Source: Niveibacterium microcysteis (GTDB lineage: Bacteria; Pseudomonadota; Gammaproteobacteria; Burkholderiales; Rhodocyclaceae). From it: a stretch of DNA of 64,000 nucleotides. Of this stretch, positions 1 to 64,000 are shown piece after piece. Under the pieces are notes generated by a model. That model did no database searches, was not told the DNA's origin, and was given only the letters and a program-made list of their open reading frames with translations. Positions within the stretch are counted from its first letter, which is position 1; every line of letters starts with the position of its first letter. The DNA is taken from positions 1,302,001 through 1,366,000 of the forward strand of contig NZ_CP071060.1 in the NCBI RefSeq assembly GCF_017161445.1, in the 5' to 3' direction. The translations under genes and the position numbers were made by a program.

Positions 1-2
1 GC

Positions 3-239
3 CACGTGTTGAGCGAGTCGGACGCCATGGAAATGGCAACTGAGTTCTTGATTTACAGCCTCGCGCCACTTGCGGAGTACGAAGAAGAAACAAAACAAAG
101 GCTTTCGCTTTTAAGCAAGCCACAAATTGAATGCCTGCTCGAATTAGTCGCCTACTGGCAGCACCACGAGCATTGGGGCATCTATTGCCCGGAGGAGCTA
201 GATCGTGCAAAGCACTTTCTGCAGCAACTCAACGCATAA
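3..239 (+). CDS. cassette 1 protein, probably 5'-truncated by the window edge
   Basis: The frame is open to the window edge, so this is probably the C-terminal part of a longer cassette protein. A GTG at 6 and an ATG at 27 are the only possible starts inside the window. The visible 78 or so residues are helical, with EEETKQRLSLLSKPQIECLL followed by YWQHHEHWGIYCPEELDRA. This recalls short integron and plasmid proteins whose C-terminus ends in a helix with an acidic-rich repeat, but I cannot assign a function. No signal peptide or membrane segment is visible. The stop codon TAA is the first part of the attC site, as in most cassettes here. Confidence 0.6.
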   Translation, partial: HVLSESDAMEMATEFLIYSLAPLAEYEEETKQRLSLLSKPQIECLLELVAYWQHHEHWGIYCPEELDRAKHFLQQLNA

Positions 240-323
240 CCAGTCCGTCAACGGGACGCCAAACCGCTGCGCAGTTTGGTTCCCTTCGCTGCGCTCCGGC
301 GCCCGTTACGTCCAACGTTAGCC
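237..323 (+). repeat. attC site 1
   Basis: It starts with TAAC (237-240), which overlaps the preceding stop codon, and ends at the R' core GTTAG (317-321). The central arms are imperfect here (CCAAACCGC against GCAGTTTGG), a likely point change compared with the neighbouring sites. Confidence 0.9.
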
Positions 324-352
324 GTCAAACAATTCCAATCTCGTATAACGTC

Positions 353-598
353 ATGACCGAAATCAACCAAAGACTGCATCAATTAGCCGCCGATCGAAAA
401 CTCATTGCCTTCCTTAGCATCAGTATTTCGGTAGCGGTCCTTGCTGGCCTTTGGTTCGGCCGCTTTCCGCCCGGTGCTGTTGCGATCGTTTGGTTTTCGT
501 TTGCCGCAATCCTTGTTCGTGCAATATCTTGGGCAACGCCAGAAGAAATCGCGCGCATTACGGCAGCAGCCGGCCACAGCAACGATGAAGCCGGCTAA
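353..598 (+). CDS. cassette 2: small two-TM membrane protein
   Basis: An 81-residue protein starting at the ATG at 353, about 30 bp after the cassette boundary GTTAG. Two hydrophobic segments are visible: residues about 17-36 (LIAFLSISISVAVLAGLWF) and about 40-61 (PGAVAIVWFSFAAILV). A short polar tail follows with PEEIARI. The N-terminus is charged and probably cytoplasmic, giving a hairpin topology. I do not recognise the family. Cassettes encoding small membrane proteins are frequent in chromosomal integrons. A longer frame that starts at 131 runs back through attC 1 and is not credible. Confidence 0.75.
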   Translation: MTEINQRLHQLAADRKLIAFLSISISVAVLAGLWFGRFPPGAVAIVWFSFAAILVRAISWATPEEIARITAAAGHSNDEAG

Positions 599-682
599 CC
601 AGTCCGTCAACGGGACGCCAAAATGCTGCGCATTTTGGTTCCCTCCGCTGCGCTCCGGCGCCCGTTACGTCCAACGTTAGCC
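596..682 (+). repeat. attC site 2
   Basis: TAAC 596-599 to GTTAG 676-680. The central stem is CCAAAATGC-TGC-GCATTTTGG, with the loop flanks changed in a compensating way relative to attC 3. Cassette 2 starts with GTTAGCC and ends with GGCTAAC, which are exact complements. Confidence 0.93.
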
Positions 683-693
683 CGCACACAAAT

Positions 694-1116
694 ATGGTCC
701 GCTTTTCAAACGGCGACGACGCTTTCGAATTGACGCTTGCCTCAGACGGAAACTCCGAACCGCAAATGGAAGCCGACGCCTATCTGACGGTTGCGGTGCG
801 CTCAAATGGGTTCGCCGGGCACAACGACCTTTGGGTGGCCGGCCCAAGTCTCAGATCCTTCTGCTCCAGGCTCGTGGAGCTTGAGCGCACCCTTCGTGGT
901 GAAGCAACGCTCAAATCCATCTCCCCAAACGAACTCAAGCTCGTCGTATCGTCGGTTACTTCGCGTGGCAACATTGCCGTTCATGGCACTACCGGCTACG
1001 AGGTCCAGCGCGAAAACAGCGCCTTCTGGCACTCGGTGTCGTTTGGGTTTGAATTCGAAGTCGCCCAACTTTCTCGGGCTGTGGCGCTCCCATGGTTCAA
1101 GCGCTATGCGGGCTAA
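694..1116 (+). CDS. cassette 3: hypothetical protein, possible immunity-type fold
   Basis: 140 residues from an ATG 14 bp after the cassette boundary. No signal peptide or TM segment. The order of elements is a beta-rich N-terminus (DAYLTVAVRSNGFAGHNDLW), a helix (SLRSFCSRLVELERTLRGEA), then strands (ELKLVVSSV, GNIAVHGTTGYEV) and a final SVSFGFEFEVAQL strand-helix. This order resembles small single-domain proteins described as WapI-type immunity proteins, but the match is from memory of the pattern and is tentative. The protein of cassette 14 has a similar layout. The function is not established. Confidence 0.7.
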   Translation: MVRFSNGDDAFELTLASDGNSEPQMEADAYLTVAVRSNGFAGHNDLWVAGPSLRSFCSRLVELERTLRGEATLKSISPNELKLVVSSVTSRGNIAVHGTTGYEVQRENSAFWHSVSFGFEFEVAQLSRAVALPWFKRYAG

Positions 1117-1200
1117 CAAGTCCGTCAACGGGACGCCAAACTGCTACGCAGTTTGGTTCCCTCCGCTGCGCTCCGGCGCCCGTTACGTCCAACGTTAGAG
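1114..1200 (+). repeat. attC site 3
   Basis: TAAC 1114-1117 to GTTAG 1194-1198. The central stem is CCAAACTGC-TAC-GCAGTTTGG. Cassette 3 begins GTTAGCCCGC and ends GCGGGCTAAC, a 10-base exact complement. Confidence 0.93.
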
Positions 1201-1210
1201 GTCATCCGTT

Positions 1211-1732
1211 TTGAGGTGGCTCCCACTTGTCATGAGCGTTAGCCTGTCGCTGTTGGCAACAGTCGCGGGCGCAGACTGCTTGGAATCTGCGGTTCGCGAG
1301 CGTGCGTTGTTAGCAGGCACGCAGTTTGCGAACTCGATCGCCTGTGACGTTGAAGCGAACCCCAAATATTTAGTCGCCCTTCACCGGTGGGACAACTGTT
1401 CGATCGAAACCCGCGACTCCGCGCTGTTCGTCCTGCTTTGGCATGGTGATGTTGGCTGCAATGGGGGCAGTGGCAGCTATTCGCCGCAAGTAACAACGAT
1501 ACGTATCGGCGCGGGAGACACATTCTTTGCAGATCCAGTTCTATCAACGCCTGTCGTTAAGTTCCCAGTCCCAACACATTACGTTGAACGAGTGGTCTCC
1601 CACGGAGACAGACATCTTGTGCTCGAATTCACGCATTGGCACCGCTCCTGGCTATCGAGCGCGGAACGCGATGAACCCGACGTGGCAACATTGGAGCTTC
1701 AGAACGACGGAAATTGGCGCCTGAAGAAGTGA
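1211..1732 (+). CDS. cassette 4: secreted hypothetical protein
   Basis: 173 residues from a TTG start 17 bp after the boundary; an in-frame ATG at 1232 is an alternative. The first 21 or so residues form a signal peptide (RWLPLVMSVSLSLLATVAGA), with likely cleavage after AGA and mature D-C-L-E. Several cysteines lie in the mature region (C after D, IACDV, NCSIE, GDVGCNGG), so an exported, disulfide-bonded protein is likely. No enzyme motif was recognised. The gene stops 13 bp before the attC site. Confidence 0.75.
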   Translation: MRWLPLVMSVSLSLLATVAGADCLESAVRERALLAGTQFANSIACDVEANPKYLVALHRWDNCSIETRDSALFVLLWHGDVGCNGGSGSYSPQVTTIRIGAGDTFFADPVLSTPVVKFPVPTHYVERVVSHGDRHLVLEFTHWHRSWLSSAERDEPDVATLELQNDGNWRLKK

Positions 1733-1745
1733 TGTCAGCGACCTC

Positions 1746-1832
1746 TAACAAGTCCGTCAACGGGACGCCAAACTGCTGCGCAGTTTGGTTCCCTCCGCTG
1801 CGCTCCGGCGCCCGTTACGTCCAACGCTAGGT
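1746..1832 (+). repeat. attC site 4 (R' core GCTAG)
   Basis: TAAC 1746-1749 to GCTAG 1826-1830. The R' core reads GCTAG instead of GTTAG, a change in the otherwise invariant GTT triplet. Cassette 4 starts GTTAGAGGTC and ends GACCTCTAAC, an exact complement, so the site was normal in the circular cassette. The altered base belongs to the start of cassette 5. Confidence 0.92.
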
Positions 1833-1837
1833 GCTTA

Positions 1838-2200
1838 ATGCTTCGATCGCTTCCCGCGCGAATTGCTTGCTCTTTCTGCCTTGGCCTCGTCTGCGCTTTC
1901 CTTCATTTCGCTGGGCCAATGGTTGAGCTTCCGCGGTGGCTTCCCGAGGTGGTCTACCTGGGAATAGTCTCCGCCGTCTTAGTGGCTGTCTCTCAGGCGC
2001 TCGGCACGCTCTCCCTCTGGCAAGTCGTGGCACATAGCATTCCCGTCACTGCGGTCACGGTTGTGCTCGCTCGCGCCATGGGCGGCCCGCTCGGGCCATT
2101 CATTCGCCCAGTTGCCGCAGTCTGGCTTGGCGCAGCGCTCATATGGGCCATGTCTTACTACCGGCGCTCCAGCGGCCGCGCTAACCTCAATGCAAATTAG
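1838..2200 (+). CDS. cassette 5: small multi-pass membrane protein
   Basis: 120 residues from the ATG at 1838. The N-terminus is MLRSLPAR followed by a hydrophobic stretch (IACSFCLGLVCAFLHFAG). Further hydrophobic segments are VVYLGIVSAVLVAVSQALG, VVAHSIPVTAVTVVLARAM and PVAAVWLGAALIWAMSYY, suggesting four membrane passes and a basic, polar C-terminus (YRRSSGR). No family was recognised. The ORF ends TAG 10 bp before the attC site. Confidence 0.75.
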   Translation: MLRSLPARIACSFCLGLVCAFLHFAGPMVELPRWLPEVVYLGIVSAVLVAVSQALGTLSLWQVVAHSIPVTAVTVVLARAMGGPLGPFIRPVAAVWLGAALIWAMSYYRRSSGRANLNAN

Positions 2201-2209
2201 CGCCGCACC

Positions 2210-2296
2210 TAACAAGTCCGTCAACGGGACGCCAAACTGCTGCGCAGTTTGGTTCCCTCCGCTGCGCTTCGGCGCCCGTTACGTCCAACGTTAGCC
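2210..2296 (+). repeat. attC site 5
   Basis: TAAC 2210-2213 to GTTAG 2290-2294, standard type with central stem CCAAACTGC-TGC-GCAGTTTGG. Confidence 0.93.
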
Positions 2297-2298
2297 AC

Positions 2299-2739
2299 TT
2301 GCTCTGTTTAGCCAAATTCCAGTTGGCACCTGGTGAAACGCTATCCGTGCGCAGGGCGTTTTGCGGGGCGCCGCAACGCTCCAGTTCTTCCGAGGGTCAT
2401 CACACTGCTGGGCATCGTCTCACTCAACAGCTGCGGGCTTCGAGTGCGGCGCCTTCATCGGTTGGTGGTGGTCTGGGCGCTCCAGGCTTGTGGCGTTCAG
2501 GGCTTGCGGTTCGCATGGCAACGCACTTTTGGGCTGGTGCAAGAGTGAGGGCTTTTTCCCTTGCCGGCGCTGTTGGCGGTGCGGTTCAATTTGCTCGGCG
2601 CCTTGTGCCTTCGGCCCGCCGCTCGGTGGCTCAATCGGGCAGCGGTTGCGCGGCTAACAAGGCAGTCAACCGGACACCCAAATGCTGCGCATTTGGGTTC
2701 CCTCCGCTGGCGCTCCGGTGCCGGTTACTTCCACGTTAG
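2299..2739 (+). CDS. cassette 6: doubtful ORF, possibly DUF1010-like
   Basis: This cassette has no clear gene. All three forward frames are largely open. The longest (146 residues from a TTG at 2299) reads through the attC site and ends at the next boundary. A second frame (2361-2657) stops on the attC TAA and is rich in Trp and Cys, with GAFIGWWWSGRSRLVAF. The long frame includes a region like GGAVQFARRLVPSARRSVAQ, which recalls short integron-borne proteins catalogued as DUF1010. Such ORFs may be translations of a non-coding cassette. No ribosome binding site decides among the frames. Confidence 0.3.
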   Translation: MLCLAKFQLAPGETLSVRRAFCGAPQRSSSSEGHHTAGHRLTQQLRASSAAPSSVGGGLGAPGLWRSGLAVRMATHFWAGARVRAFSLAGAVGGAVQFARRLVPSARRSVAQSGSGCAANKAVNRTPKCCAFGFPPLALRCRLLPR

Positions 2740-2741
2740 GT
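2655..2741 (+). repeat. attC site 6 (CAACCGGAC type)
   Basis: TAAC 2655-2658 to GTTAG 2735-2739. It belongs to the second sub-type (GCAGTCAACCGGACACCC ... GGTGCCGGTTACTTCC), with stem CCCAAATGC-TGC-GCATTTGGG. Confidence 0.9.
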
Positions 2742-2745
2742 GTCT

Positions 2746-3009
2746 ATGTCCCTTCCTTCGGAACAGCAAAGGAAAGGCTTGTGCGAGTTAATGCACAACG
2801 CGTTCGTAGAGCTTCGCTATCTCGATGGCGAGCAAGCGCACGATCTGGCGTATGCGTTTCACAATTTGCCGTTGGAAATGTATGGCTGGGGGCACTGGAG
2901 CAGCGAGGAATTCATCGGCCGACTTCGTTACTACCAATCGAAGCACCACGGAAATTTGGGTTTTAACTACGTTGATGCCGCCCAGAAACTTCTTAACCCC
3001 GCCACCTAA
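2746..3009 (+). CDS. cassette 7: small hypothetical protein
   Basis: 87 residues from the ATG at 2746; a GTG at 2740 in the same frame, directly on the boundary, would add two residues. The protein is soluble, helical and aromatic-rich: HNAFVELRYL, AHDLAYAFHNLPLEMYGWG, then SSEEFIGRLRYYQSKH. No signal peptide is seen and the family is not recognised. It stops on the TAA of attC 7. The next cassette is separated from it by an IS copy. Confidence 0.7.
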   Translation: MSLPSEQQRKGLCELMHNAFVELRYLDGEQAHDLAYAFHNLPLEMYGWGHWSSEEFIGRLRYYQSKHHGNLGFNYVDAAQKLLNPAT

Positions 3010-3086
3010 CAGGTCAGTCAACCGGACACCAAAATGCTGCGCATTTTGGTCCCCTCGGCTGCGCCTCGGTGCCGGTTACTTTCAAC
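3007..3086 (+). repeat. attC site 7, split by IS copy 1
   Basis: TAAC at 3007-3010. The left half and central stem (CAAAATGC-TGC-GCATTTTG) run to TTACTTTCAAC, and then the IS begins. The missing R' core GTTAGGC lies on the far side at 4534-4540. Cassette 7 begins GTTAGGTG and ends CACCTAAC, so the site was functional in form before the insertion. Confidence 0.9.
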
Positions 3087-3099
3087 TACAAGGGCTTCC

Positions 3100-3400
3100 C
3101 CAGTAGTCAAGGCGAACTGATCCAACGGCCACGCAACACGTGGCCGTTTTGCTTCCTGCCAAACCGCTTTGTTCTTCCGGTCGTTGGGCTGCGTCGCTCG
3201 ATTGAGTGAGGGGTACGGACTGCGACACTACAAACGGTCATCGATGCAGCGCTTGTGGCTGCGGACCCTGATGAAAGACGCGCGCGGGGGCCTCATTCGT
3301 TAGTCGCGGAAAGCGCTTGCTTCCGCCACGAGTTAAACAGGACATGCCTCGCGCGGGTCCAACCCTGGCTCATCAACGCGTGCCGTCTCGATCGGCGGGA
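3100..3400 (-). ncRNA. candidate bridge RNA / seekRNA region of IS copy 1
   Basis: This is the 320-bp non-coding end of the element, downstream of the transposase, the location reported for the guide RNA of IS1111-type elements. It carries a hairpin (AACGGCCACG ... CGTGGCCGTT, 3123-3147). It also carries TCATTCGTTAG at 3293-3303, identical to the 11 bases across the right IS/attC junction (4528-4538), and ACTACAA at 3227-3233, identical to the bases across the left IS end. These are candidate guide segments. Transcription and structure are inferred, and the exact RNA ends cannot be read. Confidence 0.5.
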
Positions 3401-3406
3401 AACGAG

Positions 3407-4426
3407 TTAGTCGGCAATGAGTTCAAACGTGTCGCCGCGTGCAAGACAGGCCCACGCCAGTCTTGCGTTCTTGGCCGCGACGGCGATCACGGCGCGCCAG
3501 TAGCCGCGTCGCACTGCGAGTGCGCGCGCCCAGCGGCTGATGCGATCTTCACGCTGGGCGGCCAGCGCCAACACCGCACGAGCGCCCATCACCAGCAGGC
3601 TTCGCAAGTAGGCATCCCCGGCTTTGGTGATGCGCCCCAGGCGTGACTTGCCGCCTGAGCTGTATTGACCCGGTACGAGTCCGAGCCAGGCAGCGAACTG
3701 CCGTCCGTTCTTGAATTCGTGGCCGTTGCCAATGCTCGCCACCAGGGCGCCCGCGCTGGTCTCGCCGACACCAGGCAGGGCCATCAGGCGTGTGATGCGC
3801 CGATCCTGCCTTGCGATCTGACGCAGCTTGGTGTCGTAGGCATTGATGCGTTCGTCGAGCTGGGCGATGGTGACGAGCAGATCTTCGAGCGCTTCGCGCG
3901 CCAAGCTTGGCAGCGTCTCGATCGCAGCGCGCGCCTGACGGCGGACCACGCTCGCTTTGAGCGGCAGCACATGACCAAATTCGGCGAGCAACCCCCGCAG
4001 CCGGTTGATCATTGCCGTGCGCTCGGTGACAAAGCCTTGTCGGACCCGATGCAGCGTCAGATGCGCTTGTTGCGCTTCATCCTTCACCGGCACGAAACGC
4101 ATCGCCGGCCGTTGCACCGCTTCGCAGATCGCAGCAGCGTCCGCCGCGTCGTTCTTGCCGCGCTTGCCTGAAAGCCGGTAAGGCACCACAAACTTGGGCG
4201 CCATCAAACGCACGGTGTGACCGAAGCGGGAAAATGCCCTCGCCCAATGGTGCGCGCCCGAGCATGCTTCCATGCCAATCAAGCAGGGCGGCAGTTGGGC
4301 GACAACCTCGAGCAACTTCTCGCGTCGTACCGAGGGTTGTACAAGGGCAGGTTTGCCGTGTTCATCCACGCCATGCAACGCAAACACGTTCTTGGCCAGA
4401 TCGATTCCAAGGACCACAATTTTCAT
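3407..4426 (-). CDS. IS110-family transposase, copy 1
   Basis: 339 residues from the ATG at 4426, preceded by GGAGGGG at 9-15 bp. A longer frame from 4531 has no ribosome site. The N-terminal RuvC-like DEDD domain is visible: D8 in VLGIDLAKNVFALHG, E in CLIGMEACSGAHHWARAF, and the D-D pair in GKNDAADAAAICEAVQ. The central part is coiled (VTIAQLDERINAYDTKL). The C-terminal Tnp_20 domain has LPGVGETSAGALVASIGNG, EFKNGRQFAAWLGLVPGQY and SSGGKSRLGRITKAGDAYLR with the catalytic-type Ser. The length is normal and the gene is intact. It catalyses insertion of the element into attC, guided by the adjacent RNA if the bridge-RNA model applies. Confidence 0.95.
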   Translation of the reverse strand: MKIVVLGIDLAKNVFALHGVDEHGKPALVQPSVRREKLLEVVAQLPPCLIGMEACSGAHHWARAFSRFGHTVRLMAPKFVVPYRLSGKRGKNDAADAAAICEAVQRPAMRFVPVKDEAQQAHLTLHRVRQGFVTERTAMINRLRGLLAEFGHVLPLKASVVRRQARAAIETLPSLAREALEDLLVTIAQLDERINAYDTKLRQIARQDRRITRLMALPGVGETSAGALVASIGNGHEFKNGRQFAAWLGLVPGQYSSGGKSRLGRITKAGDAYLRSLLVMGARAVLALAAQREDRISRWARALAVRRGYWRAVIAVAAKNARLAWACLARGDTFELIAD

Positions 4427-4584
4427 GGGCTTCCCCTCCATCGAGATGACGATGAGTTGTGCAATCCCATCGTGGCACTCAAAACGCGACGCCGCTCCAC
4501 CGGCACCGCGGGATGGGGAATGCCCTTTCATTCGTTAGGCGCACAAGATTTACACGGCGCACTCAATAAAGAACAGAGAATTTG

Positions 4585-4878
4585 ATGGCCGCAGACCTTA
4601 AGGAAGACCCGACGTTCTACGATCGCGCCGATAGCCACATTCACCTGGCGAATGAGCATTGCGCGAACATTGGTCGCGGCAAAGTGAGTGCCTCCATGAT
4701 GTACGGCTGCGCGCGCTTCCAAGCCTGGAACGCCGCCTGCTGGGCCGAGAGCGCGGAAGAAATGAAGGCCAAGCGTGAAGAAACGATCAACTATTTTGTC
4801 GATCAATATCGGGCCATGCTTGAAGACAACGTAGACGACTACATCAACAACTTCGAGAAGTATGTCGGCGGCGCCTAA
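4585..4878 (+). CDS. cassette 8: DUF3144-type protein
   Basis: 97 residues from the ATG at 4585 (a TTG directly before it is the alternative), with AGAG upstream. The sequence has the layout of DUF3144: FYDRADSHIHLANEHCANI, GRGKVSASMMYGCARFQAWN, then SAEEMKAKREETINYFVDQY and DDYINNF. The protein is helical, soluble and acidic. DUF3144 proteins are short and of unknown function. Here the gene is mobile cargo: its cassette begins GTTAGGCGC and ends GCGCCTAAC. The IS copy lies just upstream, so expression from earlier array promoters is probably cut off. Confidence 0.85.
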   Translation: MAADLKEDPTFYDRADSHIHLANEHCANIGRGKVSASMMYGCARFQAWNAACWAESAEEMKAKREETINYFVDQYRAMLEDNVDDYINNFEKYVGGA

Positions 4879-4962
4879 CAAGTCCGTCAACGGGACACCC
4901 AAATGCTACGGATTTGGGTTCCCTCGGCTGCGCCTCGGCGCCCGTTACGTCCAACGTTAGGC
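4876..4962 (+). repeat. attC site 8
   Basis: TAAC 4876-4879 to GTTAG 4956-4960. The stem is CCCAAATGC-TAC-GGATTTGGG, with one mismatch in the inner pair. Confidence 0.92.
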
Positions 4963-4978
4963 AAGTTGCCCCATAGCT

Positions 4979-5431
4979 ATGTCCGCTCGAAAACTCGGCG
5001 ATGCCTTTTGTTCTCACCTTCACGAAAAGCACATGAAGGCGATGGGTTTTAAAAAACAAGGTAGAAATTTCACGAGAAAGTCCGAAGGCTATACGGAGCT
5101 GGTTTCAGTTCAAGGCAGTTCCTGGAATTCTGGTGATGAGCCTTGGCACTTTTACATCAATGTTGCCGTGGCGATTGATGGAGTCCCGCTACGAGAAACC
5201 TCAAAGTTTCATGCTGATGGCAGACTCGAACGACTGGCTCCCTCTGCACCAGCTGCGTACGACCTTACGGCGGCAAACCTTGAGTCACTTGCAATTGAAA
5301 TTTCTGGGTATGTGATGGAGGCTTGTTGCCGCATACCCGATGCCCTACACGATGTGAGAACCCGTGCGTTACAGGGTTGGTACTCGCCGCTTCCCGTTCC
5401 CGATACTTGGCTAGATGAAGAATCTGCCTAA
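4979..5431 (+). CDS. cassette 9: DUF4304-like protein
   Basis: 150 residues from the ATG at 4979. The N-terminal half has the pattern of DUF4304 proteins: HEKHMKAMGFKKQGRNFTRK, a strand VSVQGSSWNSGDEPWHFYIN and VAVAIDGVPL. The C-terminal half is helical (ESLAIEISGYVMEACCRIPD). No signal peptide, soluble. Function unknown; DUF4304 proteins are often found near polymorphic toxins and in integrons, which makes an immunity-like role possible but unproven. It ends on the TAA of attC 9. Confidence 0.75.
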   Translation: MSARKLGDAFCSHLHEKHMKAMGFKKQGRNFTRKSEGYTELVSVQGSSWNSGDEPWHFYINVAVAIDGVPLRETSKFHADGRLERLAPSAPAAYDLTAANLESLAIEISGYVMEACCRIPDALHDVRTRALQGWYSPLPVPDTWLDEESA

Positions 5432-5521
5432 CCCTGCAGTCAAGCGGACCGCCTGCAAGCTGGCGCTTGCAGGTTCCCTCCGCGCTTCGCGCTCCGGCGT
5501 CCGCTTACTTCCACGTTAGCC
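5429..5521 (+). repeat. attC site 9 (divergent type)
   Basis: TAAC 5429-5432 to GTTAG 5515-5519. The left half is CAGTCAAGCGGACCG and the stem is CCTGCAAGC-TGGC-GCTTGCAGG, unlike the common type in bases but alike in shape. It carries an extra CGCGCTTCGCG hairpin. Confidence 0.88.
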
Positions 5522-5528
5522 GTCTCGA

Positions 5529-5924
5529 ATGAACGTCGCCCTCGAATTTCACGATTCAAATGTTGGCGCAATCCTTGGCGCTGACGGTTCACTTCGTGTC
5601 CTGTTTTCGAGGGCCTACACCCATCACTCCACGGGGCGCCCGGGTTTCGATGCAGGGTCGGGCTACTTACAACCGGCTGAGTTGGTTCTCTCCCAAGCCG
5701 TTTTGTCGGGGCCCGCGGCTGGTTGCGTCGGCCGCGTTTCGGACGGTGAGCTTGTTGTCGACGGTCAGCCCATGTCGCTTGTCCCGCTACCATTCACCGC
5801 GTCGGGAAATGTCACTCTCTCACTCACCTTCACATCCGGCGCCAGCATTTCTGTCTCTGCCGCATCCGTGTCGTCCTGGGCTACTGGAGAAGGCGAGTTC
5901 ATTGAAACCTATGCCGCCGGCTAA
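5529..5924 (+). CDS. cassette 10: hypothetical protein, beta-rich
   Basis: 131 residues from the ATG at 5529. The N-terminus LEFHDSNVGAILGADGSLRV is followed by LFSRAYTHHSTGRPGFDAG, a cysteine pocket (GPAAGCVGRVSDGELVVDG) and PLPFTASGNVTLSLTFTSGA. The predicted fold is nearly all beta, ending GEGEFIETY. I have the impression that this pattern recurs in integron cassettes from several proteobacteria, but no function is known to me. No signal peptide or TM segment. The ORF ends on the TAA of attC 10. Confidence 0.7.
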   Translation: MNVALEFHDSNVGAILGADGSLRVLFSRAYTHHSTGRPGFDAGSGYLQPAELVLSQAVLSGPAAGCVGRVSDGELVVDGQPMSLVPLPFTASGNVTLSLTFTSGASISVSAASVSSWATGEGEFIETYAAG

Positions 5925-6008
5925 CAGTGCAGTCAACCGGACACCAAACTGCTACGCAGTTTGGTTCCCTCCGCTGCGCTCCGGTGCCGGTTACTTTCAA
6001 CGTTGGGC
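5922..6008 (+). repeat. attC site 10
   Basis: TAAC 5922-5925 to GTTGG 6002-6006, CAACCGGAC sub-type, stem CCAAACTGC-TAC-GCAGTTTGG. Cassette 10 starts GTTAGCCG and ends CGGCTAAC. Confidence 0.92.
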
Positions 6009-6034
6009 GTCACCGGCTAGGGCATCCCGAGATC

Positions 6035-6063
6035 TTGACGCGTAACTACACCGTAGTTACAGT
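6035..6063 (+). promoter_or_regulatory. promoter with palindromic operator before brnTA
   Basis: TTGACG (6035-6040) and TACAGT (6058-6063) are separated by 17 bp. Between and into them lies a perfect 8-bp inverted repeat, GTAACTAC-acc-GTAGTTAC (6042-6060), so a dimeric repressor bound here would block the promoter. In BrnT/BrnA systems the antitoxin or the complex represses its own operon, so this is the likely operator. The ATG of brnT follows 7 bp after the -10 box, so the leader is very short. Confidence 0.65.
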
Positions 6064-6069
6064 CACTTC

Positions 6070-6348
6070 ATGACTACACTTCACTTCGAGTGGGACGAGC
6101 CGAAGGCCAAGGCCAACATCAAGAAGCACGGTGTGAGCTTCGAAGAAGCCAAGACCGTCTTCTACGACGACCGGGCAAGGCTAATCGCAGACCCGGACCA
6201 TTCCGAAGACGAAGAGCGGTTCATCCTCCTGGGCTACAGCTCAGGCCTGAAACTGCTTGTCGTGTGCCATTGCTACCGCACGTCCGAGAACGTAATTCGC
6301 ATCATCTCGGCTCGAAAAGCCACGAAGCAAGAGGCCGCGTCCTACTGA
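6070..6348 (+). CDS. brnT: cassette 11: BrnT-family toxin
   Basis: 92 residues. It has the BrnT pattern: FEWDEPKAKANIKKHGVSFE near the N-terminus, EAKTVFYDDRARLIADPDHS, EERFILLGYSSGLKLLVVCH and a C-terminal YRTSENVIRIISARKATKQE. BrnT is a ribonuclease with a RelE-like fold that inhibits translation and is neutralised by BrnA. The order toxin first, antitoxin second is normal for this family. The stop is 13 bp before the brnA ATG. The pair has its own promoter within the cassette, unlike most cassette genes, and could stabilise this part of the array against loss. Confidence 0.95.
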   Translation: MTTLHFEWDEPKAKANIKKHGVSFEEAKTVFYDDRARLIADPDHSEDEERFILLGYSSGLKLLVVCHCYRTSENVIRIISARKATKQEAASY

Positions 6349-6361
6349 AAAGGTGCAAGCC

Positions 6362-6571
6362 ATGCGCGCTGAATACGACTTCTCGAAATCCACGAAGAAC
6401 CCCTACGCTCCGCAGCTCAAGAAGCAAATCACCATCCGCTTGGACGAAGAGTGCATCAACTACTTCAAATCCATCTCTGAAGACGTTGGCATCCCCTACC
6501 AAAGCCTCATCAACCTGTACCTCCGGGACTGCGCTGCGTCGAACCGCAAGCTCAATCTCAAGTGGAAGTGA
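6362..6571 (+). CDS. brnA: cassette 11: BrnA-family antitoxin
   Basis: 69 residues from the ATG at 6362 (a GTG at 6353 would add three residues), with AAAAGG just upstream. The N-terminus binds toxin in characterised members (EYDFSKSTKNPYAPQLKKQ). The C-terminal ribbon-helix-helix DNA-binding part is visible as ITIRLDEECINYFKSISED followed by GIPYQSLINLYLRDCA. The protein neutralises BrnT and probably binds the palindrome at 6042-6060. It ends on TGA one base before the attC R'' core. Confidence 0.94.
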   Translation: MRAEYDFSKSTKNPYAPQLKKQITIRLDEECINYFKSISEDVGIPYQSLINLYLRDCAASNRKLNLKWK

Positions 6572-6572
6572 C

Positions 6573-6662
6573 GCCCAACCAGTCCGTCAACGGGACGCCA
6601 AACTGCTGCGCAGTTTGGTTCCCTCCGCTGCGCTCCGGCGCCCGTTACGTCCAACGTTGGGC
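6573..6662 (+). repeat. attC site 11
   Basis: R'' is GCCCAAC (6573-6579) and the site ends at GTTGGGC (6656-6662), exact complements. The middle is standard, with stem CCAAACTGC-TGC-GCAGTTTGG. Confidence 0.93.
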
Positions 6663-6667
6663 CTCTC

Positions 6668-7219
6668 ATGCATAAGCTCGACCATCAGTCCGAGGAACAA
6701 TGGGTTCCGCATTCCCACGCTCCGGTTTTCGCCGTTGAAACCACGTCAGTTCATACCCAGCGTATCGTTGCCGGTGTTCCAGGTGGCGACGCCGCGGTAT
6801 TGCTCAAGCTCATCGAATGCATAACGCCACCGTTCTTCGCGCTATACGTGTTGCACACACCGCGCGGCGAGGGGGAGCCTGGCCGCTATCAAAGCCCAAG
6901 ACTTGAACTACCCGAACTCCAAGCATTCATTTCGCAGTATTCGTCGTTCTTCGCCGCCGACGCGCGCTTCGATCTTTGGGTGCATTCGCCGGCGGATGGC
7001 GCCACGATAGTCTGGGATCGTCACAACCTCATCTATGGCTACGGCCCGATCGAGTGTTTTAGTAATGCTCTCTGTAGCCTAGGCTTTTCGCAAGGGACAA
7101 AACCAACTCTTGGCCCACATGCGCATCATTACCGCCACGAATTTGATTCGGAGGCGCGGGCTATCCTCGCGGCATTCCCGTGGCAATATTCTTCGCTTCA
7201 ACCGGAGGACGAACAGTGA
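6668..7219 (+). CDS. cassette 12: hypothetical protein
   Basis: 183 residues from the ATG at 6668. Visible segments are HAPVFAVETTSVHTQRIVAG, a short hydrophobic core (LLKLIECITPPFFALYVLHT), a probable helix (ELQAFISQYSSFFAADARFD), then LWVHSPADGATIVWDRHNLI with YGYGPIECFSNALCSLGF, and HAHHYRHEFD near the end. It looks like a soluble alpha/beta domain. I do not recognise it. The TGA stop is seven bases before R''. Confidence 0.72.
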   Translation: MHKLDHQSEEQWVPHSHAPVFAVETTSVHTQRIVAGVPGGDAAVLLKLIECITPPFFALYVLHTPRGEGEPGRYQSPRLELPELQAFISQYSSFFAADARFDLWVHSPADGATIVWDRHNLIYGYGPIECFSNALCSLGFSQGTKPTLGPHAHHYRHEFDSEARAILAAFPWQYSSLQPEDEQ

Positions 7220-7226
7220 CCCCAAG

Positions 7227-7306
7227 GCCCAACCCGGCGCTCAACCTCGCTCCCTTTGGTCGCTGGACGCTGCGCGATAAAGCCGCGCAGCGCCGGTTAG
7301 CTCTAC
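7227..7306 (+). repeat. attC site 12 (divergent), split by IS copy 2
   Basis: R'' GCCCAAC at 7227-7233. The middle has GCTGGACGCTGCGCG and a left half CCGGCGCTCAAC paired with GCGCCGGTTAG. It then reads CTCTAC into the IS. The R' core GTTAGGG is at 8754-8760. It is a different sequence class, yet it was hit at the equivalent place. Confidence 0.8.
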
Positions 7307-7319
7307 TACAAGGGCTTCC

Positions 7320-7620
7320 CCAGTAGTCAAGGCGAACTGATCCAACGGCCACGCAACACGTGGCCGTTTTGCTTCCTGCCAAACCGCTTTGTTCTTCCGG
7401 TCGTTGGGCTGCGTCGCTCGATTGAGTGAGGGGTACGGACTGCGACACTACAAACGGTCATCGATGCAGCGCTTGTGGCTGCGGACCCTGATGAAAGACG
7501 CGCGCGGGGGCCTCATTCGTTAGTCGCGGAAAGCGCTTGCTTCCGCCACGAGTTAAACAGGACATGCCTCGCGCGGGTCCAACCCTGGCTCATCAACGCG
7601 TGCCGTCTCGATCGGCGGGA
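7320..7620 (-). ncRNA. candidate bridge RNA / seekRNA region of IS copy 2
   Basis: The sequence is identical to the non-coding end of copy 1 as far as I can align it. The candidate guide segments are ACTACAA (7447-7453) and TCATTCGTTAG (7513-7523), the latter equal to the right junction at 8748-8758. RNA production is inferred. Confidence 0.48.
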
Positions 7621-7626
7621 AACGAG

Positions 7627-8646
7627 TTAGTCGGCAATGAGTTCAAACGTGTCGCCGCGTGCAAGACAGGCCCACGCCAGTCTTGCGTTCTTGGCCGCGA
7701 CGGCGATCACGGCGCGCCAGTAGCCGCGTCGCACTGCGAGTGCGCGCGCCCAGCGGCTGATGCGATCTTCACGCTGGGCGGCCAGCGCCAACACCGCACG
7801 AGCGCCCATCACCAGCAGGCTTCGCAAGTAGGCATCCCCGGCTTTGGTGATGCGCCCCAGGCGTGACTTGCCGCCTGAGCTGTATTGACCCGGTACGAGT
7901 CCGAGCCAGGCAGCGAACTGCCGTCCGTTCTTGAATTCGTGGCCGTTGCCAATGCTCGCCACCAGGGCGCCCGCGCTGGTCTCGCCGACACCAGGCAGGG
8001 CCATCAGGCGTGTGATGCGCCGATCCTGCCTTGCGATCTGACGCAGCTTGGTGTCGTAGGCATTGATGCGTTCGTCGAGCTGGGCGATGGTGACGAGCAG
8101 ATCTTCGAGCGCTTCGCGCGCCAAGCTTGGCAGCGTCTCGATCGCAGCGCGCGCCTGACGGCGGACCACGCTCGCTTTGAGCGGCAGCACATGACCAAAT
8201 TCGGCGAGCAACCCCCGCAGCCGGTTGATCATTGCCGTGCGCTCGGTGACAAAGCCTTGTCGGACCCGATGCAGCGTCAGATGCGCTTGTTGCGCTTCAT
8301 CCTTCACCGGCACGAAACGCATCGCCGGCCGTTGCACCGCTTCGCAGATCGCAGCAGCGTCCGCCGCGTCGTTCTTGCCGCGCTTGCCTGAAAGCCGGTA
8401 AGGCACCACAAACTTGGGCGCCATCAAACGCACGGTGTGACCGAAGCGGGAAAATGCCCTCGCCCAATGGTGCGCGCCCGAGCATGCTTCCATGCCAATC
8501 AAGCAGGGCGGCAGTTGGGCGACAACCTCGAGCAACTTCTCGCGTCGTACCGAGGGTTGTACAAGGGCAGGCTTGCCGTGTTCATCCACGCCATGCAACG
8601 CAAACACGTTCTTGGCCAGATCGATTCCAAGGACCACAATTTTCAT
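7627..8646 (-). CDS. IS110-family transposase, copy 2
   Basis: 339 residues and intact, from the ATG at 8646 after GGAGGGG. The protein has the same DEDD residues (GIDLAKN, GMEACSG, KNDAADA) and the same Ser-containing C-terminal motif (SSGGKSRLGRITKAGDAYLR) as copy 1. The near-identity indicates that one copy gave rise to the other recently, or both came from a common recent source. Confidence 0.95.
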   Translation of the reverse strand: MKIVVLGIDLAKNVFALHGVDEHGKPALVQPSVRREKLLEVVAQLPPCLIGMEACSGAHHWARAFSRFGHTVRLMAPKFVVPYRLSGKRGKNDAADAAAICEAVQRPAMRFVPVKDEAQQAHLTLHRVRQGFVTERTAMINRLRGLLAEFGHVLPLKASVVRRQARAAIETLPSLAREALEDLLVTIAQLDERINAYDTKLRQIARQDRRITRLMALPGVGETSAGALVASIGNGHEFKNGRQFAAWLGLVPGQYSSGGKSRLGRITKAGDAYLRSLLVMGARAVLALAAQREDRISRWARALAVRRGYWRAVIAVAAKNARLAWACLARGDTFELIAD

Positions 8647-8766
8647 GGGCTTCCCCTCCATCGAGATGACGATGAGTTGTGCAATCCCATCGTGGCACTC
8701 AAAACGCGACGCCGCTCAAGCGGCACCGCGGGATGGGGAATGCCCTTTCATTCGTTAGGGCTCAAA

Positions 8767-9273
8767 GTGACGTCCCCCCAATCCTTCCTTTGCTCGGTCT
8801 GCGGCAAGTCGCATGAAGGGGCACCCACAGACACCGCCTTCGCGCTCCCCGACGATGTTTGGGCGCTACCAGAAGAACAACGGTCTGCGCGTGCAAAGTG
8901 GACTTCTGACCTCTGTCAGTTTGGTGAGAGGTATTTCATTCGTTGTCTCTTGCCGGTTCCGTTCAGTGACACCTCCGGTTATTACGGCTGGGGCGCCTGG
9001 GCTGAGGTGGAATGGCCGGTATTTGAGCGCTACCTTGCCATCTACGAAGTAGACGCCACCGATGAGCCGGAAGCCAAAGGCCTCTTGGCAAACAACATCA
9101 AAGAATATGGCGCCACGCTCGGTCTGCCTGTACGAATTCGCTTTGGCATAAGCAGCCAGCGCCCGAAGCTCGCTTTTGCGCAAAGCGAATCGCATGCGCT
9201 GGCGCGGGAAATTCAAGCAGGCATGCCGGCCTCCCGGTATCACCAGATACTAGTGTCTCGGGGCAATGCATGA
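8767..9273 (+). CDS. cassette 13: DUF2199 domain protein
   Basis: 168 residues from the GTG at 8767, the first credible start after the cassette boundary; the frame is open further left into the IS. A Cys pair FLCSVCGKSHEG starts the protein, followed by TAFALPDDVWALPEEQRSAR, SDLCQFGERYFIRCLLPVPF, then GWGAWAEVEWPVFERYL and the signature LGLPVRIRFG, QRPKLAFAQ, SHALAREIQAGM. This is the DUF2199 pattern over its full length. The domain has no established function. Cassette boundaries (GTTAGGGCTC and GAGCCCTAAC) are exact complements. Confidence 0.88.
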   Translation: MTSPQSFLCSVCGKSHEGAPTDTAFALPDDVWALPEEQRSARAKWTSDLCQFGERYFIRCLLPVPFSDTSGYYGWGAWAEVEWPVFERYLAIYEVDATDEPEAKGLLANNIKEYGATLGLPVRIRFGISSQRPKLAFAQSESHALAREIQAGMPASRYHQILVSRGNA

Positions 9274-9277
9274 GCCC

Positions 9278-9373
9278 TAACAATTCCGTCGAGAGGGACG
9301 TCCGAAAAGCTGCGCTTTTCGGTCCCCTCCGCCGCTTCGCGGCTCCGGCCGCCCCTCACGTCAAACGTTAGGC
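9278..9373 (+). repeat. attC site 13 (divergent type)
   Basis: TAAC 9278-9281 to GTTAGGC 9367-9373. The left half is AATTCCGTCGAGAGGGACG. The stem GTCCGAAAAGC-TGC-GCTTTTCGG and a second CGCCGCTTCGCGGC hairpin replace the common bases. Confidence 0.88.
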
Positions 9374-9378
9374 CGCAT

Positions 9379-9813
9379 ATGGCTCGTCCACATCATCAAC
9401 TGCTGTTCACGCTAGATTGGTCAGATGCAGCCCTGCAGGAGCTTGTCGTAGTCGCTCGCAGTGATCATTTCTCAGGCGTTATCAGTTTGTATGTGGCGCC
9501 AGGCGAACTTCCAGATCTAGCTGAGCGTTTGAGCGGATTTCCTACATCGCACGCTGACCAGAGAGAATTCACGCTAGGTCAAACAAACATCCCGAGCCTT
9601 GGGCAAATACAGGTCACGTTTAGCTGTCGCGATTCAACGGGGCATGTGGGCGTGCATATCAAGATGTTCTGTGCCCCCTCCGATCCATCAGACAAGCCAG
9701 AGTCTTGCGCCATATTCCTTGTCGTCGTTCCTTCTGACATCGACCGTTTTGTCAACGAACTGCGATTGCTAGATGAAGAGGGCCAGACGGCAACATTGGA
9801 AAATGCGGCCTAA
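9379..9813 (+). CDS. cassette 14: hypothetical protein, possible immunity-type fold
   Basis: 144 residues from the ATG at 9379, six bases after the boundary. The sequence alternates strands and helices: QELVVVARSDHFSGVISLYV, a helix ELPDLAERLSGFP, then REFTLGQTNIPSLGQIQVTF, RDSTGHVGVHIKMF, SCAIFLVVVPSDIDRFVNEL. The order strand / helix / strands with a TGHVGV-type turn recalls the protein of cassette 3 and small immunity-like proteins. This is a pattern resemblance only. No signal peptide. It ends on the TAA of attC 14. Confidence 0.72.
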   Translation: MARPHHQLLFTLDWSDAALQELVVVARSDHFSGVISLYVAPGELPDLAERLSGFPTSHADQREFTLGQTNIPSLGQIQVTFSCRDSTGHVGVHIKMFCAPSDPSDKPESCAIFLVVVPSDIDRFVNELRLLDEEGQTATLENAA

Positions 9814-9897
9814 CCAGTCCGTCAACGGGACGCCAAACTGCTACGCAGTTTGGTTCCCTCCGCTGCGCTCCGGCGCCCGTTACGTCCAACGTTAGGC
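9811..9897 (+). repeat. attC site 14
   Basis: TAAC 9811-9814 to GTTAG 9891-9895, common type. The ends of cassette 14 are GTTAGGCCGC and GCGGCCTAAC, exact complements. Confidence 0.93.
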
Positions 9898-9921
9898 ATC
9901 AAGAGGAGGGAGAATCGAACC

Positions 9922-10455
9922 ATGAGCCGAGTCCAATCGCTTCCCATCTGGCTGAAGGCCAATTGGTTCTTCCTCGCCGCCGCCTTGGTGGTGGCCACCG
10001 ACATGGTGGCGCTCCACACTCCCAAGTGGTCGTCACCTCGCCTGCTCGAGGTCGGACTGCTTTCAGATCTCGCCCTAGTTGTTCCCGGCCTGTATCTGGC
10101 TTGCTATTGGCGTCGCGGCAAGCCCGCTTATCTGCGGGCCATTGCATTGGCATCTCTGGGGTTCTGGTGTGCCTCCAAGTTGCTGCCAGAGTCTGGTCAA
10201 TTCATCATTCATTCTCTTTGGTCCGTCCGCTATCTGGCGCTTGCCGTCATTCTCTTGGTTGAGTTCAAGGTCATGCTCGCCGTCTATCGCTCTGTGTTCG
10301 CTGGAGCGTCGCGTCAGGAGGCAGCGGCCTCGCTGCAGGCGCAAGCTGGTATGCCAGCCTGGGCAGCCAAGCTTGCCGCAGCCGAAGCAGCCTTCTGGCG
10401 CAGCGTGGTCCACAAGGCAACCGCCTTGTTCCGTAGGGGCGGCCGTGATGCCTAA
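9922..10455 (+). CDS. cassette 15: multi-pass membrane protein
   Basis: 177 residues from the ATG at 9922; the start is chosen because AGGAGGG lies 12-18 bases upstream, while an earlier start at 9850 lies inside the attC site. Hydrophobic segments are WFFLAAALVVATDMVAL, LSDLALVVPGLYLACYW, LRAIALASLGFWCASKLL and VRYLALAVILLVEFKVMLAV, suggesting four membrane passes. The C-terminal 55 or so residues are cytoplasmic, Ala-rich and helical (LAAAEAAFWRSVVHKATALF). Not recognised. The cassette begins GTTAGGCATC and ends GATGCCTAAC. Confidence 0.78.
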   Translation: MSRVQSLPIWLKANWFFLAAALVVATDMVALHTPKWSSPRLLEVGLLSDLALVVPGLYLACYWRRGKPAYLRAIALASLGFWCASKLLPESGQFIIHSLWSVRYLALAVILLVEFKVMLAVYRSVFAGASRQEAAASLQAQAGMPAWAAKLAAAEAAFWRSVVHKATALFRRGGRDA

Positions 10456-10502
10456 CATCTCCGTCAAGGGGACCTGCCTGCGGCAGGCCCCTTACGTCGG
10501 AC
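10453..10502 (+). repeat. attC site 15 (short, divergent), split by IS copy 3
   Basis: TAAC 10453-10456, then ATCTCCGTCAAGGGGACC with stem CCTGCC-TGC-GGCAGG and CCCCTTACGTCGGAC up to the IS. The R' core GTTAGGC lies at 11950-11956. It is clearly shorter than the other sites. Confidence 0.85.
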
Positions 10503-10515
10503 TACAAGGGCTTCC

Positions 10516-10816
10516 CCGGTAGTCAAGGCGAACTGATCCAACGGCCACGCAACACGTGGCCGTTTTGCTTCCTGCCAAACCGCTTTGTTCTTCCGGTCGT
10601 TGGGCTGCGTCGCTCGATTGAGTGAGGGGTACGGACTGCGACACTACAAACGGTCATCGATGCAGCGCTTGTGGCTGCGGACCCTGATGAAAGACGCGCG
10701 CGGGGGCCTCATTCGTTAGTCGCGGAAAGCGCTTGCTTCCGCCACGAGTTAAACAGGACATGCCTCGCGCGGGTCCAACCCTGGCTCATCAACGCGTGCC
10801 GTCTCGATCGGCGGGA
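10516..10816 (-). ncRNA. candidate bridge RNA / seekRNA region of IS copy 3
   Basis: The non-coding end is the same as in copies 1 and 2 apart from one base near the left inverted repeat. Both candidate guide segments (ACTACAA at 10643-10649 and TCATTCGTTAG at 10709-10719) are unchanged although the transposase gene has diverged. RNA production is inferred. Confidence 0.48.
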
Positions 10817-10822
10817 AACGAG

Positions 10823-11842
10823 TTAGTCGGCAATGAGTTCAAACGTGTCGCCGCGTGCAAGGCAAGCCCACGCCAGTCTTGCGTTCTTGGCCGCGACAGC
10901 GATCACGGCGCGCCAGTAGCCGCGTCGCACTGCGAGTGCGCGCGCCCAGCGGCTAATGCGATCTTCACGCTGGGCGGCCAGCGCCAACACCGCACGAGCG
11001 CCCATCACCAGCAGGCTTCGCAAGTAGGCATCCCCGGCTTTGGTGATGCGCCCCAGGCGTGACTTGCCGCCTGAGCTGTATTGACCCGGTACGAGTCCGA
11101 GCCAGGCAGCGAACTGCCGTCCGTTCTTGAATTCGTGGCCGTTGCCAATGCTCGCCACCAGGGCGCCCGCGCTGGTCTCGCCGACACCAGGCAGGGCCAT
11201 CAGGCGTGTAATGCGCCGATCCTGCCGCGCGATCTGACGCAGCTTGGTGTCGTAGGCATTGATGCGTTCGTCGAGCTGGGCGATGGTGACGAGCAGATCT
11301 TCGAGCGCGTCACGCGCCAAGCTTGGCAGCGTCTCGATCGCCGCACGCGCCTGACGGCGGACAACGCTCGCTTTGAGCGGCAGCACATGGCCAAATTCGG
11401 CGAGCAACCCACGCAGGCGGTTGATCATTGCCGTGCGCTCGGTGACAAAGCCTTGTCGGACCCGATGCAGCGTCAGATGCGCTTGTTGCGCTTCATCCTT
11501 CACCGGCACGAAACGCATCGCCGGCCGTTGCACCGCTTCGCAGATCGCAGCGGCGTCCGCCGCGTCGTTCTTGCCGCGCTTGCCTGAAAGCCGGTAAGGC
11601 ACCACAAACTTGGGCGCCATCAAACGCACGGTGTGACCGAAGCGGGAAAATGCCCTCGCCCAATGGTGCGCGCCCGAGCATGCTTCCATGCCGATCAAGC
11701 AGGGCGGCAGTTGGGCGACAACCTCGAGCAACTTCTCGCGTCGTACCGAGGGTTGTACAAGGGCAGGTTTGCCGTGTTCATCCACGCCATGCAACGCAAA
11801 CACGTTCTTGGCCAGATCGATTCCAAGGACCACAATTTTCAT
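10823..11842 (-). CDS. IS110-family transposase, copy 3
   Basis: 339 residues from the ATG at 11842 after GGAGGGG. Intact, with all DEDD and Ser motifs. Most of its base changes from the other two copies are silent; one visible replacement is Glu to Asp in SLARDALEDLL. This pattern suggests purifying selection on an active transposase. Confidence 0.95.
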   Translation of the reverse strand: MKIVVLGIDLAKNVFALHGVDEHGKPALVQPSVRREKLLEVVAQLPPCLIGMEACSGAHHWARAFSRFGHTVRLMAPKFVVPYRLSGKRGKNDAADAAAICEAVQRPAMRFVPVKDEAQQAHLTLHRVRQGFVTERTAMINRLRGLLAEFGHVLPLKASVVRRQARAAIETLPSLARDALEDLLVTIAQLDERINAYDTKLRQIARQDRRITRLMALPGVGETSAGALVASIGNGHEFKNGRQFAAWLGLVPGQYSSGGKSRLGRITKAGDAYLRSLLVMGARAVLALAAQREDRISRWARALAVRRGYWRAVIAVAAKNARLAWACLARGDTFELIAD

Positions 11843-11963
11843 GGGCTTCCCCTCCATCGAGATGACGATGAGTTGTGCAATCCCATCGTGGCACTCAAAA
11901 CGCGACGCCGCTCCACCGGCACCGCGGGATGGGGAATGCCCTTTCATTCGTTAGGCGCCTGGG

Positions 11964-12611
11964 ATGAACGATCTATCTAACCTTCTCTATACAGAACAAG
12001 AGCTGGATCTGTTGCGGCGACTTTCCGGGCAAGAAGTTACGTGGGTCAAAGCAGAAAACCATCTTTTCATTGACATTGCCTGCCAGTCCGGATTTGGGAT
12101 TTCTGCTGAACCTGAAGAGGTTTGGGTGTCGTCGCGGAGCTTCGACGAAGTGGGCTACTCGTGGGTTAAACGCGCAAAACTGCGCGAAGAAGAGTACGGT
12201 GCAAACCAAGAGCCGAAAGCGGATTCCAATGTGGCGGCGGGTATTGCTACGGACATTGCCATTTTGCGATGCGCGGTCGTCTTTTCTGAGGAGACTCCCA
12301 ACGAGCCGCTTGAATCCGGAAATGCAAATCTGGATCGAATGGTCGAGAGTTTGGAGAAGAGATTTCGGAGTAGAACATTCAATACAACCCTTATTAATCC
12401 TGAACTGCTTTTCAGCTCGGGAGAACCCCAAAGATGCTCGCTCGTCGACATTGGGTTCATGGTGAAGATAGGCAGTAGGCTGGTTAGTGTCGCCACGTTC
12501 GATAACGCGTTCTTTCTTGATCGGCCGTTGATTGCGGCCGAGCATCTAGACGCTGCATTCTTTCAGACGTACGCACGCTTGCCTCTACTTCCAGCCGACC
12601 GTGGCAACTAG
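11964..12611 (+). CDS. cassette 16: hypothetical protein
   Basis: 215 residues from the ATG at 11964. The first part has LYTEQELDLLRRLSGQEVTW and a strand HLFIDIACQSGFGISAEPEE; the middle has AAGIATDIAILRCAVVFSEE and a helix LDRMVESLEKRFRS; the end has SLVDIGFMVKIGSRLVSVAT. It looks like a soluble alpha/beta protein. I do not recognise it. It lies directly downstream of IS copy 3, so any array promoter to the left is separated by the element. The stop is 22 bp before the attC site. Confidence 0.72.
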   Translation: MNDLSNLLYTEQELDLLRRLSGQEVTWVKAENHLFIDIACQSGFGISAEPEEVWVSSRSFDEVGYSWVKRAKLREEEYGANQEPKADSNVAAGIATDIAILRCAVVFSEETPNEPLESGNANLDRMVESLEKRFRSRTFNTTLINPELLFSSGEPQRCSLVDIGFMVKIGSRLVSVATFDNAFFLDRPLIAAEHLDAAFFQTYARLPLLPADRGN

Positions 12612-12632
12612 TCTCGCTTACCAGCAGCCGCC

Positions 12633-12719
12633 TAACAGTGCAGTCAACCGGACACCAAACTGCTGCGCAGTTTGGTTCCCTCCGCTGCGCTCCGGTGCCG
12701 GTTACTTTCAACGTTAGCA
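12633..12719 (+). repeat. attC site 16
   Basis: TAAC 12633-12636 to GTTAG 12713-12717, CAACCGGAC sub-type, nearly identical to attC 10. Confidence 0.92.
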
Positions 12720-12742
12720 GTCATAGAAAATTCGGAGCAGAC

Positions 12743-13165
12743 ATGAAGATTACGGTAGAGAAATTCGTTCGCGCTCCGAGTAAGAGCGTATGGAAGGCAT
12801 ATACAACCCCAGAAGACATCGTCCATTGGAACGCCGCGTCCGATGACTGGCATACGACCAAGTCCAGTGTAGACCTGCGTGTCGGCGGGCAGTTTTCTTC
12901 GAGAATGCAGGCAAAGGACGGAAGCTTTGGCTTTGACTTTGCCGGTACCTATACCAAAGTCATTCCGAACCAGTTGCTCGAGTACTCGTTTGGTGACAGG
13001 GCTGCGACGGTAGAGTTCATCGAGGCGCCAGGTGGGGTAGATGTCAGAGTCACCTTCGACGCCGAAACCACGCATTCCGTCGAGCAGCAGCAAGGTGGTT
13101 GGCAGGCGATCCTTAACAACTTTGCGCGCTACGTTGAGGCGAAGGTTCAAAGTGCTGGCGGCTGA
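12743..13165 (+). CDS. cassette 17: SRPBCC / AHSA1-type protein
   Basis: 140 residues from the ATG at 12743, with CGGAG upstream. It has the START-like fold pattern of the AHSA1/polyketide cyclase group: KITVEKFVRAPSKSVWKAYT at the N-terminus, VHWNAASDDWHTTKSSVDLR, VGGQFSSRMQ, DFAGTYTKVIPNQLLEYSF, RVTFDAETTHSVEQQQGGW and a last helix AILNNFARYVEAKV. Such proteins bind small hydrophobic ligands; the ligand here is unknown. It is the last gene of the array. Its TGA lies inside a degenerate attC. Confidence 0.9.
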   Translation: MKITVEKFVRAPSKSVWKAYTTPEDIVHWNAASDDWHTTKSSVDLRVGGQFSSRMQAKDGSFGFDFAGTYTKVIPNQLLEYSFGDRAATVEFIEAPGGVDVRVTFDAETTHSVEQQQGGWQAILNNFARYVEAKVQSAGG

Positions 13166-13222
13166 CCATTCGTTGCAGGTGCGACGGCCCAGACGGGCCG
13201 CGGCCTGAGCTCAAGCGTTGCC
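13161..13222 (+). repeat. attC site 17, degenerate, distal end of array
   Basis: Reading GCTGAC-CATTCGTT ... CTGAGCTCAAGCGTTGCC, this resembles the short aadA-type attC layout (TAAC-ATTCGTT ... CTCAAGCGTTAG), not the common type in this array. R'' TGAC and R' GTTGCC are changed. A hairpin GCGGCCC/GGGCCGC-like core (CGGCCCAGACGGGCCG) is present. It is probably an inactive terminal site. Confidence 0.6.
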
Positions 13223-13453
13223 GCGAGGCGCGAACGTCGGCTTTTGTTGTGTGTTCGTTGAGCGCGCGGGCGAGCGCCAACGACCGCTATTGGCCGTTAG
13301 GAGGCGAGGGGAGGGGCAGAGCCGGTGCCCGCTACCGCTGCGGAGCGGCCGTTCATGACGTTGCGCGCTGGTGTTTCTTGCGGCAGCGAGCGGGCTATCC
13401 GGTGACATGGTTAAACTGTGGACGCTGTGAATCAGCCAAAAAGGATTGCTAAA
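13223..13453. other. gap after the last cassette
   Basis: No convincing gene. A GTTAGGAGG at 13296-13304 may be another decayed cassette boundary. A 67-codon open frame (13249-13452) has no ribosome site and unusual composition, and I do not call it. Confidence 0.4.
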
Positions 13454-13585
13454 GTGACGTCGGATCGCCTCGCTCTTGCGGTTATCGCAGTTGTCGTCGT
13501 GGGCGGAGGCCTCGTCTTGCTCCGGTGCGCCAAGCGGTATCGCGACGAAAGGGGCCGTCGCCTCGGCGATCGCGCGCGAGATTGA
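13454..13585 (+). CDS. 43-residue single-TM peptide
   Basis: A short ORF from GTG at 13454 to TGA at 13583-13585, preceded by AAAAAGGA 8-15 bases upstream. The N-terminal part is MTSDRLALAVIAVVVVGGG followed by LVLLRC, one membrane span, and the tail is strongly basic (AKRYRDERGRRLGDRARD). An N-out/C-in arrangement fits the positive-inside rule. I do not know a homologue. It lies in the decayed region beyond the array, so it could be a remnant of a cassette or of a prophage. Confidence 0.45.
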   Translation: MTSDRLALAVIAVVVVGGGLVLLRCAKRYRDERGRRLGDRARD

Positions 13586-13839
13586 CTCCCCTGAGCTTTG
13601 TCATTGCCCGTCGGTCACCGCGGTCTTTGATGAGGACTGGGACGCCGCAAGTGATAATTCTCGCCCGTTTGGGTCGTTGCGGGCTCCTTACTCGGATCTT
13701 GGCCCGACGGACGCCCTATGCGCACGCAGAGCTACAAGGCATAGGAAATCCGGTTCGCAAAGATCCTGAGTCCCTAGGCCGCGCAAGGCTTTGACACTGT
13801 TAGTTGTCCGCCTTTTGCGACCGAGATTTTGGACTAACG
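13586..13839. other. gap without recognisable gene
   Basis: Nothing convincing is visible on either strand. Short open frames across 13476-13794 lack ribosome sites and overlap each other. Confidence 0.4.
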
Positions 13840-13912
13840 TACTGACGGATAAGTAAAACTCACTGGATTGTGATTCCAGGTGTCACCGGTTCGATCCCGG
13901 TATGTCGCCCCA
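13840..13912 (+). pseudogene. tRNA-His 3' remnant (attachment-site scar), copy A
   Basis: The anticodon arm CTGGATTGTGATTCCAG (GTG, His), a complete T arm ACCGG-TTCGATC-CCGGT and a 3' end ATGTCGCCCCA are present. The 5' half (acceptor strand and D arm) is not: the upstream bases TACTGACGGATAAG do not pair with the 3' end. Tyrosine-recombinase elements integrate at tRNA 3' ends, and a truncated integrase follows at 13987. A second copy is at 61689-61761. Confidence 0.8.
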
Positions 13913-13924
13913 AGCTTTCCCAAG

Positions 13925-13950
13925 AAAAACCCGCCTTCTGGCGGGTTTTT
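13925..13950 (+). terminator. rho-independent terminator after tRNA-His remnant A
   Basis: AAAAACCCGCC-TTCT-GGCGGGTTTTT, a perfect 11-bp stem ending in T5. The same hairpin in slightly changed form follows the second remnant, so it belonged to the original tRNA-His locus. Confidence 0.88.
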
Positions 13951-13986
13951 CGCTTTCTGCGGAAGCATGGTGCCGGTTCGCAATTC

Positions 13987-14371
13987 TCACTTCACTGGCT
14001 TGCAGACGTCGCCCTTGCGCTTGCGGGTGTATTCTTGCGTCATGTCGTAGGCTTCATGTCCAAGGAGCCGTTGCGCAGCCTCCAGGCCCTCGCTGTTGCG
14101 CTTGTCTGTGGTTGCTTTCGCGCGAAGATCGCGGAACTGAATCGACAGTAATCGGGCTCGGGCTTTCTCGTCACTCGCGCGTTTGGCAGCGCGCTTTCGC
14201 GCCCTGTTGAAGCGATAACGGAGCTGCGCCTTGCCGATGGGCCGACCTCCTTCATCGACCAGCAAGGACGCCGTTGCAGCGCCGCCGCTTTGACGTTTGC
14301 GTTCACGGATCCTTTGAATCAGCTTGTCCAGTGGGCCGCTGAGTTCGATTGCGACTTCGGCCCCAGTCCTG
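13987..14371 (-). pseudogene. 5'-truncated phage-type tyrosine recombinase
   Basis: Only the C-terminal 125-130 residues remain. The open part with a possible start (13987-14265) reads LLVDEGGRPIGKAQLRYRF, then SIQFRDLRAKATTD with the conserved Arg, AAQRLLGHEAYDMTQEY with the H and the catalytic Tyr, and RKRKGDVCKPVK at the end. The frame continues upstream to about 14371 with HQSRTGAEVAIELSGPLDKL, typical of phage integrases, and then meets a hairpin where similarity ends. The N-terminal core-binding domain is lost, so it is inactive. It is not an integron integrase: the characteristic IntI insert is absent and it resembles phage integrases. Confidence 0.82.
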
Positions 14372-14377
14372 GATTGG

Positions 14378-14409
14378 TGGACTGCCCCTAGTCGAGGCGG
14401 GGCAGTCCA
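14378..14409. repeat. perfect 11-bp inverted repeat at the integrase break point
   Basis: TGGACTGCCCC (14378-14388) and GGGGCAGTCCA (14399-14409) with a 10-base loop. It sits where the integrase reading stops resembling integrases. It could be an end of an inserted or excised element. Confidence 0.6.
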
Positions 14410-14683
14410 GCATCAAGGTCGTCGTCCACCGTGTATATTCGGCTTATAGCGATCGCACGGAGTGCTGCTGTCCGCGAGACCATGGCTGACGAATCCAGCT
14501 CCATGCGTTTGATGGCCGCGCGGCTTCGCGACCATCGCGAGTCGGACTGTCCCCGAATGCCTCCGCTGAGACAACCTTTGACCGAGGTCTGAAGCGGGAC
14601 AGCGTCTCTGTCTGCTTTGAGCCAAATAGCCTTTGCGAGATCCCGGATGATTCAGACGGTGCGTCTTGAGCACTCTCCGACTT
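14410..14683. other. gap without recognisable gene
   Basis: No gene with a ribosome site is seen. A 124-codon minus-strand frame (14413-14787) overlaps the 5' end of the glycosylase gene and has no protein-like features. The promoter of the next gene must lie here but I cannot place it. Confidence 0.4.
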
Positions 14684-15508
14684 ATGACTAGAGCGTTGTG
14701 TAAGGAACTCGGACTTGGACCGCTATGGCGCTTGCGCGGTGCTGCGGCGAATGCGTTGCGAGTTGTTGGCGCGCCAATAGATAGCACAGATCATTTAGTG
14801 GATGGGGGTTCGGGCGATGAGGTTCGCGCTTCCGCTTCGCTGGGGGTCGCCCGCTTCGGAGACTCTACCTCGAGTCTTGTGTCGGCAGTCGGCAAACTCG
14901 GTAAGGATTTTTCGAAGGGTCTCCCTGATGTGTGGGGGTGGTCCGAAATCAAAATGGCAGTTTCCGAATGTGTGCATTGCCGGTTGTGCGAGCAACGTAA
15001 CCATGCGGTAGTTGGGGTCGGTGACCAACAGGCCGACTGGCTTTTTGTTGGTGAGGGTCCCGGCGCCGAGGAGGACCTGCGCGACGAACCGTTTGTAGGC
15101 CAAGCCGGGAAGCTGCTCGATGCGATGCTTGCTGGTCTGGGGATTGCGCGGGGGCACGGCGTTTATATTGCCAACGCGGTGAAATGCCGGCCGCCGAATA
15201 ATCGCACGCCCGAGCCGGATGAGATCGAGGCGTGTTTCCCCTATCTGCAGCGGCAGATCGAGTTGATTCGGCCGCGTGTCATCGTCGCGCTAGGCCGGCC
15301 GGCTGCACAGGCTTTGTTGAAACAAGAAATTCGGATCGGTGCAGCGCGCGGGCAAGTGTTCCGATTTGGCGAGATCCCGGTGGTGGTGACCTACCATCCG
15401 GCCTATCTGCTACGGAATCCAGCCGATAAGGGCAAGGCGTGGGCGGACTTGTGTTTTGCCCGAAAGACCTTGGCGTCGTCGCCGCCCAAGGTGAAAGAGA
15501 CAGCCTGA
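14684..15508 (+). CDS. uracil-DNA glycosylase, family 4 type
   Basis: 274 residues from the ATG at 14684 (a TTG at 14666 is an alternative). Family 4/5 enzymes remove uracil from DNA to start base excision repair and carry a 4Fe-4S cluster. The cluster cysteines start at CVHCRLCEQ and include the Cys in NAVKCRPP and the Cys of IEACFPYL. Active-site motif 1 is GEGPGAEEDLRDEPFVGQAG and motif 2 is VVTYHPAYLL with the His. The N-terminal 85 or so residues, including LGLGPLWRLRG, are the usual beta-proteobacterial extension. It converges on lplT with a 50-bp gap. Confidence 0.9.
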   Translation: MTRALCKELGLGPLWRLRGAAANALRVVGAPIDSTDHLVDGGSGDEVRASASLGVARFGDSTSSLVSAVGKLGKDFSKGLPDVWGWSEIKMAVSECVHCRLCEQRNHAVVGVGDQQADWLFVGEGPGAEEDLRDEPFVGQAGKLLDAMLAGLGIARGHGVYIANAVKCRPPNNRTPEPDEIEACFPYLQRQIELIRPRVIVALGRPAAQALLKQEIRIGAARGQVFRFGEIPVVVTYHPAYLLRNPADKGKAWADLCFARKTLASSPPKVKETA

Positions 15509-15559
15509 ACTCTTCGAGTTGCGCTAGGCGGTTCAGTCCGTTGAACTCCGCGAGCCGGC

Positions 15560-16822
15560 CTAGTGCCGGCAATCGTCCAGCTGGCTGACGGAGTCCCGTT
15601 CGCGCTGATTGGCCTCGTGCCGGAGTTTGACGAGGAAGATGGTGCCGGCGACGAAGGCGCCGAACATGACGATCACCGCGTGGACCGACAGGCCGCCCCA
15701 GATCAGCAGGGCGTAGAGGCCGGTCATGGCCAGGATGCTCAGGTTCTCGTTGAAGTTCTGAACGGCGATTGAGTGGCCGGCGCCCATCAGGATGTGGCCG
15801 CGGTGCTGCAGCAGCGCATTCATCGGAACGACAAAGAAACCTGCCAGCGCGCCGATGATGACCATCAGGAACATCGCGAGCCGGATGTCGTGCACGAAGA
15901 TCATGACGTTCACGATCAGACCCATCGCGATACCGACAGGCAGCACGCTGATCGATCGCCGCATCGAGATGATTCGGGCTGCCAATATCGAACCGAGTGC
16001 AACCCCAAGCGCGAAAACGCCCTGAATCATCGACGCCTTGGAGAGACTCAGGTGCAGGTTCTCCTCTCCCCATTTGATGACGATGAACTGCAGGGTCGCA
16101 CCGGCGCCCCAGAACAAGGTGGTTACGGCCAGCGTGATTTGGCCCAGGCGGTCGCGCCACAGCAGCCGGCTGCAATGTACGAACTCATGCATCAGGTAGA
16201 TCGGACCGCTACGTAGTGGTTTGTGGTCGACGCCGGTGTCCGGGATGCGCAGATTGATGATCGCGGCGACTGCGTAGAGTACGGCGATGATGGAAATAGC
16301 GAGTTCGCCACGGGTATCGATGCCGGTATCGATGCCGGGGAAGTCGAACGCAAGCATCTTTCCGACAAAGCTTGGCTCGATCAGCAGGCCACCCACCAAG
16401 GTGCCGATGACGATTGCCCCGACGGTCAGGCCTTCGATCCAGCCGTTGGCGACGACCAGCAACCGCGCTGGCAAGAGTTCGGTGAGGATGCCGTACTTCG
16501 CAGGCGAGTAGGCTGCCGCGCCGAGGCCGACAACTGCGTAGGCGAGCAAGGGGTGGACACCGAAGAACATCATGCCGCAGCCGAGTACCTTGATGCCGTT
16601 ACTGATCAGCATCACGCGCCATTTGGGCATCGAGTCGGCGAACGCGCCCACGAAGGCCGCCAAGACGACGTAGGACACCGTGAAGAAGAGCTTCAGCAGC
16701 GGTTCGTATGCCGCCGGTGCCTGCATATCCCGCAGGATCGCAATCGCTGCGATGAGCAAAGCACTGTCGCCAAGCGCAGAAAAGAACTGCGCGGCCATGA
16801 TGATGTAGAAGCCTGGGGTCAT
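15560..16822 (-). CDS. lplT: lysophospholipid transporter LplT
   Basis: 420 residues, a 12-span major facilitator protein of the inner membrane. It flips lysophospholipids inward for reacylation. The N-terminus matches the family: IIMAAQFFSALGDSALLIAA, then ADSMPKWRVMLISNGIKVLG and AAAYSPAKYGILTELLPARL, followed by NGWIEGLTVGAIVIGT. In Escherichia coli lplT is next to the acyltransferase aas; no acyltransferase is nearby here. It is divergent from the LysR gene. The start is set by the ATG at 16822, directly on the first hydrophobic segment. Confidence 0.93.
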   Translation of the reverse strand: MTPGFYIIMAAQFFSALGDSALLIAAIAILRDMQAPAAYEPLLKLFFTVSYVVLAAFVGAFADSMPKWRVMLISNGIKVLGCGMMFFGVHPLLAYAVVGLGAAAYSPAKYGILTELLPARLLVVANGWIEGLTVGAIVIGTLVGGLLIEPSFVGKMLAFDFPGIDTGIDTRGELAISIIAVLYAVAAIINLRIPDTGVDHKPLRSGPIYLMHEFVHCSRLLWRDRLGQITLAVTTLFWGAGATLQFIVIKWGEENLHLSLSKASMIQGVFALGVALGSILAARIISMRRSISVLPVGIAMGLIVNVMIFVHDIRLAMFLMVIIGALAGFFVVPMNALLQHRGHILMGAGHSIAVQNFNENLSILAMTGLYALLIWGGLSVHAVIVMFGAFVAGTIFLVKLRHEANQRERDSVSQLDDCRH

Positions 16823-17049
16823 CCTGATACTGTTCGCGTGGCCCCGGAGGGACGCGGCTTTATATCACGAACGCGTGACTCGGCCGAATCGGCGAAGGCG
16901 CTCGGGCTGCGTCGCTGGCGGCCCCGCCTGATTTGTGATGCAATCGTGCGCTGCAAAAACCCTTGTTTGACGGGCTTTTCGGGGGCGTCCGCGGCAATGC
17001 AGAACCCTGCCTGCATATCGGAGCCCTTTTCCCGTCAGGAGCATCCACC

Positions 17050-17973
17050 ATGGCAACCATGGCCGACCGCCGGTTACAGGTATTCCTGGCCGTCGCGAAA
17101 CACCGTTCATTCACGCGCGCGGCTGAAGCGCTTTACATGACTCAGCCGGCCGTCACCTTCCAGATCAAACAGCTGGAGGAGCATTTCAACACGCGCCTGC
17201 TCGACCGCGGCTACGGCAAGGTCACTCTTACGCCCGCTGGCGAGATCGTGCTGGACTACGCCGAACGCATCCTTGGCATGAGTGCCGAGATGGAAGATCA
17301 GGTTGCGGGCCTGACGCAGGAGCCCAACGGCGTCGTGTCGGTGGGCCTTTCGCCAACCATCGCGTCGTACTGGCTGCCTTCGCTGTTGGACGGTTTCAAG
17401 CGTCAGTACCCTAAAGTGGTGCCGCGAGTCTTCGTGGGCAACTCCGAATGGGTTGAGCGTCGCGTGGCTGACAAGGAGCTGGACGTCGGCCTCGTCGAGC
17501 TGGAGTCCTCAGACGCAGGCATTGAATGCCGCGAAGTGGGGCGCGACGAGTTGTTCGCGATCGTGCCGCCGGGTCATGTGCTGGCCCGCCATGTTCGCGT
17601 GCGGGCCGATGATCTGGTCGGACTGCCCTTCATCGATCGTGACCCCGGTGCGGCGATTCGCGAGGCTGCGGAGCGTTTCTTCCGCGAAGCCGGATTCCCG
17701 CCCGAAAACCTCGATGTAACCGCGGAGCTCTCCAGCCTCTCGACGATCAAGCACCTTGTGCAGCAGGGCGTTGGTTTCGCGATTGCCGCGCGCGCATCGA
17801 TTGAAAAAGATGTCCAGAGCGGCCGTCTGGTTGCATTGCCGCTCGAGCCGCATCTCTATGAGACCTTATCGGTGCTGCTGCCGAAGGACAAGTTCCGCTC
17901 GCGTGTCGTAACGATCTTCGCCGACTTCGCGACCGAGCACCTCAAGTCGCGGGGGATCAATCGCGATGCCTAG
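17050..17973 (+). CDS. LysR-family transcriptional regulator
   Basis: 307 residues from the ATG at 17050 with AGGAG 8-12 bp upstream; a longer frame from 16963 lacks a ribosome site. The N-terminal winged helix is RRLQVFLAVAKHRSFTRAAE, ALYMTQPAVTFQIKQLEEHF, with the usual LTPAGE. The ligand domain has VSVGLSPTIASYWLPSLLDG and HLVQQGVGFAIAARASIEKD. It resembles CysB/CbbR-like regulators in layout; the ligand is unknown. The gene overlaps alr by 8 bp and is divergent from lplT, so either may be a target. Confidence 0.9.
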   Translation: MATMADRRLQVFLAVAKHRSFTRAAEALYMTQPAVTFQIKQLEEHFNTRLLDRGYGKVTLTPAGEIVLDYAERILGMSAEMEDQVAGLTQEPNGVVSVGLSPTIASYWLPSLLDGFKRQYPKVVPRVFVGNSEWVERRVADKELDVGLVELESSDAGIECREVGRDELFAIVPPGHVLARHVRVRADDLVGLPFIDRDPGAAIREAAERFFREAGFPPENLDVTAELSSLSTIKHLVQQGVGFAIAARASIEKDVQSGRLVALPLEPHLYETLSVLLPKDKFRSRVVTIFADFATEHLKSRGINRDA

Positions 17974-19048
17974 ACCGATTCGGGCAACGATCGACCTGCC
18001 TGCTTTCCGTCACAACTACCTGCGAGCGAAAGCGCTCGCCCCAGCCGCCAAAGCCTGGGCCGTGGTCAAGGCGAACGCCTATGGCCATGGCTTGGTGCGG
18101 TGCGCGCAAGCGATCGCCGATGTCGCTGATGGTTACGCGATGCTGGATTTCGCCGAGGCCGTCGCCTTGCGCGAGGCTGGTTTCAAGCAACCGCTGCTGA
18201 TGCTGGAAGGTGCGTTCGACAGCGCGGATACGCGCATGGCCGGCGCGCTGGGCGTGAGCCTCGCGGTACACGAAGCCGAGCAAATCCGGATGCTGGAGAC
18301 CGAGCCGCTGGAGCGGCCGGTAGACGTGTTTCTCAAGCTCAATACCGGCATGAACCGGCTCGGTTTCGCGCCCGAGCAGGCGGGTGCGTTGAGTGCGCGC
18401 CTGAAGGCGGCGCGCAACGTCGCCAGCGTGACCTTGATGACGCACTTCGCGCGTGCCGACGATGAAACCGGTATCGCAGGCCAGCTCGCACGCTTTGACG
18501 CCGCCGCGGCAAGCCTTGGCCTGCCGCACAGCATTGCCAATTCGGCGGCCTTGCTGCGTTTCCCGGAGGCTGCACGCGATGGCGTGCGTCCGGGCATCAT
18601 GCTCTACGGCGGCTCGCCGATGCCGGATCTGAAGTCGGCTGCGTCGCTCGACCTGCGTCCGGCGATGCATCTAGAGTCACGCCTGATTGCCGTGCAGCAG
18701 ATCGAAGCTGGCGAAGCCGTCGGTTATGGCGCCCGCTTCGTGGCGGAGAAGCCGACTCGCGTGGGCATCGTTGCTTGCGGCTACGCCGATGGTTATCCGC
18801 GCCATGCATTGACCGGCACGCCTATCCTCGTGGATGGGCAGCGTACTCGCACCCTTGGTCGGGTATCGATGGACATGCTGGCCTGCGACCTGACCGACTT
18901 GCCGAATGCCGCGGTTGGCAGTGAAGTGGTGCTGTGGGGCCGCGGTTTGCCGGCCGACGAGGTTGCCAGTGCGGCGGGCACGATCAGCTACGAGTTGTTC
19001 TGCGCACTCGCCAATCGCGTGCCAGTCAGCGTCATCGGCGCGGCTTGA
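17966..19048 (+). CDS. alr: alanine racemase
   Basis: 360 residues. Converts L- to D-alanine for peptidoglycan, with PLP. The PLP lysine is in WAVVKANAYGHGLVRCA (about residue 35). The second catalytic residue is Tyr in VGYGARFVAEKPTRVGIVAC, followed by GYADGYPR. The C-terminal domain has GRVSMDMLACDLTDL and the typical GTISYELFCALANRVPV. The start overlaps the end of the LysR gene by 8 bp, and the TGA shares bases with the radA start (TGATG), so the three genes are translationally coupled. Confidence 0.96.
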   Translation: MPRPIRATIDLPAFRHNYLRAKALAPAAKAWAVVKANAYGHGLVRCAQAIADVADGYAMLDFAEAVALREAGFKQPLLMLEGAFDSADTRMAGALGVSLAVHEAEQIRMLETEPLERPVDVFLKLNTGMNRLGFAPEQAGALSARLKAARNVASVTLMTHFARADDETGIAGQLARFDAAAASLGLPHSIANSAALLRFPEAARDGVRPGIMLYGGSPMPDLKSAASLDLRPAMHLESRLIAVQQIEAGEAVGYGARFVAEKPTRVGIVACGYADGYPRHALTGTPILVDGQRTRTLGRVSMDMLACDLTDLPNAAVGSEVVLWGRGLPADEVASAAGTISYELFCALANRVPVSVIGAA

Positions 19049-20421
19049 TGGCGAAGGTCAAGACGGTTTACCAGTGCACCGAATGCGGTGCGCAGGCGCC
19101 GCGCTGGCAGGGGCAGTGCCCCGGCTGCGCGCAATGGAACACCCTTGTTGAGTCGATTGCAGCACCAGCAGGTGGGGCTGCCAGCCGTTTCACCGCCCTC
19201 GCGGGCGAAGTCAGCCAGATCAAGAAGCTGGCGGATTTCACGCCGCAGGAACACTCGCGCTTTGCGACCGGCATTGAGGAGTTTGACCGTGTGCTGGGCG
19301 GCGGTCTCGTCGCCGGCGGTGTTGTGCTAATTGGTGGCGATCCCGGCATCGGCAAGTCCACCCTGTTGCTCCAGGCGCTGGCCACACTGTCGCTGCACTG
19401 CAAGGCGGTGTACGTGAGCGGGGAGGAGTCGGGCGAGCAGGTGGCGCTGCGCGCGCAGCGCCTGCAGCTGGATGCCGCAGCGCTGGAAATGCTGCCGGAG
19501 ATCAACCTCGAGCGCATTCTCGACACCCTCAAGACGCAGAAGCCGCGGCTCGCGGTGATCGACTCGATCCAGACGCTGTACTCCGAGGTGCTGCAGTCGG
19601 CACCCGGCTCGGTGGCTCAAGTGCGTGAATGCGCCGCGCAGCTCACCCGGTTTGCCAAGCAGAGCGGGTGTGCGCTGGTGCTGGTAGGTCATGTCACCAA
19701 GGATGGTTCGCTGGCCGGCCCACGTGTGCTGGAGCACATCGTCGATGCGGTGCTGTACTTCGAGGGCGACACGCAATCGAGCTTCCGTCTGGTGCGCGCG
19801 TTCAAGAACCGTTTCGGGGCGGTGAACGAACTGGGCGTCTTTGCCATGACCGACAAGGGCTTGCGCGGCGTCAGCAACCCCTCCGCGATCTTCCTGTCGC
19901 AGCACGAACAGGATGTTTCGGGCGCGTGTGTACTGGTGACGCAAGAAGGCACGCGGCCCTTGCTGGTCGAAGTACAGGCGTTGGTGGACCCCGCCCATGC
20001 GCCAAGCCCACGGCGGCTCAGTGTTGGTCTTGAGCAGAACCGTCTGGCGATGCTGCTTGCGGTGCTGCATCGCCATGCCGGCATCATGTGCGCGGACCAG
20101 GATGTGTTCGTCAATGCGGTGGGCGGTGTGCGGATCGGCGAGCCTGCGGCGGACCTGGCAGTGTGCCTTGCGATCGTTTCGTCGCTGCGAAACAAGCCGC
20201 TGCGTCGCGATTTGGCGATGTTCGGCGAGGTTGGTCTGGCCGGCGAGATCCGCCCCGCACCGCGCGGGCAAGAGCGCTTGCGCGAGGCGGCCAAGCTGGG
20301 GTTTCGCGTTGCCCTCGTACCGAAGGCCAATCTGCCGAAGCAGGCGATTGCCGGCATCGAAGTCATCGGAGTCGACCGGATCGAGGATGCGCTGAGCAAG
20401 GCGCGCGAACTCGAGGCTTGA
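19048..20421 (+). CDS. radA: DNA repair protein RadA (Sms)
   Basis: 457 residues from the ATG at 19048, which overlaps the alr stop. RadA is a branch-migration helicase that helps RecA during recombination. The N-terminal zinc finger is YQCTECGAQAPRWQGQCPGC. Walker A is GGDPGIGKSTLLLQA, Walker B LAVIDSIQTL, and the RadA-specific KNRFG motif is in RAFKNRFGAVNELGVFAMTD. The C-terminal third is the Lon-like domain with VGGVRIGEPAADLAVCLAIV and GLAGEIRPAPRGQERLREAA. A much longer frame from 18934 is an artefact of overlap with alr. Confidence 0.97.
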   Translation: MAKVKTVYQCTECGAQAPRWQGQCPGCAQWNTLVESIAAPAGGAASRFTALAGEVSQIKKLADFTPQEHSRFATGIEEFDRVLGGGLVAGGVVLIGGDPGIGKSTLLLQALATLSLHCKAVYVSGEESGEQVALRAQRLQLDAAALEMLPEINLERILDTLKTQKPRLAVIDSIQTLYSEVLQSAPGSVAQVRECAAQLTRFAKQSGCALVLVGHVTKDGSLAGPRVLEHIVDAVLYFEGDTQSSFRLVRAFKNRFGAVNELGVFAMTDKGLRGVSNPSAIFLSQHEQDVSGACVLVTQEGTRPLLVEVQALVDPAHAPSPRRLSVGLEQNRLAMLLAVLHRHAGIMCADQDVFVNAVGGVRIGEPAADLAVCLAIVSSLRNKPLRRDLAMFGEVGLAGEIRPAPRGQERLREAAKLGFRVALVPKANLPKQAIAGIEVIGVDRIEDALSKARELEA

Positions 20422-20538
20422 GGGCCGTACCTGCCGCCGATTTGATCTGGCCGGTGTCCCGAACACCGGCGTCAATCTAGAATTCAATATTTCCCCCTTC
20501 GGCTTCGCGCCGGCAAAAACCGAAAACAAGGAGTTCCC
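20422..20538 (+). promoter_or_regulatory. radA-tpiA intergenic region
   Basis: A 7-bp hairpin CCGGTGT-cccga-ACACCGG (20451-20469) follows radA but has no T tract, so it may or may not terminate transcription. An AT-richer stretch with TAGAAT-like bases (near 20480) and an AAGGAG ribosome site just before the tpiA ATG are visible. Confidence 0.35.
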
Positions 20539-21312
20539 ATGCGCAAGACCTACGTCATCGGCAACTGGAAAATGAACGGCAACAAGGCCGCCAACAAGGC
20601 GCTGCTGGATGGCCTCAAGGCAGGCGTACCCGCTGCCAAGGCTGGTGTGGCCATCGCCGTTTGCCCGCCGTTCGCTTATCTCGAGTCGGTGATCGCCGAA
20701 ACCGCCGGTTCCGTGATCGGGGTGGGTGCGCAGGATGTGTCGGAATACGACAAGGGCGCCTATACCGGCGAAGTGTCGGTGTCGATGCTCAAGGATGTTG
20801 GCGTGACCTACGCCGTGATCGGCCACTCCGAGCGCCGTGCCCTGTTCGGTGAGACCGACGAGTGGGTTGGCAAGAAGACCGCTGCGGCGCTGGCCGGCGG
20901 CCTGGTGCCGGTGGTGTGTGTCGGCGAAACCGAAGCCGAGCGCGTTGGCAACCAGACCGAAGCCGTGCTGGCGAAGCAACTCGACGCGATGCTGGCTGCT
21001 GTGCCGAACGCTGCTCCGGGTTCGATCGTGATTGCCTACGAACCGGTCTGGGCGATCGGTACCGGCAAGACCGCTACGCCGGAAATGGCCCAGGAAACGC
21101 ACGCCTTCATCCGCAACTACATCAAGAAGGCTGGCGATGCCTTTGCCGCTGAAACGGCGATCCTCTACGGCGGCAGCGTCAAGGCCAGCAACGCGCTGGG
21201 CCTGTTCGCGATGCCGGACATCGATGGCGGTCTCGTCGGCGGCGCATCGCTGATCGTTGAGGAGTTCGTTGGCGTCTACAACGGCGCTGCCGAAGCCTTC
21301 GCCAAGCGCTAA
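20539..21312 (+). CDS. tpiA: triosephosphate isomerase
   Basis: 257 residues, normal length. Interconverts dihydroxyacetone phosphate and glyceraldehyde 3-phosphate. N-terminal GNWKMNGN holds the Asn and Lys of the active site; His is in YAVIGHSERRALFGETDE; the catalytic Glu is in VIAYEPVWAIGTGKTATPE with the flexible loop. ILYGGSVKASN and GLVGGASL bind phosphate. A strong AAGGAG ribosome site precedes it. It is followed at once by a bidirectional terminator rather than by secG as in many relatives. Confidence 0.97.
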   Translation: MRKTYVIGNWKMNGNKAANKALLDGLKAGVPAAKAGVAIAVCPPFAYLESVIAETAGSVIGVGAQDVSEYDKGAYTGEVSVSMLKDVGVTYAVIGHSERRALFGETDEWVGKKTAAALAGGLVPVVCVGETEAERVGNQTEAVLAKQLDAMLAAVPNAAPGSIVIAYEPVWAIGTGKTATPEMAQETHAFIRNYIKKAGDAFAAETAILYGGSVKASNALGLFAMPDIDGGLVGGASLIVEEFVGVYNGAAEAFAKR

Positions 21313-21330
21313 GCACAGCGCACTGACAGA

Positions 21331-21369
21331 AAAAAGGGGCGCCCGTCAGTACGACGGGCGCCCCTTTTT
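21331..21369 (+). terminator. bidirectional terminator between tpiA and marR-like gene
   Basis: A 12-bp perfect stem GGGGCGCCCGTC-agtac-GACGGGCGCCCC, preceded by A5 and followed by T5, serves both converging genes. Confidence 0.93.
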
Positions 21370-21387
21370 ATTTGCGGCGGTTTTGGC

Positions 21388-21861
21388 TCAGGTGCCGGCG
21401 GACAGGCGTTCTGCGTTGGCCAGCATGCGCCCCATCAGGTCGCGGAGCTGTGTCACTTCATCGGCGCTGAACCCTTCGAAGTGCGCGTTGAGTACGCGGG
21501 CGGCGTACTCCGGCAGCTTCTGGTTCACATCGGCCCCGGTTTCGGTCAAATGGAGGTAGGCGGCGCGGCGGTCGTGGTCGCTGCGTGCGCGGCGGATCAG
21601 GCCCTTTTCTTCCAGGCGATCGAGCATGCGGGTCATCGATCCGGTGTCGTAGTGCACGCGCCGGCACAGTGCTGCGGCAGTAACCCCCGGCGTTTCGGCA
21701 ACCTGCACGAGCACCGCCCATTGCGCGCTGGTGATGCCCAGCGGCGCGAGTTCGCGGTCCATCACCGCCATCATGCGCGCCCGCAACGCGTTGATCATGA
21801 AGCCGAAGCTATCCTGCACCTTGTATGTCTCCGCGGTGAAAATCGGGGCATCGTTCGCCAT
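21388..21861 (-). CDS. MarR-family transcriptional regulator
   Basis: 157 residues from the ATG at 21861 after AGAAAGG; an upstream extension to 22110 lies inside the neighbouring protease gene. The winged helix is visible: LGITSAQWAVLVQVAETPGV, AAALCRRVHYDTGSMTRMLD, RLEEKGLIRRARSDHDRRAA and the wing YLHLTETGADVNQKL. MarR proteins are dimeric repressors released by phenolic or oxidative signals; the ligand here is unknown. It starts 4 bp after the M48 protease gene ends, so the two form an operon. Confidence 0.93.
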   Translation of the reverse strand: MANDAPIFTAETYKVQDSFGFMINALRARMMAVMDRELAPLGITSAQWAVLVQVAETPGVTAAALCRRVHYDTGSMTRMLDRLEEKGLIRRARSDHDRRAAYLHLTETGADVNQKLPEYAARVLNAHFEGFSADEVTQLRDLMGRMLANAERLSAGT

Positions 21862-21865
21862 CGTT

Positions 21866-22687
21866 TCAGCCTTTCTGTTTCTGTGTGTGGGGATTCTGAG
21901 CCCGCTCGTAGAGCGGCATGACTTCCGGAAGGTGGCGCTCGATCTCCCGGATTCTGTCCTTACCGGCCGGATGCGTCGAGAGCCATGCAAATCCGCCTCC
22001 GCCACCGGCCTTTGCCATCTTTTGCCAGAGCGATATGCCGGCACGCGGGTCATAGCCCGCCCGGGCGGCGAGGTCGAGTCCGACCACATCGGCATCGCTT
22101 TCGTCTTCACGCGAGAACTTCAGCGTGAGCAGATTGCCGCCAATGTTGAAGGCGTCCGCGTAGCGGCCCTGGCCGACGAAGTGGCCGAGGAGGCCGACGC
22201 CTAACTGCGTGAGCTGCGTCTTCGCAATGCGCTCACGTGCGTGTTCGCGCAAGGCGTGGGCGATCTCGTGGCCCATCACGATTGCGATCTCGTCGTCGCT
22301 GAGCTTCAGGCCGTCGATCAGGCCAGTGTAGAAAGCGATCTTGCCGCCGGGCATGCAAAAGGCGTTGGCCTCGCGTGAGGCGATCAGGTTCACCTCCCAG
22401 CGCCACGCGGTGGCACGCGGGTTGAAGCGCGCCGAGAACGGGATGATCCGCTCGGCGATACCGCGCAGTCGTTTCAGCGCCGGGTGGTCGGCAGGCGCGA
22501 GCGCGCGCTTGTCAGCCGCTGCGCGCAGCATTTGATGGTATTGCTGCCCAGCGGACTGCTCCAGTTGCTCGGCGGGCACCAGCGTACGCAGGCGCGAGGC
22601 TTCGTCGACCTTAACGCCGTCGGCACGCGCGCAAGGCATGGCGAGCGGGAGCAGGGCGAAGCTGGCGAGGATCAGGCGGCGGAGCAT
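21866..22687 (-). CDS. M48-family periplasmic zinc metalloprotease
   Basis: 273 residues. A signal peptide (MLRRLILASFALLPLAMPCA) is followed by a mature protein. The zinc motif is IAIVMGHEIAHALREHARER, with the third ligand in SREDESDADVVGLDLAARAG. The substrate pocket region is FCMPGGKIAFYTGLIDGLKL. No TPR domain follows, so it resembles the short LoiP/YcaL-like proteases rather than BepA. Such enzymes act in outer-membrane or periplasmic protein quality control. Possible lipobox absent; Cys at 19 is within the signal region but not in a clear L-A-G-C context. Confidence 0.9.
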   Translation of the reverse strand: MLRRLILASFALLPLAMPCARADGVKVDEASRLRTLVPAEQLEQSAGQQYHQMLRAAADKRALAPADHPALKRLRGIAERIIPFSARFNPRATAWRWEVNLIASREANAFCMPGGKIAFYTGLIDGLKLSDDEIAIVMGHEIAHALREHARERIAKTQLTQLGVGLLGHFVGQGRYADAFNIGGNLLTLKFSREDESDADVVGLDLAARAGYDPRAGISLWQKMAKAGGGGGFAWLSTHPAGKDRIREIERHLPEVMPLYERAQNPHTQKQKG

Positions 22688-22804
22688 TCTGCAGTAACAG
22701 TCAGGGCAGTCAGCGTGTGTCGCGGATCATACCTGCGAGCTTCGTGCTGCACTACCCTGTGGTGACATGCGCCCAGATGGCCCGGACAGGGCGCGGAGCG
22801 CGCG

Positions 22805-24199
22805 CTACTTGCGATGCTTGTTGTGGTGGGCGCCCGCTTTTGCGCCAGCCGATTTTGAGGCGTGGCTCGCCTTGCTGCTGTGGCGCGCCGTGCTGCCCCC
22901 ACGCGGCTGTTTGCCGAGTCGAGGCGCCGGGGCGGGAGCCTGGGATGCAAAGCTGAGCTTTGGTGCGAGCACCGGGGCGCTCTCGGCCATTGCCACCGCG
23001 TCGCCGGATGGCACCAGCAAGGTGTAGCCGGGGCCTGGGCGCATGCGCGGCGCGAGGCCATTGACTTCGCGGAGCTTGGTTGGGCTGATGCCGAAGCGGG
23101 CCGCGATCTGCTCGACACGTTCGCCACGTTCGACGGTGTAAGTCTTCCAGCTCAGCAGCGGACGGTCGTGATTTTCGAGGTTGGTGACGAAGGTTCCCGC
23201 CTTGTCCTTTGGCACGATCACGTGGTGGTCGGATTCCCCCGGGATCACCGGACGATTGAAGGACGGATTCAGCTCAAGGAAGTCCTTCATCGGCATTTCT
23301 GCCAACTGCGCGGCAGTGTGCAAATCCATGCCGCCGCGCGTTCCGATCGAGACGAAGTAGGGTTCGTTGGGGATCGGCGGCAGCGTGATACCGAAGAGCT
23401 GCGGGTTGGCGATGATGTTCTTCAATGCCTGCAGCTTCGGCACGTAGTAGCGCGTTTCCTGCGGCATCGACAGGTAGGCAAATTCGGTTGGCAGGCCGGC
23501 AGCCTTGTTCTTCGCAACGGCGCGTGCGACCGCGTTCTCGCCCCAGTTATAGGATGCCAGCGCCAGATGCCAGTCGCCGTGCATCTCGTAGAGCGCCTGC
23601 AGGTAGGTGAGCGCAGCGTTGGTCGATGCAACGATGTCGCGCCGCTCATCCACCCACCAGTTCTGGTCGAGCGAGAAGTCCTTGCCGGTCGACGGGATGA
23701 ACTGCCATAGGCCCGACGCGCGGGCCGGCGAGTAGGCCATCGGGTTGTACGCGCTCTCCACCATCGGCAGCAATGCCAGCTCGGTCGGCATGCCGCGCTT
23801 TTCGAGTTCTTCAACGATGAAGTAGAGGTACTTGCGGCCACGCTCAAGGGTGTTGCGCAGCGCGCCGGGGCGGGCGAGGTACCAGATCTGGCGATCGGTC
23901 ACCAAATCCATCGACAGGTCGCGCATCGCGAAGCCTTGGCGCATGCGGGCCCAGAGGTCGGACGATTCGGTGGTGAGGTCCACCGTCGCCACCGAAGGCG
24001 TGCCAAGCTTCGACAGATCGATGCTGGATACTGCGGTCAGGCCGGTACCCGCTGTCGCCGCGATCGGTGCGGTGCCGCCCGTTTGTGCGGGCGGTGGAGG
24101 CGGGTCGCTGTCATCGGCGGCCGCATTCCCGGCGGGTGGAATGGCCAGTGCGACTGCGCAACAAAGCAGCGCAGCGAACCGGCGCGCGATAGACTGCAT
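22805..24199 (-). CDS. mltD: membrane-bound lytic murein transglycosylase D
   Basis: 464 residues from the ATG at 24199; a longer frame is not needed because this Met starts the signal peptide (FAALLCCAVALAIPPAGNA). The SLT domain has the catalytic Glu in LLPMVESAYNPMAYS, then ARASGLWQFIPSTGKDF and LALASYNWGENAVARA. One LysM repeat near residue 360-405 (WKTYTVERGERVEQIAARFG, TKLREVNGL) binds peptidoglycan. The tail is Ala-, Ser-, His- and Lys-rich (AGAKAGAHHNKHRK). The enzyme cleaves murein glycan to 1,6-anhydro products. Many relatives carry two LysM repeats, so this is a shorter variant. Confidence 0.94.
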   Translation of the reverse strand: MQSIARRFAALLCCAVALAIPPAGNAAADDSDPPPPPAQTGGTAPIAATAGTGLTAVSSIDLSKLGTPSVATVDLTTESSDLWARMRQGFAMRDLSMDLVTDRQIWYLARPGALRNTLERGRKYLYFIVEELEKRGMPTELALLPMVESAYNPMAYSPARASGLWQFIPSTGKDFSLDQNWWVDERRDIVASTNAALTYLQALYEMHGDWHLALASYNWGENAVARAVAKNKAAGLPTEFAYLSMPQETRYYVPKLQALKNIIANPQLFGITLPPIPNEPYFVSIGTRGGMDLHTAAQLAEMPMKDFLELNPSFNRPVIPGESDHHVIVPKDKAGTFVTNLENHDRPLLSWKTYTVERGERVEQIAARFGISPTKLREVNGLAPRMRPGPGYTLLVPSGDAVAMAESAPVLAPKLSFASQAPAPAPRLGKQPRGGSTARHSSKASHASKSAGAKAGAHHNKHRK

Positions 24200-24376
24200 G
24201 GGAAAGGTCCGGCGACGTGCAAAGGCGTGATTGTATCGGGCTAGCGGCGATGGGGTCAAAATGCTTTTGTTTCATAGGGTTGCGTTACTGAATCGGCCTC
24301 GCGGCCGAGTGTTTGGCGGGGCGGCACGATGACGGGGCTGATGGACGGGTCGCCGGTTTTCCGTCGCGAAGGGGGC

Positions 24377-25330
24377 ATGAAAGCGCTGCTGATCGAGGAT
24401 TCGCTCACCAGCGCGACATTGATCGCGCATCAGTTGCGGGCGATCGGCATTGAGCCGCTGGTCGCGCGCGAGGGAGAGGAGGGGATCGAGCTGTTCAAGG
24501 CCCATCGTCCCGATCTCGTGCTGCTCGATGTGATCCTGCCCGGCATTGATGGTTTTGAGGTCGCCAAGCGCATTCGCCAGTTGGAACAGCACGGCGAGTG
24601 GACCCCGATCATCTTCCTTTCCGCGCGAACTGGCGACGACGATTTGCAGCGCGGCATCGAGGTGGGCGGCGACGACTATCTGTTCAAACCGATCAGTTCG
24701 ATTGTGCTGGCCGCCAAGGTGCGCGCCATGCAGCGGTTGTCGCAGATGCGCTACTCGCTGGTGGTCCTCACGCGTCGCCTCGACGACGCCAACCGCGAAC
24801 TGCAGCGCCTTTCTTCAATTGATGGCCTGACGGGCATTGCCAACCGCCGCCAGTACGACAGCACGCTTGTGCGCGAATGGCGCCGTGCTCAGCGCCGCAG
24901 TTCGTCGATCGCCTTGGTGGTGTGCGACGTCGATCACTTCAAGCGCTACAACGACCACTTCGGGCACCAAGGCGGGGATGAATGCTTGCGTCAGGTTGCC
25001 GCGTGCCTGGCAGAGCAGGCCAAGCGCCCCGCCGACCTTGTGGCACGCTACGGCGGCGAGGAATTCGCAGCGATCCTGCCAGATACCGATGCCGAGGGCG
25101 CGTTGCAGGTCGCCGAAGCCATGCGCCGCGCGGTGTATGAACTTGCGCTGCCGCACGCGCCGACCGCTGACCTGCCGAACGTGACGATCAGCCTTGGCAT
25201 TGCCGCCGCGGTGCCGCCGCGCGAGGCCCCGACCCCGGGCGCCCTGATGGCGTCGGCCGATGCGGCGCTCTACGAAGCCAAGCGCCTGGGCCGCAATCGC
25301 GCGCTCATCGCGCAATCGCTGCTGGCCTGA
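24377..25330 (+). CDS. response regulator with GGDEF domain (diguanylate cyclase)
   Basis: 317 residues from the ATG at 24377, which opens the receiver domain; an earlier frame start at 24329 is unlikely. Receiver domain residues 1-120: acidic pocket ED, phospho-Asp in LVLLDVILPGIDG, Lys in DDYLFKPISS. The GGDEF domain starts at SIDGLTGIANRRQYDSTL, with CDVDHFKRYNDHFGHQGGDE and the active site RYGGEEF. An inhibitory I-site R-P-A-D lies five residues before it. The protein probably makes cyclic di-GMP when phosphorylated and is feedback-inhibited. Its sensor kinase is not nearby. Confidence 0.94.
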   Translation: MKALLIEDSLTSATLIAHQLRAIGIEPLVAREGEEGIELFKAHRPDLVLLDVILPGIDGFEVAKRIRQLEQHGEWTPIIFLSARTGDDDLQRGIEVGGDDYLFKPISSIVLAAKVRAMQRLSQMRYSLVVLTRRLDDANRELQRLSSIDGLTGIANRRQYDSTLVREWRRAQRRSSSIALVVCDVDHFKRYNDHFGHQGGDECLRQVAACLAEQAKRPADLVARYGGEEFAAILPDTDAEGALQVAEAMRRAVYELALPHAPTADLPNVTISLGIAAAVPPREAPTPGALMASADAALYEAKRLGRNRALIAQSLLA

Positions 25331-25335
25331 AGCCC

Positions 25336-26100
25336 TTAGCGGAACTCGTTCTTCCAGCGGCGCAGCGCGGCGAAGACTGCACCGGCGTCTGCCAGCGTTT
25401 CACCACTCACGGCTTCGGCCATGCGCCGCACGTCTGCCTGATCGCAGCGTAGGAACGGGTTGATCCGCCGCTCGACCCCGATTGTGGTCGGGATCGTCGG
25501 GCGCGCCTGCGCCCGCAGCGCGTCACATTGCCCGCTGTAAGCAACGATATCCGGGTTGCCCGGCTCCACCGCCAGCGCAAAACGTAGGTTCGACTGGGTG
25601 TACTCGTGCGCGCAGTACACCCTTGTGTCGTCGGGGAGGGCTGCAAGTCGCCCGAGCGAGGCGTGCATCTGCGCCGGCGTGCCTTCGAACAGCCGCCCGC
25701 AACCCCCCGAGAACAAGGTGTCGCCGCAGAACAGCGCGCCAGGGCTGAGGTAGGCGATGTGGCCAGCGGTGTGGCCCGGTACCGCCATGACGGATAGGCT
25801 CAGGGCGCCGTTCAGCAGGCTCAGCGTTGCGCTGTCCGTCAGCGTGTCGGTAAGGCCCGCGATTGCCTCTGTCGCCGGCCCGAAGACTTTGGGGTGATGA
25901 CGCGCGGAAAGCGCCGCAATGCCGCCGGTGTGATCGCCGTGGTGGTGCGTGATGAGGATCGCGTCAAGCGTGAGATGGCGCTCGGCGAGAAATCGCTCGA
26001 CCGGCGTGGCGTCACCCGGATCGACCACTACACAGTGGCCATCGGCGACGATGGCCCAGATGTAGTTGTCCGAGAAGGCGGAAAGCGGAACAATCTGCAT
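25336..26100 (-). CDS. gloB: hydroxyacylglutathione hydrolase (glyoxalase II)
   Basis: 254 residues from the ATG at 26100 (a GTG at 26127 would add nine residues and touch the divergent gene). Hydrolyses S-lactoylglutathione in the methylglyoxal pathway. Metallo-beta-lactamase fold: LITHHHGDHTGGIAAL for the first metal ligands, VMAVPGHTAGHIAYL, GDTLFSGGCGRLFEG with the bridging Asp, and YCAHEYTQSNLRFA. The C-terminal helices bind glutathione (RRINPFLRCD). Divergent from the methyltransferase gene with about 28 bp between starts. Confidence 0.95.
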   Translation of the reverse strand: MQIVPLSAFSDNYIWAIVADGHCVVVDPGDATPVERFLAERHLTLDAILITHHHGDHTGGIAALSARHHPKVFGPATEAIAGLTDTLTDSATLSLLNGALSLSVMAVPGHTAGHIAYLSPGALFCGDTLFSGGCGRLFEGTPAQMHASLGRLAALPDDTRVYCAHEYTQSNLRFALAVEPGNPDIVAYSGQCDALRAQARPTIPTTIGVERRINPFLRCDQADVRRMAEAVSGETLADAGAVFAALRRWKNEFR

Positions 26101-26128
26101 CCCGGCAATTTTCGGCGCACTGCTCACG

Positions 26129-26866
26129 ATGTCAATTCCCGGATGTGCCGCGTGGCTTGAAACGCCACTGGGCCGCTACCTGATCGACTGGGAGTTGGCG
26201 CAGGTCGATGCCCGTGTGGCCGACGTGTTCGGCTTTCACGCGATCCAGATCGGCCTACCCGAGCGCGACTACCTGCGCAACAACCGTATCGGGTTCAAGT
26301 TCCGCTGTGCCCGCTCGGGTGATGTGGCGCTGATCAGCGATACCTATGAGTTGCCGATTGCGTCGCAGAGCGTTGATCTCGTCGTGCTGCCCCATGTGCT
26401 GGAGTTTTCCGAGCATCCGCACCAGGTGTTGCGCGAGGTGGAGCGGGTGCTGGTGCCGGAAGGGCAGTTGCTGATTTCGGCCTTCAACCCGGTCAGCCTG
26501 TGGGGCGTGCGCCGTCTGCTTGCGGCCAGTACCGGTGAGTTCCCGTGGCAGGGGCAGTTCCTCAGCGTACGCCGCATGAAGGACTGGCTCGCGCTGCTAA
26601 GTTTCGAGAGCCAGCCCGCGGTGTTCGGCGCCTATATTCCGCCGGTGACGCCGCCGCGCTGGATTGAACAGTGGCATTTCATGGACAATGCCGGCCCCCG
26701 CTGGTGGCCGTTTGCAGGCGGCACCTATGTGATTCAGGCAACCAAACGCGTGCGCGGCATGCGCCTGGTTGCCCCTGCGTGGCGCGATCGCCGCGCCCGC
26801 GCGAAAGCCTTTGCACCGGTTGCCCAGCGTGACCCGGTGTCGATAGAAAGAAACATCCCTGAATGA
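26129..26866 (+). CDS. class I SAM-dependent methyltransferase (YafS-like)
   Basis: 245 residues from the ATG at 26129. The first half shows the Rossmann-type fold in degenerate form: [18 protein letters not shown], then [38 protein letters not shown] and [18 protein letters not shown], typical of methyltransferase domain 11. The C-terminal part is rich in Trp ([20 protein letters not shown]). In Escherichia coli the gene between gloB and rnhA is yafS, the same order as here, so orthology is likely. Substrate unknown. The TGA overlaps the rnhA start (ATGA). Confidence 0.88.
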
Positions 26867-27309
26867 CCGATTCAATTGTAGATATCTATACCGACGGGGC
26901 CTGCTCCGGTAACCCGGGACCCGGCGGCTGGGGCGCGATCCTGCGCGCGGGTGGACACGAGAAGGAGTTGTTCGGTGGCGAGCCGTCGACCACCAACAAC
27001 CGTATGGAGATGACCGCGGTGATTCGCGCGCTGCAGGCGCTGACGCGGCCGGTGCAGGTGCGTGTGCACACCGATTCGCAGTACGTGCAGAAAGGCATCT
27101 CGGAGTGGATCCACGGCTGGAAGCGCCGCGGCTGGAAGACCGCCGACAACAAGCCGGTGAAGAACGACGATCTGTGGCGCGAGCTCGATCAGCTGGCTGC
27201 GCTGCACCAGATCCAGTGGCTGTGGGTCAAGGGCCACGCCGGGCACCCGGAGAACGAGCGGGCGGATGAACTTGCGCGGCGTGGCGTCGAGCAGGTGAGG
27301 AGCAAATGA
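26863..27309 (+). CDS. rnhA: ribonuclease HI
   Basis: 148 residues, family-normal. Degrades RNA in RNA-DNA hybrids (R-loops, primers). Catalytic carboxylates are visible: Asp in [18 protein letters not shown], Glu in [18 protein letters not shown], Asp in [14 protein letters not shown], and Asp in [11 protein letters not shown]; His in [11 protein letters not shown]. The basic handle region is [17 protein letters not shown]. The start overlaps the methyltransferase stop by 4 bp and the end overlaps dnaQ by 4 bp. Confidence 0.97.
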
Positions 27310-28031
27310 TGCGGCAGATCATCCTCGATACGGAAACCACCGGCCTTGATTGGCGCACCGGCGATCGCGTGATCGAAATCGGTTGTGTGGAGATGGTGGC
27401 GCGCAAGCTCACCGGGCGGCATTTCCATGTCTACATCAACCCCGAACGCCCAGTGGACCCGGGGGCGATGGCGGTGCATGGCATCACCGATGAATTTCTC
27501 GCCGACAAGCCGAAGTTCAAGGATGTGGTGGAGGACTTCGAGGCCTTCGTCGCCGACGGCGAGCTGATCATCCATAACGCGCAGTTCGACGTGGGCTTCC
27601 TGAACATGGAGCTCGACCGCCTCGGCCGGCCCAAGCTCGACGTGTTGTGCGCCGGCGTGATCGACACGCTGAAGATGGCGAAGGAGCAGAACCCGGGCAA
27701 GAAGGCGTCGCTCGACGCGCTGTGCCAGCGCTACGAGATCGACAACGGCCACCGTGAGCTGCACGGCGCGCTGCTCGACTCAGAGCTGCTGGCCGAGGTC
27801 TACCTCGCGATGACGCGAGGGCAGGACAGCCTGATCATGGACCTGGACAGCGAGCCCGCGCCGGCCGCCGGTAGCGACGATTCGGGCGCGCCGCTGGAGC
27901 GTCATCCGCTGCGCGTCGTACGCGCCTCGCCGGAGGAACTGGCGGCGCACGACGAGGTGCTTGCTGCGATCGCGAAGGCCAATAAGGGCAAGTGCCTGTG
28001 GCTGCCGCCGGAGCCGCAAGCCCAGGCCTAG
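27306..28031 (+). CDS. dnaQ: DNA polymerase III epsilon subunit (proofreading exonuclease)
   Basis: 241 residues. The 3'-5' exonuclease of the replicase. DEDDh motifs: Exo [17 protein letters not shown], Exo [22 protein letters not shown], Exo [23 protein letters not shown] with the catalytic His and Asp. A Q-D-S-L-I-M segment just after the domain matches the clamp-binding motif position of Escherichia coli DnaQ. The C-terminal tail contacts the polymerase subunit. Two ATGs (27306 and 27309) are possible starts; the first overlaps the rnhA stop. Confidence 0.96.
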
Positions 28032-28050
28032 CGATACGGGCCACGGGGCG

Positions 28051-31000
28051 CTACTGCAGCGCCCCGAGCAGCACTTCGACCGCGCGCAAGCCGCCCGCAC
28101 TGGCCAGCGGCAGGAGCGTGGCGCGCACCATGTTCCAGTGGCTGGCACGGAATATTCCCGAATCGACCTCCCCGATGTAACGCTGCACATGACGCAGCAG
28201 CTGCGTGAGGCACTGTTCATCGTTGCGCAGGCTGGCGGCGAGGCCGTCAAGGCCTCGTAGCGCGGTGCGCCGCGCTTTCTTGGCCGCCGATTGGCCGATC
28301 CATACCGTCAGCAGGGCACACACGCCGAAAACACCGAACAGCACCAGTGCCATCGGGTCCACCGTCCAGGCCTCGAAGTAATCCCAGCGGCTTGCCAGCA
28401 CCAAGGACAGCACGATGCCCGGGAAGTAGAGCAGCCACTCGTTGTGGCGCGAGATCTGTTCGATCAGCAGGATGTCGATGTAGTGGTCGAACAGCCGGTC
28501 GAGGCGGGTCGGATCCGCCGCTTTCACGATGCGCCGCTTGCCGGGTTGGCCCGGTCGCTCCGCGATCGTGTTGCCCGCATCCTGCGCGGCACCGGAGATG
28601 ACCGCCGGATCGACGTACTGCTCCTGCAGGGCGTCCATCGCGGCATCCACCGCCTCTTGTGGCCAGTCGGAACGATTCGCGCTGAGTTGGCGCGCCAGCA
28701 CCATCAAGCGCAAGGCCACGCTCAGAGACAGGAAGATCAGTACCAGCAGCAGGAAGGTGCCGGCCGCGGCCACCGCGATGAAGAGGGCAATCGCGATCTT
28801 GCCGCGCACCGGCGGCAGCACCGGATAGTTCAAACCGATCAGCGCGAAGACGCCCATCATCAGGCAGGCCCACAGCGTTCCGATCAGCAGTTGCGGCCCA
28901 GGCGACATTGCGTGGCGGAACATCAGCCAGGCGTGATGGGCGTCCACAAGCCCGTGCGTTGGGTGTGGGCCGATGCAGGCAGAACGCAGGCGGCGCTGCA
29001 GCGTCAGGCTGGTGTCGCGCAGCAAGCGGCGCCAGCGCCAGGCCCGGCGGCTGGAGGGCGGCCGCACGCCCGAAAGGCCGAAGCGCTGCGCCACGCCATC
29101 CAGCGTGCGCCCGATGCGTTTGCGCGCCAGCCATAGCAGCCAGCCCGACAGCACGAGCGCGCACCAGCGCAGCCACAGGCTGGGCCAGATGCTGATCCCG
29201 TCCAGCCAGGCAAACGGCTCTTCCGCCCAGGCTTCCGCGGTGTCACGCAACCAGCCGTAGCAGACCACCGGCACCACCACCAGCACGATGATCGCCATGC
29301 ACAGGCCGAGCAAGGTGCCGTCGCGGTTGGGTGACCAGACCGTGGCGCCGAGCAGGTAGAGCGTAACGATGAAGAGGCCCAGCGCAACGGTGATCGTGAT
29401 CAGGGTGCCGCCGCTCAGATGGTCGCGCGGCGGGTGGATGTCCTGGCAACGCAACAGGTTCTCCGGTGCTTCGGTGACGTCCAGTTGCGGGCAGGATTCG
29501 CGCCGCGCGTATTCGTTGAGCGGGTGGGCGCGGGTCAGGCCGATTTCGTGCAGCCGCGGCGTCAGCGCGTTCCAGCGTCCGACCCAGCCGGCCACCGCGT
29601 CGCGATCTGCGCTGTTGCCGAGTAGCGCGACAGAGGTGGTGAGGAACAGCGCCGTCTGCTCGCCATCGCGGAAAGGGATCACGAAACGTTGCACCGGCGG
29701 GGCGAGCTTCAGGTCGAAGCGCGACACGACCAGCACATTCCGCATCGCGCTGATGCTCTCGTGGTCGAGCATGCGCGAGTCGAGCCCGGTGGTGAAGAAC
29801 TGCACCTGCGGGAAGCGTGCGCGCAACGCTTGCAGCAGCATACGCTTGTCGTAGAAGTCCGAGGCCAGGATGCCGATCGCGCGAATCCCCACCGAACCGC
29901 GCCCGCACACCGCCTTCAGGTTGGTGTCGCGCTCAGCGATCTGTTCGACCAGGCGACGCACGTAGTCGCGCTGGCTTTGCAGCGTTGACCGTTCATAGGC
30001 AGCGTCTGGCGGCTTGTTGCCGCTTTTCGCCGTGCCGCTCGGCGCCGTCGCGTTGCCGTCGCCAGAACGGCTCTGCAGCCCCTTGCCGTCTAGCCCGCGC
30101 GTGAAGGCGAATCCATGCACGTTGGCGGCATCGGAGCGTCGCAGCTCGGCACGCCACTGTGATGCCACCTGACCCAGGTGGCCGCCGAAGGCGCGCCGGA
30201 AGTCGCGCGCATGATGGGTATCCCATTCGCTGACCAGCGCCACGTGATGATCGAACAGGCAGGCGTAGCGATGCGCCTCGGAGCTGCGCCGCGCGTCGAT
30301 CACGTCGGTGTGGTCGCTTGGCCGCATCAGGTTGAGGCCGCGCCGTTCAAGTTCCGCCACCAGCGTGTTGGCGAGCATGTCGTCGGTGGGGCCGATTTCG
30401 AGCACATGGCGGCTCGGGTCGCCGGGCGAGGTGTCGGCGTCGATCGTGACCTGGCTGCGGAAGTGGCGCAGCGCCAGCGCAGCACTGGCTTCGGCAGGGC
30501 AGGCGGGCAGGCTCTTGTCCTCGTCGCTGCCGTTGCCGTTCTTGGCGCCGGGCGGGCGGCAGCGCATGCCGGACTCCACCCGGTCGGTGACATCGCGATC
30601 GAGCGGACCCAGCGTCACATAGCGGGCGCCGCCACCCTCTTCGTCACCGGCCACCATGCTGTCGAACGCGGTGCCCAGCAGACGATAGCGGCGTGCCGCT
30701 TCCTGCACCGTGTCGGCCAGGCGCAAGGGTGCGTCCGCAATCCAGAACACGCTGACCTGGTCGGCGCGCCCGGCATAGGTGGGGCCGAGGTCACCGCGGC
30801 CTCGCCCGCGTTGCGCCAGTTCCTTGTCCTTGCGCAGCTGGAAGCGTTCGATCGTTGCCCGCACCGGTGTTTCGAAGCCAGTCTGGTTATCCAGCGCTGC
30901 GAAGCGGCAGGGGCCGATCAGATGCTCCGAATCGCCAGGCTCGTAGCCCCAGCGGTTCAGGGCGGAGAGCACCGCCGCGCGGGCGCGGATGCGGCGCTCG

Positions 31001-31347
31001 GAGTCTTCACTGGCACCGCCAGCGTTGGCGATGATGAAGAGGCGCATGTGCCGCTCGCCCTTCGCGACACTGCGGTGAAACTGGCTATCGATCTGGCCGC
31101 AGTCGTTTGCGGTGCTTGATTCCGACGCGCTTGCGCTGCTTTTGAGCGGGCTTGCGAGCGGGTCTTCCCACATGCGCGCCTCGATACTGCCCGCCTGCTC
31201 GGAGGGCGGCAGCGCGGGCGGGCGGCCGCTGTCCGGCACCGGTGTCGGCGTCAGACTGATGGCGGCGACCAGAGCGGCGATGAGCGCAGCCAGCAGGGCG
31301 GGGGTCTGGAACGGTGAGCGTTCCGCTTTGGCGTCTGACGAATCCAT
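28051..31347 (-). CDS. large envelope protein of unknown function (1098 aa)
   Basis: The start is the ATG at 31347, preceded by GGAGG 9-13 bases upstream; the longer frame from 31416 lacks this. Residues 13-33 form a signal anchor (LLAALIAALVAAISLTPTPV). Residues 34 to about 650 are probably periplasmic and include a segment VGIRAIGILASDFYDKRMLL followed by FPQVQFFTTGLDSRML, which resembles periplasmic ligand-binding (ABC-receptor-like) folds. The C-terminal half has several membrane spans (LITITVALGLFIVTLYLLGA, MAIIVLVVVPVVCYGWL, IALFIAVAAAGTFLLLVLIF, LLYFPGIVLSLVLA) and cytoplasmic helices. I do not recognise a named family. It stands alone, tail to tail with dnaQ. Confidence 0.85.
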   Translation of the reverse strand: MDSSDAKAERSPFQTPALLAALIAALVAAISLTPTPVPDSGRPPALPPSEQAGSIEARMWEDPLASPLKSSASASESSTANDCGQIDSQFHRSVAKGERHMRLFIIANAGGASEDSERRIRARAAVLSALNRWGYEPGDSEHLIGPCRFAALDNQTGFETPVRATIERFQLRKDKELAQRGRGRGDLGPTYAGRADQVSVFWIADAPLRLADTVQEAARRYRLLGTAFDSMVAGDEEGGGARYVTLGPLDRDVTDRVESGMRCRPPGAKNGNGSDEDKSLPACPAEASAALALRHFRSQVTIDADTSPGDPSRHVLEIGPTDDMLANTLVAELERRGLNLMRPSDHTDVIDARRSSEAHRYACLFDHHVALVSEWDTHHARDFRRAFGGHLGQVASQWRAELRRSDAANVHGFAFTRGLDGKGLQSRSGDGNATAPSGTAKSGNKPPDAAYERSTLQSQRDYVRRLVEQIAERDTNLKAVCGRGSVGIRAIGILASDFYDKRMLLQALRARFPQVQFFTTGLDSRMLDHESISAMRNVLVVSRFDLKLAPPVQRFVIPFRDGEQTALFLTTSVALLGNSADRDAVAGWVGRWNALTPRLHEIGLTRAHPLNEYARRESCPQLDVTEAPENLLRCQDIHPPRDHLSGGTLITITVALGLFIVTLYLLGATVWSPNRDGTLLGLCMAIIVLVVVPVVCYGWLRDTAEAWAEEPFAWLDGISIWPSLWLRWCALVLSGWLLWLARKRIGRTLDGVAQRFGLSGVRPPSSRRAWRWRRLLRDTSLTLQRRLRSACIGPHPTHGLVDAHHAWLMFRHAMSPGPQLLIGTLWACLMMGVFALIGLNYPVLPPVRGKIAIALFIAVAAAGTFLLLVLIFLSLSVALRLMVLARQLSANRSDWPQEAVDAAMDALQEQYVDPAVISGAAQDAGNTIAERPGQPGKRRIVKAADPTRLDRLFDHYIDILLIEQISRHNEWLLYFPGIVLSLVLASRWDYFEAWTVDPMALVLFGVFGVCALLTVWIGQSAAKKARRTALRGLDGLAASLRNDEQCLTQLLRHVQRYIGEVDSGIFRASHWNMVRATLLPLASAGGLRAVEVLLGALQ

Positions 31348-31501
31348 CGGATTGTCCTCCCTGCGAGGACAGTCGCACCTGCCGGTGCGCTCCGGTGCTG
31401 CTGGGCGCAGCGGCACTACGCTCAGCTAGCGCGACTGGTGAATCCAGCATAGATCAGCAGCGTGCCGATGGCCCGCACGGTTTCTTGCTGCGATGTTTGG
31501 C

Positions 31502-32626
31502 TCAGCCGCCGACGAGACTTGATACCCGCGCCGCAATCGCCAGCGAGGCGGTCAGCCCCGGCGATTCGATGCCGAACAGTTGCACGACACCCGGGACGCC
31601 GTGCCCCGCCGGCCCATCGATACGGAAGTCGTGCGCCGGGGCGTCCGGCCCGCCGAGCTTTGGCCGGACACCGGCGTAGGCGGGTTGCAGCCGCTCGACC
31701 GCCACATCCGGCCAGTAGCGGCGGATGGAGTTTGCAAAGGCCTGGGCGCGATTGGTGGGCACGCTGTAGTCGGGGGCATCGACCCATTCGACGTCCGGCC
31801 CGAAGCGGGCGTTGCCGGCCAGGTCCAGCGTCAGGTGCGTGCCGAGGCCGCCCGGTTCCGGCACCGGGTAGATCAGATGCTTGAATGGGTTGCGGCCCGA
31901 CAGCGCGAAGTAGTGCCCTTTGGCGAAGTAAAGCGGCGGCACTGCCGCGGCGGGGAAGCCCTGCAGGGCACCGGCAAGTGTTTGGGCTCCGAAGCCGGCG
32001 GCGTTGACGAGCCAGCGAGCCTCGACCCGATACGGTACCGCGCCGCCGATCTGCAGCACCTGGCCCGCGGCCGCGCATTCGCCGCCGATGACGGGGGCGC
32101 CGTACATCAGCATGGCGCCGGCCTGTTCGGCGTCGTCCGCCAGTGCCTGCATCAGCGCATGGCTGTCGACGATGCCGGTATCCGGCGACCATAGCGCCGC
32201 ACAGCAACGCAGTTCCGATGCCATGTTGCGAGCGGCGTCGCCGGTAATGAGTCGCGCCTGCTCAACGCCGTTCGCGCGTGCCTGGCTGGCAATACGTTCG
32301 AGCGCGGGCAGGTCGGCGGAGTCTGTGGCGACGACCAGTTTGCCGACGCGTTGATGTGGCACCTGCCGCGTGGCGCAGTAGTCGTACAGTGCGCGCGATC
32401 CGGGGACACAGAGTTCGGCCTTGAGCGACCCTGTGGGGTAGTAGAGCCCAGCGTGGATCACCTCACTTGAGCGGCTGGAGATTCCCTGGCCGAAATGCGT
32501 CTCGCGTTCGAACACGGCGACCTGCAGGCCGCGCATCGCAAGGGCGCGCGCGCAGGCAAGCCCGACGACACCCGCGCCGACCACCACCACATCGACTGTG
32601 ACCAAATCAGAAGCGGAGGATGTCAT
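31502..32626 (-). CDS. FAD-dependent oxidoreductase, L-2-hydroxyglutarate oxidase-like
   Basis: 374 residues. The dinucleotide-binding motif is VVVVGAGVVGLACARALA at residues 13-30, followed by VFERETHFGQGISSRSSEVI and HAGLYYPTGSLKAELCVPG, the pattern of LhgO/L2HGDH enzymes in the DAO superfamily. The C-terminal FAD segment is VVQLFGIESPGLTASLAIAA. The enzyme probably oxidises a 2-hydroxyacid such as L-2-hydroxyglutarate with electrons to the respiratory chain; the substrate is inferred. The 5' end overlaps the spermidine synthase-like gene by 20 bp. Confidence 0.88.
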   Translation of the reverse strand: MTSSASDLVTVDVVVVGAGVVGLACARALAMRGLQVAVFERETHFGQGISSRSSEVIHAGLYYPTGSLKAELCVPGSRALYDYCATRQVPHQRVGKLVVATDSADLPALERIASQARANGVEQARLITGDAARNMASELRCCAALWSPDTGIVDSHALMQALADDAEQAGAMLMYGAPVIGGECAAAGQVLQIGGAVPYRVEARWLVNAAGFGAQTLAGALQGFPAAAVPPLYFAKGHYFALSGRNPFKHLIYPVPEPGGLGTHLTLDLAGNARFGPDVEWVDAPDYSVPTNRAQAFANSIRRYWPDVAVERLQPAYAGVRPKLGGPDAPAHDFRIDGPAGHGVPGVVQLFGIESPGLTASLAIAARVSSLVGG

Positions 32627-33359
32627 CCGGCGTGGCCAGCTCTATCGCAAGGCGTTTGAAGGTGTCGCGCAGATCGAGCCCTGTTTCGAGTTTGAGTGCT
32701 GCTGCGCGGGCCTGGATCTCAGCGAAGGGCAACGCAAACGGCTCCCCGGCGTTGGCGAGGGCGACCACATTGCCGGTTTCGCATTGGGGCAGCGCGAGCG
32801 TGCGGCCGTCGAACGCCTCGCCGATGCGGGCAAGGCTGTCGCGGAAGGTTTTCCGCTTGCCGAACAGGTTGCTTGCAAGCAGGCCGTTTGTGGCCAGTGC
32901 AGCGCGTGCTGCGGTGTAGAACGGCGCGGTATCCAGCACGCCGGCGCGGGCGTTGTGGTCATAGCCATCGACCAGGATCATGTCCCAGTAGCCGGTGTTG
33001 CGCATCACCACTTCGGCACCGTCGGCGACGACGATGCGCAGGCGTGCGTCTTCGTCGGGCAGCTTGAAGTGCGCGCGTGCCACGGCCACCACGCGGGCAT
33101 CGATCTCCGCTACCGTGATGCGGGCCTGCGGCACGTTGCGGTAGAAGAATTTGGTGAGCGACGCGGCGCCGAGGCCGATCAGCAATACCTTGCGCGGCCA
33201 GGGGGCCGGCCGCAGCAGGAGCCCGGCGGCCATGTGCCGGGTGTATTCGAGTTCCAGCGCGTAGGGGCGGCGCACCTTCATCGCGCCCTGTACCCAATCC
33301 GAGCCGAAATGCAGGTAGCGGACGCCCGCTTCTTCGGAAACGTCAATCGAATGGGCCAT
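32607..33359 (-). CDS. spermidine synthase-like protein
   Basis: 250 residues from the ATG at 33359; a longer frame would invade the upstream gene. It has the SpeE-type Rossmann core: KVLLIGLGAASLTKFFYRNV for SAM binding, ITVAEIDARVVAVARAHF, LRIVVADGAEVVMRNTGYWD and MILVDGYDHNARAGVLDTAP. The N-terminal beta domain is short. The usual polyamine-site GGGDGG signature is replaced by G-L-G-A-A-S, so it may not be a true spermidine synthase. It is the third gene of a run that begins with mutS. Confidence 0.82.
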   Translation of the reverse strand: MAHSIDVSEEAGVRYLHFGSDWVQGAMKVRRPYALELEYTRHMAAGLLLRPAPWPRKVLLIGLGAASLTKFFYRNVPQARITVAEIDARVVAVARAHFKLPDEDARLRIVVADGAEVVMRNTGYWDMILVDGYDHNARAGVLDTAPFYTAARAALATNGLLASNLFGKRKTFRDSLARIGEAFDGRTLALPQCETGNVVALANAGEPFALPFAEIQARAAALKLETGLDLRDTFKRLAIELATPDDILRF

Positions 33360-33363
33360 ACGC

Positions 33364-34326
33364 TCAATCCTCGTCGCGCAGCGGCCGTGGGCGAATCCGA
33401 ACCAGCCGTTCGGCTTCGGTATCCACGGTGATCTCAAGCCAGCCGGGGATCGGCGAGCCGAACACTTCAGCACGGCGGAAGCGTTCGATCGTCTCCCCGT
33501 TGGTGTCGCGCAGCGGGCGGTCCACGCGCATCACATGCGTATCGCCATGGATCAGCAGCACGTCGCCGCTATAACCCAGCACCGCAGAGCGCAGCGCATA
33601 CAGCAGCTCGGCATAGGGGCGGGGCGGGTTTCCGGCGGCGAAGGCTTCGAAATCGGGGTTGGCGTGCATGAAGATGACGACGGCCGGGAGCGATTTGCGT
33701 TGCGCTTCCGCAAAGCCCGCGTCGAGCCAGTCGCGCACCGCGCTCATGCGTTGGCGGTATTCGGCGCCGGGCTCGCGCTGACTGCCGTAGTGGTTGTCGC
33801 TCCCTGGCACGTTCAGCGTCAGGAAGAGCACTGGCCCGCGCTGCCAGCGCAGGTGCTCCTGATAGGCGCCGTGGGTGAAGTCGGCGTCGCTCTGGCGGAT
33901 CACGCTGAAGGGCGTCGCGCCGAGCGATTCGGGTTTGGCGAAGTACAGGCTGCGCAGTTTGTCGAGACGCTCGAGCGGATCGAAGGCGCCTGCGCTGCGG
34001 CGCTCACAGTCCACCCACTCGTTGTTGCCGGGCACGAACACGCTTGGGAACGGGGCTGCCGCCAGCAAGTCGCGGAAGTCTTGCAGCGTCACGTCGTCAC
34101 ACGGGGTGCTTCCGTGCTTCATGTCCCCGACGTGTACCGCGAAGGCGACTTCCGAATCGCGCATCGCGGTGATCAGCTGCGGCAGTTCGGCGCGCTCGAT
34201 ATCGGTGTAGGGCAGATCGCCAAAGGCGGCAAAACTGAAACGCTCGGCATTCGCAGACGGCACTGCGAGCAGCACCGTGGCGAACGCGACGAGTAGCGCG
34301 AAGCAGCGCTTGAGCCGCGGGCTCAT
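33364..34326 (-). CDS. secreted calcineurin-like metallophosphoesterase
   Basis: 320 residues from the ATG at 34326, which overlaps the mutS stop (ATGA). A signal peptide ([21 protein letters not shown]) is followed by the phosphoesterase motifs [34 protein letters not shown] (the GNH(E/D) position is G-N-N-E), [11 protein letters not shown] and [12 protein letters not shown]. Two metals are expected. The Asn for His change in motif III is unusual and may reduce or alter activity. The substrate is unknown. The start of a longer frame (34665) lies inside mutS. Confidence 0.88.
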
Positions 34327-36908
34327 CGTGTCAGCGCCTTCAGCGCGTAGAGATGCTCGAGTGCCTCGCGGGGCGACAGCGCATCCGGGTCCACGCCAGC
34401 AAGCTTTTCCAGCACCGGATGCGGCGGCGCTTCTTCGACGTCCGGCGGCAGCGCCGAGAATAGATCCGCCTGGGGGCCACCTGAGGCCTCGCGGTTTTCC
34501 AGCGCGCGCAGGCGCCGGCGTGCTTCGCGCACCACAGGCGCCGGAATGCCTGCCAGCGCGGCAACCTCGATACCATAGCTCTGGCTCGCGGGTCCTTCTT
34601 CCACCGCGTGCAGGAAGACGATGCGATGGCCATGCTCGACCGCACCGAGATGCACATTCGCGCATTCCGGGTGCTCGACCGACAAGCGCGTCAGCTCGAA
34701 GTAGTGCGTCGAGAACAGCGCCAGCGAGCGGTTCTTTTCCAGCAGGTGGCGCGCGATCGCAAAGGCGAGCGCCATGCCGTCGAAGGTTGATGTCCCCCGA
34801 CCAATCTCGTCCATCAGTACCAGCGAGCGCTCCGTCGCGCTGTTGAGGATCGCAGCGGCTTCGGTCATCTCGACCATGAAGGTCGAGCGGCCCGAGGCCA
34901 GATCGTCGGATGCACCGATGCGCGTGAAGATGCCGTCGATCGGCCCCAGCTCCGCGCGCTTTGCAGGCACGAAGGCGCCGCAGTGCGCGAGCAGCACGAT
35001 CAGCGCAATCTGCCGCATGTAGGTCGATTTACCACCCATGTTCGGGCCGGTCACCAGCAGCATGCGGCGCGTGGCGGAGAACTCGCAATCATTGGCAATG
35101 AAGCTGTCGACCTGACGCTCCACAACCGGGTGGCGACCCGCCTCGATGGCGAGCCCGGCTTCGCTGCGGAACACCGGCTTGCAGTAGTCGTAGCGCAGTG
35201 CCGCGCGTGCGAAGCTGGTGAGGCCATCGAGCAGCGCGACCGCGCGGGCGATGCGCTGGAAGGCAAGGATGTCCTGCGCCAGCGTGTCGAGCAACGCTTC
35301 CCACAAGCCCTTTTCGCGGGCCAGCGCGCGCTCTTGCGCGGACAGCGCCTTGTCCTCGAAGGCCTTGAGCTCCGGCGTGATGTAGCGCTCGGCGTTCTTC
35401 AGCGTCTGGCGCCGGCGGTAGTCGTCTGGCACCTTGGTGGTGTTGGCGTGGCTGACTTCGATGTAGAAACCATGCACCTTGTTGAATTCCACCTTCAGGC
35501 TGGCGATGCCGGTGCGTTCGCGCTCGCGCGCTTCAAGCTCCATCAGGAACGCGCCGCAGTTGGATTGGATGCCACGCAGCTCGTCGAGCTCCGCATCGAA
35601 ACCTTCTGCGATCACCCCGCCGTCGCGAATGTTGGTCGCCGGTTCCGGTGCGATCGCGCGGGCAAGCAAGCTTGTGGGTGCAAGCGGCGCGGCGAGGTCG
35701 CCGTGCAACTGGGCGAGCAGCGGCGCGGCGCCGGTCGGCACGCTGGCTTGCAATTCCGGCATGCGGGCGAGCGTGTCGCGCAGTGCGGAAAGGTCGCGCG
35801 GGCGCGCGCTGCGTAGCGCGATGCGTGAGGTGATGCGTTCGACGTCGGCGATACCGCGTAGCACCCGCGCAAGCCCCTCGGCGGAAAGACCCTGGTCTTC
35901 GATGAGGGCTTCGACCGCGGCGTGTCGTTGCGCACACGCCTGGCGATCAGAGAGCGGGTGATGCAAGGCATGCCGCAGCCAGCGCGAACCCATCGAGGTC
36001 TCGCACAGATCGACCAGCGAGAACAGCGTGGGCGCCGGCTCGCCGCGCAGGGTCTCGGTCAGTTCGAGGTTGCGGCGGGTCGCTGCGTCCATGCGCAGGA
36101 ATTCGGCTTCGCGCTCGACGTGCAGTCCGGAGACGTGCGTGAGGCTTTGTCGCTGCGTTGCCCGCGCATAGTCGAACAGCGCCGCGGCGGCCGCGAGGGC
36201 GACTTCGAATTCATCGGCACCGAATCCGGAAAGGTCGCGCGTGCCGAAGTGTTCCGGCAGCACGCGGCGCGCGGTTTCAGCGTCGAACTGCCAGTCGGCG
36301 AGGCGGCGCACAGCGGGTACGCGTTGTTCCAGCCCTTCGAGCGTCAGGCCGTCCGGCACCAGCGCCTCGGCCGGGCGCAGCCGTTCAAGCTGGGACGCCA
36401 GTTGCGTAGGCTCGCATTCGAGGATGCGGAAGTCGCCATTGGCGAGGTTGAGCCAGGCGAGCCCGAGGCGGCCGCGGTGCTGCGTGGCCGCCAGCAGTGG
36501 CGCGTCGGTTTTGTCGTCGAGCAGTGCAGCGTCGGTCAGCGTGCCGGGGGTGACGATGCGGCTTACGGCGCGCTCGACCGGGCCCTTGCTGGTGGCCGGA
36601 TCGCCGACTTGTTCGGCAATCACGGCTGATTCGCCCATCTTTACCAGCTTGGCGAGATAGGGTTCGAGCGCATGGAAGGGCACGCCGGCCATCGCGATCG
36701 GTTTGCCGGCCGATTTGCCCCGCGCGGTCAGCGTGATGTCGAGCAAACGGGCGGCTTTCTCCGCGTCGTCGAAGAAGAGCTCGTAGAAATCGCCCATGCG
36801 ATAGAACAGCAGCGTGCCCGGATGCTGCGCCTTCAGCGCGAGGTACTGCTGCATCATCGGGGTGTGGTCTGCAATCGACTGATTTGCAGAAGAAAAGCTC
36901 GAACTCAA
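34323..36908 (-). CDS. mutS: DNA mismatch repair protein MutS
   Basis: 861 residues, full length. Recognises mismatches and loops and recruits MutL. The mismatch-binding Phe-X-Glu is in [18 protein letters not shown]. The connector, lever and clamp regions follow; the ATPase has Walker [18 protein letters not shown], Walker [17 protein letters not shown], and the signature [11 protein letters not shown]. The C-terminal end has the tetramerisation tail. The downstream phosphoesterase gene overlaps by 4 bp. A second Met near residue 18 is an alternative start. Confidence 0.97.
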
Positions 36909-37075
36909 GGCAGGGCGTCCTGATGCGGGATACGGAAAAGAGTGCGGAGCTTAGAGCAAAACCAGGGGGATTTGCCCGCTCCGTAACGTGCCGGGCGGCA
37001 TTGTCGCAGGCCCGCTGCCTTGGCGGGGCTCACGGGCTGGCTGTAAGGCTGCGAATTGGGCCCGATCGCGCGGTG

Positions 37076-37747
37076 CTAGAGCAAACCCGAGGCGATATTG
37101 ATCGTCAGCGCCAGCACCGTCGTGTTGAATACGTAGGCGAGCACGCAGTGCAGCAGCCCGGTTCGGCGCATCGGCCGCGAAGTGAAGCTGACGTCGGCGG
37201 TTTGCCCGGAGGTGCCGATCACGCAGGCGAAGTAGAGGAAGTCGCCGTAATCGGGTGTCTCGCACTCCGGGAAGGTCAGGCCTCCGGTGCCGCCTTGGGC
37301 GCGCGCAAGGTAGAAATCATGCGCGTAGTGGAATGCAAACATCACCTGCGTGAAGCCCCACGAGGAGACGATGGTCAGCGCGGCCAGCGCGATATGGGCG
37401 TACTTGATCGTGCCATGCAGATCCTTGACCACGCCAAGCTCCGCGATGATCGACGTGAGGCTGACGACGGCGGCGATCACCACCAGGGTGAGAATCACCA
37501 GACGACCTTCGTCCTGGGTCCGGGCGCGCTGGTTCATCTTCACGTGATCGGACGAAAAGATCAGTTTGAGCGCAAGCACGAGATAGAGGCAGGCGCCCGC
37601 GTTCCACGCAATGATCAGGCGTGTCACCGTGTGGTGCGCAAGGGAGTCGGGCAGCGTCAATCCGACCAGCAGCCCCGTCAATGCCGAGAGAAACAGGCGC
37701 GGTCGGGCAAGGATCTGGCGATAGAGGGCGAATCGGCGAAGCTGCAT
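37076..37747 (-). CDS. DUF1345 membrane protein
   Basis: 223 residues from the ATG at 37747 (the frame is open to 37825). The sequence is [20 protein letters not shown] followed by five or so spans: [71 protein letters not shown] and [40 protein letters not shown] is the region most typical of DUF1345. Function unknown; related proteins are found in many proteobacteria. No operon partner is evident; the gaps on both sides are about 170 bp. Confidence 0.87.
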
Positions 37748-37917
37748 GGCGAGCCTGGATCTCGTTGCGGCGCACGCGAGTTTCCATGTGCGCGGCAACG
37801 CTGGAAGGTTGCGTTGGATCGCCATGGTAGAGCGCCAGCGCCATTCCTGCTGCGTGGCCGTCGCGGCGCGGACCGTTGCTGGGGCGGAACGCGCCTTGTA
37901 CGCGCCCCGCCCGAAGC

Positions 37918-40900
37918 TCAGCTTGCTTCGGTGGCGAGCTGGCCGCGGCGGAAACGCCGCTTGATCCAGGCGCCAAAGTCGTCGAGGTAGGTGTAGACGA
38001 CCGGCACGACGACGAGCGTCAGCATTGTCGAAGCGATCACACCGCCAATCACGGCATGCGCCATGGGTGCGCGCTGCTCACCCCCGTCACCAAGGCCCAA
38101 TGCGACGGGGATCATGCCGAAGATCATTGCGAAGGTGGTCATCAGGATCGGGCGCAAGCGAATGCGACCGGCGTCGATGATCGCCTGCCGCCTCGGCTCG
38201 CCGCGCTTCTGCGCATGCTCGACAAAGTCCACCAGCAGGATTGCGTTCTTTGTCACCAGCCCCATCAGCATGATGATGCCAATCACCGAGAAGATCGACA
38301 GCGTGCTGCGCGCCGCCAGCAGGCCGAGAAACACGCCGATCAGCGACAGCGGCAGCGAAGTCATGATCGCGAGCGGATGCAGGAAGCTGCCGAACTGCGA
38401 GGCGAGGATCATGTAGATGAAGATGATCGCGAGCGCCAATGCCGACACTGCATAGCCGAAGGATTCGGCCATTTGCTGGTTCTCGCCTTCCTCGACGATG
38501 CGGTAGCCGGGCGGCAGCGTCTTCTTGAAATCCGCCAGCACCTTCTGCACGTCGGCGCCCACATCGCCTGCCGAGCGCCCGGAGACCCCGGCGAAGACCC
38601 AGATATCGCGCGCAAGGCTCTTGCGGTTGATACGCGTCGGCGAACTCGATGCGACCACCTTGGCGACTTGCGACAGCGCGATCATGTAGGGCAGGCCGGT
38701 CGTGGTGTCGGTGGTGCTGCTGGCCATCCACAGTAGGTCGAGGTCCGAGCCCGTGCGACGCAGCTCCGCCGGCAGGCGGATCTTCACGTCGTAGGCTTCG
38801 CCATCGGGTGCTTGCCAGGTTGTTGCGGCCTGACCTTCGATGAAGGGCCGAAGTGTGGTGCCGACGCGCTCGACAGAGATGCCGAGGTCGGCAGCCATTG
38901 CGCGGTCCACGACGATTTCGAGCATCGGCCGGGTGTCTTCTGCGGTGGTCTGGATATCCACGGCGTTCGGGATCGCCCGGATGCGGCTTGCCAGGTCTTG
39001 CGACAGTCGCGTCAGCACTGCAAGGTCATCGCCCTGCAGATTGACCGCAATCGGGTTGTCGCCACCGCCTTCACCAATGCCGAGCGACTTGAGTTCCACG
39101 CCGCCGAGTTCGCGCAGGCGGCTGCGTAGGCGGGCAACCATTTCCTCCTGCGTGGCTTTGCGCTTGGTCTTGTGCACCAGCTTGATATCGAGCTGGATCT
39201 GCTCCGGGCCCTGCGTTTGCCAGCCCGCATTCACGGTGATGTAGGTGCGCTGTACTTCCGGGAACTCGCGCAGCGCGGCGTCGACCTGTTTGGCTTTGGC
39301 GAGCGTGTAGGCGAGGCTGGATCCGGTTGGCGTCACCATGCGGCCGCCCAACTGGCCGAAGTCGCCCTTCGGCACGAACTCCGAGCCGATGTACGGCACG
39401 AGAAGAAAGCTACCGACCAGCAGAGCGGTAGCGGCGCCCAGCACCGTCTTGCGATGCCCCAATGCCCAGTCGATCAGGCGCCCGTAGCGCTCGGAGAGCC
39501 GTGTCTGGAATGCTTCGAACGCGTTCAACCAACGGCCCAGCAGGCCTGTGCGGGTAGGGCCATGCGCATCGGGGTCGTGCCACACGGACGAGAGCATCGG
39601 GTCCAGCGTGAAGCTGACGAACATCGACAACATCACCGCGGACGCGACCGTGAGGCCGAACTGGTAGAAGTAGCGGCCGATGATGCCGCCCATGAAGCCG
39701 ACTGGCAGGAACACGGCGACGATGGTCAGTGTGGTGGCGAGCACCGCGAGGCCGATCTCATGGGTGCCGTCCAGCGCGGCCTGGTAGGGCGATTTGCCCA
39801 TCAGCGCGTGGCGAACGATGTTCTCGCGCACCACGATCGCGTCGTCGATCAGCAGGCCGATGCAGAGCGACAGCGCGAGCAGCGTCATCATGTTCAGCGT
39901 GAAGCCGAGCGCCTGGATCATGAAGATCGAGCCGAGCAGGGCCAGCGGCAAGGTAAGGCCGGTGATGACGGTGCTGCGCCAGGAGCCAAGGAAGATGAAG
40001 ACGATCAGGATCGTCAGCAATGCGCCTTCGATCAGCGTGTGCTGCACATCGTTGAGCGAGTTGCGAATGTCGTCCGAGCCGTCGTAGATGAGGTCCAGCA
40101 CCATGCCTTCAGGCAAGGACTTGTTCAGCTCATCCATCGTCTTGCGCACGCCGTTCGCTACCTCCACGGTGTTCGATTTGGAAACCTTGTAGATGTCGAT
40201 CGACAGCGCGGGTTTGCCGTTGATCAGCGCGTGTGAGGTGGGTTCTGCTTCGCCATCTGACACGCTCGCCACGTCGCGCAGCCGGATCTGCGCATCGCCG
40301 CGTTGCGCGATCACGATGTCGGCAAACGCCATGGGGTCGCGCAGGCGGCCTTGCACCTGAACCTGCATCTCCTGCCGTGCGTTCTTCAGGGCGCCGGCCG
40401 GCAGCATCTGGTTCTCGCGGCGCAGCGCCTCGCTGATCTGCTCGACGCCGATATGCAGTGCCCGCATACGGAACGGATCGAGCTGGATCTGGATTTCGCG
40501 CGCAATGCGGCCGGCGAGATCGGCTCGGCCGACGCCCTTGACCGTTTGCAGACGCTTGAGCACCAGCTTGTCGGCCCGCTCCGTCAGCTCGCGCGGCGTG
40601 TGGCGATCAGACGTGAAGCTGAGCGACATGATCGGCCGATCTTCCTCGCCCCAGGTGCCGATCGTCGATTGCTTGACCTCATCCTTGAGCGAGGGGCGAA
40701 CCTGGCTGAGCTTGTCCCGCACATCGGCGACCGCCTTGTCGGCGTTCACATCAAGCTCGAACTCGACAAACACCAGCGAGTAGTCCTGATAGGAGCGGGA
40801 TGTCACGCGCTTGACGCCCGCCAGCGTGTTCATCGCTTCTTCGATCTTGCGCGAGACCTCCGTCTCGACCACCTCGGGCGTGGCACCGGGGTAGGGTGTG

Positions 40901-41043
40901 GTGATCGCGACGGACGGGAACGTGACGTCCGGCATTGCCTCGACCGTGAGGCGTTTGTAAGAAAAGAGGCCGAGCACTGCGAGGCAGAGCATCAGCATCG
41001 CCGCAAAGACGGGGTTCTTGACCGAGATCCGTGTCAGCCACAT
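37918..41043 (-). CDS. RND efflux pump inner-membrane subunit (HAE-type)
   Basis: 1041 residues. The layout is that of AcrB-family proton antiporters: TM1 after [20 protein letters not shown], a first periplasmic loop ([20 protein letters not shown]), the TM2-6 block with the proton-relay region [20 protein letters not shown], a second loop and the last TM block with [20 protein letters not shown]. The TM4 Asp pair (IDDA) is present. A closer relation to the MexF/AcrB or to the small-molecule subgroup cannot be decided by eye. Gene order is adaptor, then pump; no outer-membrane channel gene follows. Confidence 0.93.
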
Positions 41044-41062
41044 GGCGTGCGCTCCTGCTCGA

Positions 41063-42199
41063 TCAGGCCGCGGGCTTGAGCCGGACAGCGACGTTTTCGG
41101 CGGCGCCTTTCAGCGGCATTGCGACGACCTGCTCGCCGCCGCTCAGGCCTTTGGTGATGCGCACCAGATCAACACGAAGCTGTTGGTATTCAACCGGCTG
41201 CCACTTGAGTTTGTTGTCGGCAACGATCCACACGCCGCGCCCGGTCTTGGACGCCTGAATGGCCGTGGCGGGCAACCGGATCTGCGGGTCCGCTTTACCT
41301 GTTTCGATCTCGCCGGTGACGTACAACCCCGCGCGCAGGCGCTCCCCCGGGTTGTCCACCGCGACATAGGCCAGCACGCTGCGCGTGCCCGGCTGAGTGG
41401 TCGGGTTGATCCGCGTCAGCTTGCCCTCGAATACCTCATCACCAAACCCCTCTGCGCGCAGGCGAACCTTTTGGCCCGGCATCAGGCTCGCAATGTGCTG
41501 ACTCGGGATTGCAGCCTCGACTTCGAGTTTGCGCAGGTCGACCAACGAGAAGAGCTTTCGGTTTGGCTCCACCCATTGGCCCGGCTCAACTTGCCGGTAA
41601 GAAACCGTTCCGGCAAATGGGGCTACCACCTTGGCGTCTTTCAACGCGCGCTGAACGATCGCGAGCTGCGCCTTTTGCGCATCGAGCGCCGCTTGGCGTT
41701 CCGCATAGCCCCCGAGGGTGTTGTCGAACGCGTTTTTCGAAATGAAGTTCTGGTCGAGCAGGGCGCGGCCGGATACACGGTTGCGTTCGGCGACGCGCAT
41801 CTGCTCCTCTGCGCTGGCTACTGCGGCCGCACGTTCCGCATGGCGGGCACGCAGGTCGGTCTCATCGAAACGCGCGAGCACCTGGCCGGCGACAACCTTG
41901 TCGCCCGGGCGCGCGCTGACCTCGGCCACGCGGCCGTCAAATGGGGCGTGCAGATGAATCTGGGTGAGCGGGTTCAGTGTGCCGGCGAGCAAGACGATTG
42001 GCTGTACCGCGACTTGCTGGGCGAGCAGAACGTCCGTCGGCGCAAGCTCCATCAGCGTTGGCTTGGCTTGGGCGTCGACGGGCTTGGCCTGGACATCTTT
42101 GCGCGCGCTGATCGCGTAAACCGCGCCGATCGTGGCCAAGGCGAGCGCAATGCCACCGAGCGCCCAACGGCGAGAAGGGCGCCGAATCATTTGAAACAT
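41063..42199 (-). CDS. RND efflux periplasmic adaptor (membrane fusion protein)
   Basis: 378 residues from the ATG at 42199. An N-terminal anchor WALGGIALALATIGAVYAIS is followed by the barrel-sandwich (HLHAPFDGRVAEVSARPGDK, VVAPFAGTVSYRQVEPGQWV), an alpha hairpin between them, a beta-barrel domain (LRKLEVEAAIPSQHIASLMP) and a membrane-proximal domain. It links the pump encoded 19 bp downstream to an outer-membrane channel encoded elsewhere. The frame extension to 42265 is not needed. Confidence 0.93.
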   Translation of the reverse strand: MFQMIRRPSRRWALGGIALALATIGAVYAISARKDVQAKPVDAQAKPTLMELAPTDVLLAQQVAVQPIVLLAGTLNPLTQIHLHAPFDGRVAEVSARPGDKVVAGQVLARFDETDLRARHAERAAAVASAEEQMRVAERNRVSGRALLDQNFISKNAFDNTLGGYAERQAALDAQKAQLAIVQRALKDAKVVAPFAGTVSYRQVEPGQWVEPNRKLFSLVDLRKLEVEAAIPSQHIASLMPGQKVRLRAEGFGDEVFEGKLTRINPTTQPGTRSVLAYVAVDNPGERLRAGLYVTGEIETGKADPQIRLPATAIQASKTGRGVWIVADNKLKWQPVEYQQLRVDLVRITKGLSGGEQVVAMPLKGAAENVAVRLKPAA

Positions 42200-42337
42200 G
42201 ATTGTCTGACTCCAGGGCGGCCAGTTTGGCGCGAGCGGTTGGGGATGATTGATTCTAGGCGCCACCCCGAACTTCAGTTTGTCGGGTTTGTGTCACGCGC
42301 CGAAGGGGCGATACAAAGCGGCTGGAGGCGTGAACGA

Positions 42338-42365
42338 CAAAGGGGCCCGCGAACGGGCCCCTTTG
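42338..42365 (-). terminator. strong hairpin downstream of tRNA-Thr
   Basis: A 12-bp perfect stem CAAAGGGGCCCG-cgaa-CGGGCCCCTTTG lies 9 bp beyond the 3' end of the tRNA on the minus strand. The T tract on that strand is weak, so termination is likely but not certain. Confidence 0.6.
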
Positions 42366-42373
42366 GCATTGTC

Positions 42374-42449
<76 letters not shown>

Positions 42450-42989
42450 GAAGCCCTGCATTCTAATCGAGGTTTTTCAGAACCTGCAAGTCTGTGTCGA
42501 GTTCGATTTTCGAATCGGCGACATGTTTTGCCGGGAAAGCGTCACAGATCCGACATCAAAGTCGTGTTAGGGGTCCGATGTAACGCTTGGCGGGGCTGGG
42601 TGTTCGTTGTGGTGCGCCGCACCAATCTGGTGCGGAAATATCTCGTAAACACTCGCAATACCTTGTGTTTCGTCCGAATTTGCATGGCACAAGTCTTGCT
42701 GAGACTGCTTCGGCAGTGAGTTACATCGTCGCTGTCAGGGCCGCCGGAAGGGGCAAAAACACTCGTTTGTAGCTGTTGCAGTGGGGCTTGGTGGTTGATT
42801 GACACCCCAATTTCCGCGCCGCGACAATGCGACGCCCTCGAGAGAGGGTGGCATAACAATAGTTACAAAAAGTGCCTTGTGAGGGACAGGCGGTCCGTTC
42901 AGGTGTTGCGGGATAAGCTCGCTCACCACTGAGCTTCCTCGTTGGAGACCCCGACGAGATTGATTGAGAAAATACAAGGAGAGGCACCT
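42450..42989. other. 540-bp gap upstream of the TonB-dependent receptor
   Basis: No convincing gene. A 105-codon minus-strand frame (42542-42859) is Cys- and Ser-rich with no ribosome site. The region holds the candidate promoter at 42799-42828 and a long leader (about 160 bp) before the receptor, where a regulatory element could sit. Confidence 0.45.
42799..42828 (+). promoter_or_regulatory. candidate sigma-70 promoter of the receptor gene
   Basis: TTGACA (42799-42804), an 18-bp spacer and GACAAT (42823-42828). The receptor ATG is at 42990 with AAGGAGAGG upstream. Confidence 0.5.
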
Positions 42990-45769
42990 ATGGCACTTGC
43001 ACTGAGACCCGGCTACCGGGCTCTGCTCCAGGCGTTCGGCACGACCGTCGCGTTCGGCATGCTTTTGCAGCCGGCGATTGCGGAAGAGCAAGTTCAGAAG
43101 ATCCAGGTCACTGGCTCGGCGATCAAGCGGATTGCGTCGGAAGGCGCGCTGCCGGTTCAGTCGATCTCTGCTGCTGAGATCAAGAAGACTGGCGCCACGA
43201 ACGTTGCGGAACTGATCCAGAACCTGCCGGCGATGCAGGGTTTCTCGAACGCGGCGTCTAACGTTGGCGCGGGCAGCGTCGGTTACTCGAGCGCGTCGGT
43301 GCACAACCTGGGCGACAGCCGCACGCTGGTGCTGCTCAACGGCAAGCGCCTCGCGACCTACGCTGGCCAGACCTTCATTGGCGGCAGCTCGGGCGTCAAC
43401 CTGAATACGATCCCGATCGCAGCGGTTGAGCGCGTCGAAGTGCTGACCGACGGTGCATCCGCCATCTACGGTACGGATGCTGTCGCTGGGGTGGTGAACT
43501 TCATCCTGAAATCGAACTACCAAGGTCTTGACGCGTCGGTCTCGTACAACGCGCCGGAAGCTGGTGGCGCAGAAGAGAAGCGTATCAGCGTCAGTGGTGG
43601 CTTCGGCGACCTCGAGCAAGATCGCTTCAATGTGTTCTGACCTATGCGCACACCGAGAACGATCCGTTGGCCGCTGCCGACCGCAAGAAGTTCGCTGTTC
43701 CGCCGAGCCAGGGCTATTACAAATTCACCGGCACCGATGGCGGGATCTACCGCCTGCGCCCGAGTTCGTCGCGCGGCAACCCCGCAAACGCCACGATTAC
43801 TTGGTATAACCCGAGTGCGGCGCCGGATGACCAATACATTACTCAGAGCTTCAATCCGGCCGTGAAGGCCGGGAGTCCATGTCCGGCGAAGCACGTCCTG
43901 AGTGGTTCGTCGTGCCGATATATTTACCCGTACGACCTCGAGATCTACCCGGAGCAGAAGCAGGACGCCTTTACCGGCTCGTTCCAGTTCAAGATCAATG
44001 AGAATCACACCCTGTTCGCAGACGCGCTTTATTCGAAGCACACGATGATTTCGAATATCGCACCTCCTCCGGGTGAGGTACCGCTGACGGTGGGCGATTC
44101 AATTTGGAATACCTACATTCAGCCTTATCTGCGGACGGTACCGGCCGGTTACGACATTGTTGACGCGGTGGCTCCGTGGCGGATTTCCGATGCCGGTCCT
44201 CGTCGTACGAAGGGCACGACAGAGGCCATCCACTTCTCTGGCGGTTCGAAGGGTGTTATCGCTGGATGGGACTATTCGGCTGCCTATACGCACTCGGAGA
44301 ACAAGTGGCAAGAGGAGCTGCTGTCTGGCTACCTGTACAACGATGATCTGAATGCGCTGATCACGTCGGGTGTGCTGAACCCCTTTGGTCCTCCGGGGTC
44401 GAACAAGGCGGCTCTCCAATCGGCTCTGGCTCAAGGCGTTTGGAAGAAGGGCACTGCCGTTCTTGACGCGGTTGAGTTGCGTGGCTCCAAGGAAATCGCA
44501 CAGTTGCCGGCGGGCGGCCTGATGCTCGGCGCCGGCCTTGATTGGAAGCGAGAAGCGGACAAGTACGAGCCGAGCGGTCTTGCTCAGGGCACCGATCGCG
44601 GAGGTCAATTCCCTGACTTCGCCACAGACGTGCCGTTCGATGTGTCGCGTGATTCCTATGGCCTGTTTGGTGAGCTGATTGCACCGGTTGTGAAGAACCT
44701 GGAGGTTAGCGGTGCGCTGCGCTACGACAACTACTCCGATGTTGGCGGTACGACCAACTACAAAGTAGGTGCTCGCTGGCAGGCGTTGAACAACCTATTG
44801 TTCCGTACAAGCTTCAATACGGGTTTCCGCGCGCCGCGTCCTGCTCAAACGCAGAACATCACCCAACTGTATGGCGTTACGGCGAATCCGTACGATTGCC
44901 CTTATAAGGACGCCCGCGCGGTGTATTGCAAGCCGCCCGGCACGCAATACCCGCTGTACACGGGTGGTTCCAGCGAGCTGAAGCCGGAAGAGTCGAAGCA
45001 GTTCTCGTTCGGCATTCGCTTTGAGCCGACGAGCTGGTCGAGTGTCGGTGCGGATTACTGGAACGTGTCGATCAAGAACACGTTTGGCACCATCTCAGAG
45101 GAAGAGGTTGCTGCCGATTACGAGGGGGCTTGGTCAAACGGGTCAATACGTTCGGATTTGTACGTCGATCCGCAGACCGGCAAGCCGATCCTCGCGTGGT
45201 ATACGCCGTTGAAGAACCTTGGCGAGCGTAAGGCACAAGGGGTCGATTACGACATCACCCTTGGGTCGCGCTACTCGTTCGGCCGCATTCTCTCCAGCTT
45301 CAAGGGCACGTGGATGTTGACCGACAAGCAGCAGACTACGATCGGCGGCGAGTACTACCAGATGGTCGGGATCTACAGCAACGTCCTGCGGCAAGTGGCC
45401 TTGCGTCACCAGTTCCAGTGGGCGAACACGCTGTCGATGGCCGATTGGGATCACCGTCTGACCATGAATTACAAGCATGGTTACTACGAATCGCGTGATG
45501 GCGAATCGACGGGTGATGTCTTCGTTGACGGTGGCGGTCTCACCAAGGCAACTTACAAGGTCAAGGAGTACGTGACCTTCGACTGGCAGACGACTTACCG
45601 CACGCCGGTCAAGGGGCTGGACGTCACGGGCGGCATTCTGAACATCTTCGATGCCAACCCGCCGTTCTCCCTGAATGCTGGTCTGGGTCAAGCTGTGGGT
45701 TACAACCCGCAAGTTGCTGATCCGCGCGGCCGTACCTACTACCTGCAAGCCGGTTACAAGTTCAAGTAA
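42990..45769 (+). pseudogene. TonB-dependent receptor with one frameshift
   Basis: Read as two frames: 42990-43640 (216 residues) and the remainder up to 45769 (about 710 residues). The first has a signal peptide, a TonB-box-like EEQVQKIQVTGSAIKRI and the plug domain (VAELIQNLPAMQGF, LVLLNGKRLATYAG, VEVLTDGASAIYGTDAVAGV). Joined at 43637, the second continues the plug-to-barrel transition (LTYAHTENDP) and forms the 22-strand barrel with the RTSFNTGFRAPRPAQ segment and final LQAGYKFK. One missing base in TTC-TGA would restore a single receptor of about 925 residues. The substrate is unknown; the downstream TonB system could power it. Confidence 0.88.
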
Positions 45770-45784
45770 TCGCGCCAGAGGGTC

Positions 45785-45816
45785 AGAAGAGAGCCCGAAA
45801 GGGCTCTCTTCTTTTT
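45785..45816 (+). terminator. terminator after the TonB-dependent receptor
   Basis: A 12-bp perfect stem AGAAGAGAGCCC-gaaa-GGGCTCTCTTCT followed by T4. Confidence 0.93.
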
Positions 45817-46237
45817 GTCGAGACGGTTTGTCGGCTATCAGCCCCAAACGGCACCCGCCGTTTTTTCGTACGCGCCCGTCGCGCAGAAGTAAGTCTTCGG
45901 TCGGCGTGGGCGCAAAACTAGAGCCTCGCGTGACGTAATCATCGACCGACACGCTGATTCTGGTTCCGGGTGTCTCTGCTGTTTGGTGCTGCCCAGTCTT
46001 TCAACCCGTCATCAGATCCATGTTCAAGCGACACTTCGGTGGGTGCTGCGAACGATTGCCCCACAAGGGCGGTAGTGAGCCGGCATACGCCATTCAGGAT
46101 CCAACACGATAAATGCAAGTCGCCAAGCTTGAATTCACTTTAGCCGTCACCTCTGCCGAGCGCGTGCGCGGCCGTGGCCGGCTGGCCGTCAGGGATTCAG
46201 CCGCTAGTCGATCTTTGCTTTCTTCCGAGGTTTGTTC
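45817..46237. other. 420-bp gap upstream of tonB
   Basis: No gene is supported. The region must contain the tonB promoter, but I cannot fix its boxes; a Fur-like site is not evident by eye. CGAGG lies before the tonB ATG. Confidence 0.4.
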
Positions 46238-46870
46238 ATGAGTTACGCCCAACCCGCTGCTGCAGGCCGCAGGACGGTTGGTCTCGTCGTCGTGGTCTTG
46301 TTTCACGCGATTCTCTTTTACGCACTCGTATCAGGCCTTGCTCGCAAGGTCGTCGAGGTCGTGAAGGCGCCGCTCGAAACGAAGATCATCGAAGAGGTCA
46401 AGCCGCCCGAGGATAAGCCGCCGCCCCCTCCACCGCCCAAGCTCGCTCCGCCACCGCCGGCCTTTATCCCGCCGCCTGAGGTGCGCGTGACGACCGCTAC
46501 GGCACCGTCCGACGCGACGATTTCGACTGTGACCCAGACGAAGCCGACCGAGCCGGTTCCGGTTGCTGCGCCGGCGCCGGTGGTCAAGCAGTCGAACGTT
46601 CGCCATACCGCTTCGTTTGTGAGTTGCGAGACGCCCGTGTATCCGCGTGGCGCCGCTGATGCCGGTGAGCACGGCACGACCCGTCTGGCCTTCCTGCTGG
46701 ACGTCACCGGCAAGCCGCTGGAAGGTCGTGTCGAGAATTCGAGCGGCTATCGCCGGCTCGACCAAGCTGCGCTCAACGCTTTCAAGAAGTGTGTGTACAA
46801 ACCGGCCATCGAAAACGGCCAAGCCGTACAGGCGTGGGTAGTCATCGATTTTGAATGGACCCTTGAGTAG
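46238..46870 (+). CDS. tonB: energy transducer TonB
   Basis: 210 residues from the ATG at 46238 (a TTG at 46232 would add two residues), with GAGG nine bases upstream. An N-terminal membrane anchor (TVGLVVVVLFHAILFYALVS) is followed by a proline-rich, Glu/Lys-bearing span (KPPPPPPPKLAPPPP, FIPPPEV) that crosses the periplasm, and a TonB C-terminal domain (TPVYPRGAADAGEHGTTRLA, FLLDVTGKPLEG). It passes proton-motive energy from ExbB/ExbD to outer-membrane receptors. First gene of the tonB-exbB-exbD-exbD run. Confidence 0.95.
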   Translation: MSYAQPAAAGRRTVGLVVVVLFHAILFYALVSGLARKVVEVVKAPLETKIIEEVKPPEDKPPPPPPPKLAPPPPAFIPPPEVRVTTATAPSDATISTVTQTKPTEPVPVAAPAPVVKQSNVRHTASFVSCETPVYPRGAADAGEHGTTRLAFLLDVTGKPLEGRVENSSGYRRLDQAALNAFKKCVYKPAIENGQAVQAWVVIDFEWTLE

Positions 46871-46923
46871 CGCAGGCGCTCGGTCCCTCTTGAACAGATC
46901 ATCAACGATTGGAACTAATACAA

Positions 46924-47691
46924 ATGAGCATTCACAAGATCACTCGCCGCGCGTCCGCTGCCCTTGGTGCCGCGCTGTTTTCCCTGATGTTCTTCGCGAC
47001 CGAAGCACTCGCCCAAGGCGAGAAGATCTCGGTTGAGAACCCCTATGGCCTTGGCGCTCTGTGGGCACAGGGTGACCTCGTCGCCCGCGGCACCCTGGTG
47101 ATCCTCGTCATCATGTCGATGGGCACGTGGTACATCGCTGTCGTCAAGCTGATCGAACAAGGCAAGATCTTCAAGCAGGCCAAGGAAGCCCAGGAAAAGT
47201 TCTGGGGCGCTCCGTCGGTTGAGGCGGGCATCAAGGAGCTGAATGAAGACAGCGCCTTCCGTTACATCGCCGAAGAGGGCAACAAGGCTGCTCACCATCA
47301 CGGCAATTCGCTGACCGCCTCGGTTGATCTGAACTCCTGGATCGCCATGTCGCTGCAGCGCGCGAACGACACGATTCACGGCCGTCTGCAAGGTGGTCTG
47401 GCCTTCCTCGCGACCGTGGGTTCGACTGCACCGTTCGTTGGTCTGTTCGGTACTGTGTGGGGCATCCTGCATGCGCTGACTGCGATCGGTGTTGCCGGTC
47501 AGGCTTCGATCGACAAGGTTGCCGGCCCGGTCGGTGAGGCGCTGATCATGACGGCGATCGGTCTGGCTGTGGCCGTTCCGGCGGTGCTTGGTTACAACTG
47601 GCTGGTTCGCCGCAACAAGGCAGCTTCCGACTACGTCCGTCAGTTCAGCGGCGAGCTGCACATGGTGCTGCTCGGCGGCAAGAAGGGCTAA
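46924..47691 (+). CDS. exbB: ExbB/TolQ-family proton channel protein
   Basis: 255 residues from the ATG at 46924. The N-terminal segment (LGAALFSLMFFATEALAQ) looks like a signal peptide, as in other ExbB proteins with a long leader. Three spans follow: LVILVIMSMGTWYIAVVKLI, LAFLATVGSTAPFVGLFGTV and ALIMTAIGLAVAVPAVLGYN. The motif STAPFVGLFGTVWGI and the late AVPAVLGYN are family landmarks. It forms the pentameric scaffold around ExbD. Confidence 0.94.
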   Translation: MSIHKITRRASAALGAALFSLMFFATEALAQGEKISVENPYGLGALWAQGDLVARGTLVILVIMSMGTWYIAVVKLIEQGKIFKQAKEAQEKFWGAPSVEAGIKELNEDSAFRYIAEEGNKAAHHHGNSLTASVDLNSWIAMSLQRANDTIHGRLQGGLAFLATVGSTAPFVGLFGTVWGILHALTAIGVAGQASIDKVAGPVGEALIMTAIGLAVAVPAVLGYNWLVRRNKAASDYVRQFSGELHMVLLGGKKG

Positions 47692-47694
47692 GAA

Positions 47695-48132
47695 ATGGGC
47701 ATGTCCGTCCCTTCGTCGGGCGGCGACGAAGACGAGGTCGTATCGGCGATCAACACGACTCCGCTCGTGGACGTGATGCTGGTTTTGCTGATCATCTTCC
47801 TGATCACGATTCCGGTTGTCACGCAGTCGATCCAGCTCGAGCTGCCGCAAGAAAAGAACCTGCCGACGCAGACCAAGCCGGAAAACATCGTCATCTCGGT
47901 CAACAAGGATGGCGAGACGTTCTGGAACATGCAGTCGGTGCCTGACAACAACGCGCTGGTCGAGAAGCTCAAGACCGTGGCGGTGATGGACCCTCAGCCG
48001 GAAGTGCATATCCGCGGCGATGCTGGCGCGCGCTATGAGTTCGTCGGTAAGGTGGTCGTTGCCTGTCAGCGCGCGGGTATCGTCAAGGTTGGCTTCATCA
48101 CCGAGCCGCCAGCTGGCGATGTCGTTCGCTGA
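47695..48132 (+). CDS. exbD: ExbD/TolR-family protein 1
   Basis: 145 residues. The single N-terminal span contains the proton-carrying Asp: AINTTPLVDVMLVLLIIFLI. The periplasmic domain follows (LPQEKNLPTQTKPENIVISV, EVHIRGDAGARYEFVGKVV) and ends with VKVGFITEP. It starts 3 bp after exbB. Confidence 0.94.
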   Translation: MGMSVPSSGGDEDEVVSAINTTPLVDVMLVLLIIFLITIPVVTQSIQLELPQEKNLPTQTKPENIVISVNKDGETFWNMQSVPDNNALVEKLKTVAVMDPQPEVHIRGDAGARYEFVGKVVVACQRAGIVKVGFITEPPAGDVVR

Positions 48133-48149
48133 ACGGATAGGAGAACGAC

Positions 48150-48581
48150 ATGGGAATGAATGTTGGTACTGGCGGTGGTTCGGGTGATCCGGATGTGATC
48201 GTCGACGTCAACACCACGCCGCTGATCGACGTGATGTTGGTGTTGCTGATCATGTTGATCATCACGATCCCGATCCAGACGCATGCGACCAAGCTGAACA
48301 TGCCGGTCAACGCACCGCCGCCCACCGCGGCGGAGCCGCCGGTGATCTACCGGATCGATGTCGATTTCGACGGCACCATCCTGCTCAATGGCGAAGTAGT
48401 CCCTGACCGCGCAGCCCTCGAGCAGAAGCTGGAGCAGATCGCAGCGATGCCGGTGCAGCCGGAAGTGCATCTTCGCCCCCACAAGCTCGTGAAATACGAC
48501 AAGGTGGCGATGGTGATGGCATCGGCACAGCGTATCGGGGTCAAGAAGATCGGCCTCGTGGGTGCTGAGCAGTTCATGTAA
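48150..48581 (+). CDS. exbD2: ExbD/TolR-family protein 2
   Basis: 143 residues. Similar to the previous gene but clearly distinct: DVNTTPLIDVMLVLLIMLII with the Asp, then VNAPPPTAAEPPVIYRIDVD and VHLRPHKLVKYDKVAMVMAS. Tandem ExbD proteins beside ExbB and TonB are known from Xanthomonas. Both keep the essential Asp. The AGGAG ribosome site overlaps the region after exbD1. Confidence 0.93.
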   Translation: MGMNVGTGGGSGDPDVIVDVNTTPLIDVMLVLLIMLIITIPIQTHATKLNMPVNAPPPTAAEPPVIYRIDVDFDGTILLNGEVVPDRAALEQKLEQIAAMPVQPEVHLRPHKLVKYDKVAMVMASAQRIGVKKIGLVGAEQFM

Positions 48582-48650
48582 GTACCGTGTGGCGCGGTGG
48601 GAGCAGTCCCATCGCGCCCTTACTTTTTGCGTAATACGGCAGGGACACGA

Positions 48651-49877
48651 ATGATCAAGGGATATCTGGCTGCTGCAATGCTTGTCGGGCTTGTTGGTGC
48701 CGCGATGCCAACCGTCTCGATGGCGGAGGAGGGTGCTAAGGCGACCGCCGTGCGCTCGGAAGTCGGCAAGCCGATCCAGGCTGCACTTGACCTGATCAAG
48801 GCAAAGAAAACGAAAGAGGCGCTCGCCAAGGTGCGAGATGCCGAAGCGGTAAAGGACCGTACCCCGTACGAGATCTATCTCACCGAACGTGTCAAAGCAC
48901 AGGCATACGCCAGCGCGGGTGACGCCATGGCGGCTGCGCGCGCCTTCGAGTCCGCTGCTGCACTTCCGGGGGCTCCGGCTGCCGAGCGCACGACGCTTCT
49001 GAGTGCCGCTGCAGGGCAGTACTACAGTGGGCGCGACTATGCGAAAGCCGCCGCGATCTCTGGCCGCTACCTGAAGGACGGCGGCACCGACGCGACGATG
49101 CGCACGATTTACGTGCAGTCGCTCTACCTCTCCGGTGACTTCGCTGGCACGGCCAAGGCGCTGAGCGCCGAGTTGCAGGGCCAGAAGAAGCCAAGCGAAG
49201 AGCAGCTGCAGATGCTCGCTCAAGCCTACCTGAAGCTGAACGACCAGACGTCGTACAGCAAGACGGTTGAGCGGCTGCTCTCCAACTACCCGAAGAAGGA
49301 GTATTGGCAGTCAGTCATCTACGCGGTCAAGCAGCAGCCCGGCATGAGCGATCGTCTCGCGCTGGATCTGTCGCGCTTGCTGCGCGCGACCGGCACGCTG
49401 CGTACCTCCGCTGAGTACGAGGATGCCGTTGCGCTGGCGCTTCAGCAGGGCTACCCGATCGAAGCCAAGAAGGCCTACGACGAGGGCATGGCAGCGAAGA
49501 TCATGGGGCAGGGGAGCGATGCCGATCGTCATCGCCGCCTCGGCGACATGACCAACAAGCAACTGGCCGAGGACAAGCAGGCACTTGGCACCCAAGACGC
49601 GCAGGCCGTTGCCGCCAAGGATGGCAATGCTCAGGTGAACCTGGGCTACAACTATGTTCTTCATGGCCAGGCTGACAAGGGGCTGGAGATGATGGAGGCT
49701 GGCATCAAGAAGGGCGGCCTGAAGCGCCCGGAGGATGCCAAGCTGCGCCTCGGCTATGCCTACTACGTTGCCGGCAAACGCGCAAAGGCGATCCAGGTCA
49801 TGAAGACGGTGACTGGCACCGATGGTGCTGCGACCCTGGCTGGGCTGTGGAGTATCTACCTCTCGCAATCGAACTAA
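48651..49877 (+). CDS. secreted TPR-rich protein
   Basis: 408 residues from the ATG at 48651; the frame is open from 48597. A signal peptide (LAAAMLVGLVGAAMPTVSMA) is followed by helical repeats: QAALDLIKAKKTKEALAKVR, KAQAYASAGDAMAAARAFE, LLSAAAGQYYSGRDYAKAAA, YVQSLYLSGDFAGTAKALSA, then a final TPR-like KLRLGYAYYVAGKRAKAIQV. Periplasmic. It lies 69 bp after exbD2 and before a terminator, so it belongs to the tonB-exb transcription unit by position. Its role is unknown; a scaffold for the receptor complex is possible. Confidence 0.88.
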   Translation: MIKGYLAAAMLVGLVGAAMPTVSMAEEGAKATAVRSEVGKPIQAALDLIKAKKTKEALAKVRDAEAVKDRTPYEIYLTERVKAQAYASAGDAMAAARAFESAAALPGAPAAERTTLLSAAAGQYYSGRDYAKAAAISGRYLKDGGTDATMRTIYVQSLYLSGDFAGTAKALSAELQGQKKPSEEQLQMLAQAYLKLNDQTSYSKTVERLLSNYPKKEYWQSVIYAVKQQPGMSDRLALDLSRLLRATGTLRTSAEYEDAVALALQQGYPIEAKKAYDEGMAAKIMGQGSDADRHRRLGDMTNKQLAEDKQALGTQDAQAVAAKDGNAQVNLGYNYVLHGQADKGLEMMEAGIKKGGLKRPEDAKLRLGYAYYVAGKRAKAIQVMKTVTGTDGAATLAGLWSIYLSQSN

Positions 49878-49917
49878 GCGCTTTGCGTCTGTCGTGACGC
49901 AGCCGTTTCGGTTTGGC

Positions 49918-49955
49918 AACGAGGATTGCGGGCGACTGCAATCCTCGTTTGCTTT
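49918..49955 (+). terminator. terminator after the TPR gene
   Basis: AACGAGGATTGC (49918-49929) and GCAATCCTCGTT (49938-49949) with an 8-base loop, followed by TGCTTTTG. Probably the end of the tonB-exb unit. Confidence 0.75.
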
Positions 49956-49994
49956 TGCGCGGCAGCCCGTGCCGCTCACGGTATAGTTCGCCCT

Positions 49995-51614
49995 ATGGCA
50001 CAAGACCCCCTCAAGATCGCAGTCGCGCAACTCAACTGTGTTGTCGGCGATATCGACGGAAACCTCGAAAAGATCCGCCAGGCCGCCCGCCGTGCGCGAA
50101 AGGCCGGTGCGCATGTACTTGTTACCCCGGAGCTGAGCCTGTGTGGCTACCCGCCGGAGGATCTGCTGCTTCGTCCCGACTTCTATCGCAGCTGCGACCG
50201 TGCAATGGCTTCGCTGGCCATGGAGAGCGATGATCTCGCGATCGTCGTCGGTCATCCCCTGCAGGAAGGAGATCGCCGCTTCAACGCCGCATCTGTGCTA
50301 TCTGGAGGTCGCGTGCTCGCGACCTACCGCAAGCTGCGCCTTCCGAACTACGAAGTCTTCGATGAAGAGCGGTATTTCGATGCCGGCACCGACGCTTGTG
50401 TGTTTGAGCATCGGGGCGTGCGTATCGGCCTGAACATCTGCGCCGATGTATGGGAAGCCGGTGCTGCGGAAGCGTCGCGGGCTGCGGGCGCCGAGTTGCT
50501 GGTTGCGATCAACGCGTCGCCGTATCACATGGACAAGCTCCAGGTCCGCCATGAGGTGTTGCGTGATCGTGTGGGTGATACCGGTATCCCGGTCGTCTAC
50601 TGCAACCTTGTGGGTGGCCAGGACGAGCTTGTGTTCGATGGCGCGTCGTTTGCGCTCGCACGCAACGGCGGCTTGCGCTATCAGGGGCCCTCGTTCGAAG
50701 AGAGCCTTGATTTCGTCTCGTATTGCGACAGTGACCTCGTCAGCGACCGCGTCACCGCGCCGCGCACGATCGAGGAGGACGTCTGGTCGGCACTGGTCAT
50801 GGGCGTGCGGGACTACATTGGCAAGAACGGCTTTCCGGGCGTTCTGTTGGGGCTATCGGGCGGCATCGATTCAGCACTGACCTTGTGTGTTGCAGTCGAC
50901 GCGCTGGGGGCAGACCGGGTGCGCGCGGTGATGATGCCGTCGCCCTATACCGCACAGATGAGCCTCGACGACTCCCGCCTGCTGGTGCAGCGTTTGGGTG
51001 TGCGTTACGACGAGATCGCGATTGCGCCCGCGATGGCGACCTTCGATCAGATCCTGTCGCCGATGTTTGCCGGGCTCAAGGCCGACACCACAGAAGAGAA
51101 CCTTCAGGCGCGCATCCGCGGCATGTTGCTGATGGCGCTGTCGAACAAGACCGGCTCTCTGGTGCTGACGACCGGCAACAAATCCGAGATGGCGGTGGGT
51201 TACGCTACGCTGTACGGCGATATGGCCGGTGGTTTTGCGGTCATCAAGGATATCTTCAAGACCTTTGTTTATCGTCTGGCGCGCTGGCGTAACCGAGACG
51301 GTGAGCTGATCCCCGACAACATCATCACCCGCCCGCCGTCGGCCGAACTCAAGCCTGACCAGACCGACCAGGACACACTGCCCGAATACGAGGTGCTCGA
51401 CGCGATCATCGAGGCCTACATGGAGCGCGACGAGAGCCCGCGTGAGATCATCGACGCTGGCTACGCTGAGACGGATGTTCGCCGTGTGGTGGGGATGCTC
51501 AAGCGGAATGAGTACAAACGGCGCCAGTCGCCAGTCGGGATACGCGTCACCCGGCGCGGTTTCGGCAAGGATTGGCGTTACCCAATCACGGCGCGGTACC
51601 AGGACGAGTTTTGA
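49995..51614 (+). CDS. nadE: glutamine-dependent NAD+ synthetase
   Basis: 539 residues from the ATG at 49995. It amidates nicotinic acid adenine dinucleotide. The N-terminal carbon-nitrogen hydrolase domain (to about 270) has Glu in VLVTPELSLCGYPPEDLLLR, Lys in ATYRKLRLPNYEVFDEER, and the nucleophile Cys in IGLNICADVWEAGAAE; it supplies ammonia from glutamine. The C-terminal synthetase has LLGLSGGIDSALTLCVAVDA for ATP and TTGNKSEMAVGYATLYGDMA. A shorter NAD synthetase lacking the amidase is thus not needed. Confidence 0.96.
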   Translation: MAQDPLKIAVAQLNCVVGDIDGNLEKIRQAARRARKAGAHVLVTPELSLCGYPPEDLLLRPDFYRSCDRAMASLAMESDDLAIVVGHPLQEGDRRFNAASVLSGGRVLATYRKLRLPNYEVFDEERYFDAGTDACVFEHRGVRIGLNICADVWEAGAAEASRAAGAELLVAINASPYHMDKLQVRHEVLRDRVGDTGIPVVYCNLVGGQDELVFDGASFALARNGGLRYQGPSFEESLDFVSYCDSDLVSDRVTAPRTIEEDVWSALVMGVRDYIGKNGFPGVLLGLSGGIDSALTLCVAVDALGADRVRAVMMPSPYTAQMSLDDSRLLVQRLGVRYDEIAIAPAMATFDQILSPMFAGLKADTTEENLQARIRGMLLMALSNKTGSLVLTTGNKSEMAVGYATLYGDMAGGFAVIKDIFKTFVYRLARWRNRDGELIPDNIITRPPSAELKPDQTDQDTLPEYEVLDAIIEAYMERDESPREIIDAGYAETDVRRVVGMLKRNEYKRRQSPVGIRVTRRGFGKDWRYPITARYQDEF

Positions 51615-51977
<363 letters not shown>

Positions 51978-52000
51978 GCTGCTCGCTGAGTCAGCGCCGG

Positions 52001-52028
52001 AAAGGCCGCCCTTGGGCGGCCTTTTTGT
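52001..52028 (+). terminator. terminator after glnB
   Basis: AAAGGCCGCC-cttg-GGCGGCCTTTTT, a compact GC-rich hairpin with T5. It also faces the Smr gene, which converges. Confidence 0.92.
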
Positions 52029-52055
52029 TGCTGCCCTTCTGCGTTGCTCTGGCTG

Positions 52056-53042
52056 TCAGGTTGGAGTGCGCGGGGCGCGCAACAGAACCAGCAGAGCCCC
52101 ATCGCCGCCGTCATGCGGCTTTGCTTGGCAGAAGGCGAGTATCTCTTCGCGCTGTGCAAGCCAGTTGCGCGAGAGCTGCTTGAGCACGCCAATGCGCCCT
52201 GGCGAGCCCAGCCCCTTGCCGTGAATCACCCGCACGCATCGCTCGCCCCGCGTCAGTCGCAGGGCAAGAAACTGGGCTAGCGACAGCCTCGCCTCGTCGC
52301 GATCCATGCCGTGAAGATCCAGCTCGGCCTGTACCACCCAGCGGCCGCGGCGTAAGTCTGTAAGGACCCTGCGCGGGATGCCGGGGCGCAGGAAGGCTGC
52401 TTCGTCGCCAATATCCAGGCGATCCTCAAAGCTCATCGGCGCCACGATGCTATCGGTCAGCACCTGTTGTTCGTCCGCCTCGCGCTGCCGAGGTTGCGGT
52501 GCGGGCGCGGGTGGCGTCAGGTGAAGCCGGCCGGATTCGCGCAGCGGCGCTGCTGGGCCCACTGCGTGGCGGAACAGCGCGGCCGGGTCGTGCGGGTTTT
52601 CGGCGCGATCGAGCCACGCGCCCATCGTGTCGGCACTGGCTTCATGCGCTGGATGCGGGTTTGGCGCGCGCCGCCCCATCTTGTCCGGATCAACGCGGCC
52701 GTCCTTTCGCAGCGCGACGACGTCGTGCATCGCGTCATGGAACGAGGCGAACTCGTCACGCGGCGTGTTGGGCGTCGGTTCTGCCGACGTTTCGACTTCC
52801 GCCACCTTCGGGCGTGGCAAAGGGGCCGGCTTTGGGCGCGACAATTCGGCCATGTTTGCCGCGGGCAAGGGTTGGGTGCCCCGCATTGCCGCAGCGAAGT
52901 CGATCTCTTCCGTGTCGCGCGCGGCCTCGCGCAACGCGCGCGGGGATTCCGTCGGGCGCGGTGTCGCGGCTGGCAACTTGTTGCGCAGCGCCCGCAGCGC
53001 ATCAAAGTGCTGCGGCGCGGGCGGTGCGTTGCGCTTGCTCAT
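52056..53042 (-). CDS. Smr-domain protein with extended N-terminal region
   Basis: 328 residues. The C-terminal Smr domain is clear: VVQAELDLHGMDRDEARLSL, RCVRVIHGKGLGSPGRIGVL and FCQAKPHDGGDGALLVLLR, with LDLHG and HGKG motifs. Beta-proteobacterial relatives are about 190-210 residues. Here the N-terminal part is longer and holds two similar segments, FHDAMHDVVALRKDGRV and FRHAVGPAAPLRESGRL, each followed by a proline-rich stretch, which suggests an internal duplication. Smr domains are nucleases involved in ribosome rescue or DNA processing in characterised members. It lies 39 bp downstream of trxB. Confidence 0.9.
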   Translation of the reverse strand: MSKRNAPPAPQHFDALRALRNKLPAATPRPTESPRALREAARDTEEIDFAAAMRGTQPLPAANMAELSRPKPAPLPRPKVAEVETSAEPTPNTPRDEFASFHDAMHDVVALRKDGRVDPDKMGRRAPNPHPAHEASADTMGAWLDRAENPHDPAALFRHAVGPAAPLRESGRLHLTPPAPAPQPRQREADEQQVLTDSIVAPMSFEDRLDIGDEAAFLRPGIPRRVLTDLRRGRWVVQAELDLHGMDRDEARLSLAQFLALRLTRGERCVRVIHGKGLGSPGRIGVLKQLSRNWLAQREEILAFCQAKPHDGGDGALLVLLRAPRTPT

Positions 53043-53081
53043 GGGCTATGCCTGTCGCGGCCGGGCTGAACGTGAGGTCGA

Positions 53082-54077
<996 letters not shown>

Positions 54078-54218
54078 TTATAGCCGAGCGGGTGACTCTC
54101 GGCCCCGTGGTCCGGTTGGCATATTCCTTGTGCCATAATCCGCGGGCTAAACGCTGCTGCCGTGTGCCCCGCGCGGCAGAGACGCTACACGCGCAAGCTT
54201 CGCGATCCGGAGAACGTC

Positions 54219-54890
54219 ATGAGCACAAGCACTCCCGTTTCTGTCACCGCCCTGAAGACGTTTCCGATCTTTCAGGGTTTGTCCGACGAAAAGCTGCAGC
54301 CGATTGCCCGCTGCGCGATCATGCGCCGCGCGCCGCGCGGCTCCAGCGTGGTGAGCGCGGGCGACCGAACCGATTACGTGTACTTTGTACTCACCGGCAG
54401 CCTGAAAGTTCTCGTCAGCGACGAGGATGGCCGCGAAGTGATCCTCACCATGATCGGCCAGGGCGAGTTGTTCGGCGAGATGGGCGTCGTGGACGAAGAG
54501 CCGCGTTCGGCGACTGTTGTTGCGGTCACGCCGGCCGATCTCGTCACGATTTCCAAGACCGACTTCCGCCGCATCCTGCAAGAGAACTTCGAAGTTGCGC
54601 TGCATCTGATGCGTAACCTGGCGCGCCGTCTGCGCGTGGCTGATCGCAAGATCGAGAGCCTTGCGCTGATGGACGTCTATGGCCGCGTTGCGCGTTTGCT
54701 GCTCGACATGGCGGCCGAGGATGGCAGCGGCCGCGTGGTGAAGCGCAAGATCTCGAAGCAGGACATCGCAAAGATGATCGGCGCCTCGCGCGAGATGGTC
54801 AGCCGCGTGATGAAGGACCTGCAGGTGCAAGGGCTGATCAAGGAAACCGACGACGGCATCGTGCTCTGCGACAGCATTGACGACCTGTAA
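54219..54890 (+). CDS. Crp/Fnr-family transcriptional regulator
   Basis: 223 residues from the ATG at 54219 (GGAGA upstream). The cNMP-binding domain has FPIFQGLSDEKLQPIARCAI, YFVLTGSLKVLVSDEDGREV and LFGEMGVVDEEPRSATVVAV, with the G-E and R-S-A contacts of cAMP-binding domains. The C-terminal helix-turn-helix is KQDIAKMIGASREMVSRVMK. No N-terminal cysteine cluster of the FNR type is seen, so it is Crp-like. It probably has its own promoter facing trxB. It precedes ftsK. Confidence 0.92.
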   Translation: MSTSTPVSVTALKTFPIFQGLSDEKLQPIARCAIMRRAPRGSSVVSAGDRTDYVYFVLTGSLKVLVSDEDGREVILTMIGQGELFGEMGVVDEEPRSATVVAVTPADLVTISKTDFRRILQENFEVALHLMRNLARRLRVADRKIESLALMDVYGRVARLLLDMAAEDGSGRVVKRKISKQDIAKMIGASREMVSRVMKDLQVQGLIKETDDGIVLCDSIDDL

Positions 54891-54950
54891 GGTCTCCCGG
54901 CGCCGTGGCTGGCGCTGCGCACAATCCTAAAACTCCCGTAGCGGTTTCAG

Positions 54951-57251
54951 ATGCTGTTTTCCGGTTCGATGCGCGCCCCGTCCCAACCCCTGCCTGAGCG
55001 TATGGCGGGCTTGGTGCGCGAGGCGCGCTGGCTCTTGTTCGGCGTGCTGGGCTTCTACCTGGCCCTGATCCTGTATGGCTATCAGAAGTCCGACCCGGGC
55101 TGGTCCCATGCCGTCAGGGTCGACAAGGTGCTGAATCCGGGCGGTCGATTCGGCGCGTGGTTCTCCGACCTCCTGCTCTCGGTGTTTGGCGTTTCAGCCT
55201 GGTGGTGGGTTGCGCTGCTCGTATGGGGCATCGTCGCGGGTTTGCGCCGTTGGCGGCAGGAGCTTGCGGGCAGCAAACGCTCGACCTTCCTTGTTGTTGC
55301 CGGATTTATCGTCGTACTGCTGGCAAGCGCAGCCATCGAGGCTGTCCGCTTCTACGCCCACACCTGGGCGCTGCCGGGCGAACCGGGTGGCGTGTTGGGC
55401 ATCGAACTCGGCCGGATCGTCACGAACTACCTGGGTTTCACTGGCGGCACGCTGGTGCTTCTGGCGCTCTGGGCTGCAGGAACAAGCTTGTTCTTCGGGT
55501 TCTCATGGATGAATGCGCTTGAGCGCATTGGTTATTGGGTCGAGAACGGTGGCGCTGAATTGCGTGCGCGAATTCAGGCGTGGCAGGACCGCAAGGTTGG
55601 CCAGCAGGTCGCCGAAAAGCGCGAAGAGAAGGTCAAACGCGAGCGCAAGAAGCGTGAAGAGGCCCCGCCGCCTCAGATCCGTATCGAACCGGCCGTGGTT
55701 GAAGTGGTGCGCTCCGAGCGGGTGGAGAAGGAGCGCCAGCAGGTGCTCTTCGCCGACGCAGCCAGCGGCGGTTTGCCGGCGCTCTCGCTGCTCGATCCAG
55801 CGTCGAATGATGTGGAGCCGCCGTCTGTCGAGGCGCTCGAATACACATCAAGGCTCATCGAGCGGAAGCTGGCGGATTTTGGGGTCGAGGTAAAGATCCT
55901 GGCCGCTTACCCAGGCCCGGTGATCACCCGATACGAGATCGAGCCCGCGGTGGGCGTGAAGGGGAGCCAGATTGTCAATCTGGTGAAGGACTTGGCGCGT
56001 GCGCTGTCGGTAATGAGCATTCGCGTCGTCGAAACGATTCCCGGCAAGAGTTGCATGGGTCTGGAGTTGCCGAACCCGAAGCGGCAGACTGTTCGCTTGT
56101 CCGAAATCCTTGGCTCGGCGGCGTATCACAACATGCATTCGGCGCTGACCGTGGGCTTGGGCAAGGACATCGGTGGCAACCCGGTGGTGGCGGATCTCGG
56201 AAAGATGCCGCACTTGCTGGTGGCGGGTACGACCGGCTCCGGCAAGTCCGTCGGCGTGAATGCGATGATCCTGTCGCTGCTCTACAAGTCCGAGCCCGAC
56301 AAGGTCCGCCTGATCATGGTCGACCCGAAAATGCTGGAACTCTCGATCTACGAGGGTATCCCGCATCTGCTCGCGCCAGTCGTGACCGATATGCGCCACG
56401 CCGCGCATGCGCTGAACTGGTGCGTGGGCGAGATGGAGCGACGCTACAAGCTGATGGCCGCACTGGGCGTGCGCAACCTTGCCGGGTTCAATAAGCAGAT
56501 TACCGACGCGCAGAAGGCGGGCAAGCCGTTGACCAACCCGTTCTCGATCACACCGGAAAGCCCGGAGCCGCTGTCTACGATGCCGGCCATCGTGGTGGTG
56601 ATCGACGAGCTGGCCGACCTGATGATGGTGGTCGGCAAGAAGATCGAAGAGTTGATCGCCCGTCTAGCACAGAAGGCCCGTGCGGCGGGGATTCACCTAA
56701 TTCTGGCAACGCAGCGCCCGTCGGTGGATGTGATCACTGGCCTGATCAAGGCCAACATTCCGACGCGGATTGCGTTCCAGGTATCGAGCAAGATCGACTC
56801 ACGCACGATTCTCGATCAGATGGGCGCCGAGGCGCTGCTGGGCATGGGCGACATGCTGTACCTCGCGCCGGGTACCGGATTCCCGACCCGTGTGCATGGC
56901 GCCTACGTGGCGGATGACGAGGTGCACAAGGTTGTCGAGTACCTGAAGCAAACCGGTGAGCCCGACTACATCGAAGGTATTCTGACCGGGGCCGATGAGA
57001 GCGGCGGTGACCTGATGGGCGAGGGCGGTGGTGAAGCGGACGCCGAAGCCGACCCGATGTATGACCAAGCTGTGGACGTGGTGCTCAAGACGCGGCGCCC
57101 GTCGATTTCGCTGGTGCAGCGTCATCTGCGTATCGGCTATAACCGCGCGGCACGCCTCATCGAGCAGATGGAGAAGGCGGGCCTGGTGTCGCCGATGGGG
57201 CCCAGTGGCGGCCGCGAGGTGATTGCCCCCAACCAGCAGCGGGAAGAGTAG
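54951..57251 (+). CDS. ftsK: DNA translocase FtsK
   Basis: 766 residues, a compact FtsK. Four or five N-terminal spans ([74 protein letters not shown]) anchor it at the septum. A charged linker ([20 protein letters not shown]) is short compared with the Escherichia coli protein. The motor domain has Walker [21 protein letters not shown] and Walker [17 protein letters not shown]. The C-terminal gamma domain is [34 protein letters not shown], which reads KOPS. It moves chromosome ends during division. Confidence 0.96.
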
Positions 57252-57311
57252 GCGGCCTAAGCCGCGCAGAGAGCTGCGCCTGCCGTTCGCGGTGCATGAG
57301 AGGATTACTGG

Positions 57312-57929
57312 ATGCGTTATTTCAAAGTCGCCGCGCTGGTCGCGGCGTTTGCCTTTTCCGGGTCGTCGAACGCTGGCGGCCTTGATGACCTCAAGCAGTT
57401 CCTGACACAGACAAAGGCGGCGAAGTCGCGTTTCTCGCAGACGGTGGTCGGCCGCAATGGCAAGACCACTCAGAAAGCGTCAGGCACTTTCGTGTTCCAG
57501 CGGCCGGGCAAGTTTCGCTTCGTGTACGAGCAGCCCTACGCTCAGATCATCGTCGGTGACGGCCAGAAGCTTTGGACCTGGGACAAGGATCTGAATCAGG
57601 TCACGGTCAAGCCCGTGACGCAGGCGCTCGGTGCAACCCCCGCAGCCTTGCTGACGGGCGACGGTCAGCTTGAGCGCAACTTCGTGCTGAAGGACGCGGG
57701 TCAGTCGGACGGCATGGCCTGGGTGGAAGCCACGCCAAAACAACAGGATGCGGGTTTTGATCGTGTGCGCATCGGTTTCGTGGGCGGGCAGCTGCGTGGC
57801 ATGGAAGTGCGCGACAACTTTGGCCAGACCACGCTGATCCAGTTTTCGAGTTTTGAGACCAACCCCTCGCTTGATGCCGCGGAATTCCGCTTCACGCCGC
57901 CCAAGGGGGCGGATGTGGTCGGTGAGTGA
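57312..57929 (+). CDS. lolA: outer-membrane lipoprotein carrier LolA
   Basis: 205 residues. Signal peptide MRYFKVAALVAAFAFSGSSN, then AKSRFSQTVVGRNGKTTQKA, GTFVFQRPGKFRFVYEQPYA and IIVGDGQKLWTWDKDLNQVT, the usual LolA core. The hydrophobic cavity binds lipoprotein acyl chains for delivery to the outer membrane. It lies 60 bp after ftsK and before rarA, the conserved order in many proteobacteria. Confidence 0.96.
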   Translation: MRYFKVAALVAAFAFSGSSNAGGLDDLKQFLTQTKAAKSRFSQTVVGRNGKTTQKASGTFVFQRPGKFRFVYEQPYAQIIVGDGQKLWTWDKDLNQVTVKPVTQALGATPAALLTGDGQLERNFVLKDAGQSDGMAWVEATPKQQDAGFDRVRIGFVGGQLRGMEVRDNFGQTTLIQFSSFETNPSLDAAEFRFTPPKGADVVGE

Positions 57930-58042
57930 GCCGATGACCGGCACCGCGCTGCGCTGCTGCGACCGGAGCGCGCAGGTACGTCGCCGCGCCTCGATGACGG
58001 GTGCGACGCGCCTGTCCGCTGCGCGAAAGAATTGGGCAAAGC

Positions 58043-59365
58043 ATGACGGCTGACCTTTTCTCGACGCCCAGCGAGAACAATGCGCCGCTCGCCGAGCGCC
58101 TTCGCCCGAAGACGCTGGACGACGTGGTCGGGCAGCGTCACCTGCTGGGGCCGGGCAAGCCGCTGCGGCTTGCAGTTGAGGCGGGGCGCCCGCATTCGAT
58201 GATCCTCTGGGGGCCTCCCGGCGTTGGCAAGACCACGTTGGCCCGCCTGATGGCGACGCATTTCGACGCCGAATTCATCGCGCTGTCGGCCGTGTTCTCC
58301 GGCGTGAAGGAGATCCGTGAAGCGGTTCAGCGCGCCGAGATCCATCGCGCACAGGGCCGCCGCACGATTCTGTTCGTCGATGAAGTGCATCGCTTCAACA
58401 AGGCGCAGCAGGACGCGTTCCTGCCCTTTGTAGAGTCAGGGCTCTTCACCTTCATTGGCGCGACGACCGAGAATCCGTCGTTCGAGGTGAATTCCGCGCT
58501 GCTCTCGCGGGCTGCGGTGTATGTGCTGGAGAGCATCAAGCCAGAAGACATGCAGGCGCTCTTCGTGCGCGCACAGCGTGATGCGTTTGCGGATCTGTCG
58601 TTCGACGCCGAGGCGCTTGAGCGTCTCGTCGGCTGGGCTGATGGCGATGCGCGTCGCTTTCTGAATGTGCTGGAAACGCTGCGCACCGCGGCCGAGGCGA
58701 GCGGCCTGACTGACGTCACCGCCGAATTCGTGCAGAACACGCTCGCGCAGAACCTGCGGCGTTTCGACAAGGGCGGCGATGCGTTCTACGACCAGATCTC
58801 GGCCCTGCACAAATCGGTGCGTGGTTCGAATCCGGATGCAGCGCTCTACTGGCTGGTGCGCATGCTCGATGGTGGCGCCGACCCGCTCTACTTGGGGCGC
58901 CGCGTCGTACGCATGGCCGTTGAGGACATCGGCCTCGCTGATCCGCGCGCGCTGACAATGAGCCTTGAGGCGTGTCAGACCTTCGAACGGCTGGGTTCCC
59001 CCGAGGGTGAGCTAGCCCTGGCTCAGGCCGTGATCTACCTTGCCTGTGCAGCGAAATCCAATGCGGTTTACATGGCCTACAAGGCGGCGCGCAAGTTTGT
59101 CAGTGAAGACATTAGCCGACCAGTGCCGGTGCACCTGCGCAACGCGCCGACCAAGCTGATGAAGGAGTTGGGCTACGGCAAGGCCTATCGCTATGCTCAT
59201 GATGAGCCAGAAGCCTACGCCGCGGGCGAAGACTACTTGCCCGAAGGGATGGCCGCGGTCAGTTGGTACGACCCAACTGACCGCGGGTTGGAGGCGAAGA
59301 TCGCCCAGAAGCTCGCATACCTGAAGGGGTTAGACCGCAACGCACGAGAGGCGGAGGGTCAATGA
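58043..59365 (+). CDS. rarA: replication-associated recombination protein RarA
   Basis: 440 residues from the ATG at 58043; a longer frame to 58001 has no ribosome site. AAA+ clamp-loader-like ATPase that acts at stalled forks. Motifs: LAERLRPKTLDDVVGQRHLL, Walker A MILWGPPGVGKTTLARLM, Walker B ILFVDEVHRFNKAQQDAFLP, sensor 1 FIGATTENPSFEVNSALLSR, and the C-terminal tetramerisation part (RMAVEDIGLADPRALTMS). The tail overlaps the end of the next, opposite gene by 7 bp. Confidence 0.96.
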   Translation: MTADLFSTPSENNAPLAERLRPKTLDDVVGQRHLLGPGKPLRLAVEAGRPHSMILWGPPGVGKTTLARLMATHFDAEFIALSAVFSGVKEIREAVQRAEIHRAQGRRTILFVDEVHRFNKAQQDAFLPFVESGLFTFIGATTENPSFEVNSALLSRAAVYVLESIKPEDMQALFVRAQRDAFADLSFDAEALERLVGWADGDARRFLNVLETLRTAAEASGLTDVTAEFVQNTLAQNLRRFDKGGDAFYDQISALHKSVRGSNPDAALYWLVRMLDGGADPLYLGRRVVRMAVEDIGLADPRALTMSLEACQTFERLGSPEGELALAQAVIYLACAAKSNAVYMAYKAARKFVSEDISRPVPVHLRNAPTKLMKELGYGKAYRYAHDEPEAYAAGEDYLPEGMAAVSWYDPTDRGLEAKIAQKLAYLKGLDRNAREAEGQ

Positions 59366-59622
59366 GCGAGCGGGTGCGCGGCTTTAAACCGCGCATACAC
59401 GTGTAAAACGTGTTCGGCTTTAGCAACCTGGCCGCCGGTTCGTGCCTGCTCGATCATGTCTTCCATCACGTGATCAATCAGCAGCACACCGGAAGACGTC
59501 TGTACCAGTCCGCAGGCAATGTGCGCAGCCACATCGTGCGGCAGGTGCTCATGTTCCGCGAGCAGATCAACGTCGTCTTCGGTCAGGTCGCAGTAATCAA
59601 GGCAGTCGCGCAGTGACAGCAT
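59359..59622 (-). CDS. small acidic protein of unknown function
   Basis: 87 residues from the ATG at 59622 with GGAGGAG upstream; this start is preferred over 59673. The sequence is LSLRDCLDYCDLTEDDVDLL, then EHEHLPHDVAAHIACGLVQT, GVLLIDHVMEDMIEQARTGG and a helical end. It is strongly helical and rich in Asp, Glu and His. I know no function. It is tail to tail with rarA, whose last 7 bp it overlaps. A 266-bp AT-richer gap separates it from serS and may hold both promoters. Confidence 0.75.
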   Translation of the reverse strand: MLSLRDCLDYCDLTEDDVDLLAEHEHLPHDVAAHIACGLVQTSSGVLLIDHVMEDMIEQARTGGQVAKAEHVLHVYARFKAAHPLAH

Positions 59623-59798
59623 GCCTGCTCCTCCGTTGGGTTGGGCGGATCGTCTTCGTGCGATCGGCGCCATGATTAAGGCTAGGTGAGGCGGCCCCTA
59701 AAGCAATGCATCTATTTCTATCGGTTGTTTGTAAGTCATTGAAAATACAAATAAAATAGTGCGCCGCATCAATTGCAGCGAGATTCTGAAATTCCTAG

Positions 59799-61181
<1,383 letters not shown>

Positions 61182-61216
61182 TCGGCAGGAACGCTAGCCA
61201 AAACGAAAAATCGCTG

Positions 61217-61222
61217 TATAAT
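61217..61222 (+). promoter_or_regulatory. -10 box before tRNA-Ser
   Basis: TATAAT at 61217-61222, 24 bp before the tRNA 5' end. No good -35 box is seen 17 bp upstream, where the serS 3' flank begins. Confidence 0.5.
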
Positions 61223-61245
61223 CGTGGGCTCGATTTCGAGACCGC

Positions 61246-61335
<90 letters not shown>

Positions 61336-61347
61336 TAGATTCAACGG

Positions 61348-61382
61348 AAACCCGCATAGCTTAAGGCTTTGCGGGTTTTTCG
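61348..61382 (+). terminator. terminator after tRNA-Ser
   Basis: AAACCCGC (61348-61355) and GCGGGTTT (61371-61378) with inner pairs AGC/GGCT, followed by TTCG; T-rich tail. Confidence 0.8.
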
Positions 61383-61426
61383 TTTTTACGTACCCCCCTA
61401 TGTACCCCGGCAAGAATTTCCCTTCA

Positions 61427-61660
61427 TCACGCGGTCTTTGATGGTTGGGTGTTTGTTCGCGTGATTTGCTTTGCGTGGGTGAGGGAGAACCTGAGAGGAC
61501 GGTTCTTCCATGTTTTTACAGGGGACTTCGAGGCTTGTAGCTTCTTGTTAGGAGATATTTTCGGCGGCCGGGCTTGCCATTCTCCGAAGACAATGACCTC
61601 GTCGCCAATGTGCAAATCTGCAATCAGGGATGCCTTCCCGGCGGTTATATACGCATCCAC
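61427..61660 (-). pseudogene. possible remnant ORF beyond tRNA-Ser
   Basis: 77 codons from a GTG at 61660. The N-terminal part, VDAYITAGKASLIADLHIGD followed by EVIVFGEWQARPPKIS, looks protein-like and recalls an OB-fold strand pattern. The rest is basic and of low quality. In frame, upstream, IALGVVVK precedes it directly after a stop. It may be the debris of a mobile element inserted beside the tRNA genes. No family is assigned. Confidence 0.3.
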
Positions 61661-61688
61661 CTTGACTACGACTCCCAGCGCGATTCAG

Positions 61689-61761
61689 TACTGACAGATA
61701 AACAAAATTCACTGGATTGTGATTCCAGGTGTCACCGTTTCGATCCCGGTATGGCGCCCCA
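61689..61761 (+). pseudogene. tRNA-His 3' remnant (attachment-site scar), copy B
   Basis: TACTGACAGATAA, then the anticodon arm CTGGATTGTGATTCCAG, a T arm with one mismatch (ACCGT-TTCGATC-CCGGT) and the end GGCGCCCCA. It is close to copy A over its whole length, including the shared upstream bases that are not part of a tRNA. The two copies are in the same direction, about 47.8 kb apart. Confidence 0.8.
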
Positions 61762-61776
61762 AGCTTTCCCAAGAAT

Positions 61777-61799
61777 AACCCGCCTTCTGGCGGGTTTTT
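61777..61799 (+). terminator. terminator after tRNA-His remnant B
   Basis: AACCCGCC-ttct-GGCGGGTTTTT, the counterpart of the hairpin at 13925-13950. Confidence 0.85.
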
Positions 61800-61851
61800 C
61801 GCCTTCTGGGGCTGTGTGATCCAGGTTCGCACTTGGGGTGGCGGTTCGCTG

Positions 61852-61890
61852 TTCTCACTTCACTGGCATGCGAGCGCCCTTAGGCGGCGC
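61852..61890 (-). pseudogene. C-terminal tip of a second integrase remnant
   Basis: TTCTCACTTCACTGGC at 61852-61867 is identical to 13984-13999, where it encodes the last residues PVK and the stop of the truncated integrase. Here the same frame gives R-M-P-V-K-stop and then decays within about 25 bp. It shows that this scar once carried a similar integrase. Confidence 0.6.
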
Positions 61891-61989
61891 AGCTGCGACT
61901 ATTCGGCGTTTGTCGGGGAGGACGAAGCCGGTCTCTTGAGCGTCGGACTGGAATCAAAGATGCGCGTCTGCGCGCGCATCTGTGGGCTG

Positions 61990-62928
61990 TCAGGGGAGTA
62001 TCGGCTCGGGAGCCGTGCGTGAAACCGGGTCAACGTGCGTCATCAGGTAGAGCACGGGGTGATTTGCCATAACCCGGAGCTTCGCCTGACGGGCGATGTC
62101 GTGGCCTTGAGCAACGGTGAGGCTGCCATCGATCTCAAGGTGAACGTCCGCAAGAATCATGTCGCCGGTCTTGCGCGTTTTGAGTTCGTGCATGCCGAGC
62201 ACGCCGGGTGTGGCGAGGATGTCCGCGGCGATCCCGGCCACTTGTTCTTCCGTTGCGGCCCGATCGGTCAGATCGTGCAGCGCGTCCCATCCGAACTCCC
62301 AGCCCATGCGAGCGACCATGAAGCCGACAATCAGGGCGGCGATCGGGTCGAGCAGGCCAAAGCCCATCAGGTTGCCGCCAATCCCGATCGCGACGACGAG
62401 CGATGACGCGGCGTCGGAGCGTGCGTGCCAGGCGTTCGCGACCAGCATGCTCGAACGCACCTTCTCTGCAACATGAAGCATGTAGCGGAAGAGCACCTCC
62501 TTGACGACGAGTGCGCCGAGTGCGACCCACAGGGCGACGATGTGTACTTTGGGAATGCTCTCCGGCGCTTCCAGCTTGTGCACTGCTGAGCCGATCATTC
62601 CCAGCCCGACTGCGAGCAGCAGCGCACCCAGCACCAGCGAGGCGGCGTTTTCGTAACGCTGATGGCCATAGTGGTGGTCGTCATCTGGTGCCTTCTGACT
62701 GTGATGAACAGCCAGCAACACGACGAAGTCGGCAACGAGATCGGATAGCGAGTGCACCCCATCGGCGATCAGGCCCTGCGATCCCGAGATCAGACCCGCA
62801 GCCACTTGCGAGATTGTCAGACCAATATTTACGGCGACGCTGACCCAGGTGCTGCGTTTGGTGGCGGCCTCGCGTTCGGGTTTTGCGTCCTCGTTGTCGA
62901 GTTCGTGCAGGTCGTGCAGATTGTTCAT
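61990..62928 (-). CDS. cation diffusion facilitator transporter
   Basis: 312 residues. Inner-membrane divalent-metal/proton antiporter. The first metal site is in ISGSQGLIADGVHSLSDLVA (HxxxD) and the second in VANAWHARSDAASSLVVA. Six spans are visible, then a cytoplasmic domain with LGMHELKTRKTGDMILADVH and MTHVDP. Metal specificity (Zn, Fe, Mn or Co) cannot be read by eye. The His-rich loop is short. A 282-bp gap to the next gene shows nothing recognisable. Confidence 0.93.
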   Translation of the reverse strand: MNNLHDLHELDNEDAKPEREAATKRSTWVSVAVNIGLTISQVAAGLISGSQGLIADGVHSLSDLVADFVVLLAVHHSQKAPDDDHHYGHQRYENAASLVLGALLLAVGLGMIGSAVHKLEAPESIPKVHIVALWVALGALVVKEVLFRYMLHVAEKVRSSMLVANAWHARSDAASSLVVAIGIGGNLMGFGLLDPIAALIVGFMVARMGWEFGWDALHDLTDRAATEEQVAGIAADILATPGVLGMHELKTRKTGDMILADVHLEIDGSLTVAQGHDIARQAKLRVMANHPVLYLMTHVDPVSRTAPEPILP

Positions 62929-63210
62929 GGTATGCGTGTGTGCAGAGGGGAGTCGGGAAGTTTGATCCCGTGTCGGGACGGAACGCTTGATGCGCGTCGA
63001 GTGCAGCGCTGTTCAGAATGAATTCCCTGCGCCGAGCGAGCTTGACACTGATTGGGAGGGGGCGCGATCGCTTGTGCCGCGCATGCCACTGCGAGGCTAC
63101 GTTGTTCTCTCGGCGTGCGGTTGTCGTGCAGAGCGAGACGTGCGCACTGCGTACGTCGCTTACGTCGGGGTGGAGGCTATCGGGGCGATTTACGCCCCGA
63201 TAGCGGGCGA

Positions 63211-64000
63211 TCAGGGCCGGCGCTGATCGATTTGAAGGGCGAGGGCCGATACGCTGGCGTCTGCCACGTTGGCAGTGCCGTAGAGATCGCCTGAGGCGGC
63301 CTGTGCGACGCCCGATGCCGAGATGCGCGCTTCGATTTCGAGCTTGGCTACGCTCGAGAGCGGACGCTGGGCATTGAGCGAGGCGCTGTCGTCCAGCGTG
63401 ATGGTTGCCGGCAGCGTGTCGGCGCTGCGGCGGACGACCGCCAGGGGCATGCGTTCGCCAGGGGCGCGGGCGATCACGAACAGTGTTTTGCCGCTGGCTT
63501 CCGCCTTCATGGCAGGCGCGATGCCGATCGCGAGCGCCAGCGAGCGCTGACTGGCGGCCGGCGCCTGTTCGGGGGCCTTTGCGGTGGGTTCGGCGGCGGC
63601 TGGCGCTGTGGGCGCGGCACCGCCCATCTGACCCTTGACCTGTGCGATTGCATCCTTCAGGAAGCGGGCGTCCTCGGATTCCGGCGCAACCTGAGGCAGC
63701 GCGCGCTCGAAGTAGCCAACCGCCGCAGCGTAGTCGTGACGACCGGCAGCGCCGGAGCCGGCCAGCATCAGGGCAAGCTGGTTGTTCGGATCGACCTGAA
63801 GTGCTTGCTTGACCAGTGCTTCAGGCTTGCCTTCCAGCTTGCCGCCGGCGTTCATGGCGAGCACATCGGCGTATTCGGCGAGCCAGTCGGCGTTTTGCTC
63901 CAGCGCAGGGCCGATGCGCTCAAAGGCAGCGGCGGCATCGGCGAAACGGTTCATGACCTTGTACGAGCGACCCAGCATCGCCCAGCCGGTGGGGTTGTCC
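63211..64000 (-). CDS. ccmI: cytochrome c biogenesis protein CcmI, C-terminal part (runs off the window)
   Basis: About 262 residues are visible; the frame continues past 64000. The visible part starts with TPR repeats (GWAMLGRSYKVMNRFADAAA, AEYADVLAMNAGG, LMLAGSGAAGRHDYAAAVGY) and ends with the CcmI-type domain: KTLFVIARAPGERMPLAVVR, LPATITLDDSASLNAQRPLS and ISASGVAQAASGDLYG. CcmI holds apocytochrome c for heme ligation in the periplasm. The rest of a ccm cluster should lie to the right. Confidence 0.85.
   Translation of the reverse strand, partial: DNPTGWAMLGRSYKVMNRFADAAAAFERIGPALEQNADWLAEYADVLAMNAGGKLEGKPEALVKQALQVDPNNQLALMLAGSGAAGRHDYAAAVGYFERALPQVAPESEDARFLKDAIAQVKGQMGGAAPTAPAAAEPTAKAPEQAPAASQRSLALAIGIAPAMKAEASGKTLFVIARAPGERMPLAVVRRSADTLPATITLDDSASLNAQRPLSSVAKLEIEARISASGVAQAASGDLYGTANVADASVSALALQIDQRRP

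Follow-up and report, generated by a model that had tools for sequence, protein, structure and literature searches.

Insertion sequences of the IS1111-attC group are reportedly found at a fixed position at one end of integron attC sites, an observation credited to Tetu and Holmes in 2008 and to Post and Hall in 2009. In 2024 the seekRNAs of two attC-targeting elements, ISKpn4 and ISPst6, were purified together with transposase, and an RNA was predicted for ISPa25, according to the sections of the report that deal with these elements (PMC11187229). The same sections place the match to the top strand of the target 5' of the match to the bottom strand in IS1111 seekRNAs, give the long form as 145-170 nt, and record a natural redirection between ISEc11 and ISXne4 (PMC11187229). 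In the portion of the bridge-RNA paper that covers this group, such RNAs are predicted in 93.0% of IS1111 elements (PMC11208160). Since RNA guidance to attC has been shown for ISKpn4 and ISPst6 in those sections of the seekRNA report (PMC11187229), the kind of system is established, and the element described here is well supported as a new example of an attC-targeting RNA-guided IS1111 element, not as a new kind of system.

The window, by which we mean the whole analysed stretch of 64,000 nucleotides, carries three copies of the element on the minus strand, at 3087..4533 (1447 bp), 7307..8753 and 10503..11949, with bounds set from the three copies and their relatives. The second and third copies sit in a second and a third attC at the same position and in the same orientation as the first, to which they are identical at 1444/1447 and 1429/1447 bases. 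Being near-identical, the three copies count as one observation, and relatives were therefore needed. Copy 1 is flanked by ...TTTCAAC on one side and by GTTAGGC, the R' box of an attC, on the other; its end is uncertain by 1 bp because one G at the join is common to element and target. In the orientation of the element each copy reads CCTAAC/GAATGAAAGGGC ... GCCCTTGTA/GT (a slash marks the join of element and target, or the insertion point), and since the element is encoded on the minus strand, the "left" and "right" ends of the original prediction are its 3' and 5' ends. No further copies were found in the genome by protein search (E<=0.001), and the matches of the RNA covariance model in the whole genome were exactly these three.

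The transposase gene (3407..4441, minus strand, 344 aa) matches PF01548 (DEDD_Tnp_IS110), PF02371 and NF033542, the NCBI model for IS110-family RNA-guided transposases, so that the DEDD transposase of the IS1111 group is recognised at domain level, not residue by residue. Its relatives with solved structures in the PDB are ISCro4 and IS621. Subterminal inverted repeats sharing AAGGGC(A)TTCCCCA were read from the sequence at 3090..3102 (plus strand, AAGGGCTTCCCCA), 3 bp inside the 3' (RE) end, and at 4514..4527 (minus strand, AAGGGCATTCCCCA), 6 bp inside the 5' (LE) end, leaving short terminal extensions. An automatic inverted-repeat search for the element ends yielded mostly false pairs, and a search for conserved end motifs was used instead. 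Past the stop codon of the transposase gene lie 320 bp of non-coding sequence. Subterminal repeats with a non-coding region downstream of the gene are the layout given for IS1111 in the relevant sections of the seekRNA report (PMC11187229).

Like ISKpn4, ISPst6 and ISPa25 as portrayed in those sections, the element targets one end of attC and would draw its RNA from downstream of the transposase gene, with the matches in the same order and a length of 149 nt against 145-170 nt (PMC11187229). Unlike that of ISKpn4 and ISPst6, the RNA here is predicted, and the element itself appears to be distinct from these two and from ISPa25. In the ISEc21 seekRNA, which is of the IS110 type, the two target matches are described as standing in the opposite order (PMC11187229). 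With IS621 the element shares, as far as the relevant part of the bridge-RNA paper goes, an RNA with separate target and donor guides and a transposase related by sequence (PMC11208160). However, IS621 belongs to the IS110 group proper, in which the RNA region lies upstream of the transposase gene and long subterminal repeats are lacking, whereas here the RNA lies downstream and the repeats are present.

The first 13 kb of the window hold a cassette array in which an attC core repeat is common to 13 places. In the genome, two genes score above the family cut-off as integron integrases, at 1197257-1198201 and 1300073-1301011 (G000:C1). The latter lies on the same contig, approximately 1 kb before the window start (1302001), and probably serves the array. 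Each insertion sequence stands directly before the R' box of an attC (GTTAGGC or GTTAGGG), and the insertion point therefore separates the L' part of the site from the R' part. All three of the three copies, inside the array, are inserted at the R' end in a single orientation, and the fixed position at one end of attC is that of the IS1111-attC group. The attC at window position 1826 has a degenerate R' box, GCTAGGT instead of GTTRRRY. Among the cassettes, 6070-6348 encodes a BrnT-family ribonuclease toxin of a type II toxin-antitoxin pair, 694-1116 a WapI-like immunity-family protein just over the cut-off, and 4582-4878 a DUF3144 protein. Past the far end of the array, at 13844-14265, a sub-threshold tRNA-like match lies beside a short tyrosine-recombinase-like fragment just under the cut-off.

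According to the original prediction, two segments of the non-coding end copy the element's own junctions: an 11-mer repeated across the IS/attC junction, and ACTACAA, repeated at the left end. Both repeats are present in all three copies. The 11-mer TCATTCGTTAG occurs six times in the window where none is expected, once in the non-coding end and once at the junction of each copy (3293/4528, 7513/8748 and 10709/11944). ACTACAA occurs seven times against 1.3 expected, at the left junction and in the non-coding end of each copy and also at 44757, outside the copies. When 308 nt of the non-coding region were shuffled with dinucleotides preserved, a junction-spanning match of at least 11 arose at the junction of the 11-mer in 2/5000 shuffles and a match of at least 7 at the other junction in 118/5000. 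The 11-mer thus exceeds what chance would give, and the 7-mer is marginal when taken alone.

Relatives were drawn from a scan of genome contigs that returned 344 coding stretches, of which the best 80 loci, with 62-99% transposase identity, were kept; nine plasmid loci were added, and L092 and L099 were left out as too diverged. The end-motif search covered 83 loci (nine without a usable right end or of odd length), 81 RNAs were aligned, and 78 were used for the right guide and 74 for the left. The nearest organism-named protein, among the best 120 listed of 8000 candidates scored, is 83% identical and also from Niveibacterium. No plasmid relative at 80% identity or above appeared among the 5000 best plasmid records, the best listed reaching 70.8%. 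A crude test of the flanks for attC character (left-flank, L'-like and second R-box motifs) was passed by 29/71 loci and is indicative, as it misses many sites; its two right-side motifs together pass 13/274 control positions, and the left-flank motif alone passes 58/71 loci. Several loci, e.g. L012, L016, L027, L031, L038 and L071, combine attC-type guides with right flanks without an attC-like appearance, and these may be off-target insertions or cases of wrongly set ends. The right flanks of three attC-type loci (L024, L042 and L063) start with GTAATGTA in otherwise different surroundings, and those of L042 and L063 have 15 bases in common (GTAATGTAGACCGTC). The idea that these three occupy attI sites was dropped, inspection by eye of the three longest right-flank frames of each having revealed no integrase.

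The covariance check of the RNA fold that the original prediction had proposed was run and returned a covarying structure over 55 relatives' sequences. The predicted guide RNA (a long seekRNA or bridge RNA; 3217..3365, minus strand) has 149 nt and 28 modelled base pairs. Its structure, written by hand from the alignment of relatives, has a closing helix, a long stem, a hairpin flanked by two variable stretches, and another stem-hairpin. The alignment holds 55 of 68 available RNAs, thinned by eye, and over these distinct sequences 88.5% of cells are paired. Two-sided changes were counted at 17 pairs in 151 cells, compared with 54.1 for shuffled letters and 25-55 for slid structures, the last comparison somewhat flattering the fold because the structure was drawn with the same sequences in view; helix 1 is undercounted, with about 17 rows out of register there. 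Helix 4, the hairpin between the two target guides (3306..3326, minus strand), shows two-sided changes in 6/6 pairs with just 75.8% of cells paired. The stability of the single-sequence fold was no better than that of shuffles (z -0.35); single-sequence folding being uninformative, the covarying alignment was used. Rfam, applied to the first 14 kb, gave no match in the copies at E<=1. On this model the non-coding region would be read into an RNA of about 149 nt. In two relatives extra sequence follows directly after the left target guide in the RNA region past the transposase gene, approximately 230 bases in L077 and approximately 80 in L058, so the RNA there is probably altered or broken.

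It is comparison among relatives that reveals the fold of this predicted RNA and, within it, two putative guides that each read one half of the insertion site. The right target guide, TTTAACTC (RNA 5'-3'; 3330..3337, minus strand), had been overlooked in the original prediction; it would pair with the top strand of the right flank, on the L' side of attC. The left target guide, CTAAC (3299..3303, minus strand), is identical in letters to the five bases with which the left flank ends, in the R' box of attC, and would pair with the other strand of that flank. The longest exact complement of the right guide to its own right flank has a mean length of 5.32 nt, compared with 4.35 nt for swapped flanks (0/5000 permutations, n=78), and the left guide matches its own flank at 4.649/5 positions against 4.136 (sd 0.043) when permuted (0/10,000 permutations, n=74), in tests that ignore shared ancestry. 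Of the 56 loci whose left guide is CTAAC, 41 have exactly these five bases in the flank and 52 have a flank ending in AAC. At the 18 loci where the left guide differs from CTAAC, it fits its own flank better than CTAAC would in 12 cases, equally in two and worse in four. Eight relatives at other sites carry rewritten guides with exact right-guide complements of 9 nt (L015, L017, L076, L094 and L097) or 8 nt (L022, L062 and L079), and L057, at a CTAAC site, has a complement of 11 nt. An unbiased scan of RNA columns against flank columns placed left-flank positions -1, -2, -4 and -5 against the CTAAC columns among the top matches; guide-level tests were used because many other high scores in that scan are RE itself or probable clade markers. 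As in IS1111 seekRNAs, the top-strand match (TTTAACTC) lies 5' of the bottom-strand match (CTAAC). Against the three occupied attCs the element's own right guide makes 4, 6 and 6 Watson-Crick pairs of 11 when placed in its best register, and for one of the two sixes that register is shifted by a base. Vacant attCs give 4 or 5/11 in 12/12, and two of the three occupied sites are slightly higher and one is not, in a comparison of few sites. Most of the target choice may rest with the left guide together with the shared core.

These results favor the earlier proposal that a guide RNA in the non-coding end specifies attC, but its assignment of guides needs correcting. Within the 11-mer, only CTAAC behaves as a target guide. 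The remaining GAATGA (3293..3298, minus strand) has the letters of the left end of the element and does not follow it in the relatives, matching its own end at 5.122/6 against 5.148 when permuted, with 4631/5000 permutations at least as high; GAATGA may pair with LE, a pairing to which the comparison lends no support. The full 11-mer is kept in just 18 of the 81 RNAs, CTAAC in 62 and TTGTAGT in 73, as expected if CTAAC and not the whole 11-mer is the guide. Absence of the two segments from close relatives that still insert in attC had been named as evidence against the proposal, and here the picture is mixed: the nearest loci, L014 (99% transposase identity) and L011 (95%), stand at CCTAAC/GTTTGA with both segments unchanged, and the 11-mer is missing from most RNAs.

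ACTACAA, taken as a second target guide in the original prediction, is instead probably a donor-end guide. In the RNA it reads TTGTAGT (3227..3233, minus strand), with the letters of the right end of the element and the first flank bases, and is the candidate left donor guide. The IS5708-like clade (L091, L093 and L098) has TTATA both in the RNA and in the end of the element, and such tracking is absent in L019, L031 and L089. The candidate right donor guide, CTTTCATC (3270..3277, minus strand), is highly conserved, and ATGAAAG, from the left end of the element, is contained in its reverse complement; L034 shows a compensatory change (LE GAATAAAAG with RNA CTTTTATC), and in L021 one side has changed without compensation. 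Both donor guides are plausible readings, thinly tested on one clade and a single locus.

The shared segments could in principle be products of chance or base composition, attC being recognised by the transposase protein or through its hairpin fold. The near-chance 7-mer and the moderate fit of the right guide to its own attCs lean that way, and attC sites are known to fold. However, where the target differs among relatives, both guides change with the flank, and the RNA fold covaries; we consider this explanation very improbable. Least probable of all, and barely deserving of credence, is that the segments are left over from a previous insertion or from an end duplicated within the element: a nested insertion could leave short copies of ends, and L077 does have its extra stretch in the RNA region, yet CTAAC and TTGTAG hold the same place in 62/81 and 77/81 RNAs, down to approximately 62% transposase identity and inside a covarying RNA.

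A more substantial competitor, which we nevertheless regard as unlikely, holds that the 11-mer and 7-mer are junction guides that serve mainly in excision, reading LF+LE and RE+RF, and not in the choice of target. The identity does span both junctions in all three copies, and in the published system, as the relevant sections have it, circle formation needs the right flanks around the donor (PMC11187229). In L015, L053 and L062, moreover, the flank base is unusual and the base that comes after TTGTAG matches it. These three are set against the whole group of 23 loci with a second flank base other than T: the base next to TTGTAG agrees with the flank in 3, is T in 19 and another base in 1. Neither the lack of LE tracking by GAATGA nor the scarcity of the full 11-mer agrees with junction reading, and a separate right target guide exists.

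We therefore hold with high confidence that this is an attC-targeting IS1111-group element whose downstream non-coding region would yield an attC-reading seekRNA (bridge RNA). The transposase families, the downstream non-coding region and the subterminal repeats support the assignment to the group, as do three copies at the same base and in the same orientation in three attCs, with an integrase gene nearby, for the target. The guide RNA is supported since the fold covaries, the guides track the flanks (0/10000 left, 0/5000 right), and relatives at other sites carry rewritten guides. From these features we infer the following sequence of events. In a circular intermediate the joined ends would create a promoter, TTGACT-16 bp-TAGAAT; a junction motif of this kind with 16-18 bp spacing occurs in 42/74 loci. 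This promoter would drive transposase and RNA together, a joint drive that the consulted part of the seekRNA report proposes for the IS1111 family (PMC11187229). The donor guides CTTTCATC and TTGTAGT would read the two ends of the element, the right guide TTTAACTC the L' side on one strand and the left guide CTAAC the R' box on the other, and the transposase-RNA complex would insert at R' without target duplication.

Target labels set by hand from the guides divide the relatives into 65 attC, 8 transposon-end-like and 10 other. On the transposase tree, which includes L014 read out of frame (a long branch), the attC label needs at least three changes, and well-supported branches force three of them; each could be a gain or a loss. 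Plasmid elements named as the IS1492, ISPsy16 and IS5708 family (63-65% transposase identity) have very similar ends and the same RNA layout. They differ in their guides and stand at CTTAGC/GTA-type sites that resemble transposon terminal repeats. In the plasmid relatives L094, L095 and L096 the site is CTTAGC or CTTAAC, then GTACGA and a stretch ending in CCCC, which we take to be the inner end of a Tn3-type terminal repeat. Searched against plasmid records, a 32-nt piece of L096 has matches in 697 at E<=10, and in 371 of these the match covers 80% of the piece or more. It lies approximately 1.2 kb from a putative resolvase gene in one plasmid record, and in a second no transposon gene is annotated nearby. 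One plasmid match (H68) spans a gene named Tn3 family transposase, and the annotation of the inspected stretches around L094, L095 and L096, for which the gene table is incomplete, lists no gene under the name Tn3. Targeting of Tn3-type terminal repeats by the plasmid relatives is a lead, not a result. That repeated rewriting of about 14 guide bases has moved one IS1111 lineage between the R' boxes of integron attC sites and inner ends of Tn3-type terminal repeats is a tentative proposal, which we rate at somewhat less than an even chance. If true, an RNA-coded switch alternates one insertion sequence between two types of mobile-element end that share a similar core, CTAAC/GT and CTTAGC/GT.

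In conclusion, the presented data place an insertion sequence of a chromosomal integron in the RNA-guided IS1111 system, and comparison alone indicates which bases of its predicted RNA read the R'-L' part of attC. Such reading by guides would explain the position and orientation in which these elements insert in cassette arrays. The relatives form a set of natural guide changes, and these may offer ready-made tests of the guide rules of the IS1111 family.
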